From positions 1 through 64,000 of the forward strand of contig SGBB01000011.1 in assembly GCA_004195025.1 (NCBI GenBank): a DNA stretch of 64,000 bases, written 5' to 3'. Source of the stretch: Candidatus Acidulidesulfobacter diazotrophicus (GTDB lineage Bacteria; SZUA-79; Acidulodesulfobacterales; Acidulodesulfobacteraceae). The position numbers and the translations under genes were made by a program. Each line of letters starts with the position of its first letter. The stretch's first letter is position 1. This document shows positions 1-64,000 of this stretch, piece by piece. The notes under the pieces were generated by a model, which saw only the letters and a list, made by a program, of their open reading frames with translations, was not told where the DNA came from and did no database searches.

Positions 1-156
1 TTCACCTGCCAATGCCGCTTCTACTAACTGCTTTACGAGAGGAGTGAGAATACCGTCTTTGCCGTTAAGCTGCTTGCCGTCCATAAGATCCTTTACGGCT
101 TTATTAAAATCAAATTTTTGTGTACGGCTTGAGATTTCTTGATCTGTCTGTTCCAT
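1..156 (-). CDS. IS256-family transposase, N-terminal part (cut by window edge)
   Basis: The first 52 codons of a reverse-strand gene run off the left edge. The peptide has the opening of IS256/mutator-type transposases: a short polar leader, then a stretch with KAVKDLMDGKQL, then DGILTPLVKQLVEAAL just before the edge. That last segment matches the family's conserved 'GLL.PLLK.L.EAAL' block. The ATG at 156-154 follows an AAAAGGAGA Shine-Dalgarno. A likely terminal inverted repeat lies 45-70 bp upstream, so this would be the 5' end of an insertion sequence. Whether the rest is intact cannot be seen here. Confidence 0.8.
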   Translation of the reverse strand, partial: MEQTDQEISSRTQKFDFNKAVKDLMDGKQLNGKDGILTPLVKQLVEAALAGE

Positions 157-199
157 TGCGTCAATCTCCTTTTAATTAATTATAATTTAATTATACAGG

Positions 200-226
200 A
201 TTGACACAGAATTTTGAACGGTCTCT
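200..226. repeat. Probable IS256-type terminal inverted repeat
   Basis: Between the transposase start and the adhesin lies a segment containing TTGACACAGAATTTTGAACG followed by GTCTCT. IS256-family ends commonly carry a GTGTCA-type core facing inward, and position and orientation fit the outer end of the element truncated at the window edge. The partner end and target-site duplication are outside the window, so the exact boundary is inferred. Confidence 0.5.
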
Positions 227-324
227 AAAAAGCGTTAAAAGCATTAAGCCCCTAAATGCAGATATTTAAAGAGATTAGAGAGGGTTTAAAGTAGTTAAAT
301 AATATAGTTGACTTATTACACTGT

Positions 325-2151
325 TTACCATCCATAACTAAACCCTGCCGCCGCTGCAGTATCAGCATTGCCGCCGCTAACATTGATAGCAATCGATACG
401 CCTCCAGTCCAATTACTGTTAATGCGATGTTGATAGCTAACCGCGATAGAGGTTTGACCTCCATATTCGGCAGTTGCACCCGCAATACTGTTAGATTTTG
501 GATTGGCAGCAGCCTGTGCCGCGGCTTCTGCAAGTGATGCGTCTATAGAACCCACTTTCATAGAGTAATTTTCAGCTTGGCCTAAAGTATTATTAATGGC
601 TCCTTGTAATTGACTAAGATTAACTGCATCATTTGGCATTGTTCCAGGCGCGACATTAGTAATCTGGCGCGTTAGACCATTGGATGTGTTACCAACGCTA
701 ACAGAATTAGCGCGATTAGCCACTGACCCTTGTCCTAATGCAACTGAGTTGACACCATTGGCTGTAGAATTAGCTCCTATAGCAACGCTGTTGTTGGCAT
801 TGGCAACTGCGTTGCTGCCAACTGCAGTTGTAGGATCTGCAAGAGCCTTGGCGCCATTACCGATAGCTACCGACCCAGCGTAATCGGCTGTAGCGCCGTT
901 ACCCTCGGCTATAGTGTTATTTCCGTTAGCACTGGCTCCGTTGCCTTGAGCAAGAGCGTTATTTCCTACTGCTTTAGCTCCTGTTCCGCATTGCAATGCT
1001 CCATTAGTGACGGTGCAGATGCCGGCTTTCCCGTTCACAATGGCTTGGATGGTGACGGTATTAGTAGTCTGTTGGGTACCGAGACTTGAGATATTGGCAG
1101 TATTTGCAGCAATATTATTCACGTCCTTAGTCTGCTGGTTGCCCTGGTTAGTGATAGATGTTTGATCAGCTGTTTGTCCTTTCTGGATAGTGCTGATATT
1201 GCCTTTATCGGCTGTCTGTTGGGTACCGAGACTTGAGATATTGGCAGTATTTGCAGCAATATTATTCACGTCCTTAGCCTGCTGTTTGCCCTGGTTAGTG
1301 ATAGATGTTTGATCGGCTGTTTGTCCTTTCTGGATAGTGCTGATATTGCCTTCGTTGGTAGTCTGTTGGGTACCGAGACTTGAGATATTGGCAGTATTTG
1401 CAGCAATATTATTCACGTCCTTAGTCTGTTGGGTATTGGTAGCGTTGAGCTGGCTACCGTTGACTGCATCGGTACTGGTGCTGTTGATCGCTCCCGCAGT
1501 AACGTTGGTAATGGTGCGGGTTTGACTGCTGCTTCCCACGCTAACCTCATTACTGCCAGTAGCTAACGAGCCTTGACCAAGAGCTACAGAGTTATTTGCC
1601 CCGGCATTGATTCCACTATTTGCACCCAGAGCCGTGTTATTTCCGCCAGGTATTCCACTTCTTACAGATGTGGAGGCATAAGTGCCGAGCGCAACATCAT
1701 AGGTCCCGCTGGCCGTACTGTAGGCCCCGCTGGCCGTACTGCCGGCCCCGCTGGCCGCGCTGTCGTACCCGCTGGCCGTACTGCCGTCCGCGCTGGCTGT
1801 GCTGTCGTACCCGCTGGCCGTGCTGCCGGCCCCGCCGGCCGCGCTGGCTGTGCTGCCGTCCCCGCACGCCACGTTATAATAATTAATGTCCTGCGCGCAA
1901 ACTCCGTTCGTCGCTCCAGTTCCGGTTCCACCGCTAACCGCCCAAGCGGCGCCGCTCCAGTTTATGACGCACGCAACCGCCAGCGTTATGAGCAGTTTAT
2001 GTATGGCTTGTGAAAAAAAAGTCCGATCATTTGGGCGGTTAGAAGACCCTCGCGTCGCAGATTGTTTTTTGCCTATGCCAGAGGCAATTTTTGAGGCCGC
2101 GGTTATTTTTTCCGATAGAAAGTTTAAAACTAACTTACATAAATAATACAT
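325..2151 (-). CDS. YadA-like trimeric autotransporter adhesin
   Basis: A 608-residue surface adhesin. A long N-terminal extension precedes a hydrophobic core ending in WSGAAWA, as in the extended signal peptides of type Vc autotransporters. Next come a head of short STASG-type repeats (about 95-150), a second set of left-handed head repeats with SVALGQGS and SVAIGANS motifs, and a coiled-coil stalk made of 49-residue repeats. A neck (ITNVAPGT...DAVNLSQL) and a YadA anchor ending in the aromatic YGW close the protein. A GGAGG site 5 nt upstream supports the start. The gene sits next to an IS256 end, and its base composition is far more GC-rich than its neighbours, especially at 1741-1860. Both suggest horizontal acquisition. 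The function, trimeric adhesion to surfaces or cells, is inferred from the family; the ligand is unknown. Confidence 0.9.
   Translation of the reverse strand: MYYLCKLVLNFLSEKITAASKIASGIGKKQSATRGSSNRPNDRTFFSQAIHKLLITLAVACVINWSGAAWAVSGGTGTGATNGVCAQDINYYNVACGDGSTASAAGGAGSTASGYDSTASADGSTASGYDSAASGAGSTASGAYSTASGTYDVALGTYASTSVRSGIPGGNNTALGANSGINAGANNSVALGQGSLATGSNEVSVGSSSQTRTITNVTAGAINSTSTDAVNGSQLNATNTQQTKDVNNIAANTANISSLGTQQTTNEGNISTIQKGQTADQTSITNQGKQQAKDVNNIAANTANISSLGTQQTADKGNISTIQKGQTADQTSITNQGNQQTKDVNNIAANTANISSLGTQQTTNTVTIQAIVNGKAGICTVTNGALQCGTGAKAVGNNALAQGNGASANGNNTIAEGNGATADYAGSVAIGNGAKALADPTTAVGSNAVANANNSVAIGANSTANGVNSVALGQGSVANRANSVSVGNTSNGLTRQITNVAPGTMPNDAVNLSQLQGAINNTLGQAENYSMKVGSIDASLAEAAAQAAANPKSNSIAGATAEYGGQTSIAVSYQHRINSNWTGGVSIAINVSGGNADTAAAAGFSYGW
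1071..1428 (-). repeat. 147-bp tandem repeats in the adhesin stalk
   Basis: The sequence starting GTTGGGTACCGAGACTTGAG occurs at 1071, 1218 and 1365, an exact 147-bp spacing. This gives two full units and a partial third, nearly identical at the DNA level. Each unit encodes 49 residues, exactly seven heptads, so copy-number change would lengthen or shorten the coiled coil without breaking register. Confidence 0.9.
1709..1864 (-). repeat. 21-bp GC-rich tandem repeats in the adhesin head
   Basis: Seven 21-bp units beginning CTGGCCGTACTG or CTGGCTGTGCTG start at 1709, 1730, 1751, 1772, 1793, 1814 and 1844, with a 9-bp irregular spacer at 1835-1843. Each encodes a 7-residue head unit of the STASGxx type. 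By hand count, 95 of the 120 bases in 1741-1860 are G or C (79%), in a window that is otherwise strongly AT-rich. Confidence 0.9.
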
Positions 2152-2635
2152 AAATTCCTCCTTCAGGTTTTCTTTGAATAATTATGTTAAATAATTAAAC
2201 CAAATATTAATTATTATTATTTAAATAGCTGTTAAATGACTTTTTTTAACGCCGGTGTTATAAGTATCCTCATGTCCTCATTAAGTTATTTTATTATAAT
2301 TTCTAATTTTTGGGAGCATTACAGTATTACATGCTGCATAGTTTTATTTTTTAAAGATATGCAATTTGCGTGCCAGTTTAGCAGCAATGGACAGAAAAGG
2401 GTTTTGTTTAGCGGAATAAGCTTGCAAATAAGGCTTTACGGTGCGGCAGGTAATTATATAACTGAGGATAGAATAATCCAAAAAATACTAACTTCAGTTT
2501 GCATTTTGCCAACCAAGTTGGCGGTAGATAAAAGATATAAATATAAATAGATAGGCAGTATGCAAAAACTTCGTATTATCGGTAATCCCAATTCGGGATT
2601 AGAACTGAAAAAATAATTTAAGGCAACTATTCAAA
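2152..2635. other. Intergenic region upstream of the adhesin
   Basis: This stretch holds the adhesin ribosome binding site (GGAGG on the reverse strand at 2157-2161) and presumably its promoter. An open frame at 2236-2550 encodes a peptide with no recognisable motif and no convincing ribosome site, so I do not call it a gene. Nothing else is recognisable before the repeat cluster starting at 2636. Confidence 0.4.
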
Positions 2636-2801
2636 CTATCCGATTTATTTTATATCTTACTCCCGCTTGCATTTGCCGTTTTTTATCCTCTGTAAATTCC
2701 ATTATATAGAACTTCATACTAGCTATCCGATTTATTTTATCTTTTACTCTCTCCTGCATTTGCTGGTTGTTAGCCTCTGTAAATTCCATTATATAGAACT
2801 T
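2636..2801 (+). repeat. 87-bp direct repeat pair (left arm of repeat cluster)
   Basis: Two imperfect copies begin CTATCCGATTTATTTTAT at 2636 and 2723 and end ATTATATAGAACTT at 2714 and 2801, a period of 87 bp. The first 30 or so bases of each are the reverse complement of the ends of the two copies at 2900-3199, so the whole cluster is bounded by inverted arms. Confidence 0.8.
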
Positions 2802-2899
2802 GATTATCTATATCAATAAATATATATTGAATACATATTTATTTTATTAATTGAATAAATTTCAAAAAATATTAAACAGAAATATTATTAAAAACAAGT

Positions 2900-3199
2900 A
2901 TTAAACAGAAATTAAAAACAATAAAAACTATTCAGGTATATTTTATATATGTTTTAAAAAACATAAAAACAAGCAATGATGTTTTTAATTACCTATAAAT
3001 TCAATCAGGAGTAGGAGATAAAATAAATCGGATAGCTTTTTTATTAAACATAAATATTAAACAGAAATTTAAAATAACAAAAACTGTTTCGATGTATATT
3101 ATATATATTTTAAAAAATATAAAAACAAGCAATAAGGTTTTTAATTACCTATAAATTCAATCAGGAGTAGAAGATAAAATAAATCGGATAACTTTTTGA
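2900..3199 (+). repeat. 156-bp direct repeat pair (right arm of repeat cluster)
   Basis: Two imperfect copies begin ATTAAACAGAAATT at 2900 and 3056 and share TCAATCAGGAGTAG at 3001 and 3157, an exact 156-bp period. Each copy ends AGATAAAATAAATCGGATA, which is inverted relative to the left-arm repeats. No open reading frame lies inside. The short repeat ATAACTTTTTGA then recurs to about 3235. Confidence 0.8.
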
Positions 3200-3251
3200 A
3201 TAACTTTTGAATAACTTTTTGAGGTAACTTTTTGGTGATGATATATTCACC

Positions 3252-3289
3252 TATATGTGCTATAATATGTACATATTATAGCACATATA
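3252..3289. promoter_or_regulatory. 38-bp perfect palindrome, probable TA autorepression operator
   Basis: The sequence is fully self-complementary over 38 bp, with left half TATATGTGCTATAATATGT. It lies 30 bp upstream of the YefM-like antitoxin and contains a TATAAT hexamer in its left half. YefM/Phd antitoxins typically repress their own operons by binding a palindrome overlapping the promoter, so this is the expected operator. Binding is inferred. Confidence 0.7.
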
Positions 3290-3319
3290 ATAAATTATAA
3301 TTAATATAGAGGTATAAAT

Positions 3320-3574
3320 ATGGAAATTGTGAATTTTACCGAAGCTAGAAATAATCTGAAATCTATCTTAGATAGAGTATATGAAAATAATGAAGAAATT
3401 ATTATTTTTAGAAAAAACGGGCAGAGTTTTGTTATTTCGAATTTAAGCGATTACAATGCGCTTAAAGAAACTAAATATCTATTATCTAATCCGCATAATA
3501 AAGAAAGACTGCTGTCGTCATTGAAACATGCTAAAGAAAGAAAGACTTTTGAAAAGAAGCTTATAAGTGATTAA
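3320..3574 (+). CDS. yefM: YefM/Phd-family antitoxin
   Basis: This 84-residue protein starts MEIVNFTEARNNLKSILDRV, the typical Phd/YefM DNA-binding N-terminus. A short FRKNGQSFVISNLSDYNAL segment and a charged C-terminal tail, the toxin-binding part, follow. It should neutralise the YoeB-like toxin encoded directly downstream and repress the operon through the 38-bp palindrome upstream. A GAGG site (AATATAGAGGT) precedes the ATG. It lies in an accessory island with a restriction enzyme and an IS end. Confidence 0.9.
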   Translation: MEIVNFTEARNNLKSILDRVYENNEEIIIFRKNGQSFVISNLSDYNALKETKYLLSNPHNKERLLSSLKHAKERKTFEKKLISD

Positions 3575-3578
3575 AATT

Positions 3579-3833
3579 ATGAATATTCTTTTTACTGACG
3601 AATCATGGGAAGATTATATTTATTGGCAAAAAACCGATAAAAAGATGCTTAAAAGAATTAATGAAATTATAAAAAACATAAAAAGAGATCCCTATAATGG
3701 CATAGGAAAACCCGAGATTCTTAAATATGAACTTCAAGGGTGCTGCTCAAGAAGAATAAACGAAGAGCATAGGATTGTTTATAAAATAGATGAAAATATC
3801 ATAATAATAATTCAATTGCGTTATCATTACTAA
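3579..3833 (+). CDS. yoeB: YoeB-family mRNA interferase toxin
   Basis: An 84-residue RelE-superfamily ribosome-dependent endoribonuclease. From the ATG at 3579 the length and numbering match E. coli YoeB exactly: Glu46, Arg65, His83 and Tyr84 are all present, and the protein ends RYHY. An in-frame GTG at 3567 would overlap the antitoxin by 8 bp and add four residues. The homologous numbering argues for 3579, but coupled initiation at the GTG is possible. All known catalytic residues are intact, so the toxin is probably active when freed from its antitoxin. Confidence 0.92.
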   Translation: MNILFTDESWEDYIYWQKTDKKMLKRINEIIKNIKRDPYNGIGKPEILKYELQGCCSRRINEEHRIVYKIDENIIIIIQLRYHY

Positions 3834-3966
3834 TTAAAATAGCTATACTTTATTGATATTATTTATATATTTATATTGAGATATAGAAAAACTTTCCTTA
3901 TGGAGAGTTTTTGAAAGCAATTAAAAACAAAATCAATAAATAAATCAATTGGAGAAAATATAATAA

Positions 3967-6900
3967 ATGTTGTCAGATATTTTAGAACGTATTAAAAGTA
4001 ATTACGCAGATAAAGATTATAATACGGAAAGAGATAAAGGCACTGCTTTTGAAAAATTAATAATTAAATTCTTAAAAACAGATCCCTTATATAATCAAAA
4101 ATATAAAAACATATGGATGTGGGGGGATTGGGCAAAACTCTTTTCCGAATATAATTTTAGCGCAAAAGACACAGGTATAGATTTAGTAGCTCAGGATAAT
4201 AATAATGAATTTTATGCTATCCAATGTAAGTTTTATAGCGAAGAACATATATTAAAAAAAGAAGACATAGACTCATTTTTTACATTATCGGGCAAAAAAC
4301 CCTTTACGGAAAGAATAATTGTCGTTACGACAAACAGTATAAGCGATAATGTTGTTACATCGCTTGATAACCAAACTATACCCGTAAATATTATTACCCT
4401 TAATGATTTAGAAAATAGTTCTATAGATTGGCTTAAATTTGATACAAATAATATTGAAATACTGCCTTTAAAATCCAAAAAAACAATAAGGCCGCACCAG
4501 CAAGAAGCATTAGGAAATGCGATAGATTATTATAAAATCAATAATAAAGGCAAGCTTATTATGGCTTGCGGAACGGGGAAAACTTATGTATCGCTTAAAA
4601 TAGCGGAGGCCATAACTCCAAATAACGCGGTTGTTTTATTTTTAGTTCCGTCGTTGTCCCTTTTATCTCAAACTTTAAAAGAGTGGAATTATGAAGCTGA
4701 AAGTCCCATAATTTCATATGCCGTATGTTCGGATTCAAAAATAGGAAAAGACAGCGAAGATATGAAAGTCCACGAATTAAGCTATCCTGCCACAACCGAC
4801 GCCGACAAATTGGTAAAAAGTTTTAACGACACCAAATCAAACAATCAAAGAACTGTAATATTTTCAACATATCAATCGTTAGACATTATTCAAAAAGCTC
4901 AGGTAAAAGGTTTGCCTGAATTTGATTTAATAATTTGCGATGAAGCGCATAGAACAACGGGCATTATAAATAATAAAATTGCTTTAAACAAAACAGGCGA
5001 AATAAAAGACGATTCTAACTTTGTTTTAGTTCACGATAATAATAAAATTAAAGCTAAAAAAAGAATGTATATGACGGCGACGCCGAGAATTTATAGTCCA
5101 AACGTAACAAAAATAGCGCAAAGAAGAGAAATAGAATTATGTTCTATGGATAATCCAGAAATATACGGAGACACGATATATCAGTTGAGCTTTTCAAAAG
5201 CTGTCGAAGAAGGATTGTTGTCCGATTATCAGGTTTTAGTATTAATGGTTGGGGGTAATTATATTAACGAAAGCATGCAGTCTGAATTAACAAATAATGA
5301 CAATGAATTAAAGTTAGGGGATTTAGCAAAAATAGTCGGCTGTTATAACGGACTTGCTAAAAAAGTAAACGAAACGGAAATATATTTTGACAAAAATCCT
5401 ATGAAAAGAGCTGTTGCGTTTGCCGGTTCCATTGATTATTCACAAAGAATATCTAAAGAATTTAGAAATATAACGGATAAGTTAGGCGATTTAAAATGCG
5501 AAACAAGGCATATAGACGGAACCCAAAACGTGTTAGAAAGGAATCAGGAGTTAGATTGGCTGAGAGACGCAGTGCCAGATAACGAATGCAGAATACTGTC
5601 AAACGCAAGATGTTTATCGGAAGGCGTCGATGTTCCAGCATTGGACGCGGTAATGTTTTTAAATCCAAGAGACTCCGAAATCGATATAGTTCAATCCGTT
5701 GGTAGAGTCATGAGAAAATCGGAAGGCAAAAAATTCGGATATATTATATTGCCTGTTTTTATACCAACTGCCGAAAATCCCCAGGAAGCCCTTAAGGATA
5801 ATAAAAAATATGAAATTATATGGAAAACATTAGAAAGTCTAAGAGCGCATGACGAGAAAATGGACAGAGAAATCAATCAATTAAAATATAACGGACAAAG
5901 CGACAGAGTTCATATAATAGGAACAGGCGTCAGCATATCTAAAGAGCAACCCGGCTTTGATTTTCCCGAAGATGAAATTAAATTATGGAAAGATGCGATA
6001 AGGGTTAAAATAGTCGAAAAATGCGGAGATAAAGAGTATTTAAGAAACTGGACGAAAGACATAATAGATATAATGAATATTCATATAGAAAGAATTAATT
6101 TTATACTCAAGGATAATGAAAAAGATAAGCAAGAATTTGATAATTTTTTATCGGAATTAAGAAACAACGTCAGCCCCGTTATATCGGAAGAAGACGCTAT
6201 TATTATGTTATCCCAGCATTTAATCACAAAACCCGTCTTTGATACGCTTTTCAGTTCTGAATTTGCTAAATACAATCCGGTGTCTATGGCAATGGATAAA
6301 ATGATAGCGGTATTGGACGAGAAAGGCTTAAAAAACGAGACAAAAAAATTAGAAAAATTTTATGAAGCTGTTAAAAATAAAGTCAGCGCCGTTAAGAATT
6401 TTAACGATAAGCAAAAAATAATAATAGAACTTTACGATAATTTTTTCAGTCAAGCTAATCCGAAATTATCGGATAAATTAGGAATAGTTTATACTCCCGT
6501 TGAAATAGTTGATTTTATCGTTAATAGCGTTGAATATATTTTAAATAAAGAATTTGACACAAAATTAGAGAATGAAAACGTTCATATATTGGACCCGTTT
6601 ACGGGGACGGGAACATTTATAACGAGATTATTGCAAAACGGCATTATAAGCCCCGATAAATTAGAAAATAAGTATAAAAATGAACTGCATGCTAATGAAA
6701 TTATGCTATTGGCTTATTATATCGCCGCTATTAATATAGAGGAAACTTATCACAATATAAATAAAGAAAAAGAATATGCGCCGTTTAAAGGTATAGTTTT
6801 AACCGATACGTTCAGGCTATTAGAAGACGAATACAGGGAACAGCAGGAACAGTATCACGGTTCTACCATTATAGACGAAGAAAGACTTTATCCGTTAAAA

Positions 6901-9450
6901 AGAAACAGCAAGAGGGCGTTAAAACAAAAGCAGCAGGATATAAGAGTTATTTTGGGTAATCCGCCGTATTCGTCAGGACAAAAAAGCGAAAACGATAATA
7001 ATAAAAGCGAAAAGTATCCCACTTTAGACAAAAAAATAAACGAAACATATGCTAAAAACTCTACTGCCAAACTCAAACAAACTTTATATGATTCTTATAT
7101 CCGCGCTTTCCGCTGGGCGACCGACAGAATTAAAGACAAAGGTGTCATATGTTTTATAAGCAACGGTTCTTATATCGATGGAAAAGCCCTCGACGGATTC
7201 CGCAAAAGCCTTTTCGATGATTTTTTGGCCGCTTATTGTTTTAATCTAAAAGGTAATTTCAGGAAATTCAATAAAGACGAAGGCGAAAATGTATTCGGCA
7301 ATAAATCTGGAACGACGATTGCTATAACCTTGCTAATAAAAAATCCGGTTAAAGAAAAAGCTATGCATATTTTTTATCATGAGATAGCCAAAAGTCTTAA
7401 AATGGATGAAAAATTGAGATATATTGCCAATTTAAAAAATATAAGCAATATCGATTGGCAAGAAATTATACCTAATGAAGCCCAAGATTGGATTAAACAA
7501 AGAAATGTCGTATTTTCTGATTTTATTCCTTTGGGTGATAAAACGGGAAAAGAAAACAAAACGATATTTAATATATATTCAATGGGCATTGCTGCAAAAA
7601 GAGATTCATGGGCATATAATTTTTCAAAAGAGAAACTTGTCGGCAATATTAAATCAATGATTGATTTCTATAACGGTGAAGTTGACAAATATATTAACGC
7701 AGATAATAAGTCTGAAAATATAGGTAGTTTTGTCAATAACGACCCTAGAAAAATCAGCTGGACGCGGGGACTTAAAACAAGATTAAAAAATAAGAAAAAA
7801 TTAGAATTCGATATAAATTCAATTAGTCAAACAATATATAGACCCTTTTGCAATCAATGGTTATATTATAACGGTACAAGAGAACTTAATGAAGAAATTT
7901 ACCAAATCCCTCAAATATTTCCGGATAAAAATTGTGAAAATTTAATAATTTGCATAGAAAATGATAATAAAATATTTTCGTCTATCATTGTAAATAAAAT
8001 TTATGATTTCCATATTTTTAGCTCAAGTCAAGGCTTCCCTCTATATTATTACGAAAAAAATACGGAATTAAAAGATGCAGAACTATTTGTCCATGAACAA
8101 ACACAAGATAATAGCGAATATACCCGCCACGATAATATTTCAGATGAGTTTCTAACTGAAATACAAGCGCAGTACAAGGATAACGCCATAACTAAAGAAG
8201 ATATATTCTATTACATATATGGGATATTAAATAATTCAGATTATAAAACGGCATTTGCTAACGATTTAACAAAAATGCTTCCGCGCATTCCGTTTATAAA
8301 GGAATTTAAAGAGATTAGCAAATTAGGTAAAGAACTTGCCGATTTACATCTTAATTACGAACAGGTTGAGCCTTATCCTATTATTGAAACAGTTTCGGAT
8401 AAGGCAAAAGATTTATCCAAAGACAAACTTTATTATATCAATGAAATGAAATTCGGCAAGATTGGTAAAGAAAAAGATAGGTCTGTTATTATTTATAATG
8501 ATTATATAACATTGTCCGGAATACCGTTAGAAGCTTATAATTTTGTTGTAAACGGCAAGTCCGCCATCGAATGGATAATGAACAGGTATAAGGTTTCTAT
8601 TAATAAAGACAGCAAAATTAAAAACGACCCTAACGATTATTTAGAAGAAATTCAAGATTACAAATATATCGTCAACTTATTAAAAAAGATAATAAATGTG
8701 AGCGTTAAATCAGTCGGCATAATTTCGGAATTATCAAAATATTCAATATTGGATAATGAAGATAAAATAAACGAAAATGGTTCTGAAAAAGTTATTTATT
8801 TAAACGATATTATATCTAATCAAAATTCGGATAAAGATATTAATATTGGCATTGACATTGAAGAAATTATAGATGAAAACCAAAAATACGTAGAATATCT
8901 TCCTATATATTCTTTAGAAGCCGCCGCATCCGGTTTTAGCGGCGAACAGCATGTAGAAACGCTCGGATGGAAAAAAGTTAATTTTTCAAATTATAAAGAT
9001 TCAAATTATAATAAATTTAATTCTAACAATTTATTAAATTCATTGCCATTGCCAAACAAGATTAAACTTAGTAAAGATATGTTTATAGCAAAAGTCGTCG
9101 GTAAATCTATGGAGCCGACAATACCTGATGGCAGTTATTGCATATTCCGTTTTGAACGCGGCGGTTCCCGCGACGGAAAAGTTGTGCTTGTAGAATCAAG
9201 AAAGGTCTCGGACACGGAAACAAATCAGAAATATACCGTAAAAAGATATAGGAGCGAAAAGGTGAATACAGATTATAGTCTGGATTCCCGCTTTCGCGGG
9301 AATGACAATGAATATGCGGAAGAAGGCGAACGCTGGGTGCACAAACGGATAATTCTTTCTCCCGACAATAAAGATTTTGACGATATTATCCTTGAAAATG
9401 TTTCTGAAGACGATTTTAAAGTAATTGCAGAATTTGTATCCGTTATTTAA
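3967..9450 (+). CDS. Single-chain (type ISP-like) restriction-modification enzyme with C-terminal S24 peptidase domain
   Basis: An 1827-residue multidomain protein. An N-terminal Mrr-like nuclease has Asp72 and the Gln86-x-Lys88 motif (IQCK). A superfamily 2 helicase/translocase follows, with Walker A CGTGKT (201-206), DEAH (325-328), MTATP (369-373) and a motif VI segment SVGRVMRKS (about 577-585). An N6-adenine methyltransferase has DPFTGTGTF (876) and NPPY (998-1001), then a region likely to recognise target DNA. This order matches LlaBIII-type ISP enzymes. From about residue 1645 an extra LexA/UmuD-like S24 domain carries GKSMEPTIPDG with Ser1714 and TVKRYR with Lys1759, the Ser-Lys dyad. 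A palindromic repeat is inserted in frame at 1772-1781. It stands alone, with a terminator after it. Restriction of unmodified phage DNA is the likely role; the S24 domain's job is unknown. Confidence 0.9.
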   Translation: MLSDILERIKSNYADKDYNTERDKGTAFEKLIIKFLKTDPLYNQKYKNIWMWGDWAKLFSEYNFSAKDTGIDLVAQDNNNEFYAIQCKFYSEEHILKKEDIDSFFTLSGKKPFTERIIVVTTNSISDNVVTSLDNQTIPVNIITLNDLENSSIDWLKFDTNNIEILPLKSKKTIRPHQQEALGNAIDYYKINNKGKLIMACGTGKTYVSLKIAEAITPNNAVVLFLVPSLSLLSQTLKEWNYEAESPIISYAVCSDSKIGKDSEDMKVHELSYPATTDADKLVKSFNDTKSNNQRTVIFSTYQSLDIIQKAQVKGLPEFDLIICDEAHRTTGIINNKIALNKTGEIKDDSNFVLVHDNNKIKAKKRMYMTATPRIYSPNVTKIAQRREIELCSMDNPEIYGDTIYQLSFSKAVEEGLLSDYQVLVLMVGGNYINESMQSELTNNDNELKLGDLAKIVGCYNGLAKKVNETEIYFDKNPMKRAVAFAGSIDYSQRISKEFRNITDKLGDLKCETRHIDGTQNVLERNQELDWLRDAVPDNECRILSNARCLSEGVDVPALDAVMFLNPRDSEIDIVQSVGRVMRKSEGKKFGYIILPVFIPTAENPQEALKDNKKYEIIWKTLESLRAHDEKMDREINQLKYNGQSDRVHIIGTGVSISKEQPGFDFPEDEIKLWKDAIRVKIVEKCGDKEYLRNWTKDIIDIMNIHIERINFILKDNEKDKQEFDNFLSELRNNVSPVISEEDAIIMLSQHLITKPVFDTLFSSEFAKYNPVSMAMDKMIAVLDEKGLKNETKKLEKFYEAVKNKVSAVKNFNDKQKIIIELYDNFFSQANPKLSDKLGIVYTPVEIVDFIVNSVEYILNKEFDTKLENENVHILDPFTGTGTFITRLLQNGIISPDKLENKYKNELHANEIMLLAYYIAAINIEETYHNINKEKEYAPFKGIVLTDTFRLLEDEYREQQEQYHGSTIIDEERLYPLKRNSKRALKQKQQDIRVILGNPPYSSGQKSENDNNKSEKYPTLDKKINETYAKNSTAKLKQTLYDSYIRAFRWATDRIKDKGVICFISNGSYIDGKALDGFRKSLFDDFLAAYCFNLKGNFRKFNKDEGENVFGNKSGTTIAITLLIKNPVKEKAMHIFYHEIAKSLKMDEKLRYIANLKNISNIDWQEIIPNEAQDWIKQRNVVFSDFIPLGDKTGKENKTIFNIYSMGIAAKRDSWAYNFSKEKLVGNIKSMIDFYNGEVDKYINADNKSENIGSFVNNDPRKISWTRGLKTRLKNKKKLEFDINSISQTIYRPFCNQWLYYNGTRELNEEIYQIPQIFPDKNCENLIICIENDNKIFSSIIVNKIYDFHIFSSSQGFPLYYYEKNTELKDAELFVHEQTQDNSEYTRHDNISDEFLTEIQAQYKDNAITKEDIFYYIYGILNNSDYKTAFANDLTKMLPRIPFIKEFKEISKLGKELADLHLNYEQVEPYPIIETVSDKAKDLSKDKLYYINEMKFGKIGKEKDRSVIIYNDYITLSGIPLEAYNFVVNGKSAIEWIMNRYKVSINKDSKIKNDPNDYLEEIQDYKYIVNLLKKIINVSVKSVGIISELSKYSILDNEDKINENGSEKVIYLNDIISNQNSDKDINIGIDIEEIIDENQKYVEYLPIYSLEAAASGFSGEQHVETLGWKKVNFSNYKDSNYNKFNSNNLLNSLPLPNKIKLSKDMFIAKVVGKSMEPTIPDGSYCIFRFERGGSRDGKVVLVESRKVSDTETNQKYTVKRYRSEKVNTDYSLDSRFRGNDNEYAEEGERWVHKRIILSPDNKDFDDIILENVSEDDFKVIAEFVSVI
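9279..9308 (+). repeat. Palindromic repeat inserted in frame in the S24 domain
   Basis: The sequence contains GGATTCCCGCTTTCGCGGGA followed by ATGACA, a perfect 8-bp stem with a 4-nt loop. It is the same repeat family found between genes at about 36034-36122, 44862-44953 and 59207-59237. Here it encodes LDSRFRGND inside the domain, between the catalytic Lys1759 and the C-terminus. Confidence 0.85.
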
Positions 9451-9481
9451 TAATTGTCCAATAACTTGTTGGACAATTATT
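9449..9481 (+). terminator. Terminator hairpin after the restriction enzyme
   Basis: A perfect stem (TAATTGTCCAA / TTGGACAATTA, 7-nt loop) starts at the stop codon and is followed by a T-rich tract around 9485-9494. The T-run is interrupted, so efficiency is uncertain. Confidence 0.6.
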
Positions 9482-9604
9482 AATTTAATTTTTTACTAAT
9501 CCGATAATCTCAATATAAAATATTAAAATATATAATTTCTGTGGAGTATTATTGTGATAAATATAAAAAGAGTTTACTTTAGAAATATATTATTAAATTT
9601 TTAA

Positions 9605-9634
9605 TTGACATATAACACGGTTGATATATCTAAT
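9605..9634 (+). promoter_or_regulatory. Probable sigma-70 promoter of gmhB
   Basis: TTGACA at 9605-9610 and TCTAAT at 9629-9634 are separated by 18 bp, about 54 bp upstream of the gmhB start. Confidence 0.5.
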
Positions 9635-9687
9635 ATTAATATTAATATTAAGATAAATTGATATAAAAACAAAAATAGGAGGGCGAT

Positions 9688-10254
9688 TTGCAGATAAATA
9701 ATAAAAATAAATGCATATTTTTAGATAGAGACGGGGTTTTAAATAAGGATATAGGCTATCTTAAATCCCCTGACCAATTAATTATTCTTCCCGGAGTTAT
9801 AGAAGCCTTAAAAAAACTTAAAGAAGCCGGATTTTTACTAATTATAGTAACCAATCAATCCGGAATTGCAAAAGGTTTTTTTTATGAAGATGATCTGAAA
9901 AAAGTGCATAATGCGCTTTTAACAATTTTTAAGAAAAACAATATTTATATTGACGATATATTTTATTGCCCTCATCATAAAGACGGAACGGTTGAACCTT
10001 ACAATATATCTTGTGACTGCCGCAAACCTAATACAAAAATGATAAAAGACGGCGCAATTAAATATAATATAGATTTAAGCAAATCTTACTTGGTGGGAGA
10101 TAAAGATACTGATATTCAGCTTGCAATTAACGCAGGTCTTAAATCTTTTTGCGTGGAAAACGATATGTATGAATACAACGAAACGATTGTTCCTGATTAC
10201 AAAGTTAATAATTTGAGCGAAGCGGCGGAAATAATAATAAATTTAGATAAATAA
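9688..10254 (+). CDS. gmhB: D-glycero-D-manno-heptose 1,7-bisphosphate 7-phosphatase
   Basis: A 188-residue HAD subfamily IIIA phosphatase of ADP-heptose synthesis for the LPS inner core. It has FLDRDGVLN with the catalytic Asp pair near the N-terminus, TNQSGIA (motif II), the Cys/His zinc-loop residues CPHH and CDCRKP, and LVGDKDTDIQLAINAG (motif IV). Start: TTG at 9688, five bases after a strong AGGAGG; no ATG fits. GmhA, HldE and HldD are not in the window. The zinc-loop and the length support GmhB rather than a histidinol phosphatase. Confidence 0.9.
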   Translation: MQINNKNKCIFLDRDGVLNKDIGYLKSPDQLIILPGVIEALKKLKEAGFLLIIVTNQSGIAKGFFYEDDLKKVHNALLTIFKKNNIYIDDIFYCPHHKDGTVEPYNISCDCRKPNTKMIKDGAIKYNIDLSKSYLVGDKDTDIQLAINAGLKSFCVENDMYEYNETIVPDYKVNNLSEAAEIIINLDK

Positions 10255-10374
10255 TATTTATATATAATATATAATATATAATATAAAATCGAAATATTTT
10301 TAAATTTATTAACTAAAGCTTTATTTATATTATTTATATTTTATTTTATATTGTTTAATTTCACAGGGGTTTAG

Positions 10375-11748
10375 ATGATAAATACGTATATTTTAATATC
10401 TGTTTTGGTTTTAAGTTTAATCTTAATTGTTATTAACGCTTATTTTATTTTTTTTAAAAGTAAAAAGAACGAAGATGATAATAAATTATTGAATAAATCG
10501 TTATTAGAAATAAATTCTAACCTTTTAAGATTAAAAGATGCGGTAGAAAAATCCGATTCAAATATAAGAAATGAGATAAAAACAGAGTTTAAAAACAGCC
10601 GCGACGAAACTTTATCTTTATTAGCAAAAATAAGAGAGGAGCTTGCTAATTCTTTTAAAAGTTCAAGGGAAGAACTTTCTAATTCATTTAAAAATTCAAA
10701 TGATGCAGTTTTGAATTTTTTAAATACAACAGATGAAAGACTTGAGAAAATTAGAAAAACAGTTGAAAATAGTATAAAAAGCCTTCAAGATGATAACGCA
10801 GAAAAGCTGGAAAAAATGCGTGCAACCGTTGATGAAAAACTTCATGCTACTTTAGAAAAAAGATTAACGGAGTCGTTTAATCAGGTATCTGAAAGATTAG
10901 AATCCGTCCATAAAGGTTTAGGAGAAATGCAGACACTCGCCGCAGGAGTGGGCGATTTAAAAAAAGTCCTGTCAAATGTCAAAACAAGAGGAATATTAGG
11001 AGAAGTCCAGCTTGAAAATTTATTGAATGATATTTTATCGGCGGGATATTTTGAAAAACAGTTTGATATTACAAAAAACGGTTTAAAACAAAGAGTAGAT
11101 TTTGCAATAAAAATACCGCAAGATAATAATTTTAATTCTTATAATTATTTACCCGTTGATTCAAAATTTCCGATGGATGCATATTTATCTCTTGTAAATG
11201 CTTATGAAATAGGCGATAAAAGTGAAATAGACAAAGCGGCTAACGGTTTAAAAACTGTAATCAGAAAGCATGCGGGGGATATTAAAAATAAATACATTTC
11301 GTCTCCGCAAACCACGGATTATGCAATAATGTTTCTGCCTACCGAAGGTCTTTATGCAGAAATATCAAGACAGCCGGATCTTATTGAAAGTCTTTACAGA
11401 GATTATAAAATAATTATTGCCGGACCAAATACTTTAGTGTCTATTTTGAGCAGTTTCTTAATGGTTTTTAGAGCTATTAATATTGAAAAGCATGCCGGCG
11501 AGGTTCAAAATGTGCTTTCGGCAGTTAAAACGGAATTTAATAAATTTGGCGATATATTAAAAAATGCTCAGGATAAAATTAATAAAGCAAGCGACGATAT
11601 AGATAAATTAATCGGAACAAGAACCAGAAAAATACAATCGGCGCTTAAAAATGTTCAAGAGCTCCCGGAAAAAGAAGCTGTTGATGTTTTGCAATCTAAT
11701 TTAACGGACGAGGAAGAATCTGAAAGAGATGATCAAAAAGATGATTAA
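10375..11748 (+). CDS. rmuC: RmuC-family DNA recombination protein
   Basis: A 457-residue protein with one N-terminal membrane helix (about 4-28), a long coiled coil to about residue 180 containing repeated FKNS/FKSS segments, and the RmuC nuclease-like domain from about 200 (TRGILGEVQLENLLNDIL, then LPVDSKFPMDAY). The Asp-x-Lys of VDSKFP is the conserved core. RmuC limits inversions at short inverted repeats in E. coli, a relevant activity in a genome rich in palindromes. The C-terminus is acidic. An AGGGG site precedes the ATG. Confidence 0.9.
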   Translation: MINTYILISVLVLSLILIVINAYFIFFKSKKNEDDNKLLNKSLLEINSNLLRLKDAVEKSDSNIRNEIKTEFKNSRDETLSLLAKIREELANSFKSSREELSNSFKNSNDAVLNFLNTTDERLEKIRKTVENSIKSLQDDNAEKLEKMRATVDEKLHATLEKRLTESFNQVSERLESVHKGLGEMQTLAAGVGDLKKVLSNVKTRGILGEVQLENLLNDILSAGYFEKQFDITKNGLKQRVDFAIKIPQDNNFNSYNYLPVDSKFPMDAYLSLVNAYEIGDKSEIDKAANGLKTVIRKHAGDIKNKYISSPQTTDYAIMFLPTEGLYAEISRQPDLIESLYRDYKIIIAGPNTLVSILSSFLMVFRAINIEKHAGEVQNVLSAVKTEFNKFGDILKNAQDKINKASDDIDKLIGTRTRKIQSALKNVQELPEKEAVDVLQSNLTDEEESERDDQKDD

Positions 11749-12070
11749 TTAAATTTAAAAGTATTTATTTGTTATTAGGGATTAAAGATAAGACCTTTAA
11801 ATATTTTGCGCCTATGTTCTAATGCGGCTTCTTTATGCTGTTCGCGCACTTATTAATATTAACAATTAATATCAACCAACTATTTTCTTGACTTTATAAA
11901 ATTTATATGGCAAAATTTTACAACTATTGATATAATATTTATTTCAATAGTTGTAAATAGTTATAAGATAATTTTAGCAGCATAGCAATAATAAATAAAA
12001 ATAAACAAATAAATAAATAAAATAATTCTTAAATAAAATAATAATAAATAATAGGGAGTTAACAAAATTT
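11749..12070. other. rpsT upstream region with a 10-bp inverted repeat
   Basis: An inverted repeat CAACTATTGA (11921-11930) / TCAATAGTTG (11944-11953) flanks a TATAAT-containing spacer 118-150 bp upstream of rpsT, a plausible promoter or operator. The segment 11775-11849 has a 24-codon GTG frame on the reverse strand with coding-like composition but no recognisable family. Confidence 0.4.
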
Positions 12071-12346
12071 ATGCCAAATCATAAATCTGCTATTAAAAGA
12101 GTAAAACAAACAAAAAAAAGAAATCTACGCAATACCAGCAATGTTTCGGCAATGAAAACATTTATGAAAAAATTTATAAGCGCTGCCGAAAACAAAGATA
12201 TGGACAATATTGAGAAACTTTTTAAAATCAATGTTGCTTTTATAATGAAATTAGCATCTAAACATGTAATTCATAAAAATAATGCAGCAAGAAAAGTTTC
12301 TAAAATAACTAAACTTTATAATTCGGTTAAATCAGTTAAAGCTTAA
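12071..12346 (+). CDS. rpsT: 30S ribosomal protein S20
   Basis: A 91-residue basic helical protein beginning MPNHKSAIKRVKQTKKRNLR, the S20 signature, and ending with IHKNNAARKVSKITKLYN, the conserved C-terminal 16S rRNA-binding helix. A TAGGGAG site precedes the start. It is a single gene with its own terminator-like stem-loop downstream. Confidence 0.97.
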   Translation: MPNHKSAIKRVKQTKKRNLRNTSNVSAMKTFMKKFISAAENKDMDNIEKLFKINVAFIMKLASKHVIHKNNAARKVSKITKLYNSVKSVKA

Positions 12347-12437
12347 AACTAAAGCTTAAAACGATTAAAGCTAAGACAAATAAAGCTTAAAACAATTAAT
12401 TTAAAGTAAATATTAAAAATTATCTACAGTCTTTAAA

Positions 12438-12514
12438 AAATATATTAGCCTCCGATTGATTTCATTATAGTGTTTAAATCTATTCCTATAAATAAATTAG
12501 AGGCTAATATATTT
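12438..12514 (+). terminator. Long stem-loop with T-run after rpsT
   Basis: A perfect 15-bp stem AAATATATTAGCCTC (12438-12452) / GAGGCTAATATATTT (12500-12514) encloses a 47-nt loop, followed by more T residues. It reads as a rho-independent terminator with an unusually large loop; a small structured RNA is an alternative. Confidence 0.55.
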
Positions 12515-12585
12515 TTTTATTTTATTTATAAATTCCCCGATGGTTCTCTAATAGAAATATCCTCAGATAACATAAATTATAAAGA

Positions 12586-13389
12586 ATGAAAAATATAAAT
12601 TTAAAAATTGCAATAGAAATAATAATCTGTAATATTCAACATATATTGGAATATTTAAGTATTGTAACAATATTTATTGCAAGTTTACTTCTTATATCTA
12701 ATTGCATTTTAATAAAAAATGTTTTCGCAATTAAATCAATTAAAAATATAAAAATAGGACTCAGTCTTGGTTTATCAAATACAACCGGCACGCTTCCTTC
12801 TATAAGTTTAAATACAAGAAACTATATAAAGTACATTAATAAAAAATCTAAATGGCGGCATAAACTTAAACTTGATTATACTTACATTGAAGCATCCGGT
12901 GAATTAAGCTATTTAAGACTTGTTTTACAAGAATATTCAAAATATAAATTTACTAAACTGTTATATTTTTTTGGAAATACAAGATACGACAGAAATATAA
13001 CTACGGGTTTTGAATATATAATCAACGAAAATATAGGCGCAGGGCTTAAATTTAAGATATCCAAAAAATCTAAACTTTTTTTAGAATTTGCTCCGGGAAT
13101 AAGGCAGGAAAAAATAATACGCGGAAATTATTATGGAGGTATTTCATCAATGTTTGATGCTAAATATTATTATAAAATAAATAAAAATTTAACATTTCAA
13201 GAAAGATTAAGGATGTATTTAGCAAACAGAGGCGGAAATTTATATAGTTCATTTACCGAATTATCTACAAAAATTATAAAAAGGCTGTATCTCGTATTAG
13301 AATATGAACTTGACTATCAAACAATTGCGCCTCCGGGCTTTAAACAATTTAGTACTATTTCAAGCGCAAATATTAAAGTTAAATTTTAA
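12586..13389 (+). CDS. DUF481-family outer-membrane beta-barrel protein
   Basis: A 267-residue protein with an unusually long N-terminal region before a hydrophobic segment (about 27-47, ending NCILIKNVFA). Amphipathic strands then alternate charged and aromatic residues (WRHKLKLDYTYIEASGE, NIGAGLKFKISKKSKLFLEFAPG), and the protein ends with a Phe, the usual outer-membrane barrel terminus. The pattern matches DUF481 (YdiY-like) proteins. Function is unknown; it stands alone. Confidence 0.7.
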   Translation: MKNINLKIAIEIIICNIQHILEYLSIVTIFIASLLLISNCILIKNVFAIKSIKNIKIGLSLGLSNTTGTLPSISLNTRNYIKYINKKSKWRHKLKLDYTYIEASGELSYLRLVLQEYSKYKFTKLLYFFGNTRYDRNITTGFEYIINENIGAGLKFKISKKSKLFLEFAPGIRQEKIIRGNYYGGISSMFDAKYYYKINKNLTFQERLRMYLANRGGNLYSSFTELSTKIIKRLYLVLEYELDYQTIAPPGFKQFSTISSANIKVKF

Positions 13390-13527
13390 TTTTATCAGTC
13401 TTAAAGATAAAAAATTATTTGGTTTTTACATTATTATTAAAAATTGTTAGAATTCTTAGTTCCGCTAATATTTTATTGATTATTATTTGATTTATATTAT
13501 TTTTATATTAATCAATATTAATAATTA

Positions 13528-14559
13528 TTAATTATTAATTGCCGGAAATATAAGATTTGTTTTAAATATTAGTTCTTCAAAGATTATATTGTCGGGAAAT
13601 CCTGAGGTTTTTAGCTTAATATCGGTATCTTCTATTATTTTTATAATATTTTCTAAGTCTTTTAGCTTATAAGAATTCATTCTGGTGAGGTATTTATTTT
13701 TAAGAAACGGCTGAATGTTGTTTACCGACAATATAGTATTTAAGTCAATACCTGATTTGTCCATTAGTTTTCCTTTGTGAATTTTTTTTATTTCCGTGTA
13801 CAGTATGGAAATTATTTTGACAGGTTCTTCTCCTTCTTCATATATCAGGCAAAAAATATTGTAAGCTTTTTTAAAATCCTTATCTACTATAGCATCTATT
13901 AGATCAAAAACAGTAAAAGCGCGAGATACGGCAATTAAGGATTTAATGTCTTTAAAAGTAATTTGTTTTTGGTTTTTTGCGTTGCTTATTGCATTGTTAT
14001 TATTATTGTCGTTATTATTTATTACGTTATTAAAACTATTTGATATTTTATCTAACTCGTTATTTATATTATAAAGATTGTTGCCTGTAATTCTTAAAAA
14101 ATAATAAATAGTTTCTTCATCCATATTTATATTTTTTTCTCTGCACATTTCAGATATATATTTTGGTAATTCGGAATCATAAAGCGGTCTTATTTTAATA
14201 AGTTTAAAATATTTTTTTGGTTTTAATGTTTTTAAAAAGCTATTGTTTTCATTTAATTTAGGAACATTTTTATAAAAAATTATAATAGAAGTCGGAGATG
14301 GGTTATTTGCATATCCGGTTAAATCTTCATCATTTAAAATAGCGTCTTCAAAGCTGTCTATAAGTATTATTCTTTTGTCGGCAATGACCGGGTAGCTGTC
14401 GGCGATATTTAAAATATCGGTTGCAGAAGGGTTTGATATTCTATCAAAATTAAAATCAATTTGATTTTCTTTTAAATACTTAAGCTTTATTTTTTCAATT
14501 TCTTTATTTATTCTAAATTCGTCTTCGCCATAAAAAAAATATATCAGTATTTCTTCCAT
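13528..14559 (-). CDS. holA: DNA polymerase III delta subunit (clamp loader)
   Basis: 343 residues. The start MEEILIYFFYGEDEFRINKE is the typical HolA opening, followed by IILIDSFED and the collar domain near the C-terminus. An Asn-rich insertion (roughly 183-198, mostly N and D) lies between domains. It acts in loading the beta clamp. The gene follows lptE and leuS on the same strand, the order common in deltaproteobacteria. Confidence 0.88.
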   Translation of the reverse strand: MEEILIYFFYGEDEFRINKEIEKIKLKYLKENQIDFNFDRISNPSATDILNIADSYPVIADKRIILIDSFEDAILNDEDLTGYANNPSPTSIIIFYKNVPKLNENNSFLKTLKPKKYFKLIKIRPLYDSELPKYISEMCREKNINMDEETIYYFLRITGNNLYNINNELDKISNSFNNVINNNDNNNNNAISNAKNQKQITFKDIKSLIAVSRAFTVFDLIDAIVDKDFKKAYNIFCLIYEEGEEPVKIISILYTEIKKIHKGKLMDKSGIDLNTILSVNNIQPFLKNKYLTRMNSYKLKDLENIIKIIEDTDIKLKTSGFPDNIIFEELIFKTNLIFPAINN

Positions 14560-14632
14560 ATTGAGCTTATAATCTAATTTATAAGTATAGTAAAGTATTA
14601 TAGTAAATAAAGAAGTATTTTAAAAATAAGCT

Positions 14633-15220
14633 TTAGTTATGAGATATAGCTCTGGTTTCTATTAAAAGAATAATTTTTTTCGCTATCCTTTTTGAAATAA
14701 TTTCTATAGCTGTCTTTTCCTGCTTATGCCCCACTAAGGGATTTACATAGTTAAAATATGTTGCGCTTGATGTCAGAGTTATATTATGAAACAGAATTTT
14801 GCCGCTTGTTTTATATAAATTTATGGATACCGTTGCCGAAATTGAATATTGGACGGCTGCCGCAACCCCTGTATAAGATATAACGGAATTATTAACCGAA
14901 ATTATTTTGCCGGAAAGGTAATACCTTGCATTATTTTTATTTGAACTGAACATATTTGTAGAAGAATTTAAATAATAAGCAATATTATTTGAAAAATAAA
15001 CACCTATTCCGCTTTTATATGTAATATTTTTAAAAGGTTTAATGTAAATATTTCTAATATTAGAATAATTGCCATAGACGGACGAAGAAATATTATTATT
15101 TGAGCCTCCTGTGATGCTATTCGCTCCTTTTGTTTGTTGTAGCAGCGAATATCCGCAAGCAGATAAGAGCAGCGGAGGGATTAAAATAAATATTAAAATT
15201 AGAAGTCTTTTAAAAAGCAT
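14633..15220 (-). CDS. lptE: LPS-assembly lipoprotein LptE-like
   Basis: 195 residues with a lipoprotein signal: a hydrophobic stretch then LLLSACGYSL, with the lipidated Cys at about 22. The 'CGY' start of the mature protein, the NIYIKPFKNIT strand and the YYLSGKI.SVN pattern match the LptE/RlpB family, the plug of the LptD translocon. It lies between leuS and holA, the conserved place for lptE. The mature N-terminus is Asn/Ser-rich. Confidence 0.82.
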   Translation of the reverse strand: MLFKRLLILIFILIPPLLLSACGYSLLQQTKGANSITGGSNNNISSSVYGNYSNIRNIYIKPFKNITYKSGIGVYFSNNIAYYLNSSTNMFSSNKNNARYYLSGKIISVNNSVISYTGVAAAVQYSISATVSINLYKTSGKILFHNITLTSSATYFNYVNPLVGHKQEKTAIEIISKRIAKKIILLIETRAISHN

Positions 15221-15288
15221 AATAATGGATTTTAAATTAAAATTAAAATAATAATTAAATTAAATAATTAAAATAAGTTGTGAAAAAT

Positions 15289-15379
15289 AAATAAATTAAA
15301 ATAAATTGAATTAAATAAAAATAAATAAATTAAAATAAATTGAATTAAATAAAAATAAATAAATTAAAATAAAATAGTT
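15289..15379. repeat. 34-bp AT-rich tandem repeat
   Basis: TTGAATTAAATAAAAATAAA recurs at 15306 and 15340 with a 34-bp period (about 2.7 copies in all) in the leuS-lptE gap. It probably arose by slippage; no function is evident. Confidence 0.7.
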
Positions 15380-15448
15380 AAAATAAAATAAATTGAGAAG
15401 AATAATTAAACAAAGAATATAACTATTATATATATTTTATTAAATTTA

Positions 15449-18430
15449 TTAAATAACAATGTTAATTAGTTTATTTTTTATATATATTGATTTTTTAACC
15501 CCAGAAATATTATCAATATATTTTTTAATTTTTTCGTCTTCCAATGACAAATTAAGAATATCTTGCTGTTCCGAATCTATATTTGCAGTTATTTGAGATC
15601 TTAACTTGCCGTTTATCTGCACGGCAATACCGCATGTTTCAATTTTGTATCCCGTATCTATAATTTCAGGCCATCCTGCCGATTCAATATTTATACTGCT
15701 GCCTAAAATTTCAAAACATTCTGAACAAATATGCGGGATAAACGGGTACAATATTATTAAAATTGAATTAAAAATATGTTTTAATAAATATTTATCGCTT
15801 TCATATTTTTCGTATGTTTGCGGTCGTTCTATTTCAAATGTTTTAATTGTATCAGTTGTATTAATTATTTCAATGTTTATATTTACATTATTTTGTTTTT
15901 TATGATATTCATAAATTTTATTGACCAATTCCATACAGGAACTTATAACGGTATTAAAATGAAATCTTTCTTCCATTTCGGTTTCAGATTTTTTTATTAT
16001 ACCGTTCAATTCATAATTAATTTTTTTTAATTCAATATCGGTTTTTTCAAAAAAATTTTTATTTAAAATTATCAGATTTTTTAAATTATTTATTTCTATA
16101 TTTTTTAAATATTTTTCGTATGCCGAAACTATTTTATAGATTTTATTAATAAATCTATAAGAACCTTCAACTCCTTTATCGTTCCATTCAAGGTCTTTTT
16201 CCGGAGGAGCGGCGAAAAGCGAAAAAAGTCTAACAGTGTCTGAACCGTATTTATTAATAAGATCATCAGGGTCAACAACATTGCCTTTGGATTTTGACAT
16301 CTTAGCGCCGTTTTTTACAACCATACCCTGCGTTAATAAATTTTTAAAAGGTTCATTGATATTTAAATATCCTAAATCCCTTAAAACCTTGACAAAGAAC
16401 CTTGCGTACAAAAGATGCATTACCGCATGTTCAACTCCGCCTATATATTGATCTACCGGAAGCCAGTAATTTGCAGCTTTTTTATCAAAAGGTGATTGAA
16501 TTGTATGAGTTGAAGCTGAATTATTAATATTATTAATAAAGTTATTATTGCTATTACTATTTGATTTATTTATATAATCTGATTTAACTAAATCTGATTT
16601 TGAAGTATATTTGGCATAATACCATGAAGATTCGACGAAAGTGTCCATGGTGTCGGTTTCTCTTTTAGCTTTGCCTCCGCATACAGGACAGCAAGTATCT
16701 ATAAATGAGTCTAATCTTGCGAGCGGAGATTCGCCTTCGCCTGTAAATACAACATTTTCAGGCAATTCTAACGGTAAATCGTTTTCATTTAGAGGGACTG
16801 TGCCGCATTTTTCGCAATAAACAATAGGTATGGGGCATCCCCAGTATCTTTGTCTTGAAATTCCCCAATCTTTTAATCTATAATTTGTAACTCTTTTACC
16901 GATGCTCATTTTTTCGGCTTCTAAAGATATAGCATTTTTAGCTTCCTTTGATATTAAACCGTTAAACACGGATGAATTAATCAGAATGCCTTCTCCGTTG
17001 AACGGACTTATTAGCTCTGAATCGTTAACAAGATTTACAGAGCTTTCGCCGTTTAAACTTTTATTATTATAATTATTATTAATAACATTATGATTATAAT
17101 CGTTGTTGCCGGAAATATTATTTACGGCATTGGATGATACGGCAGTATAGTCTTGATTTCTAATAACTTCAATTATTTCAATATTATATTTTTTTGCAAA
17201 TTCAAAATCCCTTTCATCATGGGCAGGAACAGACATTATTGCTCCCGTGCCGTAATCCATTAGAACAAAATTGGCAATATAAATAGGTAATTTCTTCTTA
17301 TTAAACGGATTAATTGCGTAAGAACCAGTAAAAACACCTTCTTTTTCTGTAATTTCTTTTGAAATTAAACTTTTTCGAATTAATTCTTCAGTTTTAATTT
17401 TAGCGTTTTCAGTTTTTAATAAATCTTTAACTAATGGATGTAAAGGCGAAATAGCAAGATATGTTGCGCCAAAAATAGTATCGGGTCGAGTTGTAAAAAT
17501 TTCTAATTCCATTGCATTTTTTTCTGCCGATTTTTTTTGATTTTTATCTGACCAGCTTTCAGGGCTTAAATTAATAATTTTGTTATTTTCGTCATTATCG
17601 TCATCGTTAATATTATAATTATGACTGTTACTAACTTGACCGTTGATTTTTTCTATTTTATTTATTGCTGATTGTAAATCTGATGCATTTTCCTTGTCGG
17701 CTATTTTAAAAAATAAACTTAGACCTTCGCTTTTGCCGATCCAATTTTTCTGCATTGTTTTTACTTTATCAGGCCAGCCGTTTAAATTATCTAATTCGGC
17801 AAGAAGTTCTTCCGCATAATCGGTAATTTTAAGAAACCACTGGTCCATACTTTTTATAGTAATTTCGTTATCACATCGCCAGCATTTTCCGTTTTCAACC
17901 TGTTCGTTAGCAAGCGTAGTATGGCATGATTCGCACCAGTTAACGCGAGAAAGTTTTTTATATGCGAGTCCCTTTTTAAACATTTGAATAAAAAAAAGCT
18001 GTTCCCATTTATAATAAGAACTGTCAGATGTAATAATTTTCCTGTCCCAATCGTAAGAAAGTCCAAGTTTTTTAAACTGAACTTCCATAGTTTCAATATT
18101 TTTATATGTCCATTCTTTAGGATTTGTTTTATTTTTTATTGCCGCATTTTCGGCAGGAAGTCCAAAACTGTCAAAACCAATCGGATGCAAAACATAATAT
18201 CCTTTCAGTCTTTTGAATCTTGCTATAGCATCGCCTATGGAATAATTTCTGACATGTCCCATATGAATTCTTCCTGAAGGATAAGGAAACATTTCAAGAC
18301 AATAAAACTTCTCCTTATTTTTATTGGTATCAATAGGCAGATCGTCAACGGAATAATCATTTCCGTTAAGCCATTTATTCTGCCATTTTTTCTCTATAGA
18401 AGAAAAATCATAAATTTTTTCTTGTTCCAT
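15449..18430 (-). CDS. leuS: Leucyl-tRNA synthetase
   Basis: A 993-residue class I synthetase, longer than usual (most bacterial LeuS are about 820-880). HMGH is at 56-59 and KMSKS at 710-714; the editing domain and the CEKCGTVPL/CCPVCGG zinc motifs are visible. The extra length lies in three Asn/Ser/Asp-rich insertions: one before the editing domain (with HNYNINDDDNDENN), one inside it (with SGNNDYNHNVINNNYNN), and one near 618-640 (NKSNSNSNNNFINNINN). All catalytic motifs are intact, so the enzyme should be functional. It heads a leuS-lptE-holA unit. Confidence 0.97.
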   Translation of the reverse strand: MEQEKIYDFSSIEKKWQNKWLNGNDYSVDDLPIDTNKNKEKFYCLEMFPYPSGRIHMGHVRNYSIGDAIARFKRLKGYYVLHPIGFDSFGLPAENAAIKNKTNPKEWTYKNIETMEVQFKKLGLSYDWDRKIITSDSSYYKWEQLFFIQMFKKGLAYKKLSRVNWCESCHTTLANEQVENGKCWRCDNEITIKSMDQWFLKITDYAEELLAELDNLNGWPDKVKTMQKNWIGKSEGLSLFFKIADKENASDLQSAINKIEKINGQVSNSHNYNINDDDNDENNKIINLSPESWSDKNQKKSAEKNAMELEIFTTRPDTIFGATYLAISPLHPLVKDLLKTENAKIKTEELIRKSLISKEITEKEGVFTGSYAINPFNKKKLPIYIANFVLMDYGTGAIMSVPAHDERDFEFAKKYNIEIIEVIRNQDYTAVSSNAVNNISGNNDYNHNVINNNYNNKSLNGESSVNLVNDSELISPFNGEGILINSSVFNGLISKEAKNAISLEAEKMSIGKRVTNYRLKDWGISRQRYWGCPIPIVYCEKCGTVPLNENDLPLELPENVVFTGEGESPLARLDSFIDTCCPVCGGKAKRETDTMDTFVESSWYYAKYTSKSDLVKSDYINKSNSNSNNNFINNINNSASTHTIQSPFDKKAANYWLPVDQYIGGVEHAVMHLLYARFFVKVLRDLGYLNINEPFKNLLTQGMVVKNGAKMSKSKGNVVDPDDLINKYGSDTVRLFSLFAAPPEKDLEWNDKGVEGSYRFINKIYKIVSAYEKYLKNIEINNLKNLIILNKNFFEKTDIELKKINYELNGIIKKSETEMEERFHFNTVISSCMELVNKIYEYHKKQNNVNINIEIINTTDTIKTFEIERPQTYEKYESDKYLLKHIFNSILIILYPFIPHICSECFEILGSSINIESAGWPEIIDTGYKIETCGIAVQINGKLRSQITANIDSEQQDILNLSLEDEKIKKYIDNISGVKKSIYIKNKLINIVI

Positions 18431-18520
18431 AAATCTTATCCGTAATTTTTTTGTGTAAGTTTAATTAATTAAAATAAAATATAAAGTATAAATATAAAAC
18501 TAAAAAATAAATATTAATAA

Positions 18521-18560
18521 AAAAACTCCCTATTATAAAAATAATCTAAAGGGAGTTTTT
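18521..18560 (-). terminator. Rho-independent terminator of phosphoketolase
   Basis: A perfect stem AAAAACTCCCT (18521-18531) / AGGGAGTTTTT (18550-18560). Read on the reverse strand it follows xfp by about 100 nt and ends in a T-run. Confidence 0.75.
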
Positions 18561-18663
18561 AAAATTTTATAATTAATAATATTATCACAAAAAAAAATAT
18601 AAATAAATATAGACTTTATCCTTTAATCCTTCCGGATTATAAAATTATAAAAATAATTAAATT

Positions 18664-21006
18664 TTATAGCTGCAATGTCCAGTTTTCAATTTCATCCATA
18701 TCTTTGAGATTTGTTGTAACATATACTTTATTATTGCTTATTTTTTCTTCAAATTTTGCGATTAAGTTTAAATATTTTGACTTAGAATTAGGAATATTTT
18801 TTAAAGCAAGAATAGCTAAATCAAATCTGCTCATTTTGTTTCTTATAACCATATCAAACGGAGTTGTCGTAGCGCCTTCTTCCATATAGCCTCTGACATG
18901 GAAGCGTTCAGAATTAGGTCTTCCGTGAACAAGGTCGTGAATTATTCTGATATATCCGTGAAATGCAAATACAACCGGAGTATTTTCTTGAAACAAATTA
19001 AGAAAAATATCGGGATCTATTCCGTGCGGATGATAATCCGAGGGGCTTAAAGTCATTAAATCTACAATATTTACAACCCTTGTTTTAATTTCAGGAGCAT
19101 ATTCTTTAAGCAAAGATGCGGCGGCAATAGTTTCTAATGTCGGAACATCGCCTGCGCAAGCAAAAATTACATCAGGATTCCCGTCGTCTTTATTACCTGC
19201 CCATTCAAATATTGAAATTCCTTTTTGGCAATGTTTTTTTGCCGATTCCATATCAAGCCATTGAAGTTCAGGCTGTTTGCCCGCTATAATAACATTAACA
19301 TAATTTTTAGATCTTAAGCAATGGTTCATAACCGATAATAGCGTGTTTGCATCGGGCGGAAAATAAATTCTTGCTACGGAAGATCTTTCGTTTATTATAT
19401 TGTCTATAAAACCAGGTCCTTGATGTGAAAATCCGTTGTGGTCCTGCCTCCACACGTGGGAAGAAAGAATAATGTTTAGAGATGCAGTAGGCTTTCTCCA
19501 TGAAAATTCCTGCGCTATTTCAACCCATTTTGAAAATTGGGTAACCATTGAATCAACAATGGTTGCAAATGCTTCGTAACTCATAAATATGCCGTGCCTG
19601 CCGGTCAACAAATATCCTTCAAGCCATCCCTCGCATAAATGTTCCGATAAGACTTCCATTACTCTTCCGTCGGCAGATACGTGGTCGTCTATTTTTATAG
19701 TAGGATTAACGGAGCATCTGTCGGTGACTTCGAAAACTCCATAAAACCTGTTTGACGTTGTTTCATCGGGACTCATTAAACGGAAATTTTTAGGATTTTT
19801 TTTATAAACATCTCTTACATATTCACCGAGTCTTCTTGTAGATTCTAAAGTTATTGTTCCCGGTGTTTTAACTTCTACTGCGTATTGCGTAAAATCAGGC
19901 AGGTTTAAATCCTCTAAAAGAAATCCGCCGTTAGCCTGTATGTTTGCTCCTATTCTTTTAGTTTTTTGCGGAACAAAATCAGCTAATTCTTTTATTAATA
20001 CACCATTTTCATCAAAAAGTTCATTATGTTTATAACTTCTCATCCATTTTTCAAGCAATTTAAGGTGAGAAGGATTTTCAACGGGATCCGGAATAGGCAC
20101 CTGATGCGCTCTAAATGTTCCTTCAAGAGGCAAACCGTCAAGTTCTTTAGGACAAGTCCAGCCTTTTAAAGTTCTTAATATTATCATAGGCCATTCGGGT
20201 TTTGTTTTGAATCCGTTTTCTCTTGTATCTTTTTGTATTGCAATTATCAGGTTATAACATTCATCAAGAGTTTTGGACATTTTTTTATGCATTTCATTTG
20301 GATCGTCGCCTTCAACAAAAAATACTTTATAGCCGTATCCGGAAAATAAATTTTTCAAATGTTTATCGTCGGTTCTTCCTAACACCGTAGGACCTGATAT
20401 TTTATATCCGTTTAAATGCAAAATAGGAAGAACGGCGCCGTCTCTCACCGGGTTTAAAAAATCAAGAGATTTCCAGCTGCCTTCCAACGGTCCTGTTTCT
20501 GCTTCTCCGTCGCCTACAATGCATACGGTAATAAGATCAGGGTTATCAAACGCCGCTCCGAAAGCATGGACTAAGGAATAGCCTAATTCTCCGCCTTCAT
20601 GTATTGAACCGGGGATATGCGGACCTACATGGCTTGGAAAACCGTACGGAGTTGAAAATTTTCTAAAAAGCATATTCATTCCATAAATATCCTGAGAAAT
20701 TTCATTATGATGTTCAGATAAAGTCCCTTCCAAATAAGTATTCGCAAGAATTGCAGGTGCTCCGTGCCCTGGACCGTTTATTAAAAGAATATTAGCGTCG
20801 GTATGATTTATTAAATTGTTCAAATGGGTATATATAAAATTTAAACCCGGCGTAGTTCCCCAGTGTCCTAACAATCTTGGTTTTATATGTTCCGGTTTCA
20901 ACGGTTCCTTGAGCATTGGATTGTCTTTTAGGTAAATAGTGCAGCAAGCTAAGTAATTAGAAGCTCTCCAGTATGAATTTATAGTTTCTAACTCTTTTTC
21001 ATTCAT
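18664..21006 (-). CDS. xfp: Xylulose-5-phosphate/fructose-6-phosphate phosphoketolase
   Basis: About 780 residues with the phosphoketolase N-terminus (INSYWRASNYLA), GHWGTTPGLNFIY, the TPP-binding region with VGDGEAETGPLEGSWKS, and LSSHVWRQDHNGFSHQGPG. It is thiamine-diphosphate-dependent and cleaves xylulose-5-P or fructose-6-P to acetyl-phosphate. The ATG at 21024 overlaps the AGGAGG Shine-Dalgarno, so the true start is the ATG at 21006. A hexanucleotide repeat tract lies upstream. It fits with the TPP-riboswitch thiamine genes in this window and gap/pgk nearby. Confidence 0.95.
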   Translation of the reverse strand: MNEKELETINSYWRASNYLACCTIYLKDNPMLKEPLKPEHIKPRLLGHWGTTPGLNFIYTHLNNLINHTDANILLINGPGHGAPAILANTYLEGTLSEHHNEISQDIYGMNMLFRKFSTPYGFPSHVGPHIPGSIHEGGELGYSLVHAFGAAFDNPDLITVCIVGDGEAETGPLEGSWKSLDFLNPVRDGAVLPILHLNGYKISGPTVLGRTDDKHLKNLFSGYGYKVFFVEGDDPNEMHKKMSKTLDECYNLIIAIQKDTRENGFKTKPEWPMIILRTLKGWTCPKELDGLPLEGTFRAHQVPIPDPVENPSHLKLLEKWMRSYKHNELFDENGVLIKELADFVPQKTKRIGANIQANGGFLLEDLNLPDFTQYAVEVKTPGTITLESTRRLGEYVRDVYKKNPKNFRLMSPDETTSNRFYGVFEVTDRCSVNPTIKIDDHVSADGRVMEVLSEHLCEGWLEGYLLTGRHGIFMSYEAFATIVDSMVTQFSKWVEIAQEFSWRKPTASLNIILSSHVWRQDHNGFSHQGPGFIDNIINERSSVARIYFPPDANTLLSVMNHCLRSKNYVNVIIAGKQPELQWLDMESAKKHCQKGISIFEWAGNKDDGNPDVIFACAGDVPTLETIAAASLLKEYAPEIKTRVVNIVDLMTLSPSDYHPHGIDPDIFLNLFQENTPVVFAFHGYIRIIHDLVHGRPNSERFHVRGYMEEGATTTPFDMVIRNKMSRFDLAILALKNIPNSKSKYLNLIAKFEEKISNNKVYVTTNLKDMDEIENWTLQL

Positions 21007-21096
21007 CAGCTCTAACCTCCTCATTAAATAATGATGGATTAATTGATTAAATAAGCAATTTTATATGATTTTTAATATATTTAAAAGTTTACAAAG

Positions 21097-21224
21097 TTTA
21101 TATTTATATTTATATTTATATTTATATTTATATTTATATTTATATTTATATTTATATTTATATTTATATTTATATTTATATTTATATTTATATTTATATT
21201 TATATTTATATTTATATTTATATT
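21097..21224. repeat. Hexanucleotide tandem repeat (TTTATA)n upstream of xfp
   Basis: An uninterrupted run of TTTATA units, 128 bp or about 21 copies, 91-218 bp upstream of the xfp start. Such simple repeats are prone to slippage and could alter promoter spacing or upstream activity. No other gene lies between it and xfp. The rest of 21225-21412 is AT-rich without recognisable features. Confidence 0.95.
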
Positions 21225-21412
21225 GAAAAATTAAATTAAAAGAATATAAAATATCAACCCACGCCCACCGCTTATTTTTTAATATATTCTAAAATATATA
21301 TAAGAGGTATTTGATAAATTATTTTGCAGTTCTATAAGTAATTAATAATTAAGTTTTCCAAGAGTTTTATAGATTAACGGTAAACTTGGGTTAAGATAAG
21401 ATTTCGTATCTA

Positions 21413-22018
21413 TTAACTAAAACCGTATTGCGCTAATTCTTCTTTCGTGTTTTTATAAGAGGTATGCTGAAAAGCGTTTATTCCAAGATTAGCAGCGGTT
21501 TCAACATTAAAATATCTGTCGTCGATAAAAATACATTCTTCAGGTTTTGAAAAAGATAAACTTAAAGCAAGTTTGTATATATTTTCATCAGGTTTTCTTA
21601 AATGGACAAAACATGATGTGATAAAAAAATCAAATAATTTATCTAACTCAAAAGTCTTAACGCGGTAAATGGAAAGTTCAAGTCCTTCGTTGTTCAGAGA
21701 TGCAAGCCTAAACTTATGTTTTGATTTTAGAGTGTGAAATAATTGGATCATTTCAGGAATGGCATGCGATTGACTAAAAATAAAATTCTTAATATCAGTT
21801 CTTGAAAAGTTGCGTTCTCTATAGAATATTGTTTTATCAAGATAATTATCTAACGAAATTTTCCCTTCTTCGTAAAGCGCAAACAAATAACCATGTCTCT
21901 CCGCAAAATCTTCGTAATCTAAATTAAATTTTTCGGAAGCTAATTTTCTTGAGCGGGTATCCCACCCGTTAGTGAGTAAAACACTGCCGATGTCTAAAAA
22001 AATTGTTTTTATTTCCAT
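21413..22018 (-). CDS. HAD-superfamily hydrolase (YihX-like)
   Basis: 201 residues. Motif I is IFLDIGSVLL, with nucleophile Asp9 and Gly where the second Asp of classical phosphatases sits; this 'DIG/DLG' form is seen in YihX-type sugar-phosphate phosphatases. Motif II is ASLNNEG, motif III HLRKPD with Lys, and motif IV CIFIDDRYFNV with the two acidic residues. Substrate unknown. Monocistronic. Confidence 0.75.
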   Translation of the reverse strand: MEIKTIFLDIGSVLLTNGWDTRSRKLASEKFNLDYEDFAERHGYLFALYEEGKISLDNYLDKTIFYRERNFSRTDIKNFIFSQSHAIPEMIQLFHTLKSKHKFRLASLNNEGLELSIYRVKTFELDKLFDFFITSCFVHLRKPDENIYKLALSLSFSKPEECIFIDDRYFNVETAANLGINAFQHTSYKNTKEELAQYGFS

Positions 22019-22105
22019 TGTGTTGTAATTTTTTTTATTATGATTTTGCTATTTTGGAACTTTTTGATACAATAATAATAATTTAATTAATTAAAAATTA
22101 ATTGA

Positions 22106-22254
22106 TTAACCTAATTTCACCGTTTTTATTATTATAAAATTACAACTCATTGATATTATTACATTTTATTTTTATTCCCCATATACTTTTTTGTTGCCCA
22201 CATAAATATAGCAATATCATGATGTTGCTGGTAATTATGGTGAAGTTGGGTTAA
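22106..22254. repeat. Small inverted-repeat-bounded element
   Basis: TTAACCTAATTTCACC (22106-22121) and GGTGAAGTTGGGTTAA (22239-22254) are inverted repeats matching at 14 of 16 positions. They enclose about 117 bp of non-coding DNA with a further small hairpin (GCAATA/TGTTGC around 22211-22228). The layout is that of a miniature element. The rest of 22019-22561 is plain AT-rich spacer. Confidence 0.45.
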
Positions 22255-22561
22255 GTAAATATATCAATATAATAAATAATCATACTATAATTATACCACA
22301 TTTTATTTATATAAAAATTTAGCCGTTTAAAAATTATTAATTTACATAATGAATTTCACTCGCCGTATATATTAATAATTTATTGAATTATATAATTTAT
22401 TTATCATCTTATATAATAATAAATAAATAAAATCATCAGGCTATTAAAAAGTGAAAATAAAATAATAGATGGCAAAGAATAGAGAACACATACAAACAAA
22501 GAGTTAATAAATAAAAATTCAAAATTACGAAATAAAAATAATTAAGAAATAAAAATAAAAA

Positions 22562-23587
22562 ATGAAAAAAATTGCTCTTTTATACAATCAAGAATTAGAA
22601 AAATATAAATATGCCGAATATCATCCTCTAAAAAGGGAACGGATTATCTATACTATGCAAAAAATTAAAAAATATTCAAAAGGCGCATACGATAATTTTA
22701 TTGTAAATCCTGCTTCAATTGAAGAAATGAGTTTATATCACGATGCTGATTATATCAAATATCTTTATGAAACAGAAAACGATAAAACAAAATACATACC
22801 CAAAAAATATGAAATAGGAACTACGGATAATCCTTATTTTAAAGGCATTTTTTCTACATCAAGCATTCATATAGGCGCAGTTAATTTAGCGGCTGATTTA
22901 ATTGTAAAAGAAAATTATACAGATGCGTTTTATTTCCCCGGCGGACTTCATCATGCAAAAAAGAATTATGCATGGGGGTTTTGTTTTGTAAATGATCCTG
23001 TTTATGCAATATTGAGATTATTGAATTATAAAAAAAGAGTCTTATATATAGATGTTGACGCGCATTTTTGCGATGGAGTTGCCGATGCTTTCAGGAATGA
23101 TCCCAGAAATAAAAAAGATTTATTAATATTATCTTTTCATGAAAGCGGAGATTTTTTATTTCCTGGAGAGGGTTATATTGAAGAAAAAAGTTCAATTAAT
23201 TTTCCGCTTTATCCGGGCACCGATGATTATACTTATTTGTTAAATTTTACAAAAGTTTTTAATTACGTGTTTGATAAATTCAGACCTGATGTGCTGGTAG
23301 TACAAATAGGAGCGGATTCTTCAAAATTTGATATATTGTCGCATTTAAATTTATCATTAAAAGGATATTTAAATATAATAAAAATTATTAATGAAAAAAA
23401 AGCAAATAAAATATGGCTTGGCGGAGGAGGGTATAATAATAAATTTACTTCATGCGCATGGTCATCGGCTTTTAGATTAGTTTTAGGAGATATAAAGGTC
23501 GGCGATATTAAACATAATATTAAAGACCAAAGAGCATTTAGTTATGCAAAAGAAAATTATAATTTTTTAATAAGAAATATTTTTTAG
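22562..23587 (+). CDS. Histone deacetylase/AcuC-family amidohydrolase
   Basis: 341 residues of the arginase/deacetylase fold. Catalytic residues are recognisable: the His130-His131 dyad (GGLHHA), zinc ligands Asp166 and His168 in DVDAHFCDG, the Asp of QIGAD, and GGGGY with the active-site Tyr. Most family members have His where Phe169 follows His168. Likely removes acetyl or related groups from a small molecule or protein lysine; the substrate is unknown. No acetyl-CoA synthetase is adjacent. Confidence 0.85.
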   Translation: MKKIALLYNQELEKYKYAEYHPLKRERIIYTMQKIKKYSKGAYDNFIVNPASIEEMSLYHDADYIKYLYETENDKTKYIPKKYEIGTTDNPYFKGIFSTSSIHIGAVNLAADLIVKENYTDAFYFPGGLHHAKKNYAWGFCFVNDPVYAILRLLNYKKRVLYIDVDAHFCDGVADAFRNDPRNKKDLLILSFHESGDFLFPGEGYIEEKSSINFPLYPGTDDYTYLLNFTKVFNYVFDKFRPDVLVVQIGADSSKFDILSHLNLSLKGYLNIIKIINEKKANKIWLGGGGYNNKFTSCAWSSAFRLVLGDIKVGDIKHNIKDQRAFSYAKENYNFLIRNIF

Positions 23588-23725
23588 AATATTAGAATAT
23601 TAGCGAAAATACCCATAATAATTTTTGATAAATATGCTTTATACTTTGTACTTTTTAGTTAGTTAGATAGACATGGCATATATATTATGGCGGAGATATT
23701 TTGAGAAATATTTTTACCTTTATTA

Positions 23726-24187
23726 TTATATATATTTAATTATTGAGATGAATAACAATATAGTTCCGACTACTACACAGCTATCTGCAACATTAAAACT
23801 CGGCCAGTGATATTGATATATATGGATATCTATAAAGTCAACCACAAAACCCTGGAAGATTCTATTAATCAAATTAGAAACAGCGCCTGATATAATTAAA
23901 GATGAAGAAACTATAAAAAGATTTGTATAAATTTTTACTCTAAATAAAGCATAAATTAAAGCAATTATAATGGCTAACGTGAATAATATTATGATATATT
24001 TTGATGCATTTCCCATAATACCGAAAGCTACGCCGGCATTATTAACATGTACTATATTAAAATAGTGTTTTATGACGGTAATTTTTCCGTAAAAAGAAAT
24101 ATTATTTGCTATTATATATTTTGTTATCTGATCAACAATCAAAATCGGAATAAAAATAGAAATTAAAACTAATAATTTTTTTTTCAT
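23726..24187 (-). CDS. lspA: Lipoprotein signal peptidase (signal peptidase II)
   Basis: 153 residues, four membrane helices. It has NNAGVAFGI and the two catalytic aspartates in VVDFIDIH and FNVADSCV. It cleaves prolipoproteins such as LptE and RlpA encoded in this window. Last gene of a gap-pgk-lspA series on the reverse strand. Confidence 0.95.
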   Translation of the reverse strand: MKKKLLVLISIFIPILIVDQITKYIIANNISFYGKITVIKHYFNIVHVNNAGVAFGIMGNASKYIIILFTLAIIIALIYALFRVKIYTNLFIVSSSLIISGAVSNLINRIFQGFVVDFIDIHIYQYHWPSFNVADSCVVVGTILLFISIIKYI

Positions 24188-24245
24188 AATAATTATATTA
24201 AGCTGTTATTGTTATATTTCACTTATTTATATTTAGTTTGTCAGG

Positions 24246-25457
24246 TCAGATCAGTTTATTTTTTTTAGAGCATTCTATTAACGCTTGTATTCCGGGGAGA
24301 ATTTTTCCTTCAAGCAGCTCAAGAAACGCCCCTCCCCCTGTGGACACGTAAGACATTTTAGCAAATTCGCCTGCTCTGTGCAAGGCAACGTCGGTATCCC
24401 CGCCGCCGACTATCGTAAGAGCATAAGCGTTTGCAACATTTGACACCATAGCGTATGTGCCCCTGCTGAATGCATCAAATTCGAACACCCCCATTGGACC
24501 GTTCCATACAATTGTTTTTGCGTTTTGAATTGCTTCCGAAAATAAAGTTACGGTTGCGGGACCTATATCTAAGGCTAACCAATCTTTAGGAATTTCTTGA
24601 ACTGTTGTAACTTTAGATTCGGCATCCGGTAAAAACTTATCAGCCACTACCACATCAACGGGAAGATAAAGTTTTATTTTTTTTTCTTTTATTTTTTCTA
24701 AAGTTTTTTTAGCATAGTCTACCATATCATTTTCAACCGATGAAGCTCCGATGTCATAACCCAAAGCTTTTAAAAAGGTATTTGACATTGCTCCGCCTAT
24801 AATTAGTTTATCAACTTTTTCGGCCAGATTAGAAAGCACTTCTATTTTTCCTGAGACTTTGGCGCCTCCTACAATAGCTACAAACGGTCTCATTGGATTT
24901 TCTACCGCTCTTCTGAAGTAATTAAGTTCTTTTCTTACTAAAAAACCAGCTGCGCAAGTATTAACATATTTTGTTACTGCAACATTTGAAGCATGGGATC
25001 TATGAGCCGTTGCGAACGCATCGTTAACATAAATATCGCATAAGGATGCAAGTTCTTTTCCAAAATAATCGTCATTGGCAGTTTCTTCAGAATGAAATCT
25101 TAAATTTTCTAAAAGTATAATATCTCCGTGTGAACTGGATTTTACGGCATTTTCTGCCAATTCTCCTATGCAATCGTTTACAAATTTAACTTCTTTATCT
25201 AAAAGCCTGCTGAGTCTTTTGGCGACGACAAGAAGAGAAAGTTCAGGGACAGGTTTTCCTTTAGGTCGCCCCATGTGAGACATAAGAATAATCCTTGCTT
25301 TTTCATCAAGGCAGTAATTTATCGTAGGTAAAACCGCTCTTATTCTTGAATCATCCGTTATATTGCCGTTTGAATCCAAAGGTACATTAAAATCCACTCT
25401 TATTAGAAGAGTTTTATTTTTTATTTCAATTTCGTCTATATATACGATATTATCCAT
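24246..25457 (-). CDS. pgk: Phosphoglycerate kinase
   Basis: 403 residues with RVDFNVPLDSNGNITDDSRI at the N-terminus, substrate-site LMSHMGRPKG, and ATP-site GGGDTD near the C-terminus. Normal length. ATP-forming glycolytic step; directly downstream of gap. Confidence 0.97.
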   Translation of the reverse strand: MDNIVYIDEIEIKNKTLLIRVDFNVPLDSNGNITDDSRIRAVLPTINYCLDEKARIILMSHMGRPKGKPVPELSLLVVAKRLSRLLDKEVKFVNDCIGELAENAVKSSSHGDIILLENLRFHSEETANDDYFGKELASLCDIYVNDAFATAHRSHASNVAVTKYVNTCAAGFLVRKELNYFRRAVENPMRPFVAIVGGAKVSGKIEVLSNLAEKVDKLIIGGAMSNTFLKALGYDIGASSVENDMVDYAKKTLEKIKEKKIKLYLPVDVVVADKFLPDAESKVTTVQEIPKDWLALDIGPATVTLFSEAIQNAKTIVWNGPMGVFEFDAFSRGTYAMVSNVANAYALTIVGGGDTDVALHRAGEFAKMSYVSTGGGAFLELLEGKILPGIQALIECSKKNKLI

Positions 25458-25529
25458 AGTAAAAAAATTACAGCTTATGATTAATTATTTATTAATTTAA
25501 TGAATCTAATTTAATGAATTTTAATGAAA

Positions 25530-26543
<1,014 letters not shown>

Positions 26544-26590
26544 CTATCTGTTACCCCGCTTTTAAGTTTTTAAAATTAATATTAAAACAA

Positions 26591-26619
26591 ATTGAATTAA
26601 TATGGCTGATTAATTCAAT
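26591..26619. promoter_or_regulatory. 11-bp inverted repeat upstream of gap
   Basis: ATTGAATTAAT (26591-26601) / ATTAATTCAAT (26609-26619) with a 7-bp spacer, 48-76 bp upstream of the gap start. Symmetry and spacing suit a dimeric repressor site; AT-richness makes chance a real alternative. Confidence 0.4.
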
Positions 26620-26660
26620 ATTGAATATAAATAAATAATTAAATGCAATTTATTATTAAT

Positions 26661-26750
26661 TCTTTAATCCAGCATTAGAACTTCTTATAACTTCCCTCCC
26701 GCAAGGGGATGGAAGTTGCGGAAATAATTATTTTCTAACGCAGAATTAAG
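26661..26750. repeat. 90-bp element with imperfect inverted ends
   Basis: TCTTTAATCCAGCATTAGAA at the left and TTCTAACGCAGAATTAAG at the right are imperfect inverted copies enclosing a GC-richer hairpin-like core (CTTCCCTCCCGCAAGGGG...GGAAG). A related half (CCTTAATTCTGCATTAGAAA) occurs at about 59159-59178, so this is a dispersed repeat. Confidence 0.55.
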
Positions 26751-26769
26751 GTAATTATCTTAATAATTA

Positions 26770-27507
26770 CTATTTCTTCCTGTGTCTAAATATTCTATTG
26801 CGATTTCGTATAGCATTTCTTTGTTGTTTTAAGAGTCTATTTCTATTACGATTTTGTCTAATAATTCTTCCTCTTTGCTGAATAGCCCTATTGCGATTTC
26901 GTATAGCATTTCTTCTAAAAATTTTCCTCATTTTAGGTCTATAAAAAGGATGTTTTGCATAAAATCTACCGGCATGTGAACGCCATAAATTATAGTGCCT
27001 TAAATAAGCATGGTGTCTTACCCACCAGCCTGGATGATATGTTCTATACCATGGCCCAATGTTGCTTCTCCACCATATAAAATAAGGTCTATAAGTAATA
27101 ATAGGAGGGGGAGGACCGTAAAGCAAAGGAGCAGGAAGATATATGGCAGGAGATAATGGAAACCATGGTCCTGAGTAGGCGCTGGCATAAATCCAGCTAT
27201 TGTTATACCATCTATAATAATATCCGTTATATCCATAAATGTAAGTTTGAAAAGGAGGATAATAATATGCGTTAACTCCATCTCCGAAAGAAAAAGCAAA
27301 ATTAGGAGTTGAAACGCTTATAAAACCTGCGGAATAAGCATTAGGGGTAGAATATGTCGCCCATCCGCTCAGATTAAATGCAAACAACATAATAACGGCA
27401 AAAAAGAGAACTAATTTTTTATTTTTAAATAAATCCTTGCTGCTTAATTTTAAAATTTCTAATAAAATCTTGTATATGGCTAAAATCATGTTATTTATTT
27501 GTTTCAT
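26770..27507 (-). CDS. Secreted Tyr/Trp-rich protein with basic Asn/Arg tail
   Basis: 245 residues with a signal-like hydrophobic segment (LVLFFAVIMLFAFNLSGWA), a central domain rich in Tyr, Trp and Pro (GYYYRWYNNSWIYAS, PPPPIITYRPYF), and a very basic tail with two copies of NAIRNRNR. The DNA of the tail repeats CTATTGCGATTTCGTATAGC at 26795 and 26888, a 93-bp (31-codon) period. Resembles YXWY-type secreted or cell-surface proteins common in deltaproteobacteria, of unknown function. Confidence 0.65.
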   Translation of the reverse strand: MKQINNMILAIYKILLEILKLSSKDLFKNKKLVLFFAVIMLFAFNLSGWATYSTPNAYSAGFISVSTPNFAFSFGDGVNAYYYPPFQTYIYGYNGYYYRWYNNSWIYASAYSGPWFPLSPAIYLPAPLLYGPPPPIITYRPYFIWWRSNIGPWYRTYHPGWWVRHHAYLRHYNLWRSHAGRFYAKHPFYRPKMRKIFRRNAIRNRNRAIQQRGRIIRQNRNRNRLLKQQRNAIRNRNRIFRHRKK

Positions 27508-27764
27508 GATTTTTACTCCTGTGAGTGTTTAATTAAATTATTATATTATTAATGTTTAAATAAAGTTTTTTACTTTAAAATAAAAATTTTTATAATTTTA
27601 TAATTATAATATCATACAAATATTACAATATTATAATTAATTTTTATACTTAATTAGTATAGCATATTTATTTAAAGACGTGAAATAATTTAGATGAAAT
27701 AATTGTCTGCTCTTGGTTTATATCTAAATGTTCGTTATATTAATAAATTATATATAATATTTTT

Positions 27765-27793
27765 TTGAGATATATTATAATATATATTATAAT
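27765..27793 (+). promoter_or_regulatory. Sigma-70 promoter with palindromic -10 region
   Basis: TTGAGA (27765-27770) and TATAAT (27788-27793) are 17 bp apart. The -10 lies in a 22-bp perfect palindrome (27773-27794), which could be a repressor site. The downstream gene begins at 27846 after a GGAGG site. The rest of 27508-27764 is AT-rich spacer. Confidence 0.65.
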
Positions 27794-27845
27794 ACAATCT
27801 ATTAATTAATATAACTAATATTTATTTTAAATGGAGGTTATTATC

Positions 27846-28514
27846 ATGTTTAATTATAAAGGTATAGTTTTACAAAGAATTGCTCATGACTGTTTTTTGG
27901 TTTCAAACGGTAAAATTAATTTTTATTTCGATCCTTTTAAAATAGAATCCGAAGAACTTCCAAAGGCAGATTATATTTTTATAACGCATGAACATTTTGA
28001 CCACTTCTCAATAGACGATATTAAAAAAATAATTAAAGAATCTTCTGTTTTATTTATGAATGAGATGACTAAAAAAGAATTAGGATCGCAGCTTCCGAAT
28101 AAAGTTGTAACAATTAAACCCGGCGATTCAATCGATTATAACGAAATTCACATTGAAGGAGTTCCGGCGTATAATATTAATAAATTTAGAGAACAAGGAA
28201 TTGTATATCATCCTAAAGAAGATAAAAAATTAGGATTTATAGTAACGTTTGACGGTATAAAAATTTATCATGCCGGTGATTCCGACAACATTCCAGAAAT
28301 GGAAAATTTAAAAGAAGAAAATATTGATATTTTACTTATACCTGTAAGCGGTACTTACGTAATGACTCCGCAAGAGGCTTCAGACGCTGCAATTATAATT
28401 AATGCGAAAGTTGCTATTCCTATGCATTATGGAGCGATTGTAGGTTCAGATGCCGATGCGCAAGATTTCGTTGAAAAAGTAAAGAAAAAAGGATTAGATG
28501 CTGTTTTGATTTAA
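27846..28514 (+). CDS. MBL-fold metal-dependent hydrolase
   Basis: 222 residues of the UPF0173-like metallo-beta-lactamase branch. Metal ligands are in THEHFDH (His48, His50, Asp52, His53), GDSDN and PMHYG. Start chosen at the ATG 27846, because the upstream in-frame ATG at 27831 overlaps the GGAGG Shine-Dalgarno. Substrate unknown. Confidence 0.85.
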   Translation: MFNYKGIVLQRIAHDCFLVSNGKINFYFDPFKIESEELPKADYIFITHEHFDHFSIDDIKKIIKESSVLFMNEMTKKELGSQLPNKVVTIKPGDSIDYNEIHIEGVPAYNINKFREQGIVYHPKEDKKLGFIVTFDGIKIYHAGDSDNIPEMENLKEENIDILLIPVSGTYVMTPQEASDAAIIINAKVAIPMHYGAIVGSDADAQDFVEKVKKKGLDAVLI

Positions 28515-28680
28515 TATTATATTTATACTCGCATGTGGGGGATGGATATATTTTTATATTTTTTATATTTTATTGATAGCTCAAAATAAGTATATTAACT
28601 AAACCAAAATAAAAACAATAAACAAATTTCACTAATTTAAATTTTATTTATATGTTTATGTTTTATATCGTATACACTAA

Positions 28681-29655
28681 ATGCAAAAAGAAAATTATTT
28701 ACCGATAGTAATAGAAAGTCTAATTTTCGGGAAAAATTCGGATTATCCGCTATATATTAAAACATATGAAAAATATGTTCTTTACAGGTCTAAAGCTTTG
28801 ATATTTTCACAGAGCGATGTTTTGAGGCTGAAAAATAACGGAGTCAATAATCTTTATATAAGGCAGGAAGATAAGAAAAAATACGATGAAGATATGATTA
28901 ATCATTTAAATGGCATTATATCGGCTAACGGTGTAAGTTCTGAAGATAAAACAGTCAGTATTTATAATTATTCAAAAATATACGCTCAATATGTTATAAC
29001 TACTGGCAATCTTAAAGATACAAAAGAACAATTAAAGCAAGTTATTGAAACTATCATTGAATATATTCTTGTAAGCGACCTTGCTTTTATTAATATTATC
29101 AATCTGTCTAAATACGATGCAAGTGAAGTAGGACATGGAATAAATGTCAGCATTTATGCTATGGCGCTTGCAGGCAGATTAGGATTTACAAATAAATTAT
29201 CTCTTTACGAAATAGGGTTGGCAGGATTAACTCATGACATAGGAAAGCTAAAGATTCCAAAACAATTATTGCAAAAAAAAGATTTAACTGAAGAAGAATT
29301 AAATGAAATAAAAAAGCATCCTATTTATTCAAAAGAAACTTTAATAGAAAATGAATTTGACAATAGTAATATAATAAATGCCGTCGTTGAACATCATGAA
29401 GCTTCAAACGGAACAGGATATCCATATGGTAAAATTGAAGAAAATATTTCTACTTTTGGCAAGATAATGATGATTGCCAATAAATTCGATTCTTTAGCAA
29501 GAGATTTGCCGTATAGAATTAAATTAGAAAAAAAAGATGCATTAAATAATATGACGTTAAACAAAGAACTGTATAATAATGCATTTTTGAAAGAATTTAT
29601 ATTACTTATAAAGGAATCGGATGAAAAAATGCCTATAGTTAAGTTAAATATTTAA
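28681..29655 (+). CDS. HD-GYP domain protein (probable c-di-GMP phosphodiesterase)
   Basis: 324 residues. An N-terminal region of about 150 residues resembles the DUF3391-like part often found before HD-GYP domains. The catalytic domain has His185-Asp186 in THDIGK, HHE at 238-240 and NGTGYP with GYP at 246-248. These are the residues expected for a c-di-GMP-hydrolysing enzyme. No GGDEF gene is nearby. A link to adhesin or biofilm control is plausible but unproven. Confidence 0.88.
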   Translation: MQKENYLPIVIESLIFGKNSDYPLYIKTYEKYVLYRSKALIFSQSDVLRLKNNGVNNLYIRQEDKKKYDEDMINHLNGIISANGVSSEDKTVSIYNYSKIYAQYVITTGNLKDTKEQLKQVIETIIEYILVSDLAFINIINLSKYDASEVGHGINVSIYAMALAGRLGFTNKLSLYEIGLAGLTHDIGKLKIPKQLLQKKDLTEEELNEIKKHPIYSKETLIENEFDNSNIINAVVEHHEASNGTGYPYGKIEENISTFGKIMMIANKFDSLARDLPYRIKLEKKDALNNMTLNKELYNNAFLKEFILLIKESDEKMPIVKLNI

Positions 29656-29673
29656 AAATACTAAAATTATTTC

Positions 29674-30378
29674 TCAATCCCTTTGCTGACCGAATAAATT
29701 TAAAAGCATCAAAAAAAGATTTATAAAATCAAGGTAAAGAGTTAATGCCCCTAACACTGTCTCCTTTCTTTCGTCAAAAGATCCGCTTAAATAAATCTGC
29801 TTTAGTTTTTGCATATCGTAGGCCGTTAATCCTAAAAATATTACGACTCCAAGTATAGAAATAATATACATTAGAGTACTGCTGTGTAAAAAAAAGTTTA
29901 TGAACATAGCTACTATTATTGAAATTAAACCCACCATCATAAAATTACCCATAGATGTCAAGTCTTTCTTGGTAGTGTAGCCGATAAAAGCAAGTAAACC
30001 GAAGGAGAAAGCAGTTAAAAAAAATACTAATCCTATGGATTGCGCAGTATAAATTAAAAAAATAGTTGAAAATGTAATGCCAGTAAGAGCTGCATATAAA
30101 ATAAATATAGTTTCGCTCAAGACGACCGGTAATTTATTAATGCCGAATGAAAGCCCTAAAACGGCAGCAAGCTGTAATCCTATAAGCAGATAAAACAATA
30201 ACACATGGGTACTGAGAAATATTACAATAGGTTTATCGGAAGATACAAATTCAGCAATAATACCTGTAATAGCAAGCCCCAAAAGCATCCAAGTAAAAAC
30301 GCCCCTGAAAAAATCTGATAGTCCTTCTCTTGCATCTGTGCCATAAGCAGATTTTACAGCCTGATTTCCAAAATTCAT
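29674..30378 (-). CDS. Bax inhibitor-1/YccA-family membrane protein
   Basis: 234 residues with about seven membrane helices, a soluble N-terminal tail and a loop with FDERKETVLGALTLYLDFINLF at the C-terminus, the family signature. In E. coli the relatives YccA and YbhL act around FtsH or as channels; the role here is unknown. Confidence 0.9.
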   Translation of the reverse strand: MNFGNQAVKSAYGTDAREGLSDFFRGVFTWMLLGLAITGIIAEFVSSDKPIVIFLSTHVLLFYLLIGLQLAAVLGLSFGINKLPVVLSETIFILYAALTGITFSTIFLIYTAQSIGLVFFLTAFSFGLLAFIGYTTKKDLTSMGNFMMVGLISIIVAMFINFFLHSSTLMYIISILGVVIFLGLTAYDMQKLKQIYLSGSFDERKETVLGALTLYLDFINLFLMLLNLFGQQRD

Positions 30379-30491
30379 TTTAATATACCCCTTTAATAAT
30401 ATACCCCTAAAAATAATTATATTATATTATATTATATTTAGTTAATAAATAATCCATGTATGTTTCTTATTAATTTTAAATACCTGTTGAA

Positions 30492-30514
30492 AATTTCTAT
30501 CGGCAATTTTGGGA
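30492..30514 (+). repeat. Solo copy of the 17-bp terminal repeat
   Basis: This 23-bp stretch, containing TTTCTATCGGCAATTTT, is identical to 36151-36173, the right end of the element at 35959-36169. No second inverted end is seen nearby. Confidence 0.8.
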
Positions 30515-30592
30515 AAATAATCAGTATTGAAAATTTATTTATTATTGTATTTTGTAGATATTTTTATATTTTATTATAAAAATAAAATGAAA

Positions 30593-31582
30593 TCAATCTA
30601 ATTTAAGCTTATATCCATTAGCCTTAAGCCATTTAATGCTGATTTTATAATCAGGGATAATAAAATTGACATGGCTCCAAAAACTTTGAGAGTGATTTTT
30701 ATGTATCGTATGTGATAATTCATGGATTATTACATAATCAATAATATTTATCGGAGCCATTATAAGTTTCCAGTTTATCCTTATAGAATTTTCAAAAGAG
30801 CATGACCCCCATCTTTTCTCGGCGGAAGATAATTTTAATTTTTTGAAATGGAAATTGTTTAATTTTGAATGCAATTTTACGCGTTCAGATATTAATTCAA
30901 ATGCTTTTTGTTTATAAAAGTTTTCAAAAAATAATTTAAGATTATTTCGCTTCGCGTCGGGTATGTTTAAATCTTTTTCATTATTATTAATGTTATTTGT
31001 ATTATCATAAACCGTTGATTCATTAGACATTATTTTCATGTTTATGTTTTCATTATAACTTTCAACGGCTTTGAAATATTCATTAAATAAATATATTTTT
31101 TGATTAGTTTCATCAAGTGTCAGACAATAATATCCTGAAGCAAATTCTTTTTTAGAAATGTCGCCGCGTATAATATTATTATAGTCTTCTATATTTTTGA
31201 TGATTTGAAGTTTATAGTTTTTTCCGAGATATAAAAAATCGTCCCCGTCTATAAAAGTTTTTGACTTAAATAAAGCTTTTCTATTTTCCATTAGTTCAAT
31301 TTTTTCTTTCAGCCATTTTTCATTTTTTTTAATAATGCCGGGGATTTTAGAGTCTGCAAAATTAATCGGCAATCTTAATATTAAAGTGGCTGAAGGAGTG
31401 ACTTCCAATGTTACGGTTCGTCTTCTGCTTTTTATAACTTTCTCAATCCTATTTTTATTTATAATAGAAGAGTCAAAAAACAGATTTTTTATTTTATCCG
31501 GATCCACTAATTTATAATTATATTTATTTTTAGTTTTGGCAAATATACCGAATACGCAGAATTTTTTTTTATTTTTAGTCAT
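30593..31582 (-). CDS. YgjP-like (DUF45) metal-dependent peptidase
   Basis: 329 residues. The zinc motif HELSH is in VIIHELSHTIHKNHSQSFW, preceded by KRWGSCS and INWKLIMAP, all hallmarks of the M48-like YgjP family. The protein is about 100 residues longer than usual owing to an Asn-rich central insertion (around NTNNINNNEKD). Function in the family is not established. Confidence 0.85.
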   Translation of the reverse strand: MTKNKKKFCVFGIFAKTKNKYNYKLVDPDKIKNLFFDSSIINKNRIEKVIKSRRRTVTLEVTPSATLILRLPINFADSKIPGIIKKNEKWLKEKIELMENRKALFKSKTFIDGDDFLYLGKNYKLQIIKNIEDYNNIIRGDISKKEFASGYYCLTLDETNQKIYLFNEYFKAVESYNENINMKIMSNESTVYDNTNNINNNEKDLNIPDAKRNNLKLFFENFYKQKAFELISERVKLHSKLNNFHFKKLKLSSAEKRWGSCSFENSIRINWKLIMAPINIIDYVIIHELSHTIHKNHSQSFWSHVNFIIPDYKISIKWLKANGYKLKLD

Positions 31583-31706
31583 CTTAAGAATGGACGAGAT
31601 ATAAATTGCAGCTTATAAATAATTTAAAGAAAGAAATATGTCAGATTAAAATTTAATAAAGATTCTGATTTACTTAAAAATACTTGGTTAAATTTATTTA
31701 AATAAA

Positions 31707-31792
31707 TGGTGCCGAAGGCCGGAATCGAACCGGCACGGAAATTATCCACCACCCCCTCAAGATGGCGTGTCTACCAATTCCACCACTTCGGC
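31707..31792 (-). tRNA. tRNA-Leu (GAG)
   Basis: The reverse complement starts GCCGAAGTGGTGGAATTGG and ends CCTTCGGCACCA, with encoded CCA. The acceptor stem pairs GCCGAAG/CTTCGGC, the T-arm is GCCGGTTCGATTCCGGC, and there is a long variable arm typical of tRNA-Leu. The anticodon loop TTGAGGG gives GAG (reads CUC/CUU). It lies 49 nt after secG, the same neighbour as leuU in E. coli. Confidence 0.95.
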
Positions 31793-31841
31793 ATATTAGA
31801 ACATCTTAAAAAATAAGAGGTGCGCTTGGGTTAAATCAATT

Positions 31842-32279
31842 CTATTTTTTGACTGGTTTGTTTGTTTTTGAACTTGCCGATATTACATTGCTTTTAACAG
31901 ACGCATTAGCTGTTTTATTAATTGTCGCCGGTTTTTTAACAGGATTTATAGCATTAGCTTTTTTAGATGCATTTTTATTAACTATAGAAGTAACTGCGGA
32001 AGCTGTTTTTACAGGTTTTTTAAGATAGTGTTTTATAGATATAGGACTAACCTGCTTTGCGGATATATAGCTGATTAAAAATGCAGAACCGAGAAAAATA
32101 GCGGCAAGTATTGCGGTAGTTTTTGTTAAAAAATTTCCTGCCCCTGAAGCTCCGAACACGGTTTGTGAACTTCCTCCGAATACGGCGCCCATTTCTTGAC
32201 CTTTGCCCTGCTGCATTAAAATCACGATAACAAGAAAAATAGCCGAAACTATTAAAACCACTGTTAAAAATGCAATCAT
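31842..32279 (-). CDS. secG: Preprotein translocase subunit SecG
   Basis: 145 residues: two membrane helices (about 3-20 and 55-75) flanking MQQGKGQEMGAVFGGSSQTVFG, the SecG signature, then a low-complexity Ala/Lys/Asn tail that is longer than usual. Part of the SecYEG channel. Cotranscription with the tRNA-Leu downstream is likely. Confidence 0.93.
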   Translation of the reverse strand: MIAFLTVVLIVSAIFLVIVILMQQGKGQEMGAVFGGSSQTVFGASGAGNFLTKTTAILAAIFLGSAFLISYISAKQVSPISIKHYLKKPVKTASAVTSIVNKNASKKANAINPVKKPATINKTANASVKSNVISASSKTNKPVKK

Positions 32280-32388
32280 AGTATAATTATTTTTTATTAA
32301 AATTAATTAAGTTAGTTTATTAAAATTGTATTTATAATCGTATTTAATGATAAATACTTTCTTGATGTTCTTTATGTTCTTTATGTTC

Positions 32389-32418
32389 TTGATGATTAAT
32401 ATTAATATTAATCATCAA
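32389..32418. promoter_or_regulatory. 30-bp perfect palindrome between PAP2 and secG genes
   Basis: TTGATGATTAAT at 32389-32400, then ATTAAT, then the complementary arm to 32418, fully self-complementary. It is preceded by repeated TTCTTTATG. It may be a terminator for the upstream PAP2 gene or an operator for secG; there is no clear T-run. Confidence 0.45.
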
Positions 32419-32470
32419 ATATATGCAATATATCTATAAATATTAATATTATAAAATTATAGCAATAATG

Positions 32471-33061
32471 TCAATTTTTAATTTTTTCAAAATTGTATCC
32501 GCTTGTTTTTGTAATTTTTTTATAAATTATCAAGGTAAGTTTAGCAAAACAGTATCCTAAAATTCCTCCTGCAATTACATCTAAAGGATAATGTTCGCCG
32601 TCGTACACTCTGGAGAATGCGACTATTGCAGCTAATATATAAAATAATTTATAATGTTTAGGAAAAAAATAAGCCATAGCTACGGCTAATGAAAAAGCAG
32701 TTGTTGAGTGGCCTGACGGAAATGAATATTCAGTAAGGTGTCTTCCTAGAAGATCAATATGCACTGTTCCTTGTTCTATCATTTTATGCATAGCGACAAT
32801 AGGCCTCGGTCTATTGACTAATCTTTTTAAAATTATATCAAATATCCCGGGAACTAATTGGGTAATAAGCAATAAAAAGAAAGATTTTTTAAAATTTTGT
32901 TTATTATAAATATAAACAAATAATAAAACTATCCAGTAAACAACCCAGCCGTTTCCAAGAAATGTAACGGCCCTCATATTTTCATTAAGCATTGAAAAAT
33001 GGAAATTATTGTTTATTAATAAAAACAATAAAGTATCTAAATGTAATATGTAAGACAGCAT
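32471..33061 (-). CDS. PAP2-family membrane phosphatase
   Basis: 196 residues, several membrane helices, and the three acid-phosphatase motifs: KRLVNRPRP, PSGHSTT and SRVYDGEHYPLD. Likely dephosphorylates a lipid phosphate such as undecaprenyl pyrophosphate or a phosphatidyl species. Divergent from the sugar-nucleotide gene that follows. Confidence 0.88.
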   Translation of the reverse strand: MLSYILHLDTLLFLLINNNFHFSMLNENMRAVTFLGNGWVVYWIVLLFVYIYNKQNFKKSFFLLLITQLVPGIFDIILKRLVNRPRPIVAMHKMIEQGTVHIDLLGRHLTEYSFPSGHSTTAFSLAVAMAYFFPKHYKLFYILAAIVAFSRVYDGEHYPLDVIAGGILGYCFAKLTLIIYKKITKTSGYNFEKIKN

Positions 33062-33180
33062 AATTTTTTATTAAAATTTATTATTTTTTTTGAATAATTA
33101 AGATATAATTTAAATATATGTTAAATAACTTATCATATTTCACGCAATAAATAAAATAAAAAAAGGAGGAAAATTAATCT

Positions 33181-35706
33181 ATGCAAGCTGTTATTATGGC
33201 TGGAGGTTTTGGAACAAGACTTAAGCCGTTAACGAATAATACTCCGAAACCTATGCTGCATGTCGCCAACAAGCCGATGATGGAGCATGTAATAAATTTA
33301 TTAAAAAAATATTCAATTAAAGACCTTATAATTTTACTTTACGTCCAGCCTGAAATTATAACAAACTATTTTAAAGACGGAAGCAAGTTCGGAGTTAATA
33401 TTAAATATATTTTAGCCGAAGAAGATTACGGAACTGCAGGAAGCGTTAAAAATGTGGAAAAATTTATTGAAGAAGATACCTTTATGGTTATAAGCGCAGA
33501 TATCATTACTGATTTTAATCTTCAAAAACCGATTGATTTTCATAAAGAAAAAAATTCAGATGCGACGATAGTTTTAACTCGAGTTGAAAATCCGCTTCCT
33601 TATGGAATAGTTATTACCGATGATGAAGGAAAAATTAATAAATTTCTTGAAAAACCTTCATGGTCGGAAGTTTTTAGCGATACTATAAACACGGGAATTT
33701 ATATCTTAAATAAAAATGTATTTAAATTTATCCCTGAAAAAAAAGAATTTGATTTTTCTAAAGAACTTTTTCCTTCTATTATGAAAAATAATATGAATTT
33801 ATATGGCTTTAATTCCGACGGTTACTGGAAAGATGTAGGTACGCTTTCTGAATACAGGCAAAGCCATCTTGATATAATTGCCGGAAAAGTGCATATTAAT
33901 ATAGACGGTGGACATTTAACAAAAAAAAATATACATATTGCAGAAGGTACAATAATAGATATAACTTCAGATGTTGAGAATTCAATATTCGGCAAAAATA
34001 TTAAAGTAATGCAGCACTGCAAAATTAACAACTGCGTTATAGGAGACAATGTAATTATACATGAAGATACGTCGGTAAGCGGCTCTGTTATAGGCAAAAA
34101 TTCCCGTATAGGCAGTTCATGCGAAATGCAGGAAACTATATTAGGATATAAAACCCAAATAGGAAATAATGTTTTTGTCGGCACAGGCGGAATTATTTCA
34201 GATGTTTGTATAATCGGAAACAATGCCATTATAAATCCCAACGTTAAAATATGGCCGTTTAAAAATGTAGAAGATGGGGCAATACTTTCGGAAAGTTTAA
34301 TATGGTCAGATAAATGGAGCGCAAGAATTTTCGGTCAGTATGGGATTACAGGTCTTGCCAATTATGAAATCACTCCTGAATTTTGTTCAAAATTAGGCGC
34401 TGCATTCGGAGCATCCATGGGCAAGTCTAAAACGATATCTATTTCAAGAGACAGCCATAAAGCCTCCAGGCTTTTCTCAAGAGCTATAATGTCGGGAGTT
34501 CTTTCCGTAGGCGTTAATGTAAATGATTTTAGCGATACTCCGATACCTATCGCAAGATATCAAGCGAGACAGTATAAAACTTTCGGCGGCATTCATGTTA
34601 GGAAACATCCTTTTGATAAAAAATTGATAAATATTAAATTTTTTGATTCGGAAGGGTTAGACCTTTCTCCCGCAAATGAACAGAAGATAGAAAGGCTATT
34701 CTTCAGGGAAGATTTCACAAGAGTAAGTTCGGAAGATACGGGAGAAATTTTTTATCCGACCCATGGAACGGAATATTATACGGACGGATTTTTAAAGACA
34801 ATAGATTTAGAAAAAATTACTAAAAGAAATTTTAAAATAGTCATAGATTATTCTTACGGTTCTTCCAGTAAAATATTTCCGGCTATAATCGGCAAGTTAG
34901 AAATTGAATCTGTTCATCTGAATGCTAATCTTGACCAGACTAAAATAACCAAAACAGACAAAGAATTTAAAAAATCGCTGAAAGATCTTTCAAGTATTGT
35001 TAAGTCTATTAATGCAGATATCGGTATATTTATGGATAACGGCGGTGAAAAAATTTATATATGCGATGAAAACGGCGATATAATTGATGGCAACACCGCT
35101 CTTTCGCTGATGAGTCTTTTAGTAATGAAGACTGAAAAGCAGAATAAAATTATTTCGGTGCCAGTAAATGCTTCGTTTAATATAAATAAATTAGCAAAAG
35201 AATATAACTTTGAAATAATTCCCGCAAAAAATTTTTCAAGCGCTCTCATGGAAAAAGCCGCAAGTTCTCAAATATGTTTTACCGGAGACAATGAAGGCGG
35301 ATACATATATCCCGTATTTCAGCCTGCATTTGACGGAATGTATTCAATCATAAAGCTTTTAGAAATGCTGGCTACATTAGATACTTCAATTAAAAATGAA
35401 CTTAGATATATAGAGCCGAGCCATTTTGAATATACTACGGTATCGTGTCCAATAGAATTAAAGGGTTTTATTATGAGAAAATTTTTAGAAACATATAGAG
35501 ATGAAAATGCATTATTTGTTGACGGAATAAAACTTTTCAAAAAAGACGGATGCGGATGGGTTTTATCCGCTCCAGCATCGGAAGGAGCATATTTTGAAAT
35601 TTATTCTGAATGTAAAACTAAAGATGAAGCGCTTGAATTTTTAAATCAATTTAAAAACAACATAGAAGAATGGAAAAACGAAAGAGCATTCACTTTTCAA
35701 TCTTGA
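33181..35706 (+). CDS. Mannose-1-phosphate guanylyltransferase/phosphomannomutase-like fusion
   Basis: 841 residues. The N-terminal nucleotidyltransferase (1-230) begins MAGGFGTRLKPLTNNTPKPM. A left-handed beta-helix (about 240-370) and a phosphohexomutase-like region (about 380-835) follow. In the mutase part the catalytic serine loop (TASHNP in active enzymes) reads GIHVRKHPFD, and the metal loop (DGDxDR) reads MDNGGEK, so mutase activity is doubtful. Similar degenerate forms are known in fused homologues from other bacteria. Probably makes GDP-mannose or another NDP-sugar for the envelope. A strong AAAGGAGG site precedes it. Confidence 0.85.
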   Translation: MQAVIMAGGFGTRLKPLTNNTPKPMLHVANKPMMEHVINLLKKYSIKDLIILLYVQPEIITNYFKDGSKFGVNIKYILAEEDYGTAGSVKNVEKFIEEDTFMVISADIITDFNLQKPIDFHKEKNSDATIVLTRVENPLPYGIVITDDEGKINKFLEKPSWSEVFSDTINTGIYILNKNVFKFIPEKKEFDFSKELFPSIMKNNMNLYGFNSDGYWKDVGTLSEYRQSHLDIIAGKVHINIDGGHLTKKNIHIAEGTIIDITSDVENSIFGKNIKVMQHCKINNCVIGDNVIIHEDTSVSGSVIGKNSRIGSSCEMQETILGYKTQIGNNVFVGTGGIISDVCIIGNNAIINPNVKIWPFKNVEDGAILSESLIWSDKWSARIFGQYGITGLANYEITPEFCSKLGAAFGASMGKSKTISISRDSHKASRLFSRAIMSGVLSVGVNVNDFSDTPIPIARYQARQYKTFGGIHVRKHPFDKKLINIKFFDSEGLDLSPANEQKIERLFFREDFTRVSSEDTGEIFYPTHGTEYYTDGFLKTIDLEKITKRNFKIVIDYSYGSSSKIFPAIIGKLEIESVHLNANLDQTKITKTDKEFKKSLKDLSSIVKSINADIGIFMDNGGEKIYICDENGDIIDGNTALSLMSLLVMKTEKQNKIISVPVNASFNINKLAKEYNFEIIPAKNFSSALMEKAASSQICFTGDNEGGYIYPVFQPAFDGMYSIIKLLEMLATLDTSIKNELRYIEPSHFEYTTVSCPIELKGFIMRKFLETYRDENALFVDGIKLFKKDGCGWVLSAPASEGAYFEIYSECKTKDEALEFLNQFKNNIEEWKNERAFTFQS

Positions 35707-35768
35707 AATGTTTAAAAGATGTTTAAAAAAATAAAATTTGATGGAAATAAAGACAATATGATAATAAA

Positions 35769-35960
35769 ATGAGTTCGTTCCCTTCAAATTTTGAAGGGAA
35801 AAAAGTAATAAACAAAAGTTTCGTCGACGGATATAAAATATTTTTTGAAGATGATGCGTGGCTTTTAGCAAGGCTTTTAGGCACGGAAGATGTTATGAGA
35901 ATATATGGAGAAGGAGATACTCGGGATAATTTAAATTTATTAATTGAATCATTTACTTAA
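35769..35960 (+). pseudogene. Phosphohexomutase C-terminal domain fragment
   Basis: 63 codons encode a peptide with DGYKIFFEDDAWLLARLLGT followed by EDVMRIYGEG, the last domain of phosphoglucomutase/phosphomannomutase proteins (R.SGTE phosphate loop, here RLLGTE). The other three domains are absent; the previous gene ends 62 bp upstream and has its own domain IV. The stop codon overlaps the left end of the 35959-36169 element. Most simply a decayed gene end; a functional stand-alone domain is possible. Confidence 0.6.
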
Positions 35961-36169
35961 AATTGCCGATAGAAAATTTTATTCTGGATGACCGCTTCGC
36001 TCTCGTGCCTAACGACACTCGTGAAGTTTCCTTCGGAACTTTCCTGCTTACGCAGGAATGACTTTGCTGGGTTTTATCATTTCACCCTTTGGGTGTCATT
36101 CCCGCGTAAGCGGGAATCCAGTGTTATTAAAGCATTGGAGTATTTTTAACAATTTCTATCGGCAATTTT
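35959..36169. mobile_element. 211-bp non-coding element with 17-bp perfect terminal inverted repeats
   Basis: AAAATTGCCGATAGAAA (35959-35975) and TTTCTATCGGCAATTTT (36153-36169) are exact inverted repeats. The interior has no gene but holds several hairpins of the GGATTCC-type repeat family. The right end recurs as a 23-bp identical copy at 30492-30514. This has the form of a miniature transposable element or a composite repeat; no transposase is visible. Confidence 0.6.
36031..36122. repeat. Inverted pair of GGATTCC-type palindromic repeats
   Basis: A first hairpin (TTCCTGCTTACGCAGGAA, then TGAC) at about 36031-36052 faces a second (GTCATTCCCGCGTAAGCGGG, then AATCCAG) at about 36095-36121 in the opposite orientation. 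This is a REPIN-like doublet. Degenerate relatives extend left to 35982. Confidence 0.75.
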
Positions 36170-36269
36170 GGGATTTAAAAATTATTTGAATAATTAATTA
36201 GTTATGATATTGTAATTAAATTATAATAATTTATAATTATTATAAACTTATAATAGGAGTTATATATTT

Positions 36270-36899
36270 ATGAAATATTTTACTATACCTTCGGGACCTT
36301 TTGAAGTAAATACATATCTTATATATGACGATGAAAATAATGAAAGACTTGGATTTATTATTGATCCAGGAGGACAGGAAAATAAAATTGATAAATTGAT
36401 TAAAGAAAATAATATCAATTTGCAATTTATATTAAACACCCATTGTCATATTGACCATGTAGCTATGGTTAATTATTTTAAAAAAAAATATGGCATTCCG
36501 CTTTATGCGAATGAAGACGAGCAGCCGATTGTTGACAACTTAAAAGAGCAGGCAGAATATCTGGGATTTGATATTGCGGAGAATATTACAATAGATAAAA
36601 AGCTAAAAGAAAATGAAGATATAAATATCGGGAATATTAATATTAAATCTATTTTTACGCCGGGACATTCTCCTGGAAGCACATCATTTTTAGTAAATAA
36701 TAATTTTCTTTTCAGCGGAGACACTTTATTTAGACAAACTATAGGGAGAACCGACCTGTTCGGCGGTGATTTCGATAAAATAATTAAATCTATTAAAAAC
36801 AAGCTTTTTAAATTAAATGACGATATTATAGTTTATCCCGGGCATGGAAAAGATACCACTATAGGATATGAAAAGAAAAACAATGCGTATTTAATGTGA
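36270..36899 (+). CDS. MBL-fold hydrolase, glyoxalase II-like
   Basis: 209 residues. Metal site THCHIDH (His58, His60, Asp62, His63), TPGHSPGST, FSGDTLF and YPGHGKDT give the full binuclear set of the glyoxalase II/persulfide dioxygenase-like group. AGGAG site upstream. Short family members like this often act on thioesters; the exact substrate is unknown. Confidence 0.88.
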   Translation: MKYFTIPSGPFEVNTYLIYDDENNERLGFIIDPGGQENKIDKLIKENNINLQFILNTHCHIDHVAMVNYFKKKYGIPLYANEDEQPIVDNLKEQAEYLGFDIAENITIDKKLKENEDINIGNINIKSIFTPGHSPGSTSFLVNNNFLFSGDTLFRQTIGRTDLFGGDFDKIIKSIKNKLFKLNDDIIVYPGHGKDTTIGYEKKNNAYLM

Positions 36900-36963
36900 A
36901 TTATAAATTAAAATTAAAATAATTGATATAATTAAGTTTTTTTAAGTTACAGGTTATATTTTC

Positions 36964-37425
36964 GTGCCGTTTATGATTTTTAAACCTTTAGAATTCTTAT
37001 GGAACGGTTGGTTAAAATTTTTAATCGTAAGCTGTTTATCTTATTTTTTAATGTATATTATAATCGGTCTTATGGGCGGAGTTTTAAACGCTGTTGCATC
37101 GAGCGCGGGGTATACAGGCGGCAGTCCTGTAAATAATGCGATAGGAACAGTATTAGCTGTTACGGTATCGCCTTCAAATCCGGCGTCTATTTTAGGTTTT
37201 TTATTTGTGCTTGCAATATTTGCCTATCTTTTCCTAAAAATTCCGTCTATTGCGGGTGAAATAGTTTCGGGTATGCCAAATATATCTTTTAGTGGAGCTG
37301 CCTCTGTAATAATCGGCGCCGCAAGTATCGCTCTTGCCGGCGGACGTGTCGCCGGAACGGTAGCTAAAACAGCAGGTCAGGTTGCCAAGGCGGCAGGCAA
37401 AGGCGGGAAAGGCGGGGATAAATAG
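36964..37425 (+). CDS. Membrane protein resembling the C-terminal part of TrbL/VirB6
   Basis: 153 residues from a GTG (an ATG 9 bp further in, 36973, is an alternative). It has hydrophobic helices at about 16-40 and 65-92, then FLKIPSIAGEIVSGMP, resembling the conserved segment of TrbL/VirB6 type IV secretion channel proteins, and a Gly/Ala/Lys tail (AKAAGKGGKGGDK). TrbL proteins are usually two to three times longer, so this may be a truncated remnant of a conjugative element. The assignment is tentative. Confidence 0.5.
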   Translation: MPFMIFKPLEFLWNGWLKFLIVSCLSYFLMYIIIGLMGGVLNAVASSAGYTGGSPVNNAIGTVLAVTVSPSNPASILGFLFVLAIFAYLFLKIPSIAGEIVSGMPNISFSGAASVIIGAASIALAGGRVAGTVAKTAGQVAKAAGKGGKGGDK

Positions 37426-37465
37426 ATTAATTGTTACTTTAATATATAATTAATTAATCATATAT

Positions 37466-37494
37466 TTGACATATTTATCAAGTTCGTGTATAAT
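37466..37494 (+). promoter_or_regulatory. Consensus sigma-70 promoter of the AbiE-type operon
   Basis: TTGACA (37466-37471), 17-bp spacer, TATAAT (37489-37494): both hexamers are perfect. The predicted transcription start falls at about 37501, the A of the AbiEi start codon, so the mRNA is probably leaderless. Confidence 0.85.
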
Positions 37495-37500
37495 TAATTT

Positions 37501-38076
37501 ATGAATAATAATAAATTAACCTTAAAATCGCTCTTAGCTTTTCTTGACGACCTTGATTTAAAAAACAAGTGGATTATTCCGTCAAAGGCTTTTAGAGTAG
37601 TGTTCGACGAAAAAGATAATACTTTATATAAAAAACTTAATTTTTTTGTTGAATCTGGAATTTTAATGTATTTAACAAAAGGTTTTTATGCAAATAAAAG
37701 AGCAAGGTCAAAGACTGCTTTTTTTCTTGAAGAAATGGCAAAATATTTTAGACCTGAAGATTTATTTTATGAATCTCTTGAATCTATGGCGTCTGAATTT
37801 TCTTTAATTTCTCAGATTCCAAACAGGCTTACTTTAGTTACGAGCGGGAGGAGTTATCTTTACAATACGCCTCTTGGAATTATTGAATTTACTCATAGAA
37901 AATTAGATTATGAAAAATTTCAAAAATTTATCAAAGAAAACATGATTATTTATGATAATATTAAAAAAATTTATTGCGCTAAAGAATACTTGATTAAAAA
38001 AGATTTAATTAGGAGCAATAGAGCCGTTGATTTAATGTATGAGCAAGAAGAGGAGATTAATTATGCGAATTTATGA
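37501..38076 (+). CDS. AbiEi-like antitoxin (type IV toxin-antitoxin)
   Basis: 191 residues with an N-terminal winged-helix-like region (about 10-70, including GILMYLTKGFYANKR) and a C-terminal domain with TSGRSYLYNTPLGIIEFTHR, the form seen in AbiEi-type regulators/antitoxins. Its 3' end overlaps the start of the AbiEii-like gene by 14 bp, so translation is coupled. AbiE systems abort phage infection. AbiEi normally represses its operon; no clear inverted repeat is seen in the short promoter region. Confidence 0.8.
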   Translation: MNNNKLTLKSLLAFLDDLDLKNKWIIPSKAFRVVFDEKDNTLYKKLNFFVESGILMYLTKGFYANKRARSKTAFFLEEMAKYFRPEDLFYESLESMASEFSLISQIPNRLTLVTSGRSYLYNTPLGIIEFTHRKLDYEKFQKFIKENMIIYDNIKKIYCAKEYLIKKDLIRSNRAVDLMYEQEEEINYANL

Positions 38077-38974
38077 CCTTGCAAAAAAAATATCTATTAA
38101 AACATCTGTTGATTTTAAAAATGTGTCTAAAGAAATCCTGCAGCTGAATATTCTTGATGTATTGTCGAATTATAGCGAATTATATAAAAATATCGTATTT
38201 CAAGGAGGAACCGCATTAAAGCTTTGCTATAATTTAAATAGATATTCAGAAGACCTTGATTTTACTATTAATAAAGAAGGTAAAAGATTTGTAAATAAAT
38301 TATTTGACGAATTGCCTTCTAAATTAAAAATAGATGAAAAAATTGAGACAACCTTTAATTCAAAAGGACTAATGGATATTATTAATGTTAAAGTAATTCC
38401 TAAGGACAGAATTAAAAGTATAAATGTCAAAATTGAATTTATGGAAGTTCCTTCTTATACAAAACAATTTAGAATTGTTGAAGATAAATACAGTTTCGGC
38501 ATTAAAGACCTATATATACCGACTGAATCGCTTGAAGAGATTTTAGCCGATAAAATTGTAGCGTTAGGAGGAAGACCGCTATTAGACAGTATGCCGTTTA
38601 AAAGCAGGGATATATGGGATATCGCGTGGCTTTCAAATAATAATATAGTGCTAAATTCAGATTTAATTTCAAAAAAATTAGACGATTATAAAATTAGTAA
38701 AGATGATTTTTTAAAAACTTTACATAAAAGACTTGAATTTGCCAATTTAGAAAAAGGGTCTATGTTTTATAAAAATGAAATGAGCAGGTTTATATTTGGT
38801 AAAGCATTATCTCTTTTACATAATGATGAATTTATAAATTCAACATTTGAGGCAGTAAAGTCGCTTGTTCATAAAACTATTAAATTATTGCAAGAAAATA
38901 ATTTAAATAAACAGGATGCTTTTTCTGATTTTCTTAAAAATCAATCTAAAAAGAAAAAAGGACCGGCGTTATGA
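38063..38974 (+). CDS. AbiEii/AbiGii-family nucleotidyltransferase toxin
   Basis: About 303 residues. The nucleotidyltransferase core reads FQGGTALKLCYNLNRYSEDL then DFTI, containing the GG(T/S) and DxD-type motifs of AbiEii. ADKIVALGGRPLLDSMPFKS RD is further conserved. The start at 38063 is preferred over an in-frame ATG at 38039, because GAGGAG sits 7 nt upstream of 38063. AbiEii toxins block growth by nucleotide transfer, in some members to tRNA 3' ends. Catalytic residues look intact. Confidence 0.85.
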   Translation: MRIYDLAKKISIKTSVDFKNVSKEILQLNILDVLSNYSELYKNIVFQGGTALKLCYNLNRYSEDLDFTINKEGKRFVNKLFDELPSKLKIDEKIETTFNSKGLMDIINVKVIPKDRIKSINVKIEFMEVPSYTKQFRIVEDKYSFGIKDLYIPTESLEEILADKIVALGGRPLLDSMPFKSRDIWDIAWLSNNNIVLNSDLISKKLDDYKISKDDFLKTLHKRLEFANLEKGSMFYKNEMSRFIFGKALSLLHNDEFINSTFEAVKSLVHKTIKLLQENNLNKQDAFSDFLKNQSKKKKGPAL

Positions 38975-39105
38975 TCCGTTATATTGTTTATATGTTGTTA
39001 TTTATTAATATTTTTTTTACGGCAATTAGATTATTATTACAGTAAAATTTAGATAAATATTAATCAATTATTATAAATTATTATAAATTATTATAAATAT
39101 TTATT

Positions 39106-40116
39106 TTATAAATTATCAGGATCGTATTTCTCTTCAATTTTTAGAGATTTGTAAATTATAATAGACGCTATCCAAACGGCTATAAATAATCCTACAATAA
39201 TACTGCCTAATTTATAAAAAGAAACAGTCTGCAGCGTATAAAAAATTCCGTTATTTAAACCAAGTTCCATAGCTATTACCTGAATCCATTCTAATGTTCC
39301 TATGCCTAAAGCCAGCATAATTGATAATGTAGTAATAGTTATATTATAAAAAATTTTTCTTACGGGATTTAAAAAAGCCCAGCTGTAAGCGAATACCATA
39401 AGCACGCCGTCTGTAGAATCTACTATCATCATTGTAGCGGAAAATAGCAAAGGCAGTATCATTATATCTATAAAAGGATGACCGGAAGCGGCTAATCCTC
39501 CTGCAATAGCTAGAACAGCGGCTTCTGTCCCGGTGTCAAAACCTATGCCGAACAAAAGACCTACGAAATACATTTGATAACTATGCCTTACTAAATTAAA
39601 TATTTTATAAAAATATCTATTCATGAAGCCTCTTTTTTGCAATTCCTGTTCCATTATTTCCCTGTTGGTCTTATAATTTTTAGCTAATTTTATGATGCTA
39701 ATTAAAATTACTATATTTAAAATAGCTATTATATAGAGAAAAGCGGCAGAAACTCCAGTCCCTAAGACGCTAGCCAAGTTTTTAACACTATCGGGTAAAA
39801 ACTTATCGAGGTAACTAGCGGTTAAAGTCATAATACCAATAAGGAAGAAAACAGAAGTGGAATGTCCGAGTGAAAAGAACATACCTATTGTGACAGGCTT
39901 TTTGCCTTCATTCATAAATTTTCTTGTGGTATTATCAATAGCGGCAATATGATCGGCATCAAGACCATGCTTGGCTCCTAAAACCATAGCCAAAAATCCT
40001 AAGCTCATAAATGCGGGATTGGCATGAAGCCGAGCAAATAATATAAATAGTGAAATAGCCAGAAAACTAAATAGGAATAAATAAAGGAATGTGATTTTTG
40101 TTTTTAAATTTCTCAT
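39106..40116 (-). CDS. NiCoT-family nickel/cobalt permease
   Basis: 336 residues, about eight membrane helices. The NiCoT signature is HGLDADHIAAIDN, then GHSTSVFF and LLFGIGFDTGTE. A cobalamin riboswitch directly upstream argues that cobalt for B12 is the physiological substrate. The start codon lies in a small hairpin with the Shine-Dalgarno in its loop. Confidence 0.93.
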   Translation of the reverse strand: MRNLKTKITFLYLFLFSFLAISLFILFARLHANPAFMSLGFLAMVLGAKHGLDADHIAAIDNTTRKFMNEGKKPVTIGMFFSLGHSTSVFFLIGIMTLTASYLDKFLPDSVKNLASVLGTGVSAAFLYIIAILNIVILISIIKLAKNYKTNREIMEQELQKRGFMNRYFYKIFNLVRHSYQMYFVGLLFGIGFDTGTEAAVLAIAGGLAASGHPFIDIMILPLLFSATMMIVDSTDGVLMVFAYSWAFLNPVRKIFYNITITTLSIMLALGIGTLEWIQVIAMELGLNNGIFYTLQTVSFYKLGSIIVGLFIAVWIASIIIYKSLKIEEKYDPDNL

Positions 40117-40133
40117 TTGACCTCCCGCAAATG
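40114..40133 (-). promoter_or_regulatory. Hairpin enclosing Shine-Dalgarno and start codon of the Ni/Co transporter
   Basis: On the reverse strand CATTTG-CGGGAGGT-CAAATG: six base pairs, with GGGAGGT in the loop and the ATG in the 3' arm. It is a plausible translational expression platform for the upstream riboswitch. Confidence 0.6.
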
Positions 40134-40164
40134 TTTATATGCTTTTGTTAGATTAAACATATTT

Positions 40165-40322
40165 AAAAGCAGGTCTTCCGGCTTGAGGATATAGACATTC
40201 TGCCTTCCCGGTGCGGGGTACTCTTATTGATTTATCTCACCAGTGGCATAAATTGAATGTCCTTAAACGCCTCTTACGGCTGCGGGTACAGCACAGGACT
40301 TTAACCTGTTTCCCTTGTTCTT
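40165..40322 (-). ncRNA. Cobalamin riboswitch
   Basis: Read on the reverse strand the region contains, in order, AAGGGAAACAGGT, AGTCCTGTGCTGTACCCGCA, GCCGTAA, GCCACTGG, GGGAAGGCAGA and the 3' GAAGACCTGC. These are the conserved blocks of the AdoCbl riboswitch core and B12 box. It ends about 50 nt before the Ni/Co transporter start. Confidence 0.95.
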
Positions 40323-40465
40323 TTAAATACTTTAATAATTTGTTAAAAATTAAATATTTACATCAATATTATTAAATTAGTCAATTAAATGTCAAGTAAA
40401 AAATGAAATAATTACTGCCTGATACTCCTATTGAAGAGTAGTTCGCTTATATGAAACAATAATGA

Positions 40466-40900
40466 TTATTCTGCAATTATTATTTCTTCACTTAAAGGCT
40501 TATTAATTTTATCAGGCATCAAATAATTTTTTATATCGGCAATATCTTCTAAATTATTGCCTTTTACAGAAACTATCATATATGAATAATAAGGCCAGGA
40601 AGCATTTATATCAGTGTTAGAAGGAATCGCAGGATGATTTGGGTGAGAATGGTAAAAACCTAATACTTCAATATTGTTTTTTCTTGAAAGTTTATCTATT
40701 TCCAGCATATCTTTAGGTTCAATTTCGAATGCATCCCATGCTATTTTTCTGTATTTATTGTTAGCAGGAAAAACTTTAGTTATTTTTTTATCATTTCCAT
40801 CTATAATTCCTAGCAAAGCTCCGCATGCTTCGTAAGGAAAAATTTCGGCGATATGTTTTTTAATAATTTCTAAATCCTGTTTTAATATTATCAAAGGCAT
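40466..40900 (-). CDS. JAMM/M67-family metalloprotease
   Basis: 144 residues. The JAMM motif is complete: Glu in YEACGALLG and HSHPNHPAIPSNTD (H-x-H-x7-S-x2-D). Bacterial members (Mec+, HcyD-like) remove C-terminal additions from ubiquitin-like sulfur carriers. A MoaD-NIL fusion with an internal GG lies 9 kb away, and ThiS is in the same gene series, so both are candidate substrates. Downstream of coaBC on the same strand. Confidence 0.88.
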   Translation of the reverse strand: MPLIILKQDLEIIKKHIAEIFPYEACGALLGIIDGNDKKITKVFPANNKYRKIAWDAFEIEPKDMLEIDKLSRKNNIEVLGFYHSHPNHPAIPSNTDINASWPYYSYMIVSVKGNNLEDIADIKNYLMPDKINKPLSEEIIIAE

Positions 40901-40963
40901 ATTATATTCTCATATTAATTTAAAAGTTAATTTTTATTTAGAAATATCAAACTTAATAAATTA

Positions 40964-42418
40964 TTATAGTTCGTTTAGCAGCGCTTCTGCAAGTTCAGCC
41001 TTATTCATTCTTTCAAATCTTTTTATTTCTAAATTATTATCGCTGTCTTCAATCCATCTATTATTATTATATCCTTCATTATTATTGTTTTTATGATTTT
41101 TATAGGTATTTATTTTTATTATTGTTTCGCCGGTATTTTTCGTTTTATTTATAATTATAGCTGAGTTTTTATTTATTTCTTTATCTGTATATATATAATT
41201 ATTATCGTCATAAGTAATGTCTCTACCATTTATATTTTCTTTTTCTTTATCTTTATCTTTTTCTTTATCTTTCTTTTTATCTTTATTCACTGATATTATT
41301 TTAATCAAATATCCTTCATTTTCACTGCTGCCGATTATATTTTTTGTAACATCATTTACAAAAATATAATCTAAAGATTTCTCTTTAAACTTCTTCTGCG
41401 CATTTTCAATTATATTATCGGTTTCTGCCGCAAATCCGAAAATTATCTGTTCCTGTTTTTTATCTTTTGCAATTAATTTAAGAAGATCGTCATTTTGAAT
41501 TAGATTTAAGTGAATATTTGTAGTATTGCCTGAACAGCCGTTTGCTTTTTTAATTTTTAAAGGACTTTTTTCTTTTACGCCAAAGTCCGAAACGGCTGCC
41601 GCCATTATTAAAATATCATTTTTAGGAAATTCATTTATAAGACTTTCTCTAAGATCATTAAAGCTTGCCGCTTTTATTAATTTTATTTTTTTATTTATAT
41701 ATAAATTTTGTATATCTATATTACAAGCTATTAGTGTTACTTCCGCTCCTAACTTAATCGCTTCATCTGCAAGCGCCATTCCCATTTTTCCGCTTGAGGC
41801 ATTAGATATAAATCTCACAGGGTCAATATATTCTCTCGTCGCTCCGGCAGTTATCAATATTTTTTTATCTTTAAATTTCTTATTTTTAAAAACGCTTTCT
41901 ATTTCAAAAACAATATCTTTAATTTCAGGAAATTTCCCCTCTCCGAAATCGCCGCAGGCAAGTTCTCCTTGAGTCGGATTTACAAAATAATATTTTTTTT
42001 GTATCAATTTTTTTATGTTTTCTTGCAAAATTTCATTTGAATACATTTTATTGTTCATCGCAGGAACTATGATACAAGGCTTATCGCCTAAAGCTGAAAC
42101 AGTAAGGGTTATCAAAGAATCGGCAATGCCGCAAGCTATCTTATTTATAGTATTATATGTAGCAGGGGCAACAACTATAGCGTCTGCGGTTTTTGCAAGT
42201 TCTATATGCGCAAGAGGAATTTCAAAAGCATCGTCGGCATAAACTTCTTCCCCGAAAGATTTAAATATATACGGAGAAATAAATTTAGAAGCAGACGAGC
42301 TTAGTATAATAGTAACGGAAGCGCCTTCTTTTTTTAAACTCCTGTATAATTCAATTGATTTATAACAAGCAATTGAACCGGTAATGCATAAAACAAGTTT
42401 TTTATTTTTTAAAGTCAT
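40964..42418 (-). CDS. coaBC: Bifunctional phosphopantothenoylcysteine decarboxylase/ligase
   Basis: 484 residues. The N-terminal CoaC flavoprotein domain has VVAPATYNTINKIACGIAD and PAMNNKMY. The C-terminal CoaB domain has ITAGATREYIDPVRFISNAS and FAAETDN. The domain order is standard. Near the end, a Lys/Glu/Asp then Asn-rich stretch (about 375-460, with KDKEKENINGRD and NNNNEGYNNN) lengthens the protein by roughly 80 residues. Coenzyme A synthesis. Confidence 0.95.
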   Translation of the reverse strand: MTLKNKKLVLCITGSIACYKSIELYRSLKKEGASVTIILSSSASKFISPYIFKSFGEEVYADDAFEIPLAHIELAKTADAIVVAPATYNTINKIACGIADSLITLTVSALGDKPCIIVPAMNNKMYSNEILQENIKKLIQKKYYFVNPTQGELACGDFGEGKFPEIKDIVFEIESVFKNKKFKDKKILITAGATREYIDPVRFISNASSGKMGMALADEAIKLGAEVTLIACNIDIQNLYINKKIKLIKAASFNDLRESLINEFPKNDILIMAAAVSDFGVKEKSPLKIKKANGCSGNTTNIHLNLIQNDDLLKLIAKDKKQEQIIFGFAAETDNIIENAQKKFKEKSLDYIFVNDVTKNIIGSSENEGYLIKIISVNKDKKKDKEKDKDKEKENINGRDITYDDNNYIYTDKEINKNSAIIINKTKNTGETIIKINTYKNHKNNNNEGYNNNRWIEDSDNNLEIKRFERMNKAELAEALLNEL

Positions 42419-42563
42419 ATAATTTAAAATTTAATATTCTAATTACAGATGCCCCTGTTTTTAGTTAGTTGGTTAGTTAGTTAAATATTAGAAATAGAAA
42501 TAGTTTAACGATAATTAATTTTGGGTAATTGAGAACTTTGCTTTATTTTTTGTTTTCATTTTT

Positions 42564-43676
42564 TTAAATGTAATTATATAATGTATCTCTTCTGACGGGA
42601 ATTTTTCCTGCCGATTTGATGAGCGAAATAATATCGCTTTCGCTAAGATATTCGCCAAAGTTGCCGCCTGCGCTTTTTGTGATGCTTTCTTCCATTAGCG
42701 TTCCGCCAAAGTCGTTAGTCCCGCATGCAAGAGATTGAACGGCAAGTTCAGCGCCTATTTTCGGCCAGCTTGTCTGAATATTTTTGAAATTATGAAGATA
42801 CAATCTTAATATCGCATAAAATTTTAATATTTTTTGCCGATTGGCATTAGTATTAATATCTATTTTAACCTGATGTTTTAAAGAAGTTTTATGCGAGATA
42901 AAAGGCAGAGCGATAAATTCCGTAAAACCGTTTGTTTCATCTTGTATTTTTCTTATTAAATCAAGATGATAAACTATGTCGGTATTTGATTCAATATGAC
43001 CGAATAAAATAGTGGCAGATGATTTTATATCCATTTTATGAGCGGTTTTGATTATTTTAACCCATTTATCCGCAGATATTTTATCTTTGCATATTGTTTT
43101 TCTTGTTTCAGGGGCTAAAATTTCCGCAGCCGTTCCTGGCATTGAATTAAGGCCGTTTTCTTTTAAAATTTCAAAAACTTTTTCATACGAAAAGCCTGTT
43201 TTACAGGAAAGTTCAAAAATTTCCTGAGGAGAAAAAGCATGGATATGTAATTCAGGAAAATTAGCTCTGATATATTTAATTAAATCAAAGTAAAAATCAG
43301 GGTTAAAATCCGGATTAATTCCGCCTGTTACGCAAATTTCATTTATTCCTATTTTATAACCTTCGTTTATTTTTTCAATAATTTTATCAATTGTTAAAGT
43401 GAATGAATCTTTAGAATTAGCCGTTCTTTTATATCCGCAAAATTTGCAGTTCAGATAACAGATATTTGTAAAATTGATATTTCTGTTTACGACATAGGAA
43501 ACTTTATTTGAGTTAATAGATTTATTAATGCAATCTGCAGTTTGTATAATTTCGTTAAAATTTTCGCTATCTTCAAGCAGACAGAAAAGATCATCATTAT
43601 CAAGATGCCGAGATTGATAAATTTTATTAAAGATATTATCTATATTTGAATTTTTGCTTACATTTAAGTTAATCAT
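42564..43676 (-). CDS. cofH: CofH-like radical SAM enzyme (FO synthase subunit 2 family)
   Basis: 370 residues. The radical SAM cluster motif is CYLNCKFC (CxxxCxxC) after NRNINFTNI. HAFSPQEIF, LNSMPGTAAEI, DKISADKWV, FGHIESN and GTNDFGGTLMEESITKSAGG match CofH rather than MqnC or MqnE. CofH joins 5-amino-6-ribitylaminouracil to tyrosine in F420 (FO) synthesis. Its position 143 bp after thiG, where anaerobes usually carry thiH, raises the question whether it replaces ThiH. No cofG is visible in the window. Confidence 0.85.
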   Translation of the reverse strand: MINLNVSKNSNIDNIFNKIYQSRHLDNDDLFCLLEDSENFNEIIQTADCINKSINSNKVSYVVNRNINFTNICYLNCKFCGYKRTANSKDSFTLTIDKIIEKINEGYKIGINEICVTGGINPDFNPDFYFDLIKYIRANFPELHIHAFSPQEIFELSCKTGFSYEKVFEILKENGLNSMPGTAAEILAPETRKTICKDKISADKWVKIIKTAHKMDIKSSATILFGHIESNTDIVYHLDLIRKIQDETNGFTEFIALPFISHKTSLKHQVKIDINTNANRQKILKFYAILRLYLHNFKNIQTSWPKIGAELAVQSLACGTNDFGGTLMEESITKSAGGNFGEYLSESDIISLIKSAGKIPVRRDTLYNYI

Positions 43677-43819
43677 AGGTATATATTATATATAAAATAT
43701 AAAAATTATAAATTTTTGTTATATTTATCACATAAACTAGTATAGCTATATAGATGATACATAAAAGCTATAAGATAATAATTAAATAATCTAATATCAA
43801 ATAAATTATTTTATTATAT

Positions 43820-44632
43820 TTAAAACACAATTCCTTCCATTTGAGTAGAAGCCGAAGCGTAAAGTTTCATTGGGATTCTGCCTGATAAAAAAGCTAACCT
43901 TCCTGCTTTTACGGCATAATTCATTGCAATAGCCATATTTAACGGATCGTTAGCTCCTGCTATCGCTGTATTCATTAAAATTCCGTCAACCCCTAATTCC
44001 ATAGTTTTTGCGGCATCCGATGCGGTGCCGACCCCAGCATCAACTATTACTGGAATAGACACCATTTCTTTAATTATTTTTAAATTATATGGATTTCTAA
44101 TACCTAACCCCGAACCAATCGGCGAAGCAAGAGGCATTACGACAGGGCAGCCTATATCTTCGAGTTTTTTTGCGATTATAGGGTCGTCAATAATATAAGG
44201 CATAACGGTAAATCCTTCTTTTACAAGAACCTTTGCGGCTTTTAAAAGTTCTTCATTATCAGGATAAAGAGTTTTAGGGTCGCCTATAACTTCTAATTTT
44301 ACAAGGTCGGTTTTAAAAATGTCAAGTTCACGCGATAATCTTATCGTGCTTATGGCATCTTCGGCGGTAAAGCATCCTGCCGTGTTAGGCAAAAGAGTAT
44401 ATTTATTCTGGTCAATAAATGAAAGCATATTTTCTTTTTGATTAAAATCAATACGCCTTATTGCAACCGTAATAATTTCAGCTCCGGAAAGTTCTATTGC
44501 TTTTTGCATAGTGCTAAAATCCGGATATTTGCCAGTTCCGACTATTAGCCGCGATGTAAAAGAATATTTGCCTATTTTTAAATTATCTTCAAAATTGTCT
44601 GTTGAACTGCTGCTATTAGATATGGTAGTCAT
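43820..44632 (-). CDS. thiG: Thiazole synthase
   Basis: 270 residues. It has [24 protein letters not shown]-type [36 protein letters not shown] and [12 protein letters not shown], all ThiG signatures; the Schiff-base lysine region KLEVIGD is present. It makes the thiazole of thiamine using ThiS thiocarboxylate and a ThiH- or ThiO-derived imine. It follows thiS after a 344-bp gap that contains a repeat doublet. Confidence 0.97.
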
Positions 44633-44861
44633 AGATATACTCCTTGTATAATCTTATAATTATAATAGATTTAGATACATAAAATAAAAAATTTTAATAT
44701 AGTAATATAGTATAGTTTAGATATATAAAATAAAAATTTTAATATAGTTTTGTAACATAACTAAATTAATAATAATCTTAAAAAATATAATAACTCAAAT
44801 CTAAATATATACCTTAATCCTATGATAGAAATTATTAAATATACAGCAATATTCTGAGAAC

Positions 44862-44953
44862 TCTGGATTCCTGCTTTCGCGGGAATGACACCCTATAAGT
44901 AAGTTAGAACTTGAATATTCCTAAAATCATTCCTGATTTTGCGTGAATCCAGA
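44862..44953. repeat. REPIN-like doublet in the thiS-thiG gap
   Basis: TCTGGATTCCTGCTTTCGCG, then GGAATGACA, at 44862-44890 faces a degenerate inverted partner (TCATTCCTGATTTTGCGTGA, then ATCCAGA) at 44927-44953. It belongs to the same family as 9279-9308, 36031-36122 and 59207-59237. The remaining 44633-44861 is AT-rich with short direct repeats and no gene. Confidence 0.75.
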
Positions 44954-44976
44954 AAAAATAAATTTCTAACGGTGAT

Positions 44977-45177
44977 TTATCCTCCCGGCGCTATTGTTAC
45001 AAGGTCTAATCTATCCTTATCTTTTAGGATAAATTCAGAATATTTTGCCTTGGGTATAATTTCTTTATTAACAGCAGCAGCTGTACTCTTAACATTAAGG
45101 TTGAGAGTTTCTACAAGCTGTAATAAAGTTAAATTTTCATTAAAATTAAATTCTTTATCATTTACATAAATAATCAT
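44977..45177 (-). CDS. thiS: Sulfur carrier protein ThiS
   Basis: 66 residues, beta-grasp fold, MIIYVNDKEFNFNENLTLLQ at the start and IAPGG at the end. The C-terminal Gly-Gly is the thiocarboxylate site. First gene after the TPP riboswitch and its terminator. Confidence 0.95.
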   Translation of the reverse strand: MIIYVNDKEFNFNENLTLLQLVETLNLNVKSTAAAVNKEIIPKAKYSEFILKDKDRLDLVTIAPGG

Positions 45178-45349
45178 AATAATTTATATTTTTTAATAAT
45201 AATAATCGTAATATTAATAATTTTTGTATAATTTCAATACAATTAATATCAGATTTATTTAATAGAACCGAACAATTTGGTAATATTAATAATTTTTTAT
45301 AAAATTTAAATATATTATTAAACTTTAGTACTTAATAATAAATAAAAAA

Positions 45350-45395
45350 AAGCTCTTAAAACTGAAGTATATAAAATAACCAGTTTCAAGAGCTT
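45350..45395 (-). terminator. TPP-riboswitch expression platform (terminator)
   Basis: Stem AAGCTCTTAAAACTG / CAGTTTCAAGAGCTT (one mismatch, 16-nt loop), followed on the reverse strand by a run of eight T residues. It lies between the aptamer and thiS, so attenuation is the likely mechanism. Confidence 0.85.
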
Positions 45396-45522
45396 ATATA
45401 TTTAATAGATTTTAAATTAATTTTAAAATATTATTGCTTATTATATTAAATAAATAAAACCATTTAATATTTAAATTATAAAATTAATTGCAAATATATA
45501 TCAAATAAATTAAATTTTCAAG

Positions 45523-45616
45523 CTTTCCTTCGCTGGTATTGTCCATATGCAGGTTCAAAGGGTTTTGAATAAATCCAATCTCAGCCTATTATGATATACA
45601 TCAGGCACCCCTAGCA
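45523..45616 (-). ncRNA. TPP riboswitch (thi box)
   Basis: Reverse-strand sequence has AGGGGTGCC, GGCTGAGATTGG, ACCCTTTGAACCTG and ATACCAGCGAAGGAAA, the conserved thi-box blocks in order. It controls thiS, thiG and possibly the cofH-coaBC-JAMM genes. Confidence 0.96.
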
Positions 45617-45664
45617 TTTTAATTATCTTTTTGTTTATTTTTATATTTTAATTAATTAACTTAT

Positions 45665-45693
45665 ATATTATCATATCGGCTTAATTTAGTCAA
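45665..45693 (-). promoter_or_regulatory. Probable promoter of the thi operon
   Basis: Reverse strand TTGACT (45693-45688), 17-bp spacer, TAATAT (45670-45665), about 50 bp upstream of the TPP aptamer. The rest of 45700-45948 is non-coding, with a GC-richer patch around 45880-45940 and no recognisable gene. Confidence 0.45.
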
Positions 45694-45948
45694 CTTGTCA
45701 AAAGGACTTAAAAGGACTTAACAAAGGACATAATCCTATTACTATTCCGTACAAAAAACCTTTTTGGAATTGCAACATTTTTTTACACTCTAAGTTAAGG
45801 ATACTTTATTTTATTTCTTTCTTTATTTCTTATTTTAAAATTTACCACATTTTATTTAAAAACAAATCCAAGGATATCGTGGTGACGGCGGGGTTTTAAA
45901 GGGCGATAAGGGTTGTTTTGAAAAGCACCGGCAAAAAAAGTTTGACGA

Positions 45949-46218
45949 TTATCCGAACAACTGCGAATGGGTTCCTATATCGATAAGTCTCAGCTCATCC
46001 TCAAAAACCTGATATATCAAAAGAAGGTCGTTTTTTACGTGGCATTCCCGGCAGCGGTTAAAATCTCCGGATAATTTATGGTCTTTGAATTTAGCTTCTA
46101 AAGACACTTTTTCGGATAGTTGCTCGATAACATAATAAAATATTTTTTTGTCGTTTTTCGTTAAAGATAATTTCTGATAATTTTTCAAGAATTTTTTAGT
46201 TCTGGATAATTTTAGCAA
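45949..46218 (-). CDS. YafQ/RelE-family mRNA interferase toxin
   Basis: 89 residues. It has FLKNYQKLS, HKLSGDFNRCRECHV, DLLLIYQVFEDELRLIDIGT and the terminal HSQLFG, matching YafQ-type toxins including the C-terminal His-x-x-Leu-Phe. It overlaps the antitoxin gene by 7 bp. It should cleave mRNA on the ribosome when freed. Confidence 0.88.
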   Translation of the reverse strand: MLKLSRTKKFLKNYQKLSLTKNDKKIFYYVIEQLSEKVSLEAKFKDHKLSGDFNRCRECHVKNDLLLIYQVFEDELRLIDIGTHSQLFG

Positions 46219-46496
46219 TTTTCTAAGTCCTTCATAAGATCTTCTACGCTATTAAAATAATCGACCTCCCCATTTTCCGCCTCCCTGATAGCCTCCATTG
46301 TTTTCTTATTGGGAATTTCAAGCTCAAAAGGAAGTTTCTTATCCATGACTACTTTGGCAAGGAATATGTTGATCCCGTCGCTCAAAGTAAGATTGTATTT
46401 TTTAAAGAAATCTTTCGCAAAATCCCTGTTTCTTTTATTAAGCTTTATGCTTGTGGATATTCTTTTTTCGTCCGTTTTTATCGTCATAGATTTCAT
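46212..46496 (-). CDS. RelB/DinJ-family antitoxin
   Basis: 94 residues. An N-terminal ribbon-helix-helix (STSIKLNKRNRDFAKDFFKK YNLTLSDGINIFLAKV) is followed by an acidic C-terminal toxin-binding tail. GAGG precedes the ATG at 46496. It pairs with the YafQ-like toxin. Codons look slightly richer in GC than the neighbours, fitting transfer. Confidence 0.87.
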   Translation of the reverse strand: MKSMTIKTDEKRISTSIKLNKRNRDFAKDFFKKYNLTLSDGINIFLAKVVMDKKLPFELEIPNKKTMEAIREAENGEVDYFNSVEDLMKDLENC

Positions 46497-46599
46497 AATT
46501 TGTATTCCTCTTTTTTAAATGTTTTTATTATTATAACACTAAGGTATTACTAAATCAAATATTTTTCGGAATTATAAATTAAAAAAGTAATCAGATCCC

Positions 46600-46871
46600 G
46601 GGTAAGTTTATTTGTGGCACCGCCGATGAGTTAAAGTCAACTAAAATTCCCCACCTAAAGAGCGTTTATTTTCCCCCGCCAATTCCACAGGGTAAATTTA
46701 AATTATTTTTTAGCTTTATTTTACCCAAATTACAAACTGATTTAATATTGAAGAAATAGCTTATTTAAAAGAAAATTATTTAACGGTGTTAAACGAATTT
46801 TTATATAAACAATTTAAGGGTTCGATATGAGCAACGACGAATTTACTATACCTAATATTAATCAATTATAA
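46600..46871 (+). pseudogene. Decayed mobile-element remnant
   Basis: GTGGCACCGCCGATGAGT, then AAATTCCCCACC at about 46614-46650, resembles the GGTGGGGAATTT-type terminal motifs of IS21 elements. A start-less reading frame at 46741-46830 (IEEIAYLKENYLTVLNEFL, then YKQFKGSI) ends in TGA overlapping an ATG (ATGA) that opens a second 14-codon frame. Two overlapping relic genes fit a degraded two-gene insertion sequence. Very tentative. The rest of 46497-46600 is the antitoxin promoter region. Confidence 0.3.
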
Positions 46872-47819
46872 CATTTCTTTAAAGACAAGAGTTGATAAAT
46901 ATCGAGAGCCTGTGTCCGGTAAAACCGTACTATAATTTCCTTTGTATTTTTGGCTAAGTTTATGAATTCCATATAAATTAGCTCCGGAAGAAAAACCGCA
47001 TAAAAGACCTTCTTGTTTTATAAGTTGTTTAAGCATTAAATAGCTTCCTTCCGTATCTACTTTTATGTAATCATCTATAATATCGTTATAGTCAAACCCT
47101 TGAAAGTTAAATGAGTAATTATATTTCCATCCTTCTATGCCATGCATCGGATTATCGGGCACGACGGCGATGATTTTAATATTTTTATTATATTCTTTAA
47201 GTCTTTTTCCTGTTCCTATAATAGTGCCGCCTGTTCCTATGCCAGTTACAAAATAATCAATATTGCCGCCTGTTTGGGTAATAATTTCTAATGCCGTAGT
47301 TTCATAATGAGACATGGCATTATTTGGATTATTATATTGGTCAGGCATATAATAAATATTATTTCCGCCTCTTTTATATTCTTCAAGAGATTTTTTAATA
47401 GCTCCGTCGTGGCTTTCTTCCGCAGGAGTCAGAATTAATTCTGCGCCGTAAAGTTTTATTATCTGCTTGCGTTCTTCGCTCATGTTTGATGGAGCGTAAA
47501 TTTTTACTTTTATGTCTAATAATGCGCCTATCATAGCGTAAGAAATCCCGGTATTCCCTGAAGAAGAATCAATTATAGTCATATTTTGTTTAAGGATATT
47601 TTTGTTTATGGCGTCTCTTATCATATAAAATGCAGGTCTATCCTTAATTGAACCGCCCGGATTTTGAAATTCTGTTTTAGCATAAACTTTAATGCCGTCA
47701 GAACCGTTAAATAAATTATTTAATAAACAAATATCCGTTTCGCCGATTGAATTAAACAAATTTAAACTTAAGAAATTTAATTTATATTTTAGTTCGCTTG
47801 CCATATCATTTTTACTCAT
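46866..47819 (-). CDS. Cysteine synthase family PLP enzyme (CysK/CysM-like)
   Basis: 317 residues. PLP lysine in NPGGSIKDRPA, the SSSGNTGISYA substrate loop, and GIGTGGTIIGTGKRLKE phosphate-binding loop. Makes cysteine from an activated serine. It is the last gene of an operon with TusA-like, MoeB-like and MoaD-NIL proteins under a SAM riboswitch. This suggests a protein thiocarboxylate rather than free sulfide may be the sulfur donor, as with CysM-CysO in mycobacteria. The 3' end meets a mobile-element relic. Confidence 0.9.
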   Translation of the reverse strand: MSKNDMASELKYKLNFLSLNLFNSIGETDICLLNNLFNGSDGIKVYAKTEFQNPGGSIKDRPAFYMIRDAINKNILKQNMTIIDSSSGNTGISYAMIGALLDIKVKIYAPSNMSEERKQIIKLYGAELILTPAEESHDGAIKKSLEEYKRGGNNIYYMPDQYNNPNNAMSHYETTALEIITQTGGNIDYFVTGIGTGGTIIGTGKRLKEYNKNIKIIAVVPDNPMHGIEGWKYNYSFNFQGFDYNDIIDDYIKVDTEGSYLMLKQLIKQEGLLCGFSSGANLYGIHKLSQKYKGNYSTVLPDTGSRYLSTLVFKEML

Positions 47820-47950
47820 TTTTATTAATCCAGTTTTTTATCTCGTTATTAAACGATTGTTAATTTATTAATTAATCGGTATTAATAAGTTAATTAATAA
47901 ATTAATTATTATAATCAAGTTATTAGGCTAATATTATAATTTAACAATTA

Positions 47951-48196
47951 TTATTTTTTGAGTCCATTTTTTTTAACTATTATTTCATAATCGGTATCGT
48001 TTATTTTATTAATTGAAAGCACTTTATGACCCTGCTCTTCCATAGAACGCGGAACATTTCTTATGGCAGGTTCATAATCTACTATTATTCTTAATATTTC
48101 GCCTTGTTTTATTTTTTCTAAAGCAAGTTTAGACCTGACAAAGGTAAAAGGGCATATTTCGCCTTTAATATCTAATTCGCTCTTATATTCAGCCAT
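47951..48196 (-). CDS. TusA-family sulfur-transfer protein
   Basis: 81 residues with the TusA/SirA fold. The active Cys is in KGEICPFTFVRSKLAL; the usual CPxP reads CPFT, as in several TusA paralogues used outside tRNA thiolation. Placed between a MoeB-like E1 and a cysteine synthase, it may relay persulfide sulfur to the carrier protein. Confidence 0.88.
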   Translation of the reverse strand: MAEYKSELDIKGEICPFTFVRSKLALEKIKQGEILRIIVDYEPAIRNVPRSMEEQGHKVLSINKINDTDYEIIVKKNGLKK

Positions 48197-48435
48197 TTTC
48201 GCATTTACTCCGCAAATATTAAATATATTGATTAATTAAGCAAATTAATCAATATATTTAATTAGATTAAGTGAATAATTTAATTAAATTAATTATAAAC
48301 AAACTAATTAAATAGGTTTATTAATTTAATAAGCTATATAAACAGATTAAACAAAAAAGTTAATTAATATAGATTAATAGATTAAGTGAATTATTTATTT
48401 ATTTATTTAACTAAAAATTAAATAAATATTTTTTA

Positions 48436-49257
48436 TCAATTTCTAAATTCACATGATTCTTCATATTCTATTAAATCAATTACCGAAGGATTTTCGCCGC
48501 AAAGCGGACAAGTTTTATCCTGTCTAAGTTTCATTTCGGTAAATTTCATATCTAAAGCGTCATATATTAATAATCTGCCGTTTAATGTCGTACCGATGCC
48601 GAGAACTATTTTTATAGCTTCATTGGCCTGTATAGCCCCTATTATTCCCGGCAGTACACCTAAAACGCCGGCTTCCTGACAGCTTGGAACCAATCCTGCA
48701 GGCGGGGGCGTAGGAAAAAGACATCTGTAGCAGGGTCCTTTATCGGGCATAAATACAGTTGCCTGACCGTCGAATCTAAAGATAGAACCATATACAAGAG
48801 GTTTTCTGTAAAAACGGCATGCATCGTTAATTAAATATCTTGTCGGAAAATTATCGGTAGCATCTATTATCACGTCATAATCTTTGATAAGTTCTTCTAT
48901 ATTGGCAGAAGATATTTTATCTTTATAAGTTATAACTTTAACGTCGGGGTTAATTCTTTCAATTGAATCTTTAGCCGAATCTACCTTGTATCTCCCGACA
49001 TCTTTATTGCCGTGCCATATTTGTCTTTGCAGGTTTGAAAGATCAACCGTATCAAAATCGGCAATTCCGAGAGTTCCTATGCCTGCCGCTCCGAGATATA
49101 ATCCGCATGGCGCACCTAAGCCGCCTGCTCCTATTAAAAGAACTTTAGAAGACAACAGTTTTTCCTGACCTTCGCCGCCTACTTCGGGCAGTATTATGTG
49201 GCGAGCATATCTTTTTATCTGTTCTTCCGTAAAATCCAAAATAACCTCCGTATTCAA
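48436..49257 (-). CDS. MoeB/ThiF-family adenylyltransferase
   Basis: 273 residues. It begins QIKRYARHIILPEVGGEGQE, has the nucleotide loop GAGGLGAPC, DFDTVDLSNLQRQ, DATDNFPTR and CYRCLFP with CPLCGE as the zinc-binding pairs. It should adenylate the Gly-Gly end of the MoaD/ThiS-like carrier encoded next door. Operon neighbours make a sulfur-amino-acid role more likely than molybdopterin. Confidence 0.92.
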   Translation of the reverse strand: MNTEVILDFTEEQIKRYARHIILPEVGGEGQEKLLSSKVLLIGAGGLGAPCGLYLGAAGIGTLGIADFDTVDLSNLQRQIWHGNKDVGRYKVDSAKDSIERINPDVKVITYKDKISSANIEELIKDYDVIIDATDNFPTRYLINDACRFYRKPLVYGSIFRFDGQATVFMPDKGPCYRCLFPTPPPAGLVPSCQEAGVLGVLPGIIGAIQANEAIKIVLGIGTTLNGRLLIYDALDMKFTEMKLRQDKTCPLCGENPSVIDLIEYEESCEFRN

Positions 49258-49303
49258 ATAATCTTTTTAATCAAATTTTATTAAAAATTAAACTTAAAAA
49301 TCT

Positions 49304-49819
49304 TCATTCAACAATATCTAATACGATAGGTTCAACGCTTACGCCTTTAGATTCTAAAAATTTTACCGCTTTTTCAATATCTGAAGATTCTCCTTCAATT
49401 TCAAGAGCAATTATGCCTATATCGTTAGAGATACTGGCGCTTCTTATGTTAGTAATTATATTATAATTTTTCCCTATTAAATATATTAGCGGATCTTTAA
49501 TTACATCTTGAGGATAATTTAAATAAAATTTTTTCTTTTCGGGAGAACCTCCTGCAATAGCAGGAATAATTGAAATTGTATCCCCGTCTTTGACTAATGA
49601 ATTATTATTGTCTATAAATCTGATGTCTTCATCATTTAAATAAACATTGACGAATCTTCTAACCTGATCATTCTGTTCGCATATTCTTTCTTTTATGCCG
49701 GGATAATTTTTTTCAAGGTCGTTAATTATTTCTAAAATGTTAGTCCCTTGAGTGTCAACTTCCGATTTTCCGCCGGTTAATGTTCTTAAAGGTGTAGGTA
49801 TTCTAACAGTTATAGCCAT
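49304..49819 (-). CDS. MoaD/ThiS-like sulfur carrier fused to a NIL domain
   Basis: 171 residues. The N-terminal beta-grasp domain (1-91) begins MAITVRIPTPLRTLTGGK and ends IIPAIAGG. It continues as SPEKKKFYLNYP into a NIL domain (about 95-170). The Gly-Gly that must be exposed for thiocarboxylation is therefore internal; cleavage after it would be needed, and a JAMM protease is encoded at 40466-40900. NIL domains bind small ligands such as methionine in other proteins, suggesting feedback. Confidence 0.9.
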   Translation of the reverse strand: MAITVRIPTPLRTLTGGKSEVDTQGTNILEIINDLEKNYPGIKERICEQNDQVRRFVNVYLNDEDIRFIDNNNSLVKDGDTISIIPAIAGGSPEKKKFYLNYPQDVIKDPLIYLIGKNYNIITNIRSASISNDIGIIALEIEGESSDIEKAVKFLESKGVSVEPIVLDIVE

Positions 49820-49896
49820 TTTTTCCTCCAGACTATTATCAATTTATTATATAATTAATTGTGTTTATGTATTTATGTATTTATGTGTTTATTTTT

Positions 49897-51138
49897 TTAT
49901 TTTTTTTCTCTTATCTTTTTAAGTATTTCTTCAAATTCTTCAAGATTAGGATTAATAACGGGAGCTTCATTTAATTTGCCGTTAAGCGCTTCTAATGTTT
50001 TCAATCCGTTTCCGGTAATTGCAAGTACGGTAGTTTCATTTTTATTAATATAGCCTTTTTCAATAAGTTTTTTTGCAACGGCAACGGTGACGCCGCCGGC
50101 AGTCTCGGTAAATATTCCTTCCGTAGATGCCAAAAGTTTCATACCTTCCACTATTTCATCGTCCGTAGCATCTTCGCCAAATCCGCCGCTTTTATGCATC
50201 AGGTCCGCAGCGTAATATCCGTCTGCAGGATTGCCTATTGCGAGAGATTTTGCGATGGTATCCGGATTTTTAACCGGTTTAATAAATTCTCTTTTTTCTT
50301 TTACGGTTGATGTAATAGGATTGCATCCCGTAGCCTGCGCCCCGAATATTTTAGTATTGTGCTTTTCAATTAATCCGCAATACTCAAATTCTTCAATAGA
50401 TTTTCCGACTTTTGTAATTAAAGAACCGCCTGCCATAGGGACAACAATATTATCCGGAGCCTTAAAGCCGAGCTGTTCAAGGATTTCAAATGTAAGAGAT
50501 TTTGAACCTTCCGCATAATAAGGTCTTAAATTTATATTAACAAACGCCCAGTTATGTTTACCTGCTATCTCCGTGCAAAGTCTATTTACTTTGTCATAGC
50601 TTCCTTCTATCTTAACTAAATTGGTTCCGTAAATAAGAGTGCCTAAGACCTTGCCGACTTCAAGATTTGACGGAATAAACACAAAACTTTCAAAACCGGA
50701 AGAAGCCGCCAAAGCAGCCGTTGCATTCGCAAGATTGCCTGTTGAAGCGCATGCGATAACTTTAAAACCAAATTCTTTTGCTTTAGCTATGGCAACAGAA
50801 ACTACTCTGTCTTTAAAAGAAAGGGTGGGAAAGTTAACCGCATCGTTTTTAATATATATATGTTTAACGCCTAAAGCCCGAGCAAGATTGTCAGCCTTAA
50901 CCAAAGGAGTAAACCCGACATCTTTACCTATTTCTATATCGCCTTTAATAGGGAGCAATTCTCTGTATCTCCACATATTCGGCTGCCGAGATTTAATTTT
51001 TTCTATGCTTATATTTTTTTTGATTTTATCATAATCATAATCTACTTCTAACGGTCCAAAGCAATAATCGCAGACATAGAGCGCGCTGTCCGGATATTCT
51101 TTTCCGCATTCTCTGCATTTTAGTCCTTTTACAAACAT
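49897..51138 (-). CDS. thrC: Threonine synthase-like PLP enzyme
   Basis: 413 residues. An N-terminal zinc-ribbon-like segment (LKCRECGKEY, YVCDYCFGPL) precedes the PLP fold with Lys in TLSFKDRVV, ASTGNLANATAA and ITGNGLKT. It is annotated as threonine synthase by family. As first gene of a SAM-I-controlled operon with a sulfur carrier, it could instead or also use O-phosphohomoserine to make homocysteine. Only biochemistry can decide. Confidence 0.85.
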   Translation of the reverse strand: MFVKGLKCRECGKEYPDSALYVCDYCFGPLEVDYDYDKIKKNISIEKIKSRQPNMWRYRELLPIKGDIEIGKDVGFTPLVKADNLARALGVKHIYIKNDAVNFPTLSFKDRVVSVAIAKAKEFGFKVIACASTGNLANATAALAASSGFESFVFIPSNLEVGKVLGTLIYGTNLVKIEGSYDKVNRLCTEIAGKHNWAFVNINLRPYYAEGSKSLTFEILEQLGFKAPDNIVVPMAGGSLITKVGKSIEEFEYCGLIEKHNTKIFGAQATGCNPITSTVKEKREFIKPVKNPDTIAKSLAIGNPADGYYAADLMHKSGGFGEDATDDEIVEGMKLLASTEGIFTETAGGVTVAVAKKLIEKGYINKNETTVLAITGNGLKTLEALNGKLNEAPVINPNLEEFEEILKKIREKK

Positions 51139-51185
51139 TTTGTCTCCTTGTTTTATGAAAGTGTTATATAAACTATTTGTAAAAA

Positions 51186-51226
51186 AAAAGCCTTTTCTTC
51201 CCGATAAATATGAAGAAAAGGCTTTT
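51186..51226 (-). terminator. SAM-riboswitch terminator
   Basis: A perfect 15-bp stem AAAAGCCTTTTCTTC / GAAGAAAAGGCTTTT with T-run on the reverse strand, 48 nt before the threonine synthase-like gene. It is the expression platform of the aptamer upstream. Confidence 0.9.
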
Positions 51227-51261
51227 AACGCTTATCTTCTTATCTTTCAGGTATATTTTTG

Positions 51262-51418
51262 TTTAACTCTAATGATGTTATTGTAGCATAAATGCCACAT
51301 TCCTGCGGGAGTTAGCACCGAATAAATTAAATTTTAAAGATAAATTAAAATTTACAGTTTCGGTTGCTGCGGTTTCAAACGGGCCCGTCCCTTCACCGCT
51401 CTTGATAAGAAATATCAA
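51262..51418 (-). ncRNA. SAM-I riboswitch (S box)
   Basis: On the reverse strand: CTTATCAAGAGCGGTGAAGG, then GACGGGCCC, TTTGAAACCGCAGCAACC, AAACTG, GGTGCTAACTCC and GCAGG. These are the S-box conserved blocks in order, followed by a terminator. It controls the threonine-synthase/MoaD-NIL/MoeB/TusA/CysM-like operon, indicating that the operon responds to methionine/SAM status. Confidence 0.95.
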
Positions 51419-51445
51419 ATTATTTTTTAAGTTTAAAAGAACAAT

Positions 51446-51478
51446 ATTGTTAATTATTAAATTCAAATAATTAACAAT
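51446..51478 (-). promoter_or_regulatory. 13-bp inverted repeat in the operon leader
   Basis: ATTGTTAATTATT (51446-51458) / AATAATTAACAAT (51466-51478), perfect, 7-bp spacer. It lies between the predicted transcription start and the SAM aptamer; it may be an operator or a 5'-protecting hairpin. Confidence 0.45.
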
Positions 51479-51499
51479 TATATAATGTAATGTTCTAAA

Positions 51500-51528
51500 A
51501 TTATATATTATAATTTAATTTATGTCAA
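51500..51528 (-). promoter_or_regulatory. Consensus sigma-70 promoter of the SAM-riboswitch operon
   Basis: On the reverse strand TTGACA (51528-51523), 17-bp spacer, TATAAT (51505-51500): both hexamers are perfect. Transcription would start at about 51493. Confidence 0.8.
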
Positions 51529-51609
51529 ATTATTTATTGCTGCCCTTCATCCTTATACAATGTACATATTATAATTTAATATATATATATTTTATAAAAT
51601 TTTAAGGAT

Positions 51610-51636
51610 GTATGGGCGGGAATATTTAGCCCATAC
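51610..51636. other. GTATGGGC/GCCCATAC hairpin
   Basis: An 8-bp perfect stem (51610-51617 / 51629-51636) with an 11-nt loop stands out as GC-richer in an AT-rich spacer. A partly inverted relative (GCCCTTCATCCTT) lies at about 51542-51554. No adjacent gene explains it. Confidence 0.4.
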
Positions 51637-51780
51637 AAAAAATAAACTTTTAATAATTTAAATTTTTTCTACCACTATTATATTATTAATAATATAATAA
51701 ATATATAATCTTTTGGTAAGGCAAGCTATATTTGAACACTGTAAAATTAAGTTTTATAAATTATAAATTATAAATTATAA

Positions 51781-52578
51781 ATGAAATTAGACTTATTACT
51801 ATTAAATTATTCGTCAAAAAACAAGTTTATAACAATGAAGACGTGGATAATTATCTTATTTTCCATGCTGTTAATCCCCCTTTTTTTCTCTGGATGTGTC
51901 CCCTATATTATCGGCGGATATCACCCTGAGCCGAAGTATGCAAATAGTTCCGTTCATCCGCAATATTATGCGCCAAAATTTTTGCCTCATAATACGGAAG
52001 AAGGTGTTGCATCTTGGTACGGACCTGGATTCCAAGGAAGACCTACGGCAAGCGGGCATATTTACAATATGTATGATTTAACCGCGGCTTCGAGGACGCT
52101 TCCTTTAGATACGTATGCTTATGTTACAGATTTAAAGAACGGCAGAAGCGTTGAAGTGTTTGTTGACGACAGAGGTCCATATTATGGGGGTAGAATAATG
52201 GACCTTTCATATGCTGCAGCAAGGGCTTTAAATATGTTGGGACCAGGCACCGCCCTTGTCAAAATACAATATTTAGGACCTAATCCTGTTGCAAAAGTTG
52301 AGCAGAATGAAATTAACGGATTCGGAACAAAATATTTGCCGCCCATTACCGGATATACGCTTCAATTTGCCGCATATACATCTAAAGATAAGGCTTTTAA
52401 TAAAGAAAAAGTAATTGCAAATTTAGTACCGGGTGTGCATATAATAACGAAAACAGTGCGTAATACCGATTATTATTGCGTGGTATTAGGAAAATTTGAT
52501 AGTTTGAATAAAGCATATGTTTTTGCAAAAGTTATTGCAAAAGAAGGCTATGATATATATATTACTAAAAGAGGATAA
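51781..52578 (+). CDS. rlpA: RlpA-family septal ring lytic transglycosylase
   Basis: 265 residues. Lipoprotein signal IPLFFSGCVPYI; double-psi beta-barrel with EGVASWYGPGFQGRPTASGH, LPLDTYAYVTDLKNGR and DDRGPY; C-terminal SPOR domain (GYTLQFAAYTSKDKA...YDIYITKRG). Cleaves peptidoglycan lacking stem peptides at the septum. The ATG at 51835 gives a normal lipoprotein signal and may be the real start; neither has a clear Shine-Dalgarno. Confidence 0.9.
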   Translation: MKLDLLLLNYSSKNKFITMKTWIIILFSMLLIPLFFSGCVPYIIGGYHPEPKYANSSVHPQYYAPKFLPHNTEEGVASWYGPGFQGRPTASGHIYNMYDLTAASRTLPLDTYAYVTDLKNGRSVEVFVDDRGPYYGGRIMDLSYAAARALNMLGPGTALVKIQYLGPNPVAKVEQNEINGFGTKYLPPITGYTLQFAAYTSKDKAFNKEKVIANLVPGVHIITKTVRNTDYYCVVLGKFDSLNKAYVFAKVIAKEGYDIYITKRG

Positions 52579-52624
52579 ATTAAATAATTAAATAAATAAA
52601 TAAATAAAAATAGTCGGGGGATAA

Positions 52625-53413
52625 ATGAAAATAGCGGTTTTAATACCTGCAAGATTTGCTTCTACAAGATTTGAAGGAAAACCTTTGGCAAAAATTATGG
52701 GTAAACCTATGATTCAGCATGTATGGGAAGGCGTATCTAAATCTGCAATAGTTTCTGAAATAATTGTTGCTACGGAAGACAAAAAGGTTTTTGACGCTGT
52801 TATTGATTTTGGAGGTAATGCCGTAATGACTAAGGATACCCATGTATCGGGCACTGATAGAATAATTGAGGCGTCAGAAAATATTGATGCGGATATTATC
52901 TTAAACATTCAGGGAGATGAACCTTTAGTGAATAATGAAATAATTAATGCCTTAATTAAACCTTTTAAAGAAGATGAAAACATAGTTTTTACAAGCGTTA
53001 AAACCCCTATTTATTCTTTTGAAGAGTTTACGGATATTAATAATGTAAAAGTGGTAACGGATAAAAACGATTATGGAATTTATTTTTCAAGAAGTCCGAT
53101 ACCTTTTGACAGAAATAACTTTGATTTAAAATTTAATTTAATAAACAGCGGCTTAAAAAATAAAAATAATAATAAAGAAAAATTATTTGGCTATAAACAC
53201 TTAGGATTCTACGGATATAGAAAAAGTTTTCTTAAAATTTTCGGACAATTGCCCCCTTCATATTTAGAGCAGAAAGAAATGCTTGAACAACTGAGAGCTA
53301 TTGAAAACGGTTATAAAATAAAGGTTGAAACCGTAAATATTTCAACAATACCGGTTGATGTTCCCGCCGATATAAAAAAAGTTGAAAGTTATTTATTAAA
53401 ATTATATAATTAA
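52625..53413 (+). CDS. kdsB: 3-deoxy-manno-octulosonate cytidylyltransferase
   Basis: 262 residues: IPARFASTRFEGKPLAKI, ATEDKKVFDAV, SGTDRIIEA and LNIQGDEPLV are KdsB signatures. Activates KDO for lipid A-core synthesis. A short Asn/Lys run (KNKNNNKEK) interrupts the second half. Starts 46 bp after rlpA, after a GGGGG site. Confidence 0.95.
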   Translation: MKIAVLIPARFASTRFEGKPLAKIMGKPMIQHVWEGVSKSAIVSEIIVATEDKKVFDAVIDFGGNAVMTKDTHVSGTDRIIEASENIDADIILNIQGDEPLVNNEIINALIKPFKEDENIVFTSVKTPIYSFEEFTDINNVKVVTDKNDYGIYFSRSPIPFDRNNFDLKFNLINSGLKNKNNNKEKLFGYKHLGFYGYRKSFLKIFGQLPPSYLEQKEMLEQLRAIENGYKIKVETVNISTIPVDVPADIKKVESYLLKLYN

Positions 53414-53602
53414 TCTCTTATTAATATAAAAAAATAAAAAACTATAAATATAACAAAAAGTATAAATAAACATATATAAATAAATCATTTAAATTTATAA
53501 TTAATTATAAAACAATTTATAAAACAATATTTATAAAACAATATTATTATTATTGTTTAATCAATTTTAAAAAATTAAATTTCAAAGAGGTATAGAACAA
53601 AA

Positions 53603-53812
53603 ATGAAAAAAGAAATCCACCCCGAATATTTTGGAACAAAAGTAAGATGCGCATGCGGAAACGAATTTGTTACAGGGAGCACCGTAAAAGAAATTCATAT
53701 TGATATTTGTTCCGAATGCCATCCGTTTTATACGGGCAAACAAAAATTTGTCGACAGCGCAGGCAGAATAGAAAAGTTTAACAAAAAGTATAATATAGAA
53801 AAAAAGAAATAA
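53603..53812 (+). CDS. rpmE: 50S ribosomal protein L31
   Basis: 69 residues. It begins [10 protein letters not shown], with Cys residues in RCACGN and [14 protein letters not shown], i.e. the zinc-binding (C+) form of L31. AGAGG site upstream. Adjacent to prfA/prmC, a common deltaproteobacterial arrangement. Confidence 0.97.
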
Positions 53813-53969
53813 ATAAGTAATTTTGATTTATTAAAATTTATTCAATTTAATATATTTTACGAAGAAACCTGCAAGAACGCTCTTGTTTTATTTTAATGTT
53901 TTATTTTAATAGATTTATTTAATTTACTCATTATTTTATTCAATAGTTAATTATTAATAGTTATAATAG

Positions 53970-54677
53970 ATGGTTAAACTTATAAACTATACAACGAATC
54001 CGGAAATCACTATTGCTATAGCGGCTAGGCTATGCTATAGTTCTTCAGATATAACGAAAATAGAGTATGATTTTAAAGAAGATGAAAAAGGTTTAGAAAA
54101 AGCGAGGAAGTTAATAAAAAAAATTAGAACTTCAGGACATGAATCTGTGCTTGAGCATGCTAATTTTACTTTTATAGTTGATAAATTATCTCGAAGCGCC
54201 TCACATCAATTAGTAAGGCACAGAATAGCTTCATATTCACAGAGAAGTCAGAGATATGTCAAAGAAACCAATCCTCAAATAATTATTCCAGAATCTATAT
54301 CCGAAAATAAAGAATTTTTAGATAAATTTAATAACTTAGTTAAAGAAATTTATTCTTTATACGGTTTTTTTTTAGAAAAAGGTATGCCCGCAGAAGATGC
54401 TAGATATATTTTGCCGAATGCTGCCCAAACACAATTAAGTTTTACAATGAATGCAAGAGAACTGTTGCATTTTTTTAGATTAAGAGGATGTGAAAGAGCG
54501 CAATGGGAGATAAGAAATCTTGCTAAAGAAGTTTTTAAGCTTGTTTTTCCGATAGCTCCGTCGGTTTTTTACGGCGCAGGACCGTCTTGCGTTAGAAGCG
54601 GGTGTTCAGAAGGAGAGTTTAGCTGCGGCAGGCCTTTAGAAATTAAAAATGAATGGACAACAAAGGGTTTATTGTAA
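53970..54677 (+). CDS. thyX: FAD-dependent thymidylate synthase
   Basis: 235 residues with the ThyX motif RHRIASYSQRSQRY, HESVLEHANFTF and RGCERAQWEIR. Makes dTMP with FADH2. Its stop codon overlaps the prfA start (TAATG). Confidence 0.95.
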   Translation: MVKLINYTTNPEITIAIAARLCYSSSDITKIEYDFKEDEKGLEKARKLIKKIRTSGHESVLEHANFTFIVDKLSRSASHQLVRHRIASYSQRSQRYVKETNPQIIIPESISENKEFLDKFNNLVKEIYSLYGFFLEKGMPAEDARYILPNAAQTQLSFTMNARELLHFFRLRGCERAQWEIRNLAKEVFKLVFPIAPSVFYGAGPSCVRSGCSEGEFSCGRPLEIKNEWTTKGLL

Positions 54678-55816
54678 TGGAAGATTTAATTGAACAGAAT
54701 AATTATCAAAATGATAACGAACCGCCGTTTATAAAACTTGAAGATGTTATAATACAAAAGTGTAAAGAGCTTAAAGAAGAAGCTAAAAATCTTAATGAAA
54801 ATATTCAAGAAATCAGTAAAGACGGTTTTAATGAATCTGCTAAAGATCCTATCAAGAGATACAATTTAATTAAAAAAGTCATAGATACTTTTGAAGAATA
54901 TAATAAAATACTTTCAGATATAGAAGAACTCCAGAGGCTTAAAAAAAAAGAATTAGACAGCGAACTTCTATTTATGGAGCTTGAAGAGATTAATGCTCTT
55001 TCCGCTAAAGCCAATAAAGCAGCCGAAACAATAAAAGAATATTTTTATCCTAGAGATGCAGATGCCGATAAAGATATACTTTTAGAAATAAGAGCGGCAA
55101 CAGGCGGAGAAGAAGCTGCTCTTTTTGCTCTTGATTTGTATAAAATGTACAATAAATATGCAATAATAAAAAATTTTAATTTTGAACTTATATCTTCAAG
55201 TTATTCAGCATCAGGCGGGCTTAAAGAAGCCGTAATATCGGTTAAAGGCAAAGATGTTTTCAGGCTTTTAAAATATGAAAGCGGCGTTCACAGAGTCCAA
55301 AGAATTCCTGCAACGGAAACTCAAGGAAGAGTTCATACTTCTGCCGCCACAATCGCGGTTATGTTGGAACCTGAAGAAATTGACCTTAAAATAGCTTCCG
55401 AAGATTTAAGAATAGATGTTTATAAGTCAACAGGGCATGGAGGGCAAAGCGTCAACACAACAGATTCTGCCGTCAGAATAACCCATTTGCCTACTAATCT
55501 TGTCGTTACCTGTCAGGATGAAAAATCGCAGCATAAAAATAAAGCTAAAGCTTTAAGAATATTAAGAACAAGACTATTAAGCATATTAGAAGCCGATAAG
55601 AAATCTATTGAAGCAAAAAATAGAAAAAACATGATAGGGAGCGGCGACAGGAGCGAAAAAATCAGAACATATAATTTTTCACAGGGCAGGATAACGGACC
55701 ACAGGGCAGGGATAACACTTCATAAGTTAAATTATATTATGGAAGGAAATCTTGACGAGCTGCTAATTCCGCTGTCAAAATATTTTGAATCTCAAAAATC
55801 TCTTGAAATCAAATAA
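54677..55816 (+). CDS. prfA: Peptide chain release factor 1
   Basis: About 379 residues. The codon-recognition tripeptide is in RIPATETQGR (PAT, RF1 type) and the catalytic STGHGGQSVN carries GGQ. Start at 54677 chosen because AAAGGG lies 8 nt upstream and TAATG couples it to thyX; an in-frame ATG at 54653 would add eight residues. PrmC, which methylates the GGQ glutamine, is next. Confidence 0.95.
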   Translation: MEDLIEQNNYQNDNEPPFIKLEDVIIQKCKELKEEAKNLNENIQEISKDGFNESAKDPIKRYNLIKKVIDTFEEYNKILSDIEELQRLKKKELDSELLFMELEEINALSAKANKAAETIKEYFYPRDADADKDILLEIRAATGGEEAALFALDLYKMYNKYAIIKNFNFELISSSYSASGGLKEAVISVKGKDVFRLLKYESGVHRVQRIPATETQGRVHTSAATIAVMLEPEEIDLKIASEDLRIDVYKSTGHGGQSVNTTDSAVRITHLPTNLVVTCQDEKSQHKNKAKALRILRTRLLSILEADKKSIEAKNRKNMIGSGDRSEKIRTYNFSQGRITDHRAGITLHKLNYIMEGNLDELLIPLSKYFESQKSLEIK

Positions 55817-57011
55817 TATTACTATTTTTGAAACAATTAAGGCAGGAGCTGGATATTTAAAAAAAAATAACGGAGATATCCCTGATTGTTTTAAAGAATC
55901 TCTGTTGTTGATGAGCTATGCTTTAAACATTCCTATTGAAAAAATTATTATAAATTATGAAAGCAAAATAAGTAAAAATAAATTAAAGGTTTTTAACGGC
56001 TATATTGCAAGAAGAGCTAAAAAAGAACCGTTTGCCTATATAATAAAAAATAAAGAATTTTATTCAATTGATTTTTTTGTCAACAAAAATGTTCTTATAC
56101 CAAGACCCGATACCGAGATTTTAGTTGATGAAAGCTTAAAGGAAATCAACAGATTAAACGCAAAAATAAACAATGATAACAACGATAATTATAATAACTA
56201 TAATGGTATAAATAATGGTATAGATAATAATATTAACAATAATAACAAAAAGGCAGATAACAATAGCTATAAAAATAATAACGGTAATTATAATTATAGC
56301 AGCATAAACAGTATAGATAAAAATATTACGGCTATAGATCTCGGCACAGGTTCAGGAGCCGTAGCGGTATCTATAGCTAAAAATTATCAATACTCAAATA
56401 TTGAAATTTATGCCGCCGATAATAGCTTTAGGGCTTTAAATGTCGCAAGAAAGAATGTAATATTAAATAATGTAGAAAATAAAATTAAATTAACCTATTT
56501 TAATATTTTAAATCAAAATATATGCTGGTATAATAAATATAAAAAAAAATATGATGCGCATTTTTATAAATTTGATATCATTATATCAAATCCGCCTTAT
56601 ATAATATCATCTGATATTGAATTGCTAAGCGATGAAGTTAAAAATTACGAACCATATAAAGCTCTTGACGGAGGTGTTGACGGACTTAAGTTTTACAGGA
56701 AGATATTTGAATTGTTTTCATCGGCAATAGAAAATTCAGCAGATAATAGTCCGATAGATAAAGAACTTTGTTTAATTTTAGAAATAGATTACAGATATAA
56801 AGAAGAAATAAAAAAAATTTATGAATTGACATTTTATAATAATGACAATAGATATAATAAATACGATAATAATAACCGCAAAGAATATAAACATAAAATA
56901 AATATAAAAAATAATAAAAATAATCCAAACAATATAACAATTAATTTTATAAAAGATATGTCAGGAAAAGAAAGGGTGGCAAAAATTAATTATGGAAAAA
57001 ATAATAATTGA
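55785..57011 (+). CDS. prmC: Release factor glutamine methyltransferase
   Basis: 408 residues, much longer than the usual 280-290. The N-terminal helical domain ends EPFAYIIKNKEF, then LIPRPDTEILVDE. SAM site AIDLGTGSGAVAVS and catalytic NPPYI are intact. The excess is an Asn-rich insertion at about 124-188 between the two domains, and a second Asn/Lys-rich run near the C-terminus. Start is TTG at 55785, overlapping prfA by 32 bp, with no better alternative except a TTG at 55803. Confidence 0.93.
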   Translation: MNLKNLLKSNNITIFETIKAGAGYLKKNNGDIPDCFKESLLLMSYALNIPIEKIIINYESKISKNKLKVFNGYIARRAKKEPFAYIIKNKEFYSIDFFVNKNVLIPRPDTEILVDESLKEINRLNAKINNDNNDNYNNYNGINNGIDNNINNNNKKADNNSYKNNNGNYNYSSINSIDKNITAIDLGTGSGAVAVSIAKNYQYSNIEIYAADNSFRALNVARKNVILNNVENKIKLTYFNILNQNICWYNKYKKKYDAHFYKFDIIISNPPYIISSDIELLSDEVKNYEPYKALDGGVDGLKFYRKIFELFSSAIENSADNSPIDKELCLILEIDYRYKEEIKKIYELTFYNNDNRYNKYDNNNRKEYKHKINIKNNKNNPNNITINFIKDMSGKERVAKINYGKNNN

Positions 57012-58335
57012 AGGCGGTATCCCGTTAAGGGGCGAAGTATCCATAAGCGGTTCAAAGAACGCTGCATTACCGATTATTGCATCGTCAATTATGTTTGACG
57101 ATCCCAATAATGAACTTTATAATGTTCCGAATCTTCAGGATATAGTTACTATCAAGAAACTTCTCATTAGTCTTAATGCCGAAGTAAAAGATTCTGACGA
57201 CGGAAAATTGTTTATAAATACATCAACTATTAATAATTTTGATGCTCCCTATGATCTTGTGAAAACTATGAGAGCTTCCGTTCTTGTTCTCGGACCGTTG
57301 CTTGCCAAATATAAAAGAGCAAGAGTATCGCTTCCCGGCGGATGCGCTATAGGAGCACGGCCGATAGATTTTCATTTGCAAGCGCTCAGGGCTCTCGGCG
57401 CCAGTATTACAATGGAACATGGTTATGTTGAGGCTACGGCCGGAAAACTGAAAGGCGCTGAAATTATTTTCCCGATTCCTTCTGTTACGGGAACGGAAAA
57501 TATTATAATGGCGGCAACGCTTGCGGAAGGTACCACAATTATAAAAAATGCAGCAAGAGAACCTGAAATAGACGATTTAATTCTTGCTTTATGCAACGGA
57601 GGAGCAAATATTAAAAGAGTTTTGCCTTCGGTAATAGTAATTAAAGGAGTCAAAAAGCTGAATAAACTAAGCCATTACATTGTTTCGGACAGAATTGAAG
57701 CAGGCACGTATATGGTTGCTTCGGCTATAACTCAAGGCGATATCATAGTTAAAAATGTTGATTTGAATCATATCAGCTCAATCACGGATAAATTAACGGA
57801 AGCAGGGGTCAAAATTAATGTTATTTCACCTTCTTCTATAAGGGTGAAAGGTCCTAAAACAATTAAAAGCGTGGATATTTCAACTGCGCCTTTTCCTTAT
57901 TTTCCTACCGATATGCAGGCTCAAATGATGGCACTTATGTCTATTGCAAGCGGTTTATGCGTTATAACGGAAAATATTTTTGAAAATAGATTTATGCATG
58001 TAGCAGAATTAAGAAGGCTCGGCGCCGATATAAAAGTATGCGGTAATTTTGCGATAGTAAAAGGAACAGGCGCTTTATTAGGAACCGACGTAATGGCGAC
58101 AGATTTAAGAGCAAGCGCATCATTAGTACTGGCAGGATTGGCTTCGTCTAAGGATTATACTTCTATATCTCGAATATATCATTTAGACAGAGGGTATGAA
58201 GCGATGGAAAAAAAACTCTCAGGATTAGGCGCTATTATTTCTAGAGTTGATGATTCAAATAAAACGGATTATAATGATAATGAAGATTATTTAACAAGTC
58301 AATCAATGCAATCAATAGCATCGGGAATTAAATAA
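56992..58335 (+). CDS. murA: UDP-N-acetylglucosamine 1-carboxyvinyltransferase
   Basis: 447 residues. Lys22-Asn23 in ISGSKNAALP and catalytic Cys118 in LPGGCAIGARPID (the fosfomycin target Cys is present). First committed step of peptidoglycan synthesis. Overlaps prmC by 20 bp and is followed with no gap by hisG. Confidence 0.97.
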   Translation: MEKIIIEGGIPLRGEVSISGSKNAALPIIASSIMFDDPNNELYNVPNLQDIVTIKKLLISLNAEVKDSDDGKLFINTSTINNFDAPYDLVKTMRASVLVLGPLLAKYKRARVSLPGGCAIGARPIDFHLQALRALGASITMEHGYVEATAGKLKGAEIIFPIPSVTGTENIIMAATLAEGTTIIKNAAREPEIDDLILALCNGGANIKRVLPSVIVIKGVKKLNKLSHYIVSDRIEAGTYMVASAITQGDIIVKNVDLNHISSITDKLTEAGVKINVISPSSIRVKGPKTIKSVDISTAPFPYFPTDMQAQMMALMSIASGLCVITENIFENRFMHVAELRRLGADIKVCGNFAIVKGTGALLGTDVMATDLRASASLVLAGLASSKDYTSISRIYHLDRGYEAMEKKLSGLGAIISRVDDSNKTDYNDNEDYLTSQSMQSIASGIK

Positions 58336-59136
58336 ATGAAAGAAAAAGTGAGAATTGCAATTCCAAAAGGGCGTGTACTTGAAGATTCTCTTGATTTATT
58401 AAGAAAATCGGGGTTTATTAAGCATCCTGATGAAGATTATAATTCTAGAAAATTAATATTTAATTATGAAGACGACAATGCAAAACTATTAATAGTTAAA
58501 CCATGGGATGTTCCTACGTTTGTTGAATACGGAGCGGCGGATATCGGCATAGCGGGAAAAGACATTTTGCTTGAAAAATTTAAAAATGTTTATGAACCGC
58601 TAGATCTTGGCATCGGAAGATGTAAAATAGCGGTCGCTGTTCATAAATCGATCGATGTTAATATTAAAAATGTTAATATTAATAAAGAAACCGCACATAT
58701 CGGCTATGCCGAAGATGACGACGCAGATGAATTTTTAAGGAAGTCTCAAAGAGATGAAAAAAATAAAAAAACAGAAATTGAGATTAATCAAAATACTGCA
58801 GAAAATATAGAAAATATCAAAAATGCATTATATCTATTAAATAATATACGTGTAGCAACAAAATATGTAAATATAACAAAAGATTTTTTTAAAAAAAAAG
58901 GTATAAGCGTTCAAATAGTTAAATTATACGGCAATATAGAATTGGCCCCTTTAACCGGACTTTGCGATGTTATAGTAGATCTTGTTTCTACAGGAGAAAC
59001 TTTAAAGCAGAACAATCTTTTGCTTATTGAAGAAATAGCCGTTATAACATCACGGCTGATTGTTAACAGGGCAAGCCTGAAAACAAATCCTAAAGAAATA
59101 CATAATGTTATAATGAGAATTAATCAAAATATATAA
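58336..59136 (+). CDS. hisG: ATP phosphoribosyltransferase (short form)
   Basis: 266 residues. IAIPKGRVLEDSLDLL, ADIGIAGKDILLE and GLCDVIVDLVSTGETL are HisG motifs. It lacks the C-terminal regulatory domain, so it is the short form that needs HisZ (not in the window). A Lys/Asn/Glu-rich insertion (about 118-170) accounts for its being about 55 residues longer than usual short forms. Confidence 0.95.
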   Translation: MKEKVRIAIPKGRVLEDSLDLLRKSGFIKHPDEDYNSRKLIFNYEDDNAKLLIVKPWDVPTFVEYGAADIGIAGKDILLEKFKNVYEPLDLGIGRCKIAVAVHKSIDVNIKNVNINKETAHIGYAEDDDADEFLRKSQRDEKNKKTEIEINQNTAENIENIKNALYLLNNIRVATKYVNITKDFFKKKGISVQIVKLYGNIELAPLTGLCDVIVDLVSTGETLKQNNLLLIEEIAVITSRLIVNRASLKTNPKEIHNVIMRINQNI

Positions 59137-59206
59137 TTAAAATAAAAATTAAAATAATCCTTAATTCTGCATTAGAAACTATTTATAAGTTCTAATGTTA
59201 AATAAC

Positions 59207-59237
59207 TATGGATTCCTGCTTCAGCAGGAATGACACT
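59207..59237 (+). repeat. GGATTCC-type palindromic repeat before hisD
   Basis: TGGATTCCTGCTTCAGCAGG, then AATGACA: a 7-bp perfect stem. The ATG of its 'GAATGACA' end opens an in-frame extension of hisD. Preceded at 59159-59178 by a half copy of the 26661-26750 repeat. Confidence 0.8.
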
Positions 59238-59256
59238 ATATTATAAAAAATATAAA

Positions 59257-60684
59257 ATGAAATTTTTTGATGCAAAACAAGATAATTTTAAATCATTTAT
59301 TTTTGAAAGAAGAAAACTGCAATTAAATTTTAGCGCTGATATTCAGCATGATTTAGAAATTATACGTAATAAAATTATAGAAGAAAAAGATAATGCCTTA
59401 TCTTTTTATACCGAAAGATTTGATAAAGTATGTATTAATCCCGATGAATTTGAAATAAAAGAAAAAGATAAAAAATCCGCATTAGATTTTTTATCTAACG
59501 ATGAACGAAAAATATTAGAAAAAACAATTAAGAGAGTTTTTGATTATCATTCAAAGCAAAAAATAAAAACGTGGTTTTCTTTTGATAATTGTGAAAGTGC
59601 CGAAGAAAATTTTATCGGCTCAATAAATAATAATTTTGCAGAAAATAGCAAATTTAACTGTGATAATAATAACGTTAATAATAACGTTAATAATAGCGGC
59701 AATATTATCACTCCGGGAATTATTACCGGACAATTAATCTCTCCGCTTCAAAGAGTCGGTATATATGTCCCGGGAGGAAAAGCAAGCTACCCTTCTTCTG
59801 TTATAATGAACGCTATTCCTGCAAAAGCCGCAGGGGTCAAAGAATTAATTATGGTTACCCCTCCCTCCGATAAATTGAACAATTATGTTATTGCATCGGC
59901 TGTTTTGTGCGGAGTAGATAAAATATACAGAATAGGAGGACCGCAGGCTATATTTGCGCTGGCATACGGAACTGAAACTATTCCTGCGGTTGATAAAATA
60001 GTCGGACCGGGTAATATATATGTTGCAACCGCCAAAAAGATGGTTTACGGAGATGTGGATATTGATATGATAGCAGGACCAAGTGAAATTGCGGTAATAT
60101 GCGATGAATTTGCGAATCCGGATAAAGCAGCGATAGATTTAATATCTCAGGCAGAGCACGATGAAATGGCCGTTTCTACATTGATTACAAATTCTTTTGA
60201 TTTAATTGAAAATGTTAAAAAATCTTTAGAAAAACTTATTATAAAAGAAGAAAGAAAAAATATTATTGAAAAATCTTTAGATTCAAACGGTTCTTTGGTG
60301 CTAACCTGTTCTGTCGACGAATCTATTAATATCGCCAATGCTTTATCCCCCGAACATTTAGAATTATATATAAGAAATCCGTTTGAAAAATTATTTTTAA
60401 TAAAAAATGCAGGCGCAGTGTTTCTTGGTGAAAATACTCCTGAAGCAATAGGCGATTATATTGCAGGCCCGAGTCATGTTTTGCCCACCGGCGGAACAGC
60501 GAGGTTTTTTTCTCCGCTTGATACCGTATCGTTTTTAAAAAGAACAAGCGTTATTTTTTCCACAGAAGACTTTTTAAATAAAAATGCAAAAGATATAAAG
60601 TTTTTTTCAGACATTGAAGGTTTAGGCGCGCATGGCAATTCAGTGCTTATGCGGCTTACGCAGACAGATAAAGAAATATATTAA
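59257..60684 (+). CDS. hisD: Histidinol dehydrogenase
   Basis: About 475 residues. VGIYVPGGKASYPSSV, GGPQAIFALAYGTE, VGPGNIYV and SQAEHDE are HisD motifs, and the zinc/base residues in GPSHVLPTGG are present. An Asn-rich insertion (about 115-155) interrupts the N-terminal part. An ATG at 59230 would add nine residues, but it lies within a mobile repeat, so 59257 is preferred. Last two steps of histidine synthesis. Confidence 0.95.
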   Translation: MKFFDAKQDNFKSFIFERRKLQLNFSADIQHDLEIIRNKIIEEKDNALSFYTERFDKVCINPDEFEIKEKDKKSALDFLSNDERKILEKTIKRVFDYHSKQKIKTWFSFDNCESAEENFIGSINNNFAENSKFNCDNNNVNNNVNNSGNIITPGIITGQLISPLQRVGIYVPGGKASYPSSVIMNAIPAKAAGVKELIMVTPPSDKLNNYVIASAVLCGVDKIYRIGGPQAIFALAYGTETIPAVDKIVGPGNIYVATAKKMVYGDVDIDMIAGPSEIAVICDEFANPDKAAIDLISQAEHDEMAVSTLITNSFDLIENVKKSLEKLIIKEERKNIIEKSLDSNGSLVLTCSVDESINIANALSPEHLELYIRNPFEKLFLIKNAGAVFLGENTPEAIGDYIAGPSHVLPTGGTARFFSPLDTVSFLKRTSVIFSTEDFLNKNAKDIKFFSDIEGLGAHGNSVLMRLTQTDKEIY

Positions 60685-60890
60685 AATTAAATTGAATATT
60701 TAAATTATATTCAAACTCAAAATAATTAAATAAGTAAAGAAATATAATAAAATTAAATAAAAATAGAAAATAAAAATCTCATCAAACTATATTTATTTAA
60801 TGATTTATTTAATGGTTAAAGAAATATAATAAAACTAAATTATAGAAAAAAATTGCATTAATCAATATAAGATTAGGGCAATCTAAAATT

Positions 60891-62033
60891 ATGGAAATTT
60901 ATAATTTTATTAAAGATAGCGTTCTAAATCTTAAACCTTATCAATTAATAGAAATTGAACCAGATTCTAATTTGCTCAAATTAGATGCCAATGAATCAAA
61001 CTACACATTAAATAAAAGCTTAAAAAGAAAGTATGCTGATTTTATAAAAGAAACTCTTATTAATTTATATCCTGATTCAGGTAATAAAAAATTAATTAAA
61101 TTATTAGAAAATTTTTATAATACAAAGTCCGTTAATTTTATGTTCGGAAATGGTTCCGACGAACTTATATCTATTATTTTGTCAAGCTTAAAAAAAGATA
61201 TTACCGTGAATATACCCTACCCTTCTTTTTCTATGTATGAAATAATTGCAAAATATAATGATTTGAAAGTTAATAATATCAATTTGCTTGAAGATTTTTT
61301 TGAATTACCTCAATATATTTTAGAACAAAATGCCGTATCAGGTTTGTATGCCGCAAATAGTGCAGACAAAAAAAATATCAAATCGCAAAAAAATATTTAT
61401 TTTTTTAGCTATCCTAATAATCCGACAGGAAATCATTTTAGCTACGATATATTAATGAGCCTCCTTGAAAATAAAAATAATATTATTGTTATAGATGAAG
61501 CTTATTTGTTCTTTTCCGATAAAGAATCTTTTATTAAATATTTACATAAATATGAAAATTTAATAGTTTTAAAAACGTTTTCTAAAATAGGGCTTGCGGG
61601 TTTAAGATTTGGAATGCTCTTTGCAGGAGATAAATTAATAAATGAATTTAAAAAAATTAAACTTCCGTATAATATTAATTCATTAACATTGGCTTCAATA
61701 GAATTTTTTTTAAATAATTATGAATTTTTTGAAAAAAATATTAAAAAGACGGTTATTCAGAGGGATAAGTTATTCGTAAAGTTAAAAAAATTAAGTTTTA
61801 TTGAAATTTATAAGTCGGATGCAAATTTTATTTTTTTTAAATTAATTAATAAAAATATGAAACCAGACTTCGATGATTTTCTTAAAAAAAATAATATAGT
61901 TATAAGAAATTTTACCGGACGGTTTGAGAATTTTTATAGAATAACCATTGGACTTCTTTCAGAAAACGATAAAATAATTGAATATTTCAAAGAATTTGGC
62001 TTAAATATAAAAATCAATAATAATAATATATAA
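60891..62033 (+). CDS. hisC: Histidinol-phosphate aminotransferase
   Basis: 380 residues, fold-type I PLP enzyme. LDANESNYTLN, PYPSFSMYEIIA, FSYPNNPTGN, VIDEAYLFFS and TFSKIGLAGLRFGM (PLP Lys in FSK) are HisC motifs. A 206-bp AT-rich gap separates it from hisD. Confidence 0.95.
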   Translation: MEIYNFIKDSVLNLKPYQLIEIEPDSNLLKLDANESNYTLNKSLKRKYADFIKETLINLYPDSGNKKLIKLLENFYNTKSVNFMFGNGSDELISIILSSLKKDITVNIPYPSFSMYEIIAKYNDLKVNNINLLEDFFELPQYILEQNAVSGLYAANSADKKNIKSQKNIYFFSYPNNPTGNHFSYDILMSLLENKNNIIVIDEAYLFFSDKESFIKYLHKYENLIVLKTFSKIGLAGLRFGMLFAGDKLINEFKKIKLPYNINSLTLASIEFFLNNYEFFEKNIKKTVIQRDKLFVKLKKLSFIEIYKSDANFIFFKLINKNMKPDFDDFLKKNNIVIRNFTGRFENFYRITIGLLSENDKIIEYFKEFGLNIKINNNNI

Positions 62034-62089
62034 AAATAATTAAAAATAAATTAATCGTTATAAAAAGTAAAATATATTATATAATTAAA

Positions 62090-63001
62090 ATGCTTAAAGA
62101 CAAAAAATTTAAAGACGAAGGGCTAAGAAAGGATAAGTTTCAGAGAAAAACTAAAGAAACAGATATTGAGCTTTATTTGAATATTGACGGAAACGGCGAA
62201 TATAATATAAGCACGGGTGTTCCTTTTTTTAATCATATGCTTGAACAATTAGCAAAACACTCCAATTTTGATATTAATTTAAATGCGAAAGGCGATATCG
62301 AAATAGATTTGCACCATTTGATAGAAGATACTGGAATTGTGCTGGGGCAAGCCGTTAATAAACTTGCCGGAGAAAAAAAGGGTATAAATAGATACGGTTT
62401 TGCATCGGTTCCCATGGATGAGGCATTAGTACAGACCACCGTTGATTTTAGCGGAAGAGCATATTTTGCGTATCATTATTATAATAACGATAATTATGAT
62501 GATGATGCTCGTAACGGGTCTAAAATAAAAAAAAAAACATCATCTTTGTCTATTATTAATAATAATCGTCACAATGGTTTTGACGATTTATCAGGCGGAT
62601 TTCCTTTATCTAAAAGAAAACTCACTAATAAATTTAATAATTTTAATGCAAAACATAAACATTTAATACATAAAATAAATTCAATAAATTCTGAGAATTT
62701 TGACGATTCCGCGCAATTATCTCAATTAAGTAATAATGAAAAAGAATTAAAAACAAAATTATTTAATTCGGAATTATTGTATAATGAATTAGTGGCAGAA
62801 ATTTTTTTTTATGATTATGTAAATATTTTTTTTGAAGCTTTTTGTAAAAACGCTTTGATTAATCTGCATATTAATGTTATGTACGGCAATAATTATCATC
62901 ATATAACCGAAGCAACTTTTAAATCTTGTGCCGTAAGCATTTCTAATGCTTTAAGAAAGACGGGGAGAAATAATATTCTGTCAACAAAAGGAATAATTTA
63001 A
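62090..63001 (+). CDS. hisB: Imidazoleglycerol-phosphate dehydratase with 100-residue insertion
   Basis: 303 residues versus about 200 in the family. Metal-binding GVPFFNHMLEQLAKHSNFD, DLHHLIEDTGI and the C-terminal NNYHHITEATFK are intact. The extra 100 residues or so (about 131-230) are a polar, Asn/Lys/Ser-rich segment replacing a loop after GRAYFAYHY and before LVAEIFF. It is in frame and without stops. Monofunctional form without a phosphatase domain. Confidence 0.95.
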   Translation: MLKDKKFKDEGLRKDKFQRKTKETDIELYLNIDGNGEYNISTGVPFFNHMLEQLAKHSNFDINLNAKGDIEIDLHHLIEDTGIVLGQAVNKLAGEKKGINRYGFASVPMDEALVQTTVDFSGRAYFAYHYYNNDNYDDDARNGSKIKKKTSSLSIINNNRHNGFDDLSGGFPLSKRKLTNKFNNFNAKHKHLIHKINSINSENFDDSAQLSQLSNNEKELKTKLFNSELLYNELVAEIFFYDYVNIFFEAFCKNALINLHINVMYGNNYHHITEATFKSCAVSISNALRKTGRNNILSTKGII

Positions 63002-63056
63002 TTCCCGTTCTTTAATTCCGCCTTATAATTTATAAAAAATATTTTGTTATTATATT

Positions 63057-64000
63057 ATGTATAAAAATATCAATAATATAAAAAATGATAATAAATTAAA
63101 TACTTATGGTAAATATTACGATAAGTATAATTATAAATTTAATTTTAAAAAATATTTTCTTTATCAGTCAAAATATTTTTTAAAATTAAATTTGATTGCA
63201 ATTTTTATGATTTTTTTTTCTTTAAGTTTTATTAACTTTCTATCATTAGGTATTTCAAATGTTTATGCCTACAATTTAAATAATTCCACTAAAATAACCT
63301 CGGTGCATATCAACTATTATAACAATACAATTAATATTTATACTATAGGAAAACCTTTTTATAAAGGCTATTTATTCAAAAAAGGACAGGATAATTTTTT
63401 TATTGCCGCATTCGGTCATTCCGTTCTTTACGGAAATGCCGGCAGGACAAACAGGTCCTTCGGAAATATTTTTAGTGTTTTATATGCTCAATTTTCAACA
63501 AGTCCATATGTTGTTCACATTGTTGTCAAAGAAAAATTACTTGAAAAATTGCCGATGAAGACAATTGTAATCGGAAATAATAGATATGATACTATAATTT
63601 ACGGATCAGGCAAGCTGGAAACTTTTAAGAATGTTGTTCCGCAGCTCAAAAAATACAATTACCGAAAACCTCTTTTTAATGTTTTTATTGATGCGGGTCA
63701 TGGCGGAAGCGACCCAGGAGGCATCGGTCCTATGGGTTTGCCAGAAGCTTTTGTTAATTTAAGCGTTGCTTTAAAACTTCAAAAATTATTAAATGGAAGA
63801 GGTATTAAAACTGAAATAGACAGAACCTCTAATGTTAACGTTAGTTTACAGCAGCGTGTAGATGAAGCAAATCACAGCGGCGCAAATCTTTTTGTAGGAT
63901 TATATTGTAATTCAACGGTAGTGCCGTATCTTTACGGAACAACCACTTATTATTTTCATAAAGATTCGTATCCTTTTGCAAAATTTTTGAACAATTATGT
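63057..64000 (+). CDS. N-acetylmuramoyl-L-alanine amidase (partial, runs off right edge)
   Basis: 314 codons are visible. A Lys/Asn-rich cytoplasmic lead of about 40 residues precedes a hydrophobic signal anchor. A beta-rich AMIN-like region (about 80-195) follows, then the Amidase_3 domain starting FIDAGHGGSDPGGIGPMGLP EAFVNLSVAL, with zinc His in DAGHGG and Glu in LPEAFVN. It cleaves the glycan-peptide amide bond during cell separation. It starts 55 bp after hisB. The C-terminus is outside the window. Confidence 0.9.
   Translation, partial: MYKNINNIKNDNKLNTYGKYYDKYNYKFNFKKYFLYQSKYFLKLNLIAIFMIFFSLSFINFLSLGISNVYAYNLNNSTKITSVHINYYNNTINIYTIGKPFYKGYLFKKGQDNFFIAAFGHSVLYGNAGRTNRSFGNIFSVLYAQFSTSPYVVHIVVKEKLLEKLPMKTIVIGNNRYDTIIYGSGKLETFKNVVPQLKKYNYRKPLFNVFIDAGHGGSDPGGIGPMGLPEAFVNLSVALKLQKLLNGRGIKTEIDRTSNVNVSLQQRVDEANHSGANLFVGLYCNSTVVPYLYGTTTYYFHKDSYPFAKFLNNY

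Follow-up and report, generated by a model that had tools for sequence, protein, structure and literature searches.

A swappable S24 domain at the C-terminus of a type ISP restriction enzyme, a possible RecA-triggered self-cleavage fuse of DNA-restricting enzymes

The window, a stretch of 64,000 nucleotides from Candidatus Acidulidesulfobacter diazotrophicus, encodes a type ISP restriction-modification enzyme whose chain ends in an S24 domain of the LexA/UmuD type (Table 1). The S24 segment is a cassette which is swapped between unrelated enzymes. We propose that it represents a portable, RecA-triggered self-cleavage fuse on DNA-restricting enzymes, probably an off-switch followed by removal through ClpXP, and assign a probability of about 0.5 to this reading. 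Its computed basis comprises the S24 fold, the catalytic dyad, a conserved loop at LexA-like spacing in the relatives, purifying selection, the swapping of the cassette and the presence of the RecA, LexA and ClpX genes.

The enzyme is encoded by a single open frame (ATG at 3967, stop at 9448-9450). Type ISP enzymes translocate at the expense of ATP and cleave once two of them have converged. In PMC4666363, type ISP enzymes are defined by an Mrr-family nuclease, an SF2 helicase-like ATPase, a coupler, a methyltransferase and a DNA-recognition domain in one chain, and the window protein contains this single-chain set according to Pfam order, phmmer and motifs. Within the motor, Pfam matches ResIII at residues 172-374 and Helicase_C at 475-584. 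The nuclease motif GIDLV..IQCK, Walker A, DEAH and the methyltransferase motifs DPFTGTGT and NPPY are all intact in the 1827-aa chain. A phmmer search matched LlaBIII (4xqk) with E=0 over residues 19-1594, nearly the whole LlaBIII length, and LlaGI (5ffj) also with E=0. Like these two enzymes, the window protein has all domains in the same order within this range, with motifs intact. In contrast to LlaBIII, where the match stops at residue 1594, it goes on for ~190 residues which represent the S24 domain. The initial annotation of the frame at 3967-9450 as a type ISP-like enzyme is borne out by domain order, phmmer (E=0 to LlaBIII and LlaGI) and motifs. A YefM-YoeB toxin-antitoxin pair (window 3320-3833, +) is located directly 5' of the restriction gene. 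At 325-2151 (-) a repetitive, by eye YadA-like surface protein lies in a stretch of 49% GC, compared to ~30% GC for the window.

Table 1. Position of the restriction gene, its domains and the elements of its S24 tail in the window (aa, residues of the encoded protein).
Feature	Position	Strand	Basis or remark
Type ISP restriction-modification gene with C-terminal S24 domain, 1827 aa	3967..9450	+	Open frame, Pfam, phmmer
Mrr-type nuclease domain, aa 37-162	4075..4452	+	Pfam Mrr_cat_2 E 3e-42; GIDLV...IQCK motif intact
SF2 helicase-like motor, aa 172-584	4480..5718	+	Pfam ResIII, Helicase_C; Walker A ACGTGKT, DEAH
ISP coupler domain, aa 691-811	6037..6399	+	Pfam ISP_coupler E 8e-40
N6-adenine methyltransferase region, aa about 812-1199	6400..7563	+	DPFTGTGT, NPPY; covered by LlaBIII alignment; bounds inferred from adjacent domains
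Type ISP target recognition domain, aa 1200-1571	7564..8679	+	Pfam Type_ISP_C E 2e-102
S24 (LexA/UmuD-like) tail, aa 1639-1827	8881..9447	+	Pfam Peptidase_S24, AlphaFold model and Foldseek, relatives
Putative cleavage loop PIYSLEAAASGF, aa 1646-1657	8902..8937	+	Candidate scissile bond Ala1654-Ser1655 (Gly in most relatives)
Window-specific loop insertion of ~20-25 aa, behind the cleavage loop and before Ser1714; bounds approximate	8980..9051	+	P1-to-Ser spacing 60
Catalytic Ser1714 codon (GKSMEP)	9106..9108	+	Ser in 104/104 aligned tails
Catalytic Lys1759 codon (TVKRY)	9241..9243	+	Lys in 104/104 aligned tails
In-frame palindromic repeat insertion, encodes SLDSRFRGND	9279..9306	+	Loop after Lys strand; absent from aligned relatives

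Pfam places Peptidase_S24 (PF00717) at residues 1688-1763, above the cut-off, with E 1.8e-8 for the whole protein and 8.6e-11 for the isolated tail. The structure of the tail was modelled using AlphaFold with a 75-sequence alignment, from which two rows were left out, one of them from a plasmid record. The model has a mean pLDDT of 82; most core blocks exceed 90 and the loop insertions are poorly confident. Foldseek returned LexA, lambda CI and UmuD, including their RecA-filament complexes, as the best PDB fold matches (best E 3e-5). The probability to LexA, CI and UmuD is 1.00. TM-scores, scaled to the query length of 197 residues, are modest (~0.34-0.48), for which the insertions and the linker are at least in part responsible. 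By sequence, the 77-row tail profile detected no PDB chain at E 0.01. Hence the structural match rests on the model, and the tail represents a divergent S24 branch. Both Pfam PF00717 and Foldseek assign it the LexA/UmuD-like C-terminal beta fold (S24 peptidase fold). A chance S24-like match is ruled out by the Pfam hit above cut-off, the fold search and about 104 relatives. On the same evidence the C-terminal S24 domain recognised in the initial annotation is real, and structure model and Foldseek agree that the tail adopts the S24 fold.

Autoproteolysis of LexA-type S24 proteins is stimulated by RecA-ssDNA. Self-cleaving LexA-type S24 proteins have a catalytic Ser-Lys dyad (PMC8565304). Ser1714 and Lys1759, originally read as this dyad from the window alone, turned out to be invariant in all 104 aligned tails. 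The patterns used for scanning held Ser or Lys, and none of them included the cleavage loop. The Lys pattern alone accounts for 52 loci, which all have the Ser, and the Ser pattern alone for 15, which all have the Lys. The conservation of the dyad is thus not made by the search patterns.

The putative cleavage loop is located upstream of the dyad. P1646, L1650, A1653, A1654 and F1657 are invariant in the 75 aligned tails. Behind the candidate bond, the P1' residue is Gly in 82, Ser in 16 and Thr in 5 of 103 aligned tails; the subfamily therefore mostly has Gly, whereas the window copy carries Ser1655. In the window's family Ser or Thr at this position is found on ISP, HsdR and Res chains alike. 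The spacing from A1654 to the catalytic Ser is mostly 35-42 residues in relatives and 60 in the window copy. LexA is cut at Ala84-Gly85 and uses Ser119 in its dyad, resulting in a spacing of 35 residues (PMC3834820). The segment LEAAASGFSGE had been suggested as the cleavage site beforehand: its position stands, given the conserved loop, but the candidate bond is Ala1654-Ser1655 and not Ala-Gly. Tail dN/dS is about 0.07-0.23 in the window clade, which indicates that the S24 domain is still under purifying selection. Taken together the tail resembles LexA, UmuD and lambda CI in fold, Ser-Lys dyad and upstream cleavage-site loop and, in the relatives, also in spacing. It differs from them by sitting behind restriction/defence enzymes instead of a repressor DNA-binding domain, by Ser at P1' in the window protein and by the divergent sequence of its branch.

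Two insertions are peculiar to the window copy (Table 1). The palindromic repeat TCTGGATTCCCGCTTTCGCGGGAATGAC underlying one of them has 83 copies in the genome with up to 3 mismatches and 0 in a reversed-pattern control. Further window copies are located at 36095-36118 (-) and 44866-44889 (+). Both insertions fall in low-confidence loop segments of the model, whose core is confident.

The tail is encoded in 14 of 30 genomes of the window's bacterial family and in 14 of 356 other sampled genomes (about 4%). A scan with one genome per species yielded at least 504 encoded relatives. The best 80 of these, ranked by similarity to one HsdR tail, were kept, and about 104 tails were analysed. Whole host chains were taken and their non-tail parts clustered by blastp; cluster representatives were checked against Pfam and PADLOC and the other members assigned by similarity to the representatives. 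Among the about 104 tails, 49 hosts are of HsdR type (a share inflated by the ranking against one HsdR tail), 18 are DruE-like and 14 are type ISP enzymes. Type III Res-like chains, another ResIII-domain group and IIG/DrmMI-like methyltransferase chains account for 3 each, HTH repressor-like proteins for 2, and single cases include a Schlafen-type helicase (L052). HsdM or HsdS was not found among the about 104 host chains. DruE-like chains are thus the second most frequent carriers (18 of about 104; representative L047 checked, PADLOC DruE models), whereas an S24 domain is not mentioned in the study on DruE of Druantia III (PMC13192584).

Homologues with the type ISP-then-S24 order which keep the dyad, as the initial annotation would expect, occur both within the window's bacterial family and in distant taxa. 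This order in other genomes rules out a unique fusion or an assembly artefact. One such chain (L111 2357-7453, +) shows a match to Y1_Tnp, an IS200-like transposase, at residues 670-746 between N6_Mtase and Type_ISP_C. In another genome (G011:C1 189661-194957) an ISP-S24 relative is interrupted near residue 240 and has an in-frame stop in its first part, hence this genome has probably lost the system.

Almost all relatives have the tail at the C-terminus. Three ISP relatives (L088, L090, L129) have ~200 more residues after it. In L095 (6068-9679, +), which is one metagenome contig, the S24 domain follows the HsdR nuclease (residues 1-306) and precedes the SNF2 motor, and there is no copy at the usual place at the C-terminus. 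Cleavage in L095 would separate nuclease from motor and thereby sever the enzyme. Two XRE-type HTH proteins, L087 (6632-7465, +) and L094, contain the same S24 subfamily with an AAAG loop; L087 is encoded beside non-defence genes. In viral contigs the tail alone gave 0 matches and the alignment search 3 loci, and INPHARED phages gave 0. A viral origin was rejected on these counts, and the tail is not a common phage domain. Among plasmids, the search gave a single Halomonas record.

Swapping of the cassette is visible both in DNA and in the tail tree. Within the window's bacterial family, the tails of the ISP enzyme L035 and the HsdR protein L037 are 90% identical, those of the two ISP enzymes L035 and L036 only 67%. 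The only DNA common to the L035 and L037 genes is one segment of 510 bp (90% identical), which spans the tail and runs to about the stop codon. The ISP enzymes L033 and L036 have hosts with 86% and tails with only 71% identity. In the tail tree the window falls into a clade of 17 rows (SH-aLRT 99) mixing 9 ISP, 4 HsdR and 3 Res. The whole tree requires 28 changes of partner, where the lowest possible number is 9 and shuffling gives 50 on average. The partner type is thus partly inherited and was repeatedly changed. Moreover, the window's bacterial family also has ISP relatives without the tail (1576 and 1595 aa), one of them in a genome (G016) beside a tailed one.

The genome encodes RecA and ClpX. 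It also has a LexA gene (L140) with IAAGY at the cleavage position and a LexA/UmuD-like protein (L139) next to a UmuC-like polymerase; both are S24 proteins by profile, with the identity read from sequence. As RecA, LexA, an UmuD-like protein and ClpX are encoded, the parts needed for an SOS trigger are present. An SOS-coupled restriction system with RecA-dependent cleavage as trigger, the idea put forward initially, appears plausible at the level of sequence. The first reading was right on S24 identity, dyad and loop position; it was too narrow in treating the fusion as a type ISP oddity, and P1' in the window is not Gly. The Ala-Ser bond, the two tail insertions and the fact that the tail is common to many unrelated defence enzymes had escaped it.

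For the proposed fuse we infer that the tail cuts itself, that RecA triggers the cut, that the cut turns restriction off and that ClpX acts afterwards. Damage to host or phage DNA would lead to RecA-ssDNA filaments, which would push the tail into a cleavable form. Ser1714 and Lys1759 would then cut the chain after ...LEAAA1654. This would release the S24 domain and leave an enzyme ending in ...YSLEAAA-COOH. Cut LexA exposes latent ClpX-recognition motifs and is then degraded by ClpX (PMC10584840). By analogy the ...EAAA end resembles the latent ClpX-recognition signal of cut LexA, such that ClpXP may remove the enzyme. The outcome would be that restriction is switched off, a cis-encoded restriction alleviation which would shield a chromosome whose sites are temporarily unmethylated while it is repaired.

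A comparable outcome is described for EcoKI, where ClpXP eliminates HsdR if sites in the host DNA lack modification or are damaged (PMC4231737; review PMC12707154). Simple terminal degrons were ruled out in that case and the degron is still unsolved (PMC4231737). By analogy, the expected result would be the same for the fused enzymes, namely that the restriction subunit disappears upon damage or undermethylation of the host DNA. In contrast, no S24 domain is mentioned for EcoKI HsdR, whereas the fused enzymes would carry a built-in trigger. Such a trigger could serve type I, ISP, type III and Druantia systems alike.

The self-cleavage fuse is supported by the S24 fold matches, the dyad in 104/104 tails, the invariant loop residues and the LexA-like spacing. 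It is further supported by the partners being restriction/defence chains, by near-identical tails on unrelated enzymes and by the position of the domain in L095. Several observations argue against it. In the window clade Ala-Ser or Ala-Thr replaces Ala-Gly/Cys-Gly, which weakens the claim for the window copy; known LexA mutants at the P1' Gly include G85D (PDB 1jhf), and Ser is a milder change. The two insertions, one of them stretching the loop-to-Ser distance to 60, lie in a part where the model itself is weak and, together with the Ala-Ser bond, represent the main weakness of the proposal. Ala-Ala before the bond is found in LexA itself and is thus no proof of a degron in the fused enzymes. 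Since a C-terminal cut of an ISP enzyme removes the tail alone, the off effect needs a second step. Against an off-switch, destroying the type ISP chain also loses its methylase. The two tails of the same subfamily on HTH proteins show that the domain also occurs outside restriction enzymes.

Cleavage might as well work in the opposite direction. The tail would then hold the enzyme in an inactive state until phage replication or DNA damage leads to RecA-stimulated cleavage, which would remove the tail and activate restriction or suicide. Phage replication yields ssDNA and RecA filaments, and with a C-terminal tail, as in most relatives, the cut leaves the remaining enzyme whole. However, ISP and HsdR restriction must act on DNA entry, before replication. 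The existence of tail-less ISP relatives (1576, 1595 aa) implies that basal activity can be controlled without the tail, and a cut in L095 would split nuclease from motor. We consider such an on-switch unlikely, although DruE as a frequent partner acts on ssDNA-containing intermediates (PMC13192584). It appears similarly improbable that the domain is used without any proteolysis, as a RecA-filament or dimerisation module which targets the enzyme to phage replication/repair intermediates or pairs motors. S24 domains do dimerise, they bind RecA filaments (solved complexes are among the PDB fold matches), and the canonical P1' Gly is lost in the window clade. Yet a non-cleaving adaptor has no need for Ser, Lys and the cleavage loop, which are kept in all relatives, the window clade included.

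For the window genome in particular, the tail could be a decaying passenger that lost its function after the P1' change and the loop and repeat insertions, the family being functional elsewhere. The two window-specific insertions and the Ala-Ser bond point in this direction; against them stand the intact frame, dyad and loop, a dN/dS of 0.09-0.20 to relatives and the location of both insertions in low-confidence loops around a confident model core, which makes decay quite unlikely. S24 domains of LexA and UmuD can cut in trans. Hence the released fragment might itself be the active product, competing with LexA for RecA or cutting partner proteins, with the enzyme as carrier only. The occurrence of the same subfamily on the HTH proteins L087 and L094 would fit, and PMC10584840 cites work on an enzymatic action of LexA and CI. 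We regard trans action as very improbable, as it offers no reason for the near-constant seat of the domain on large restriction/defence enzymes.

In the open-access literature we found no description of S24 fusions with restriction, HsdR, Druantia or type ISP enzymes. S24 or LexA is not mentioned in a 2025 R-M review, a 2026 BREX survey and a 2024 Dnd survey. The S24 domain and the restriction enzyme are each a known family, and their combined architecture is probably listed in domain databases. In its broadest form, our proposal would make the mobile S24 3' segment a general DNA-damage fuse across type I, ISP, type III, IIG/DrmMI-like and Druantia enzymes, targeted by the RecA filament, cutting itself and leading to removal of the enzyme; we hold this extension tentatively, at somewhat less than even odds. 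Damage or undermethylation of its DNA puts a host at risk from its own restriction systems, and the way in which EcoKI marks its restriction subunit for removal is still unsolved (PMC4231737). If the self-cleavage fuse is true, the S24 tail would be a built-in and transferable solution for removing restriction enzymes, and phage defence would be tied to the SOS state without transcription. Defence enzymes would then be direct clients of the RecA filament, together with LexA, UmuD and phage repressors.
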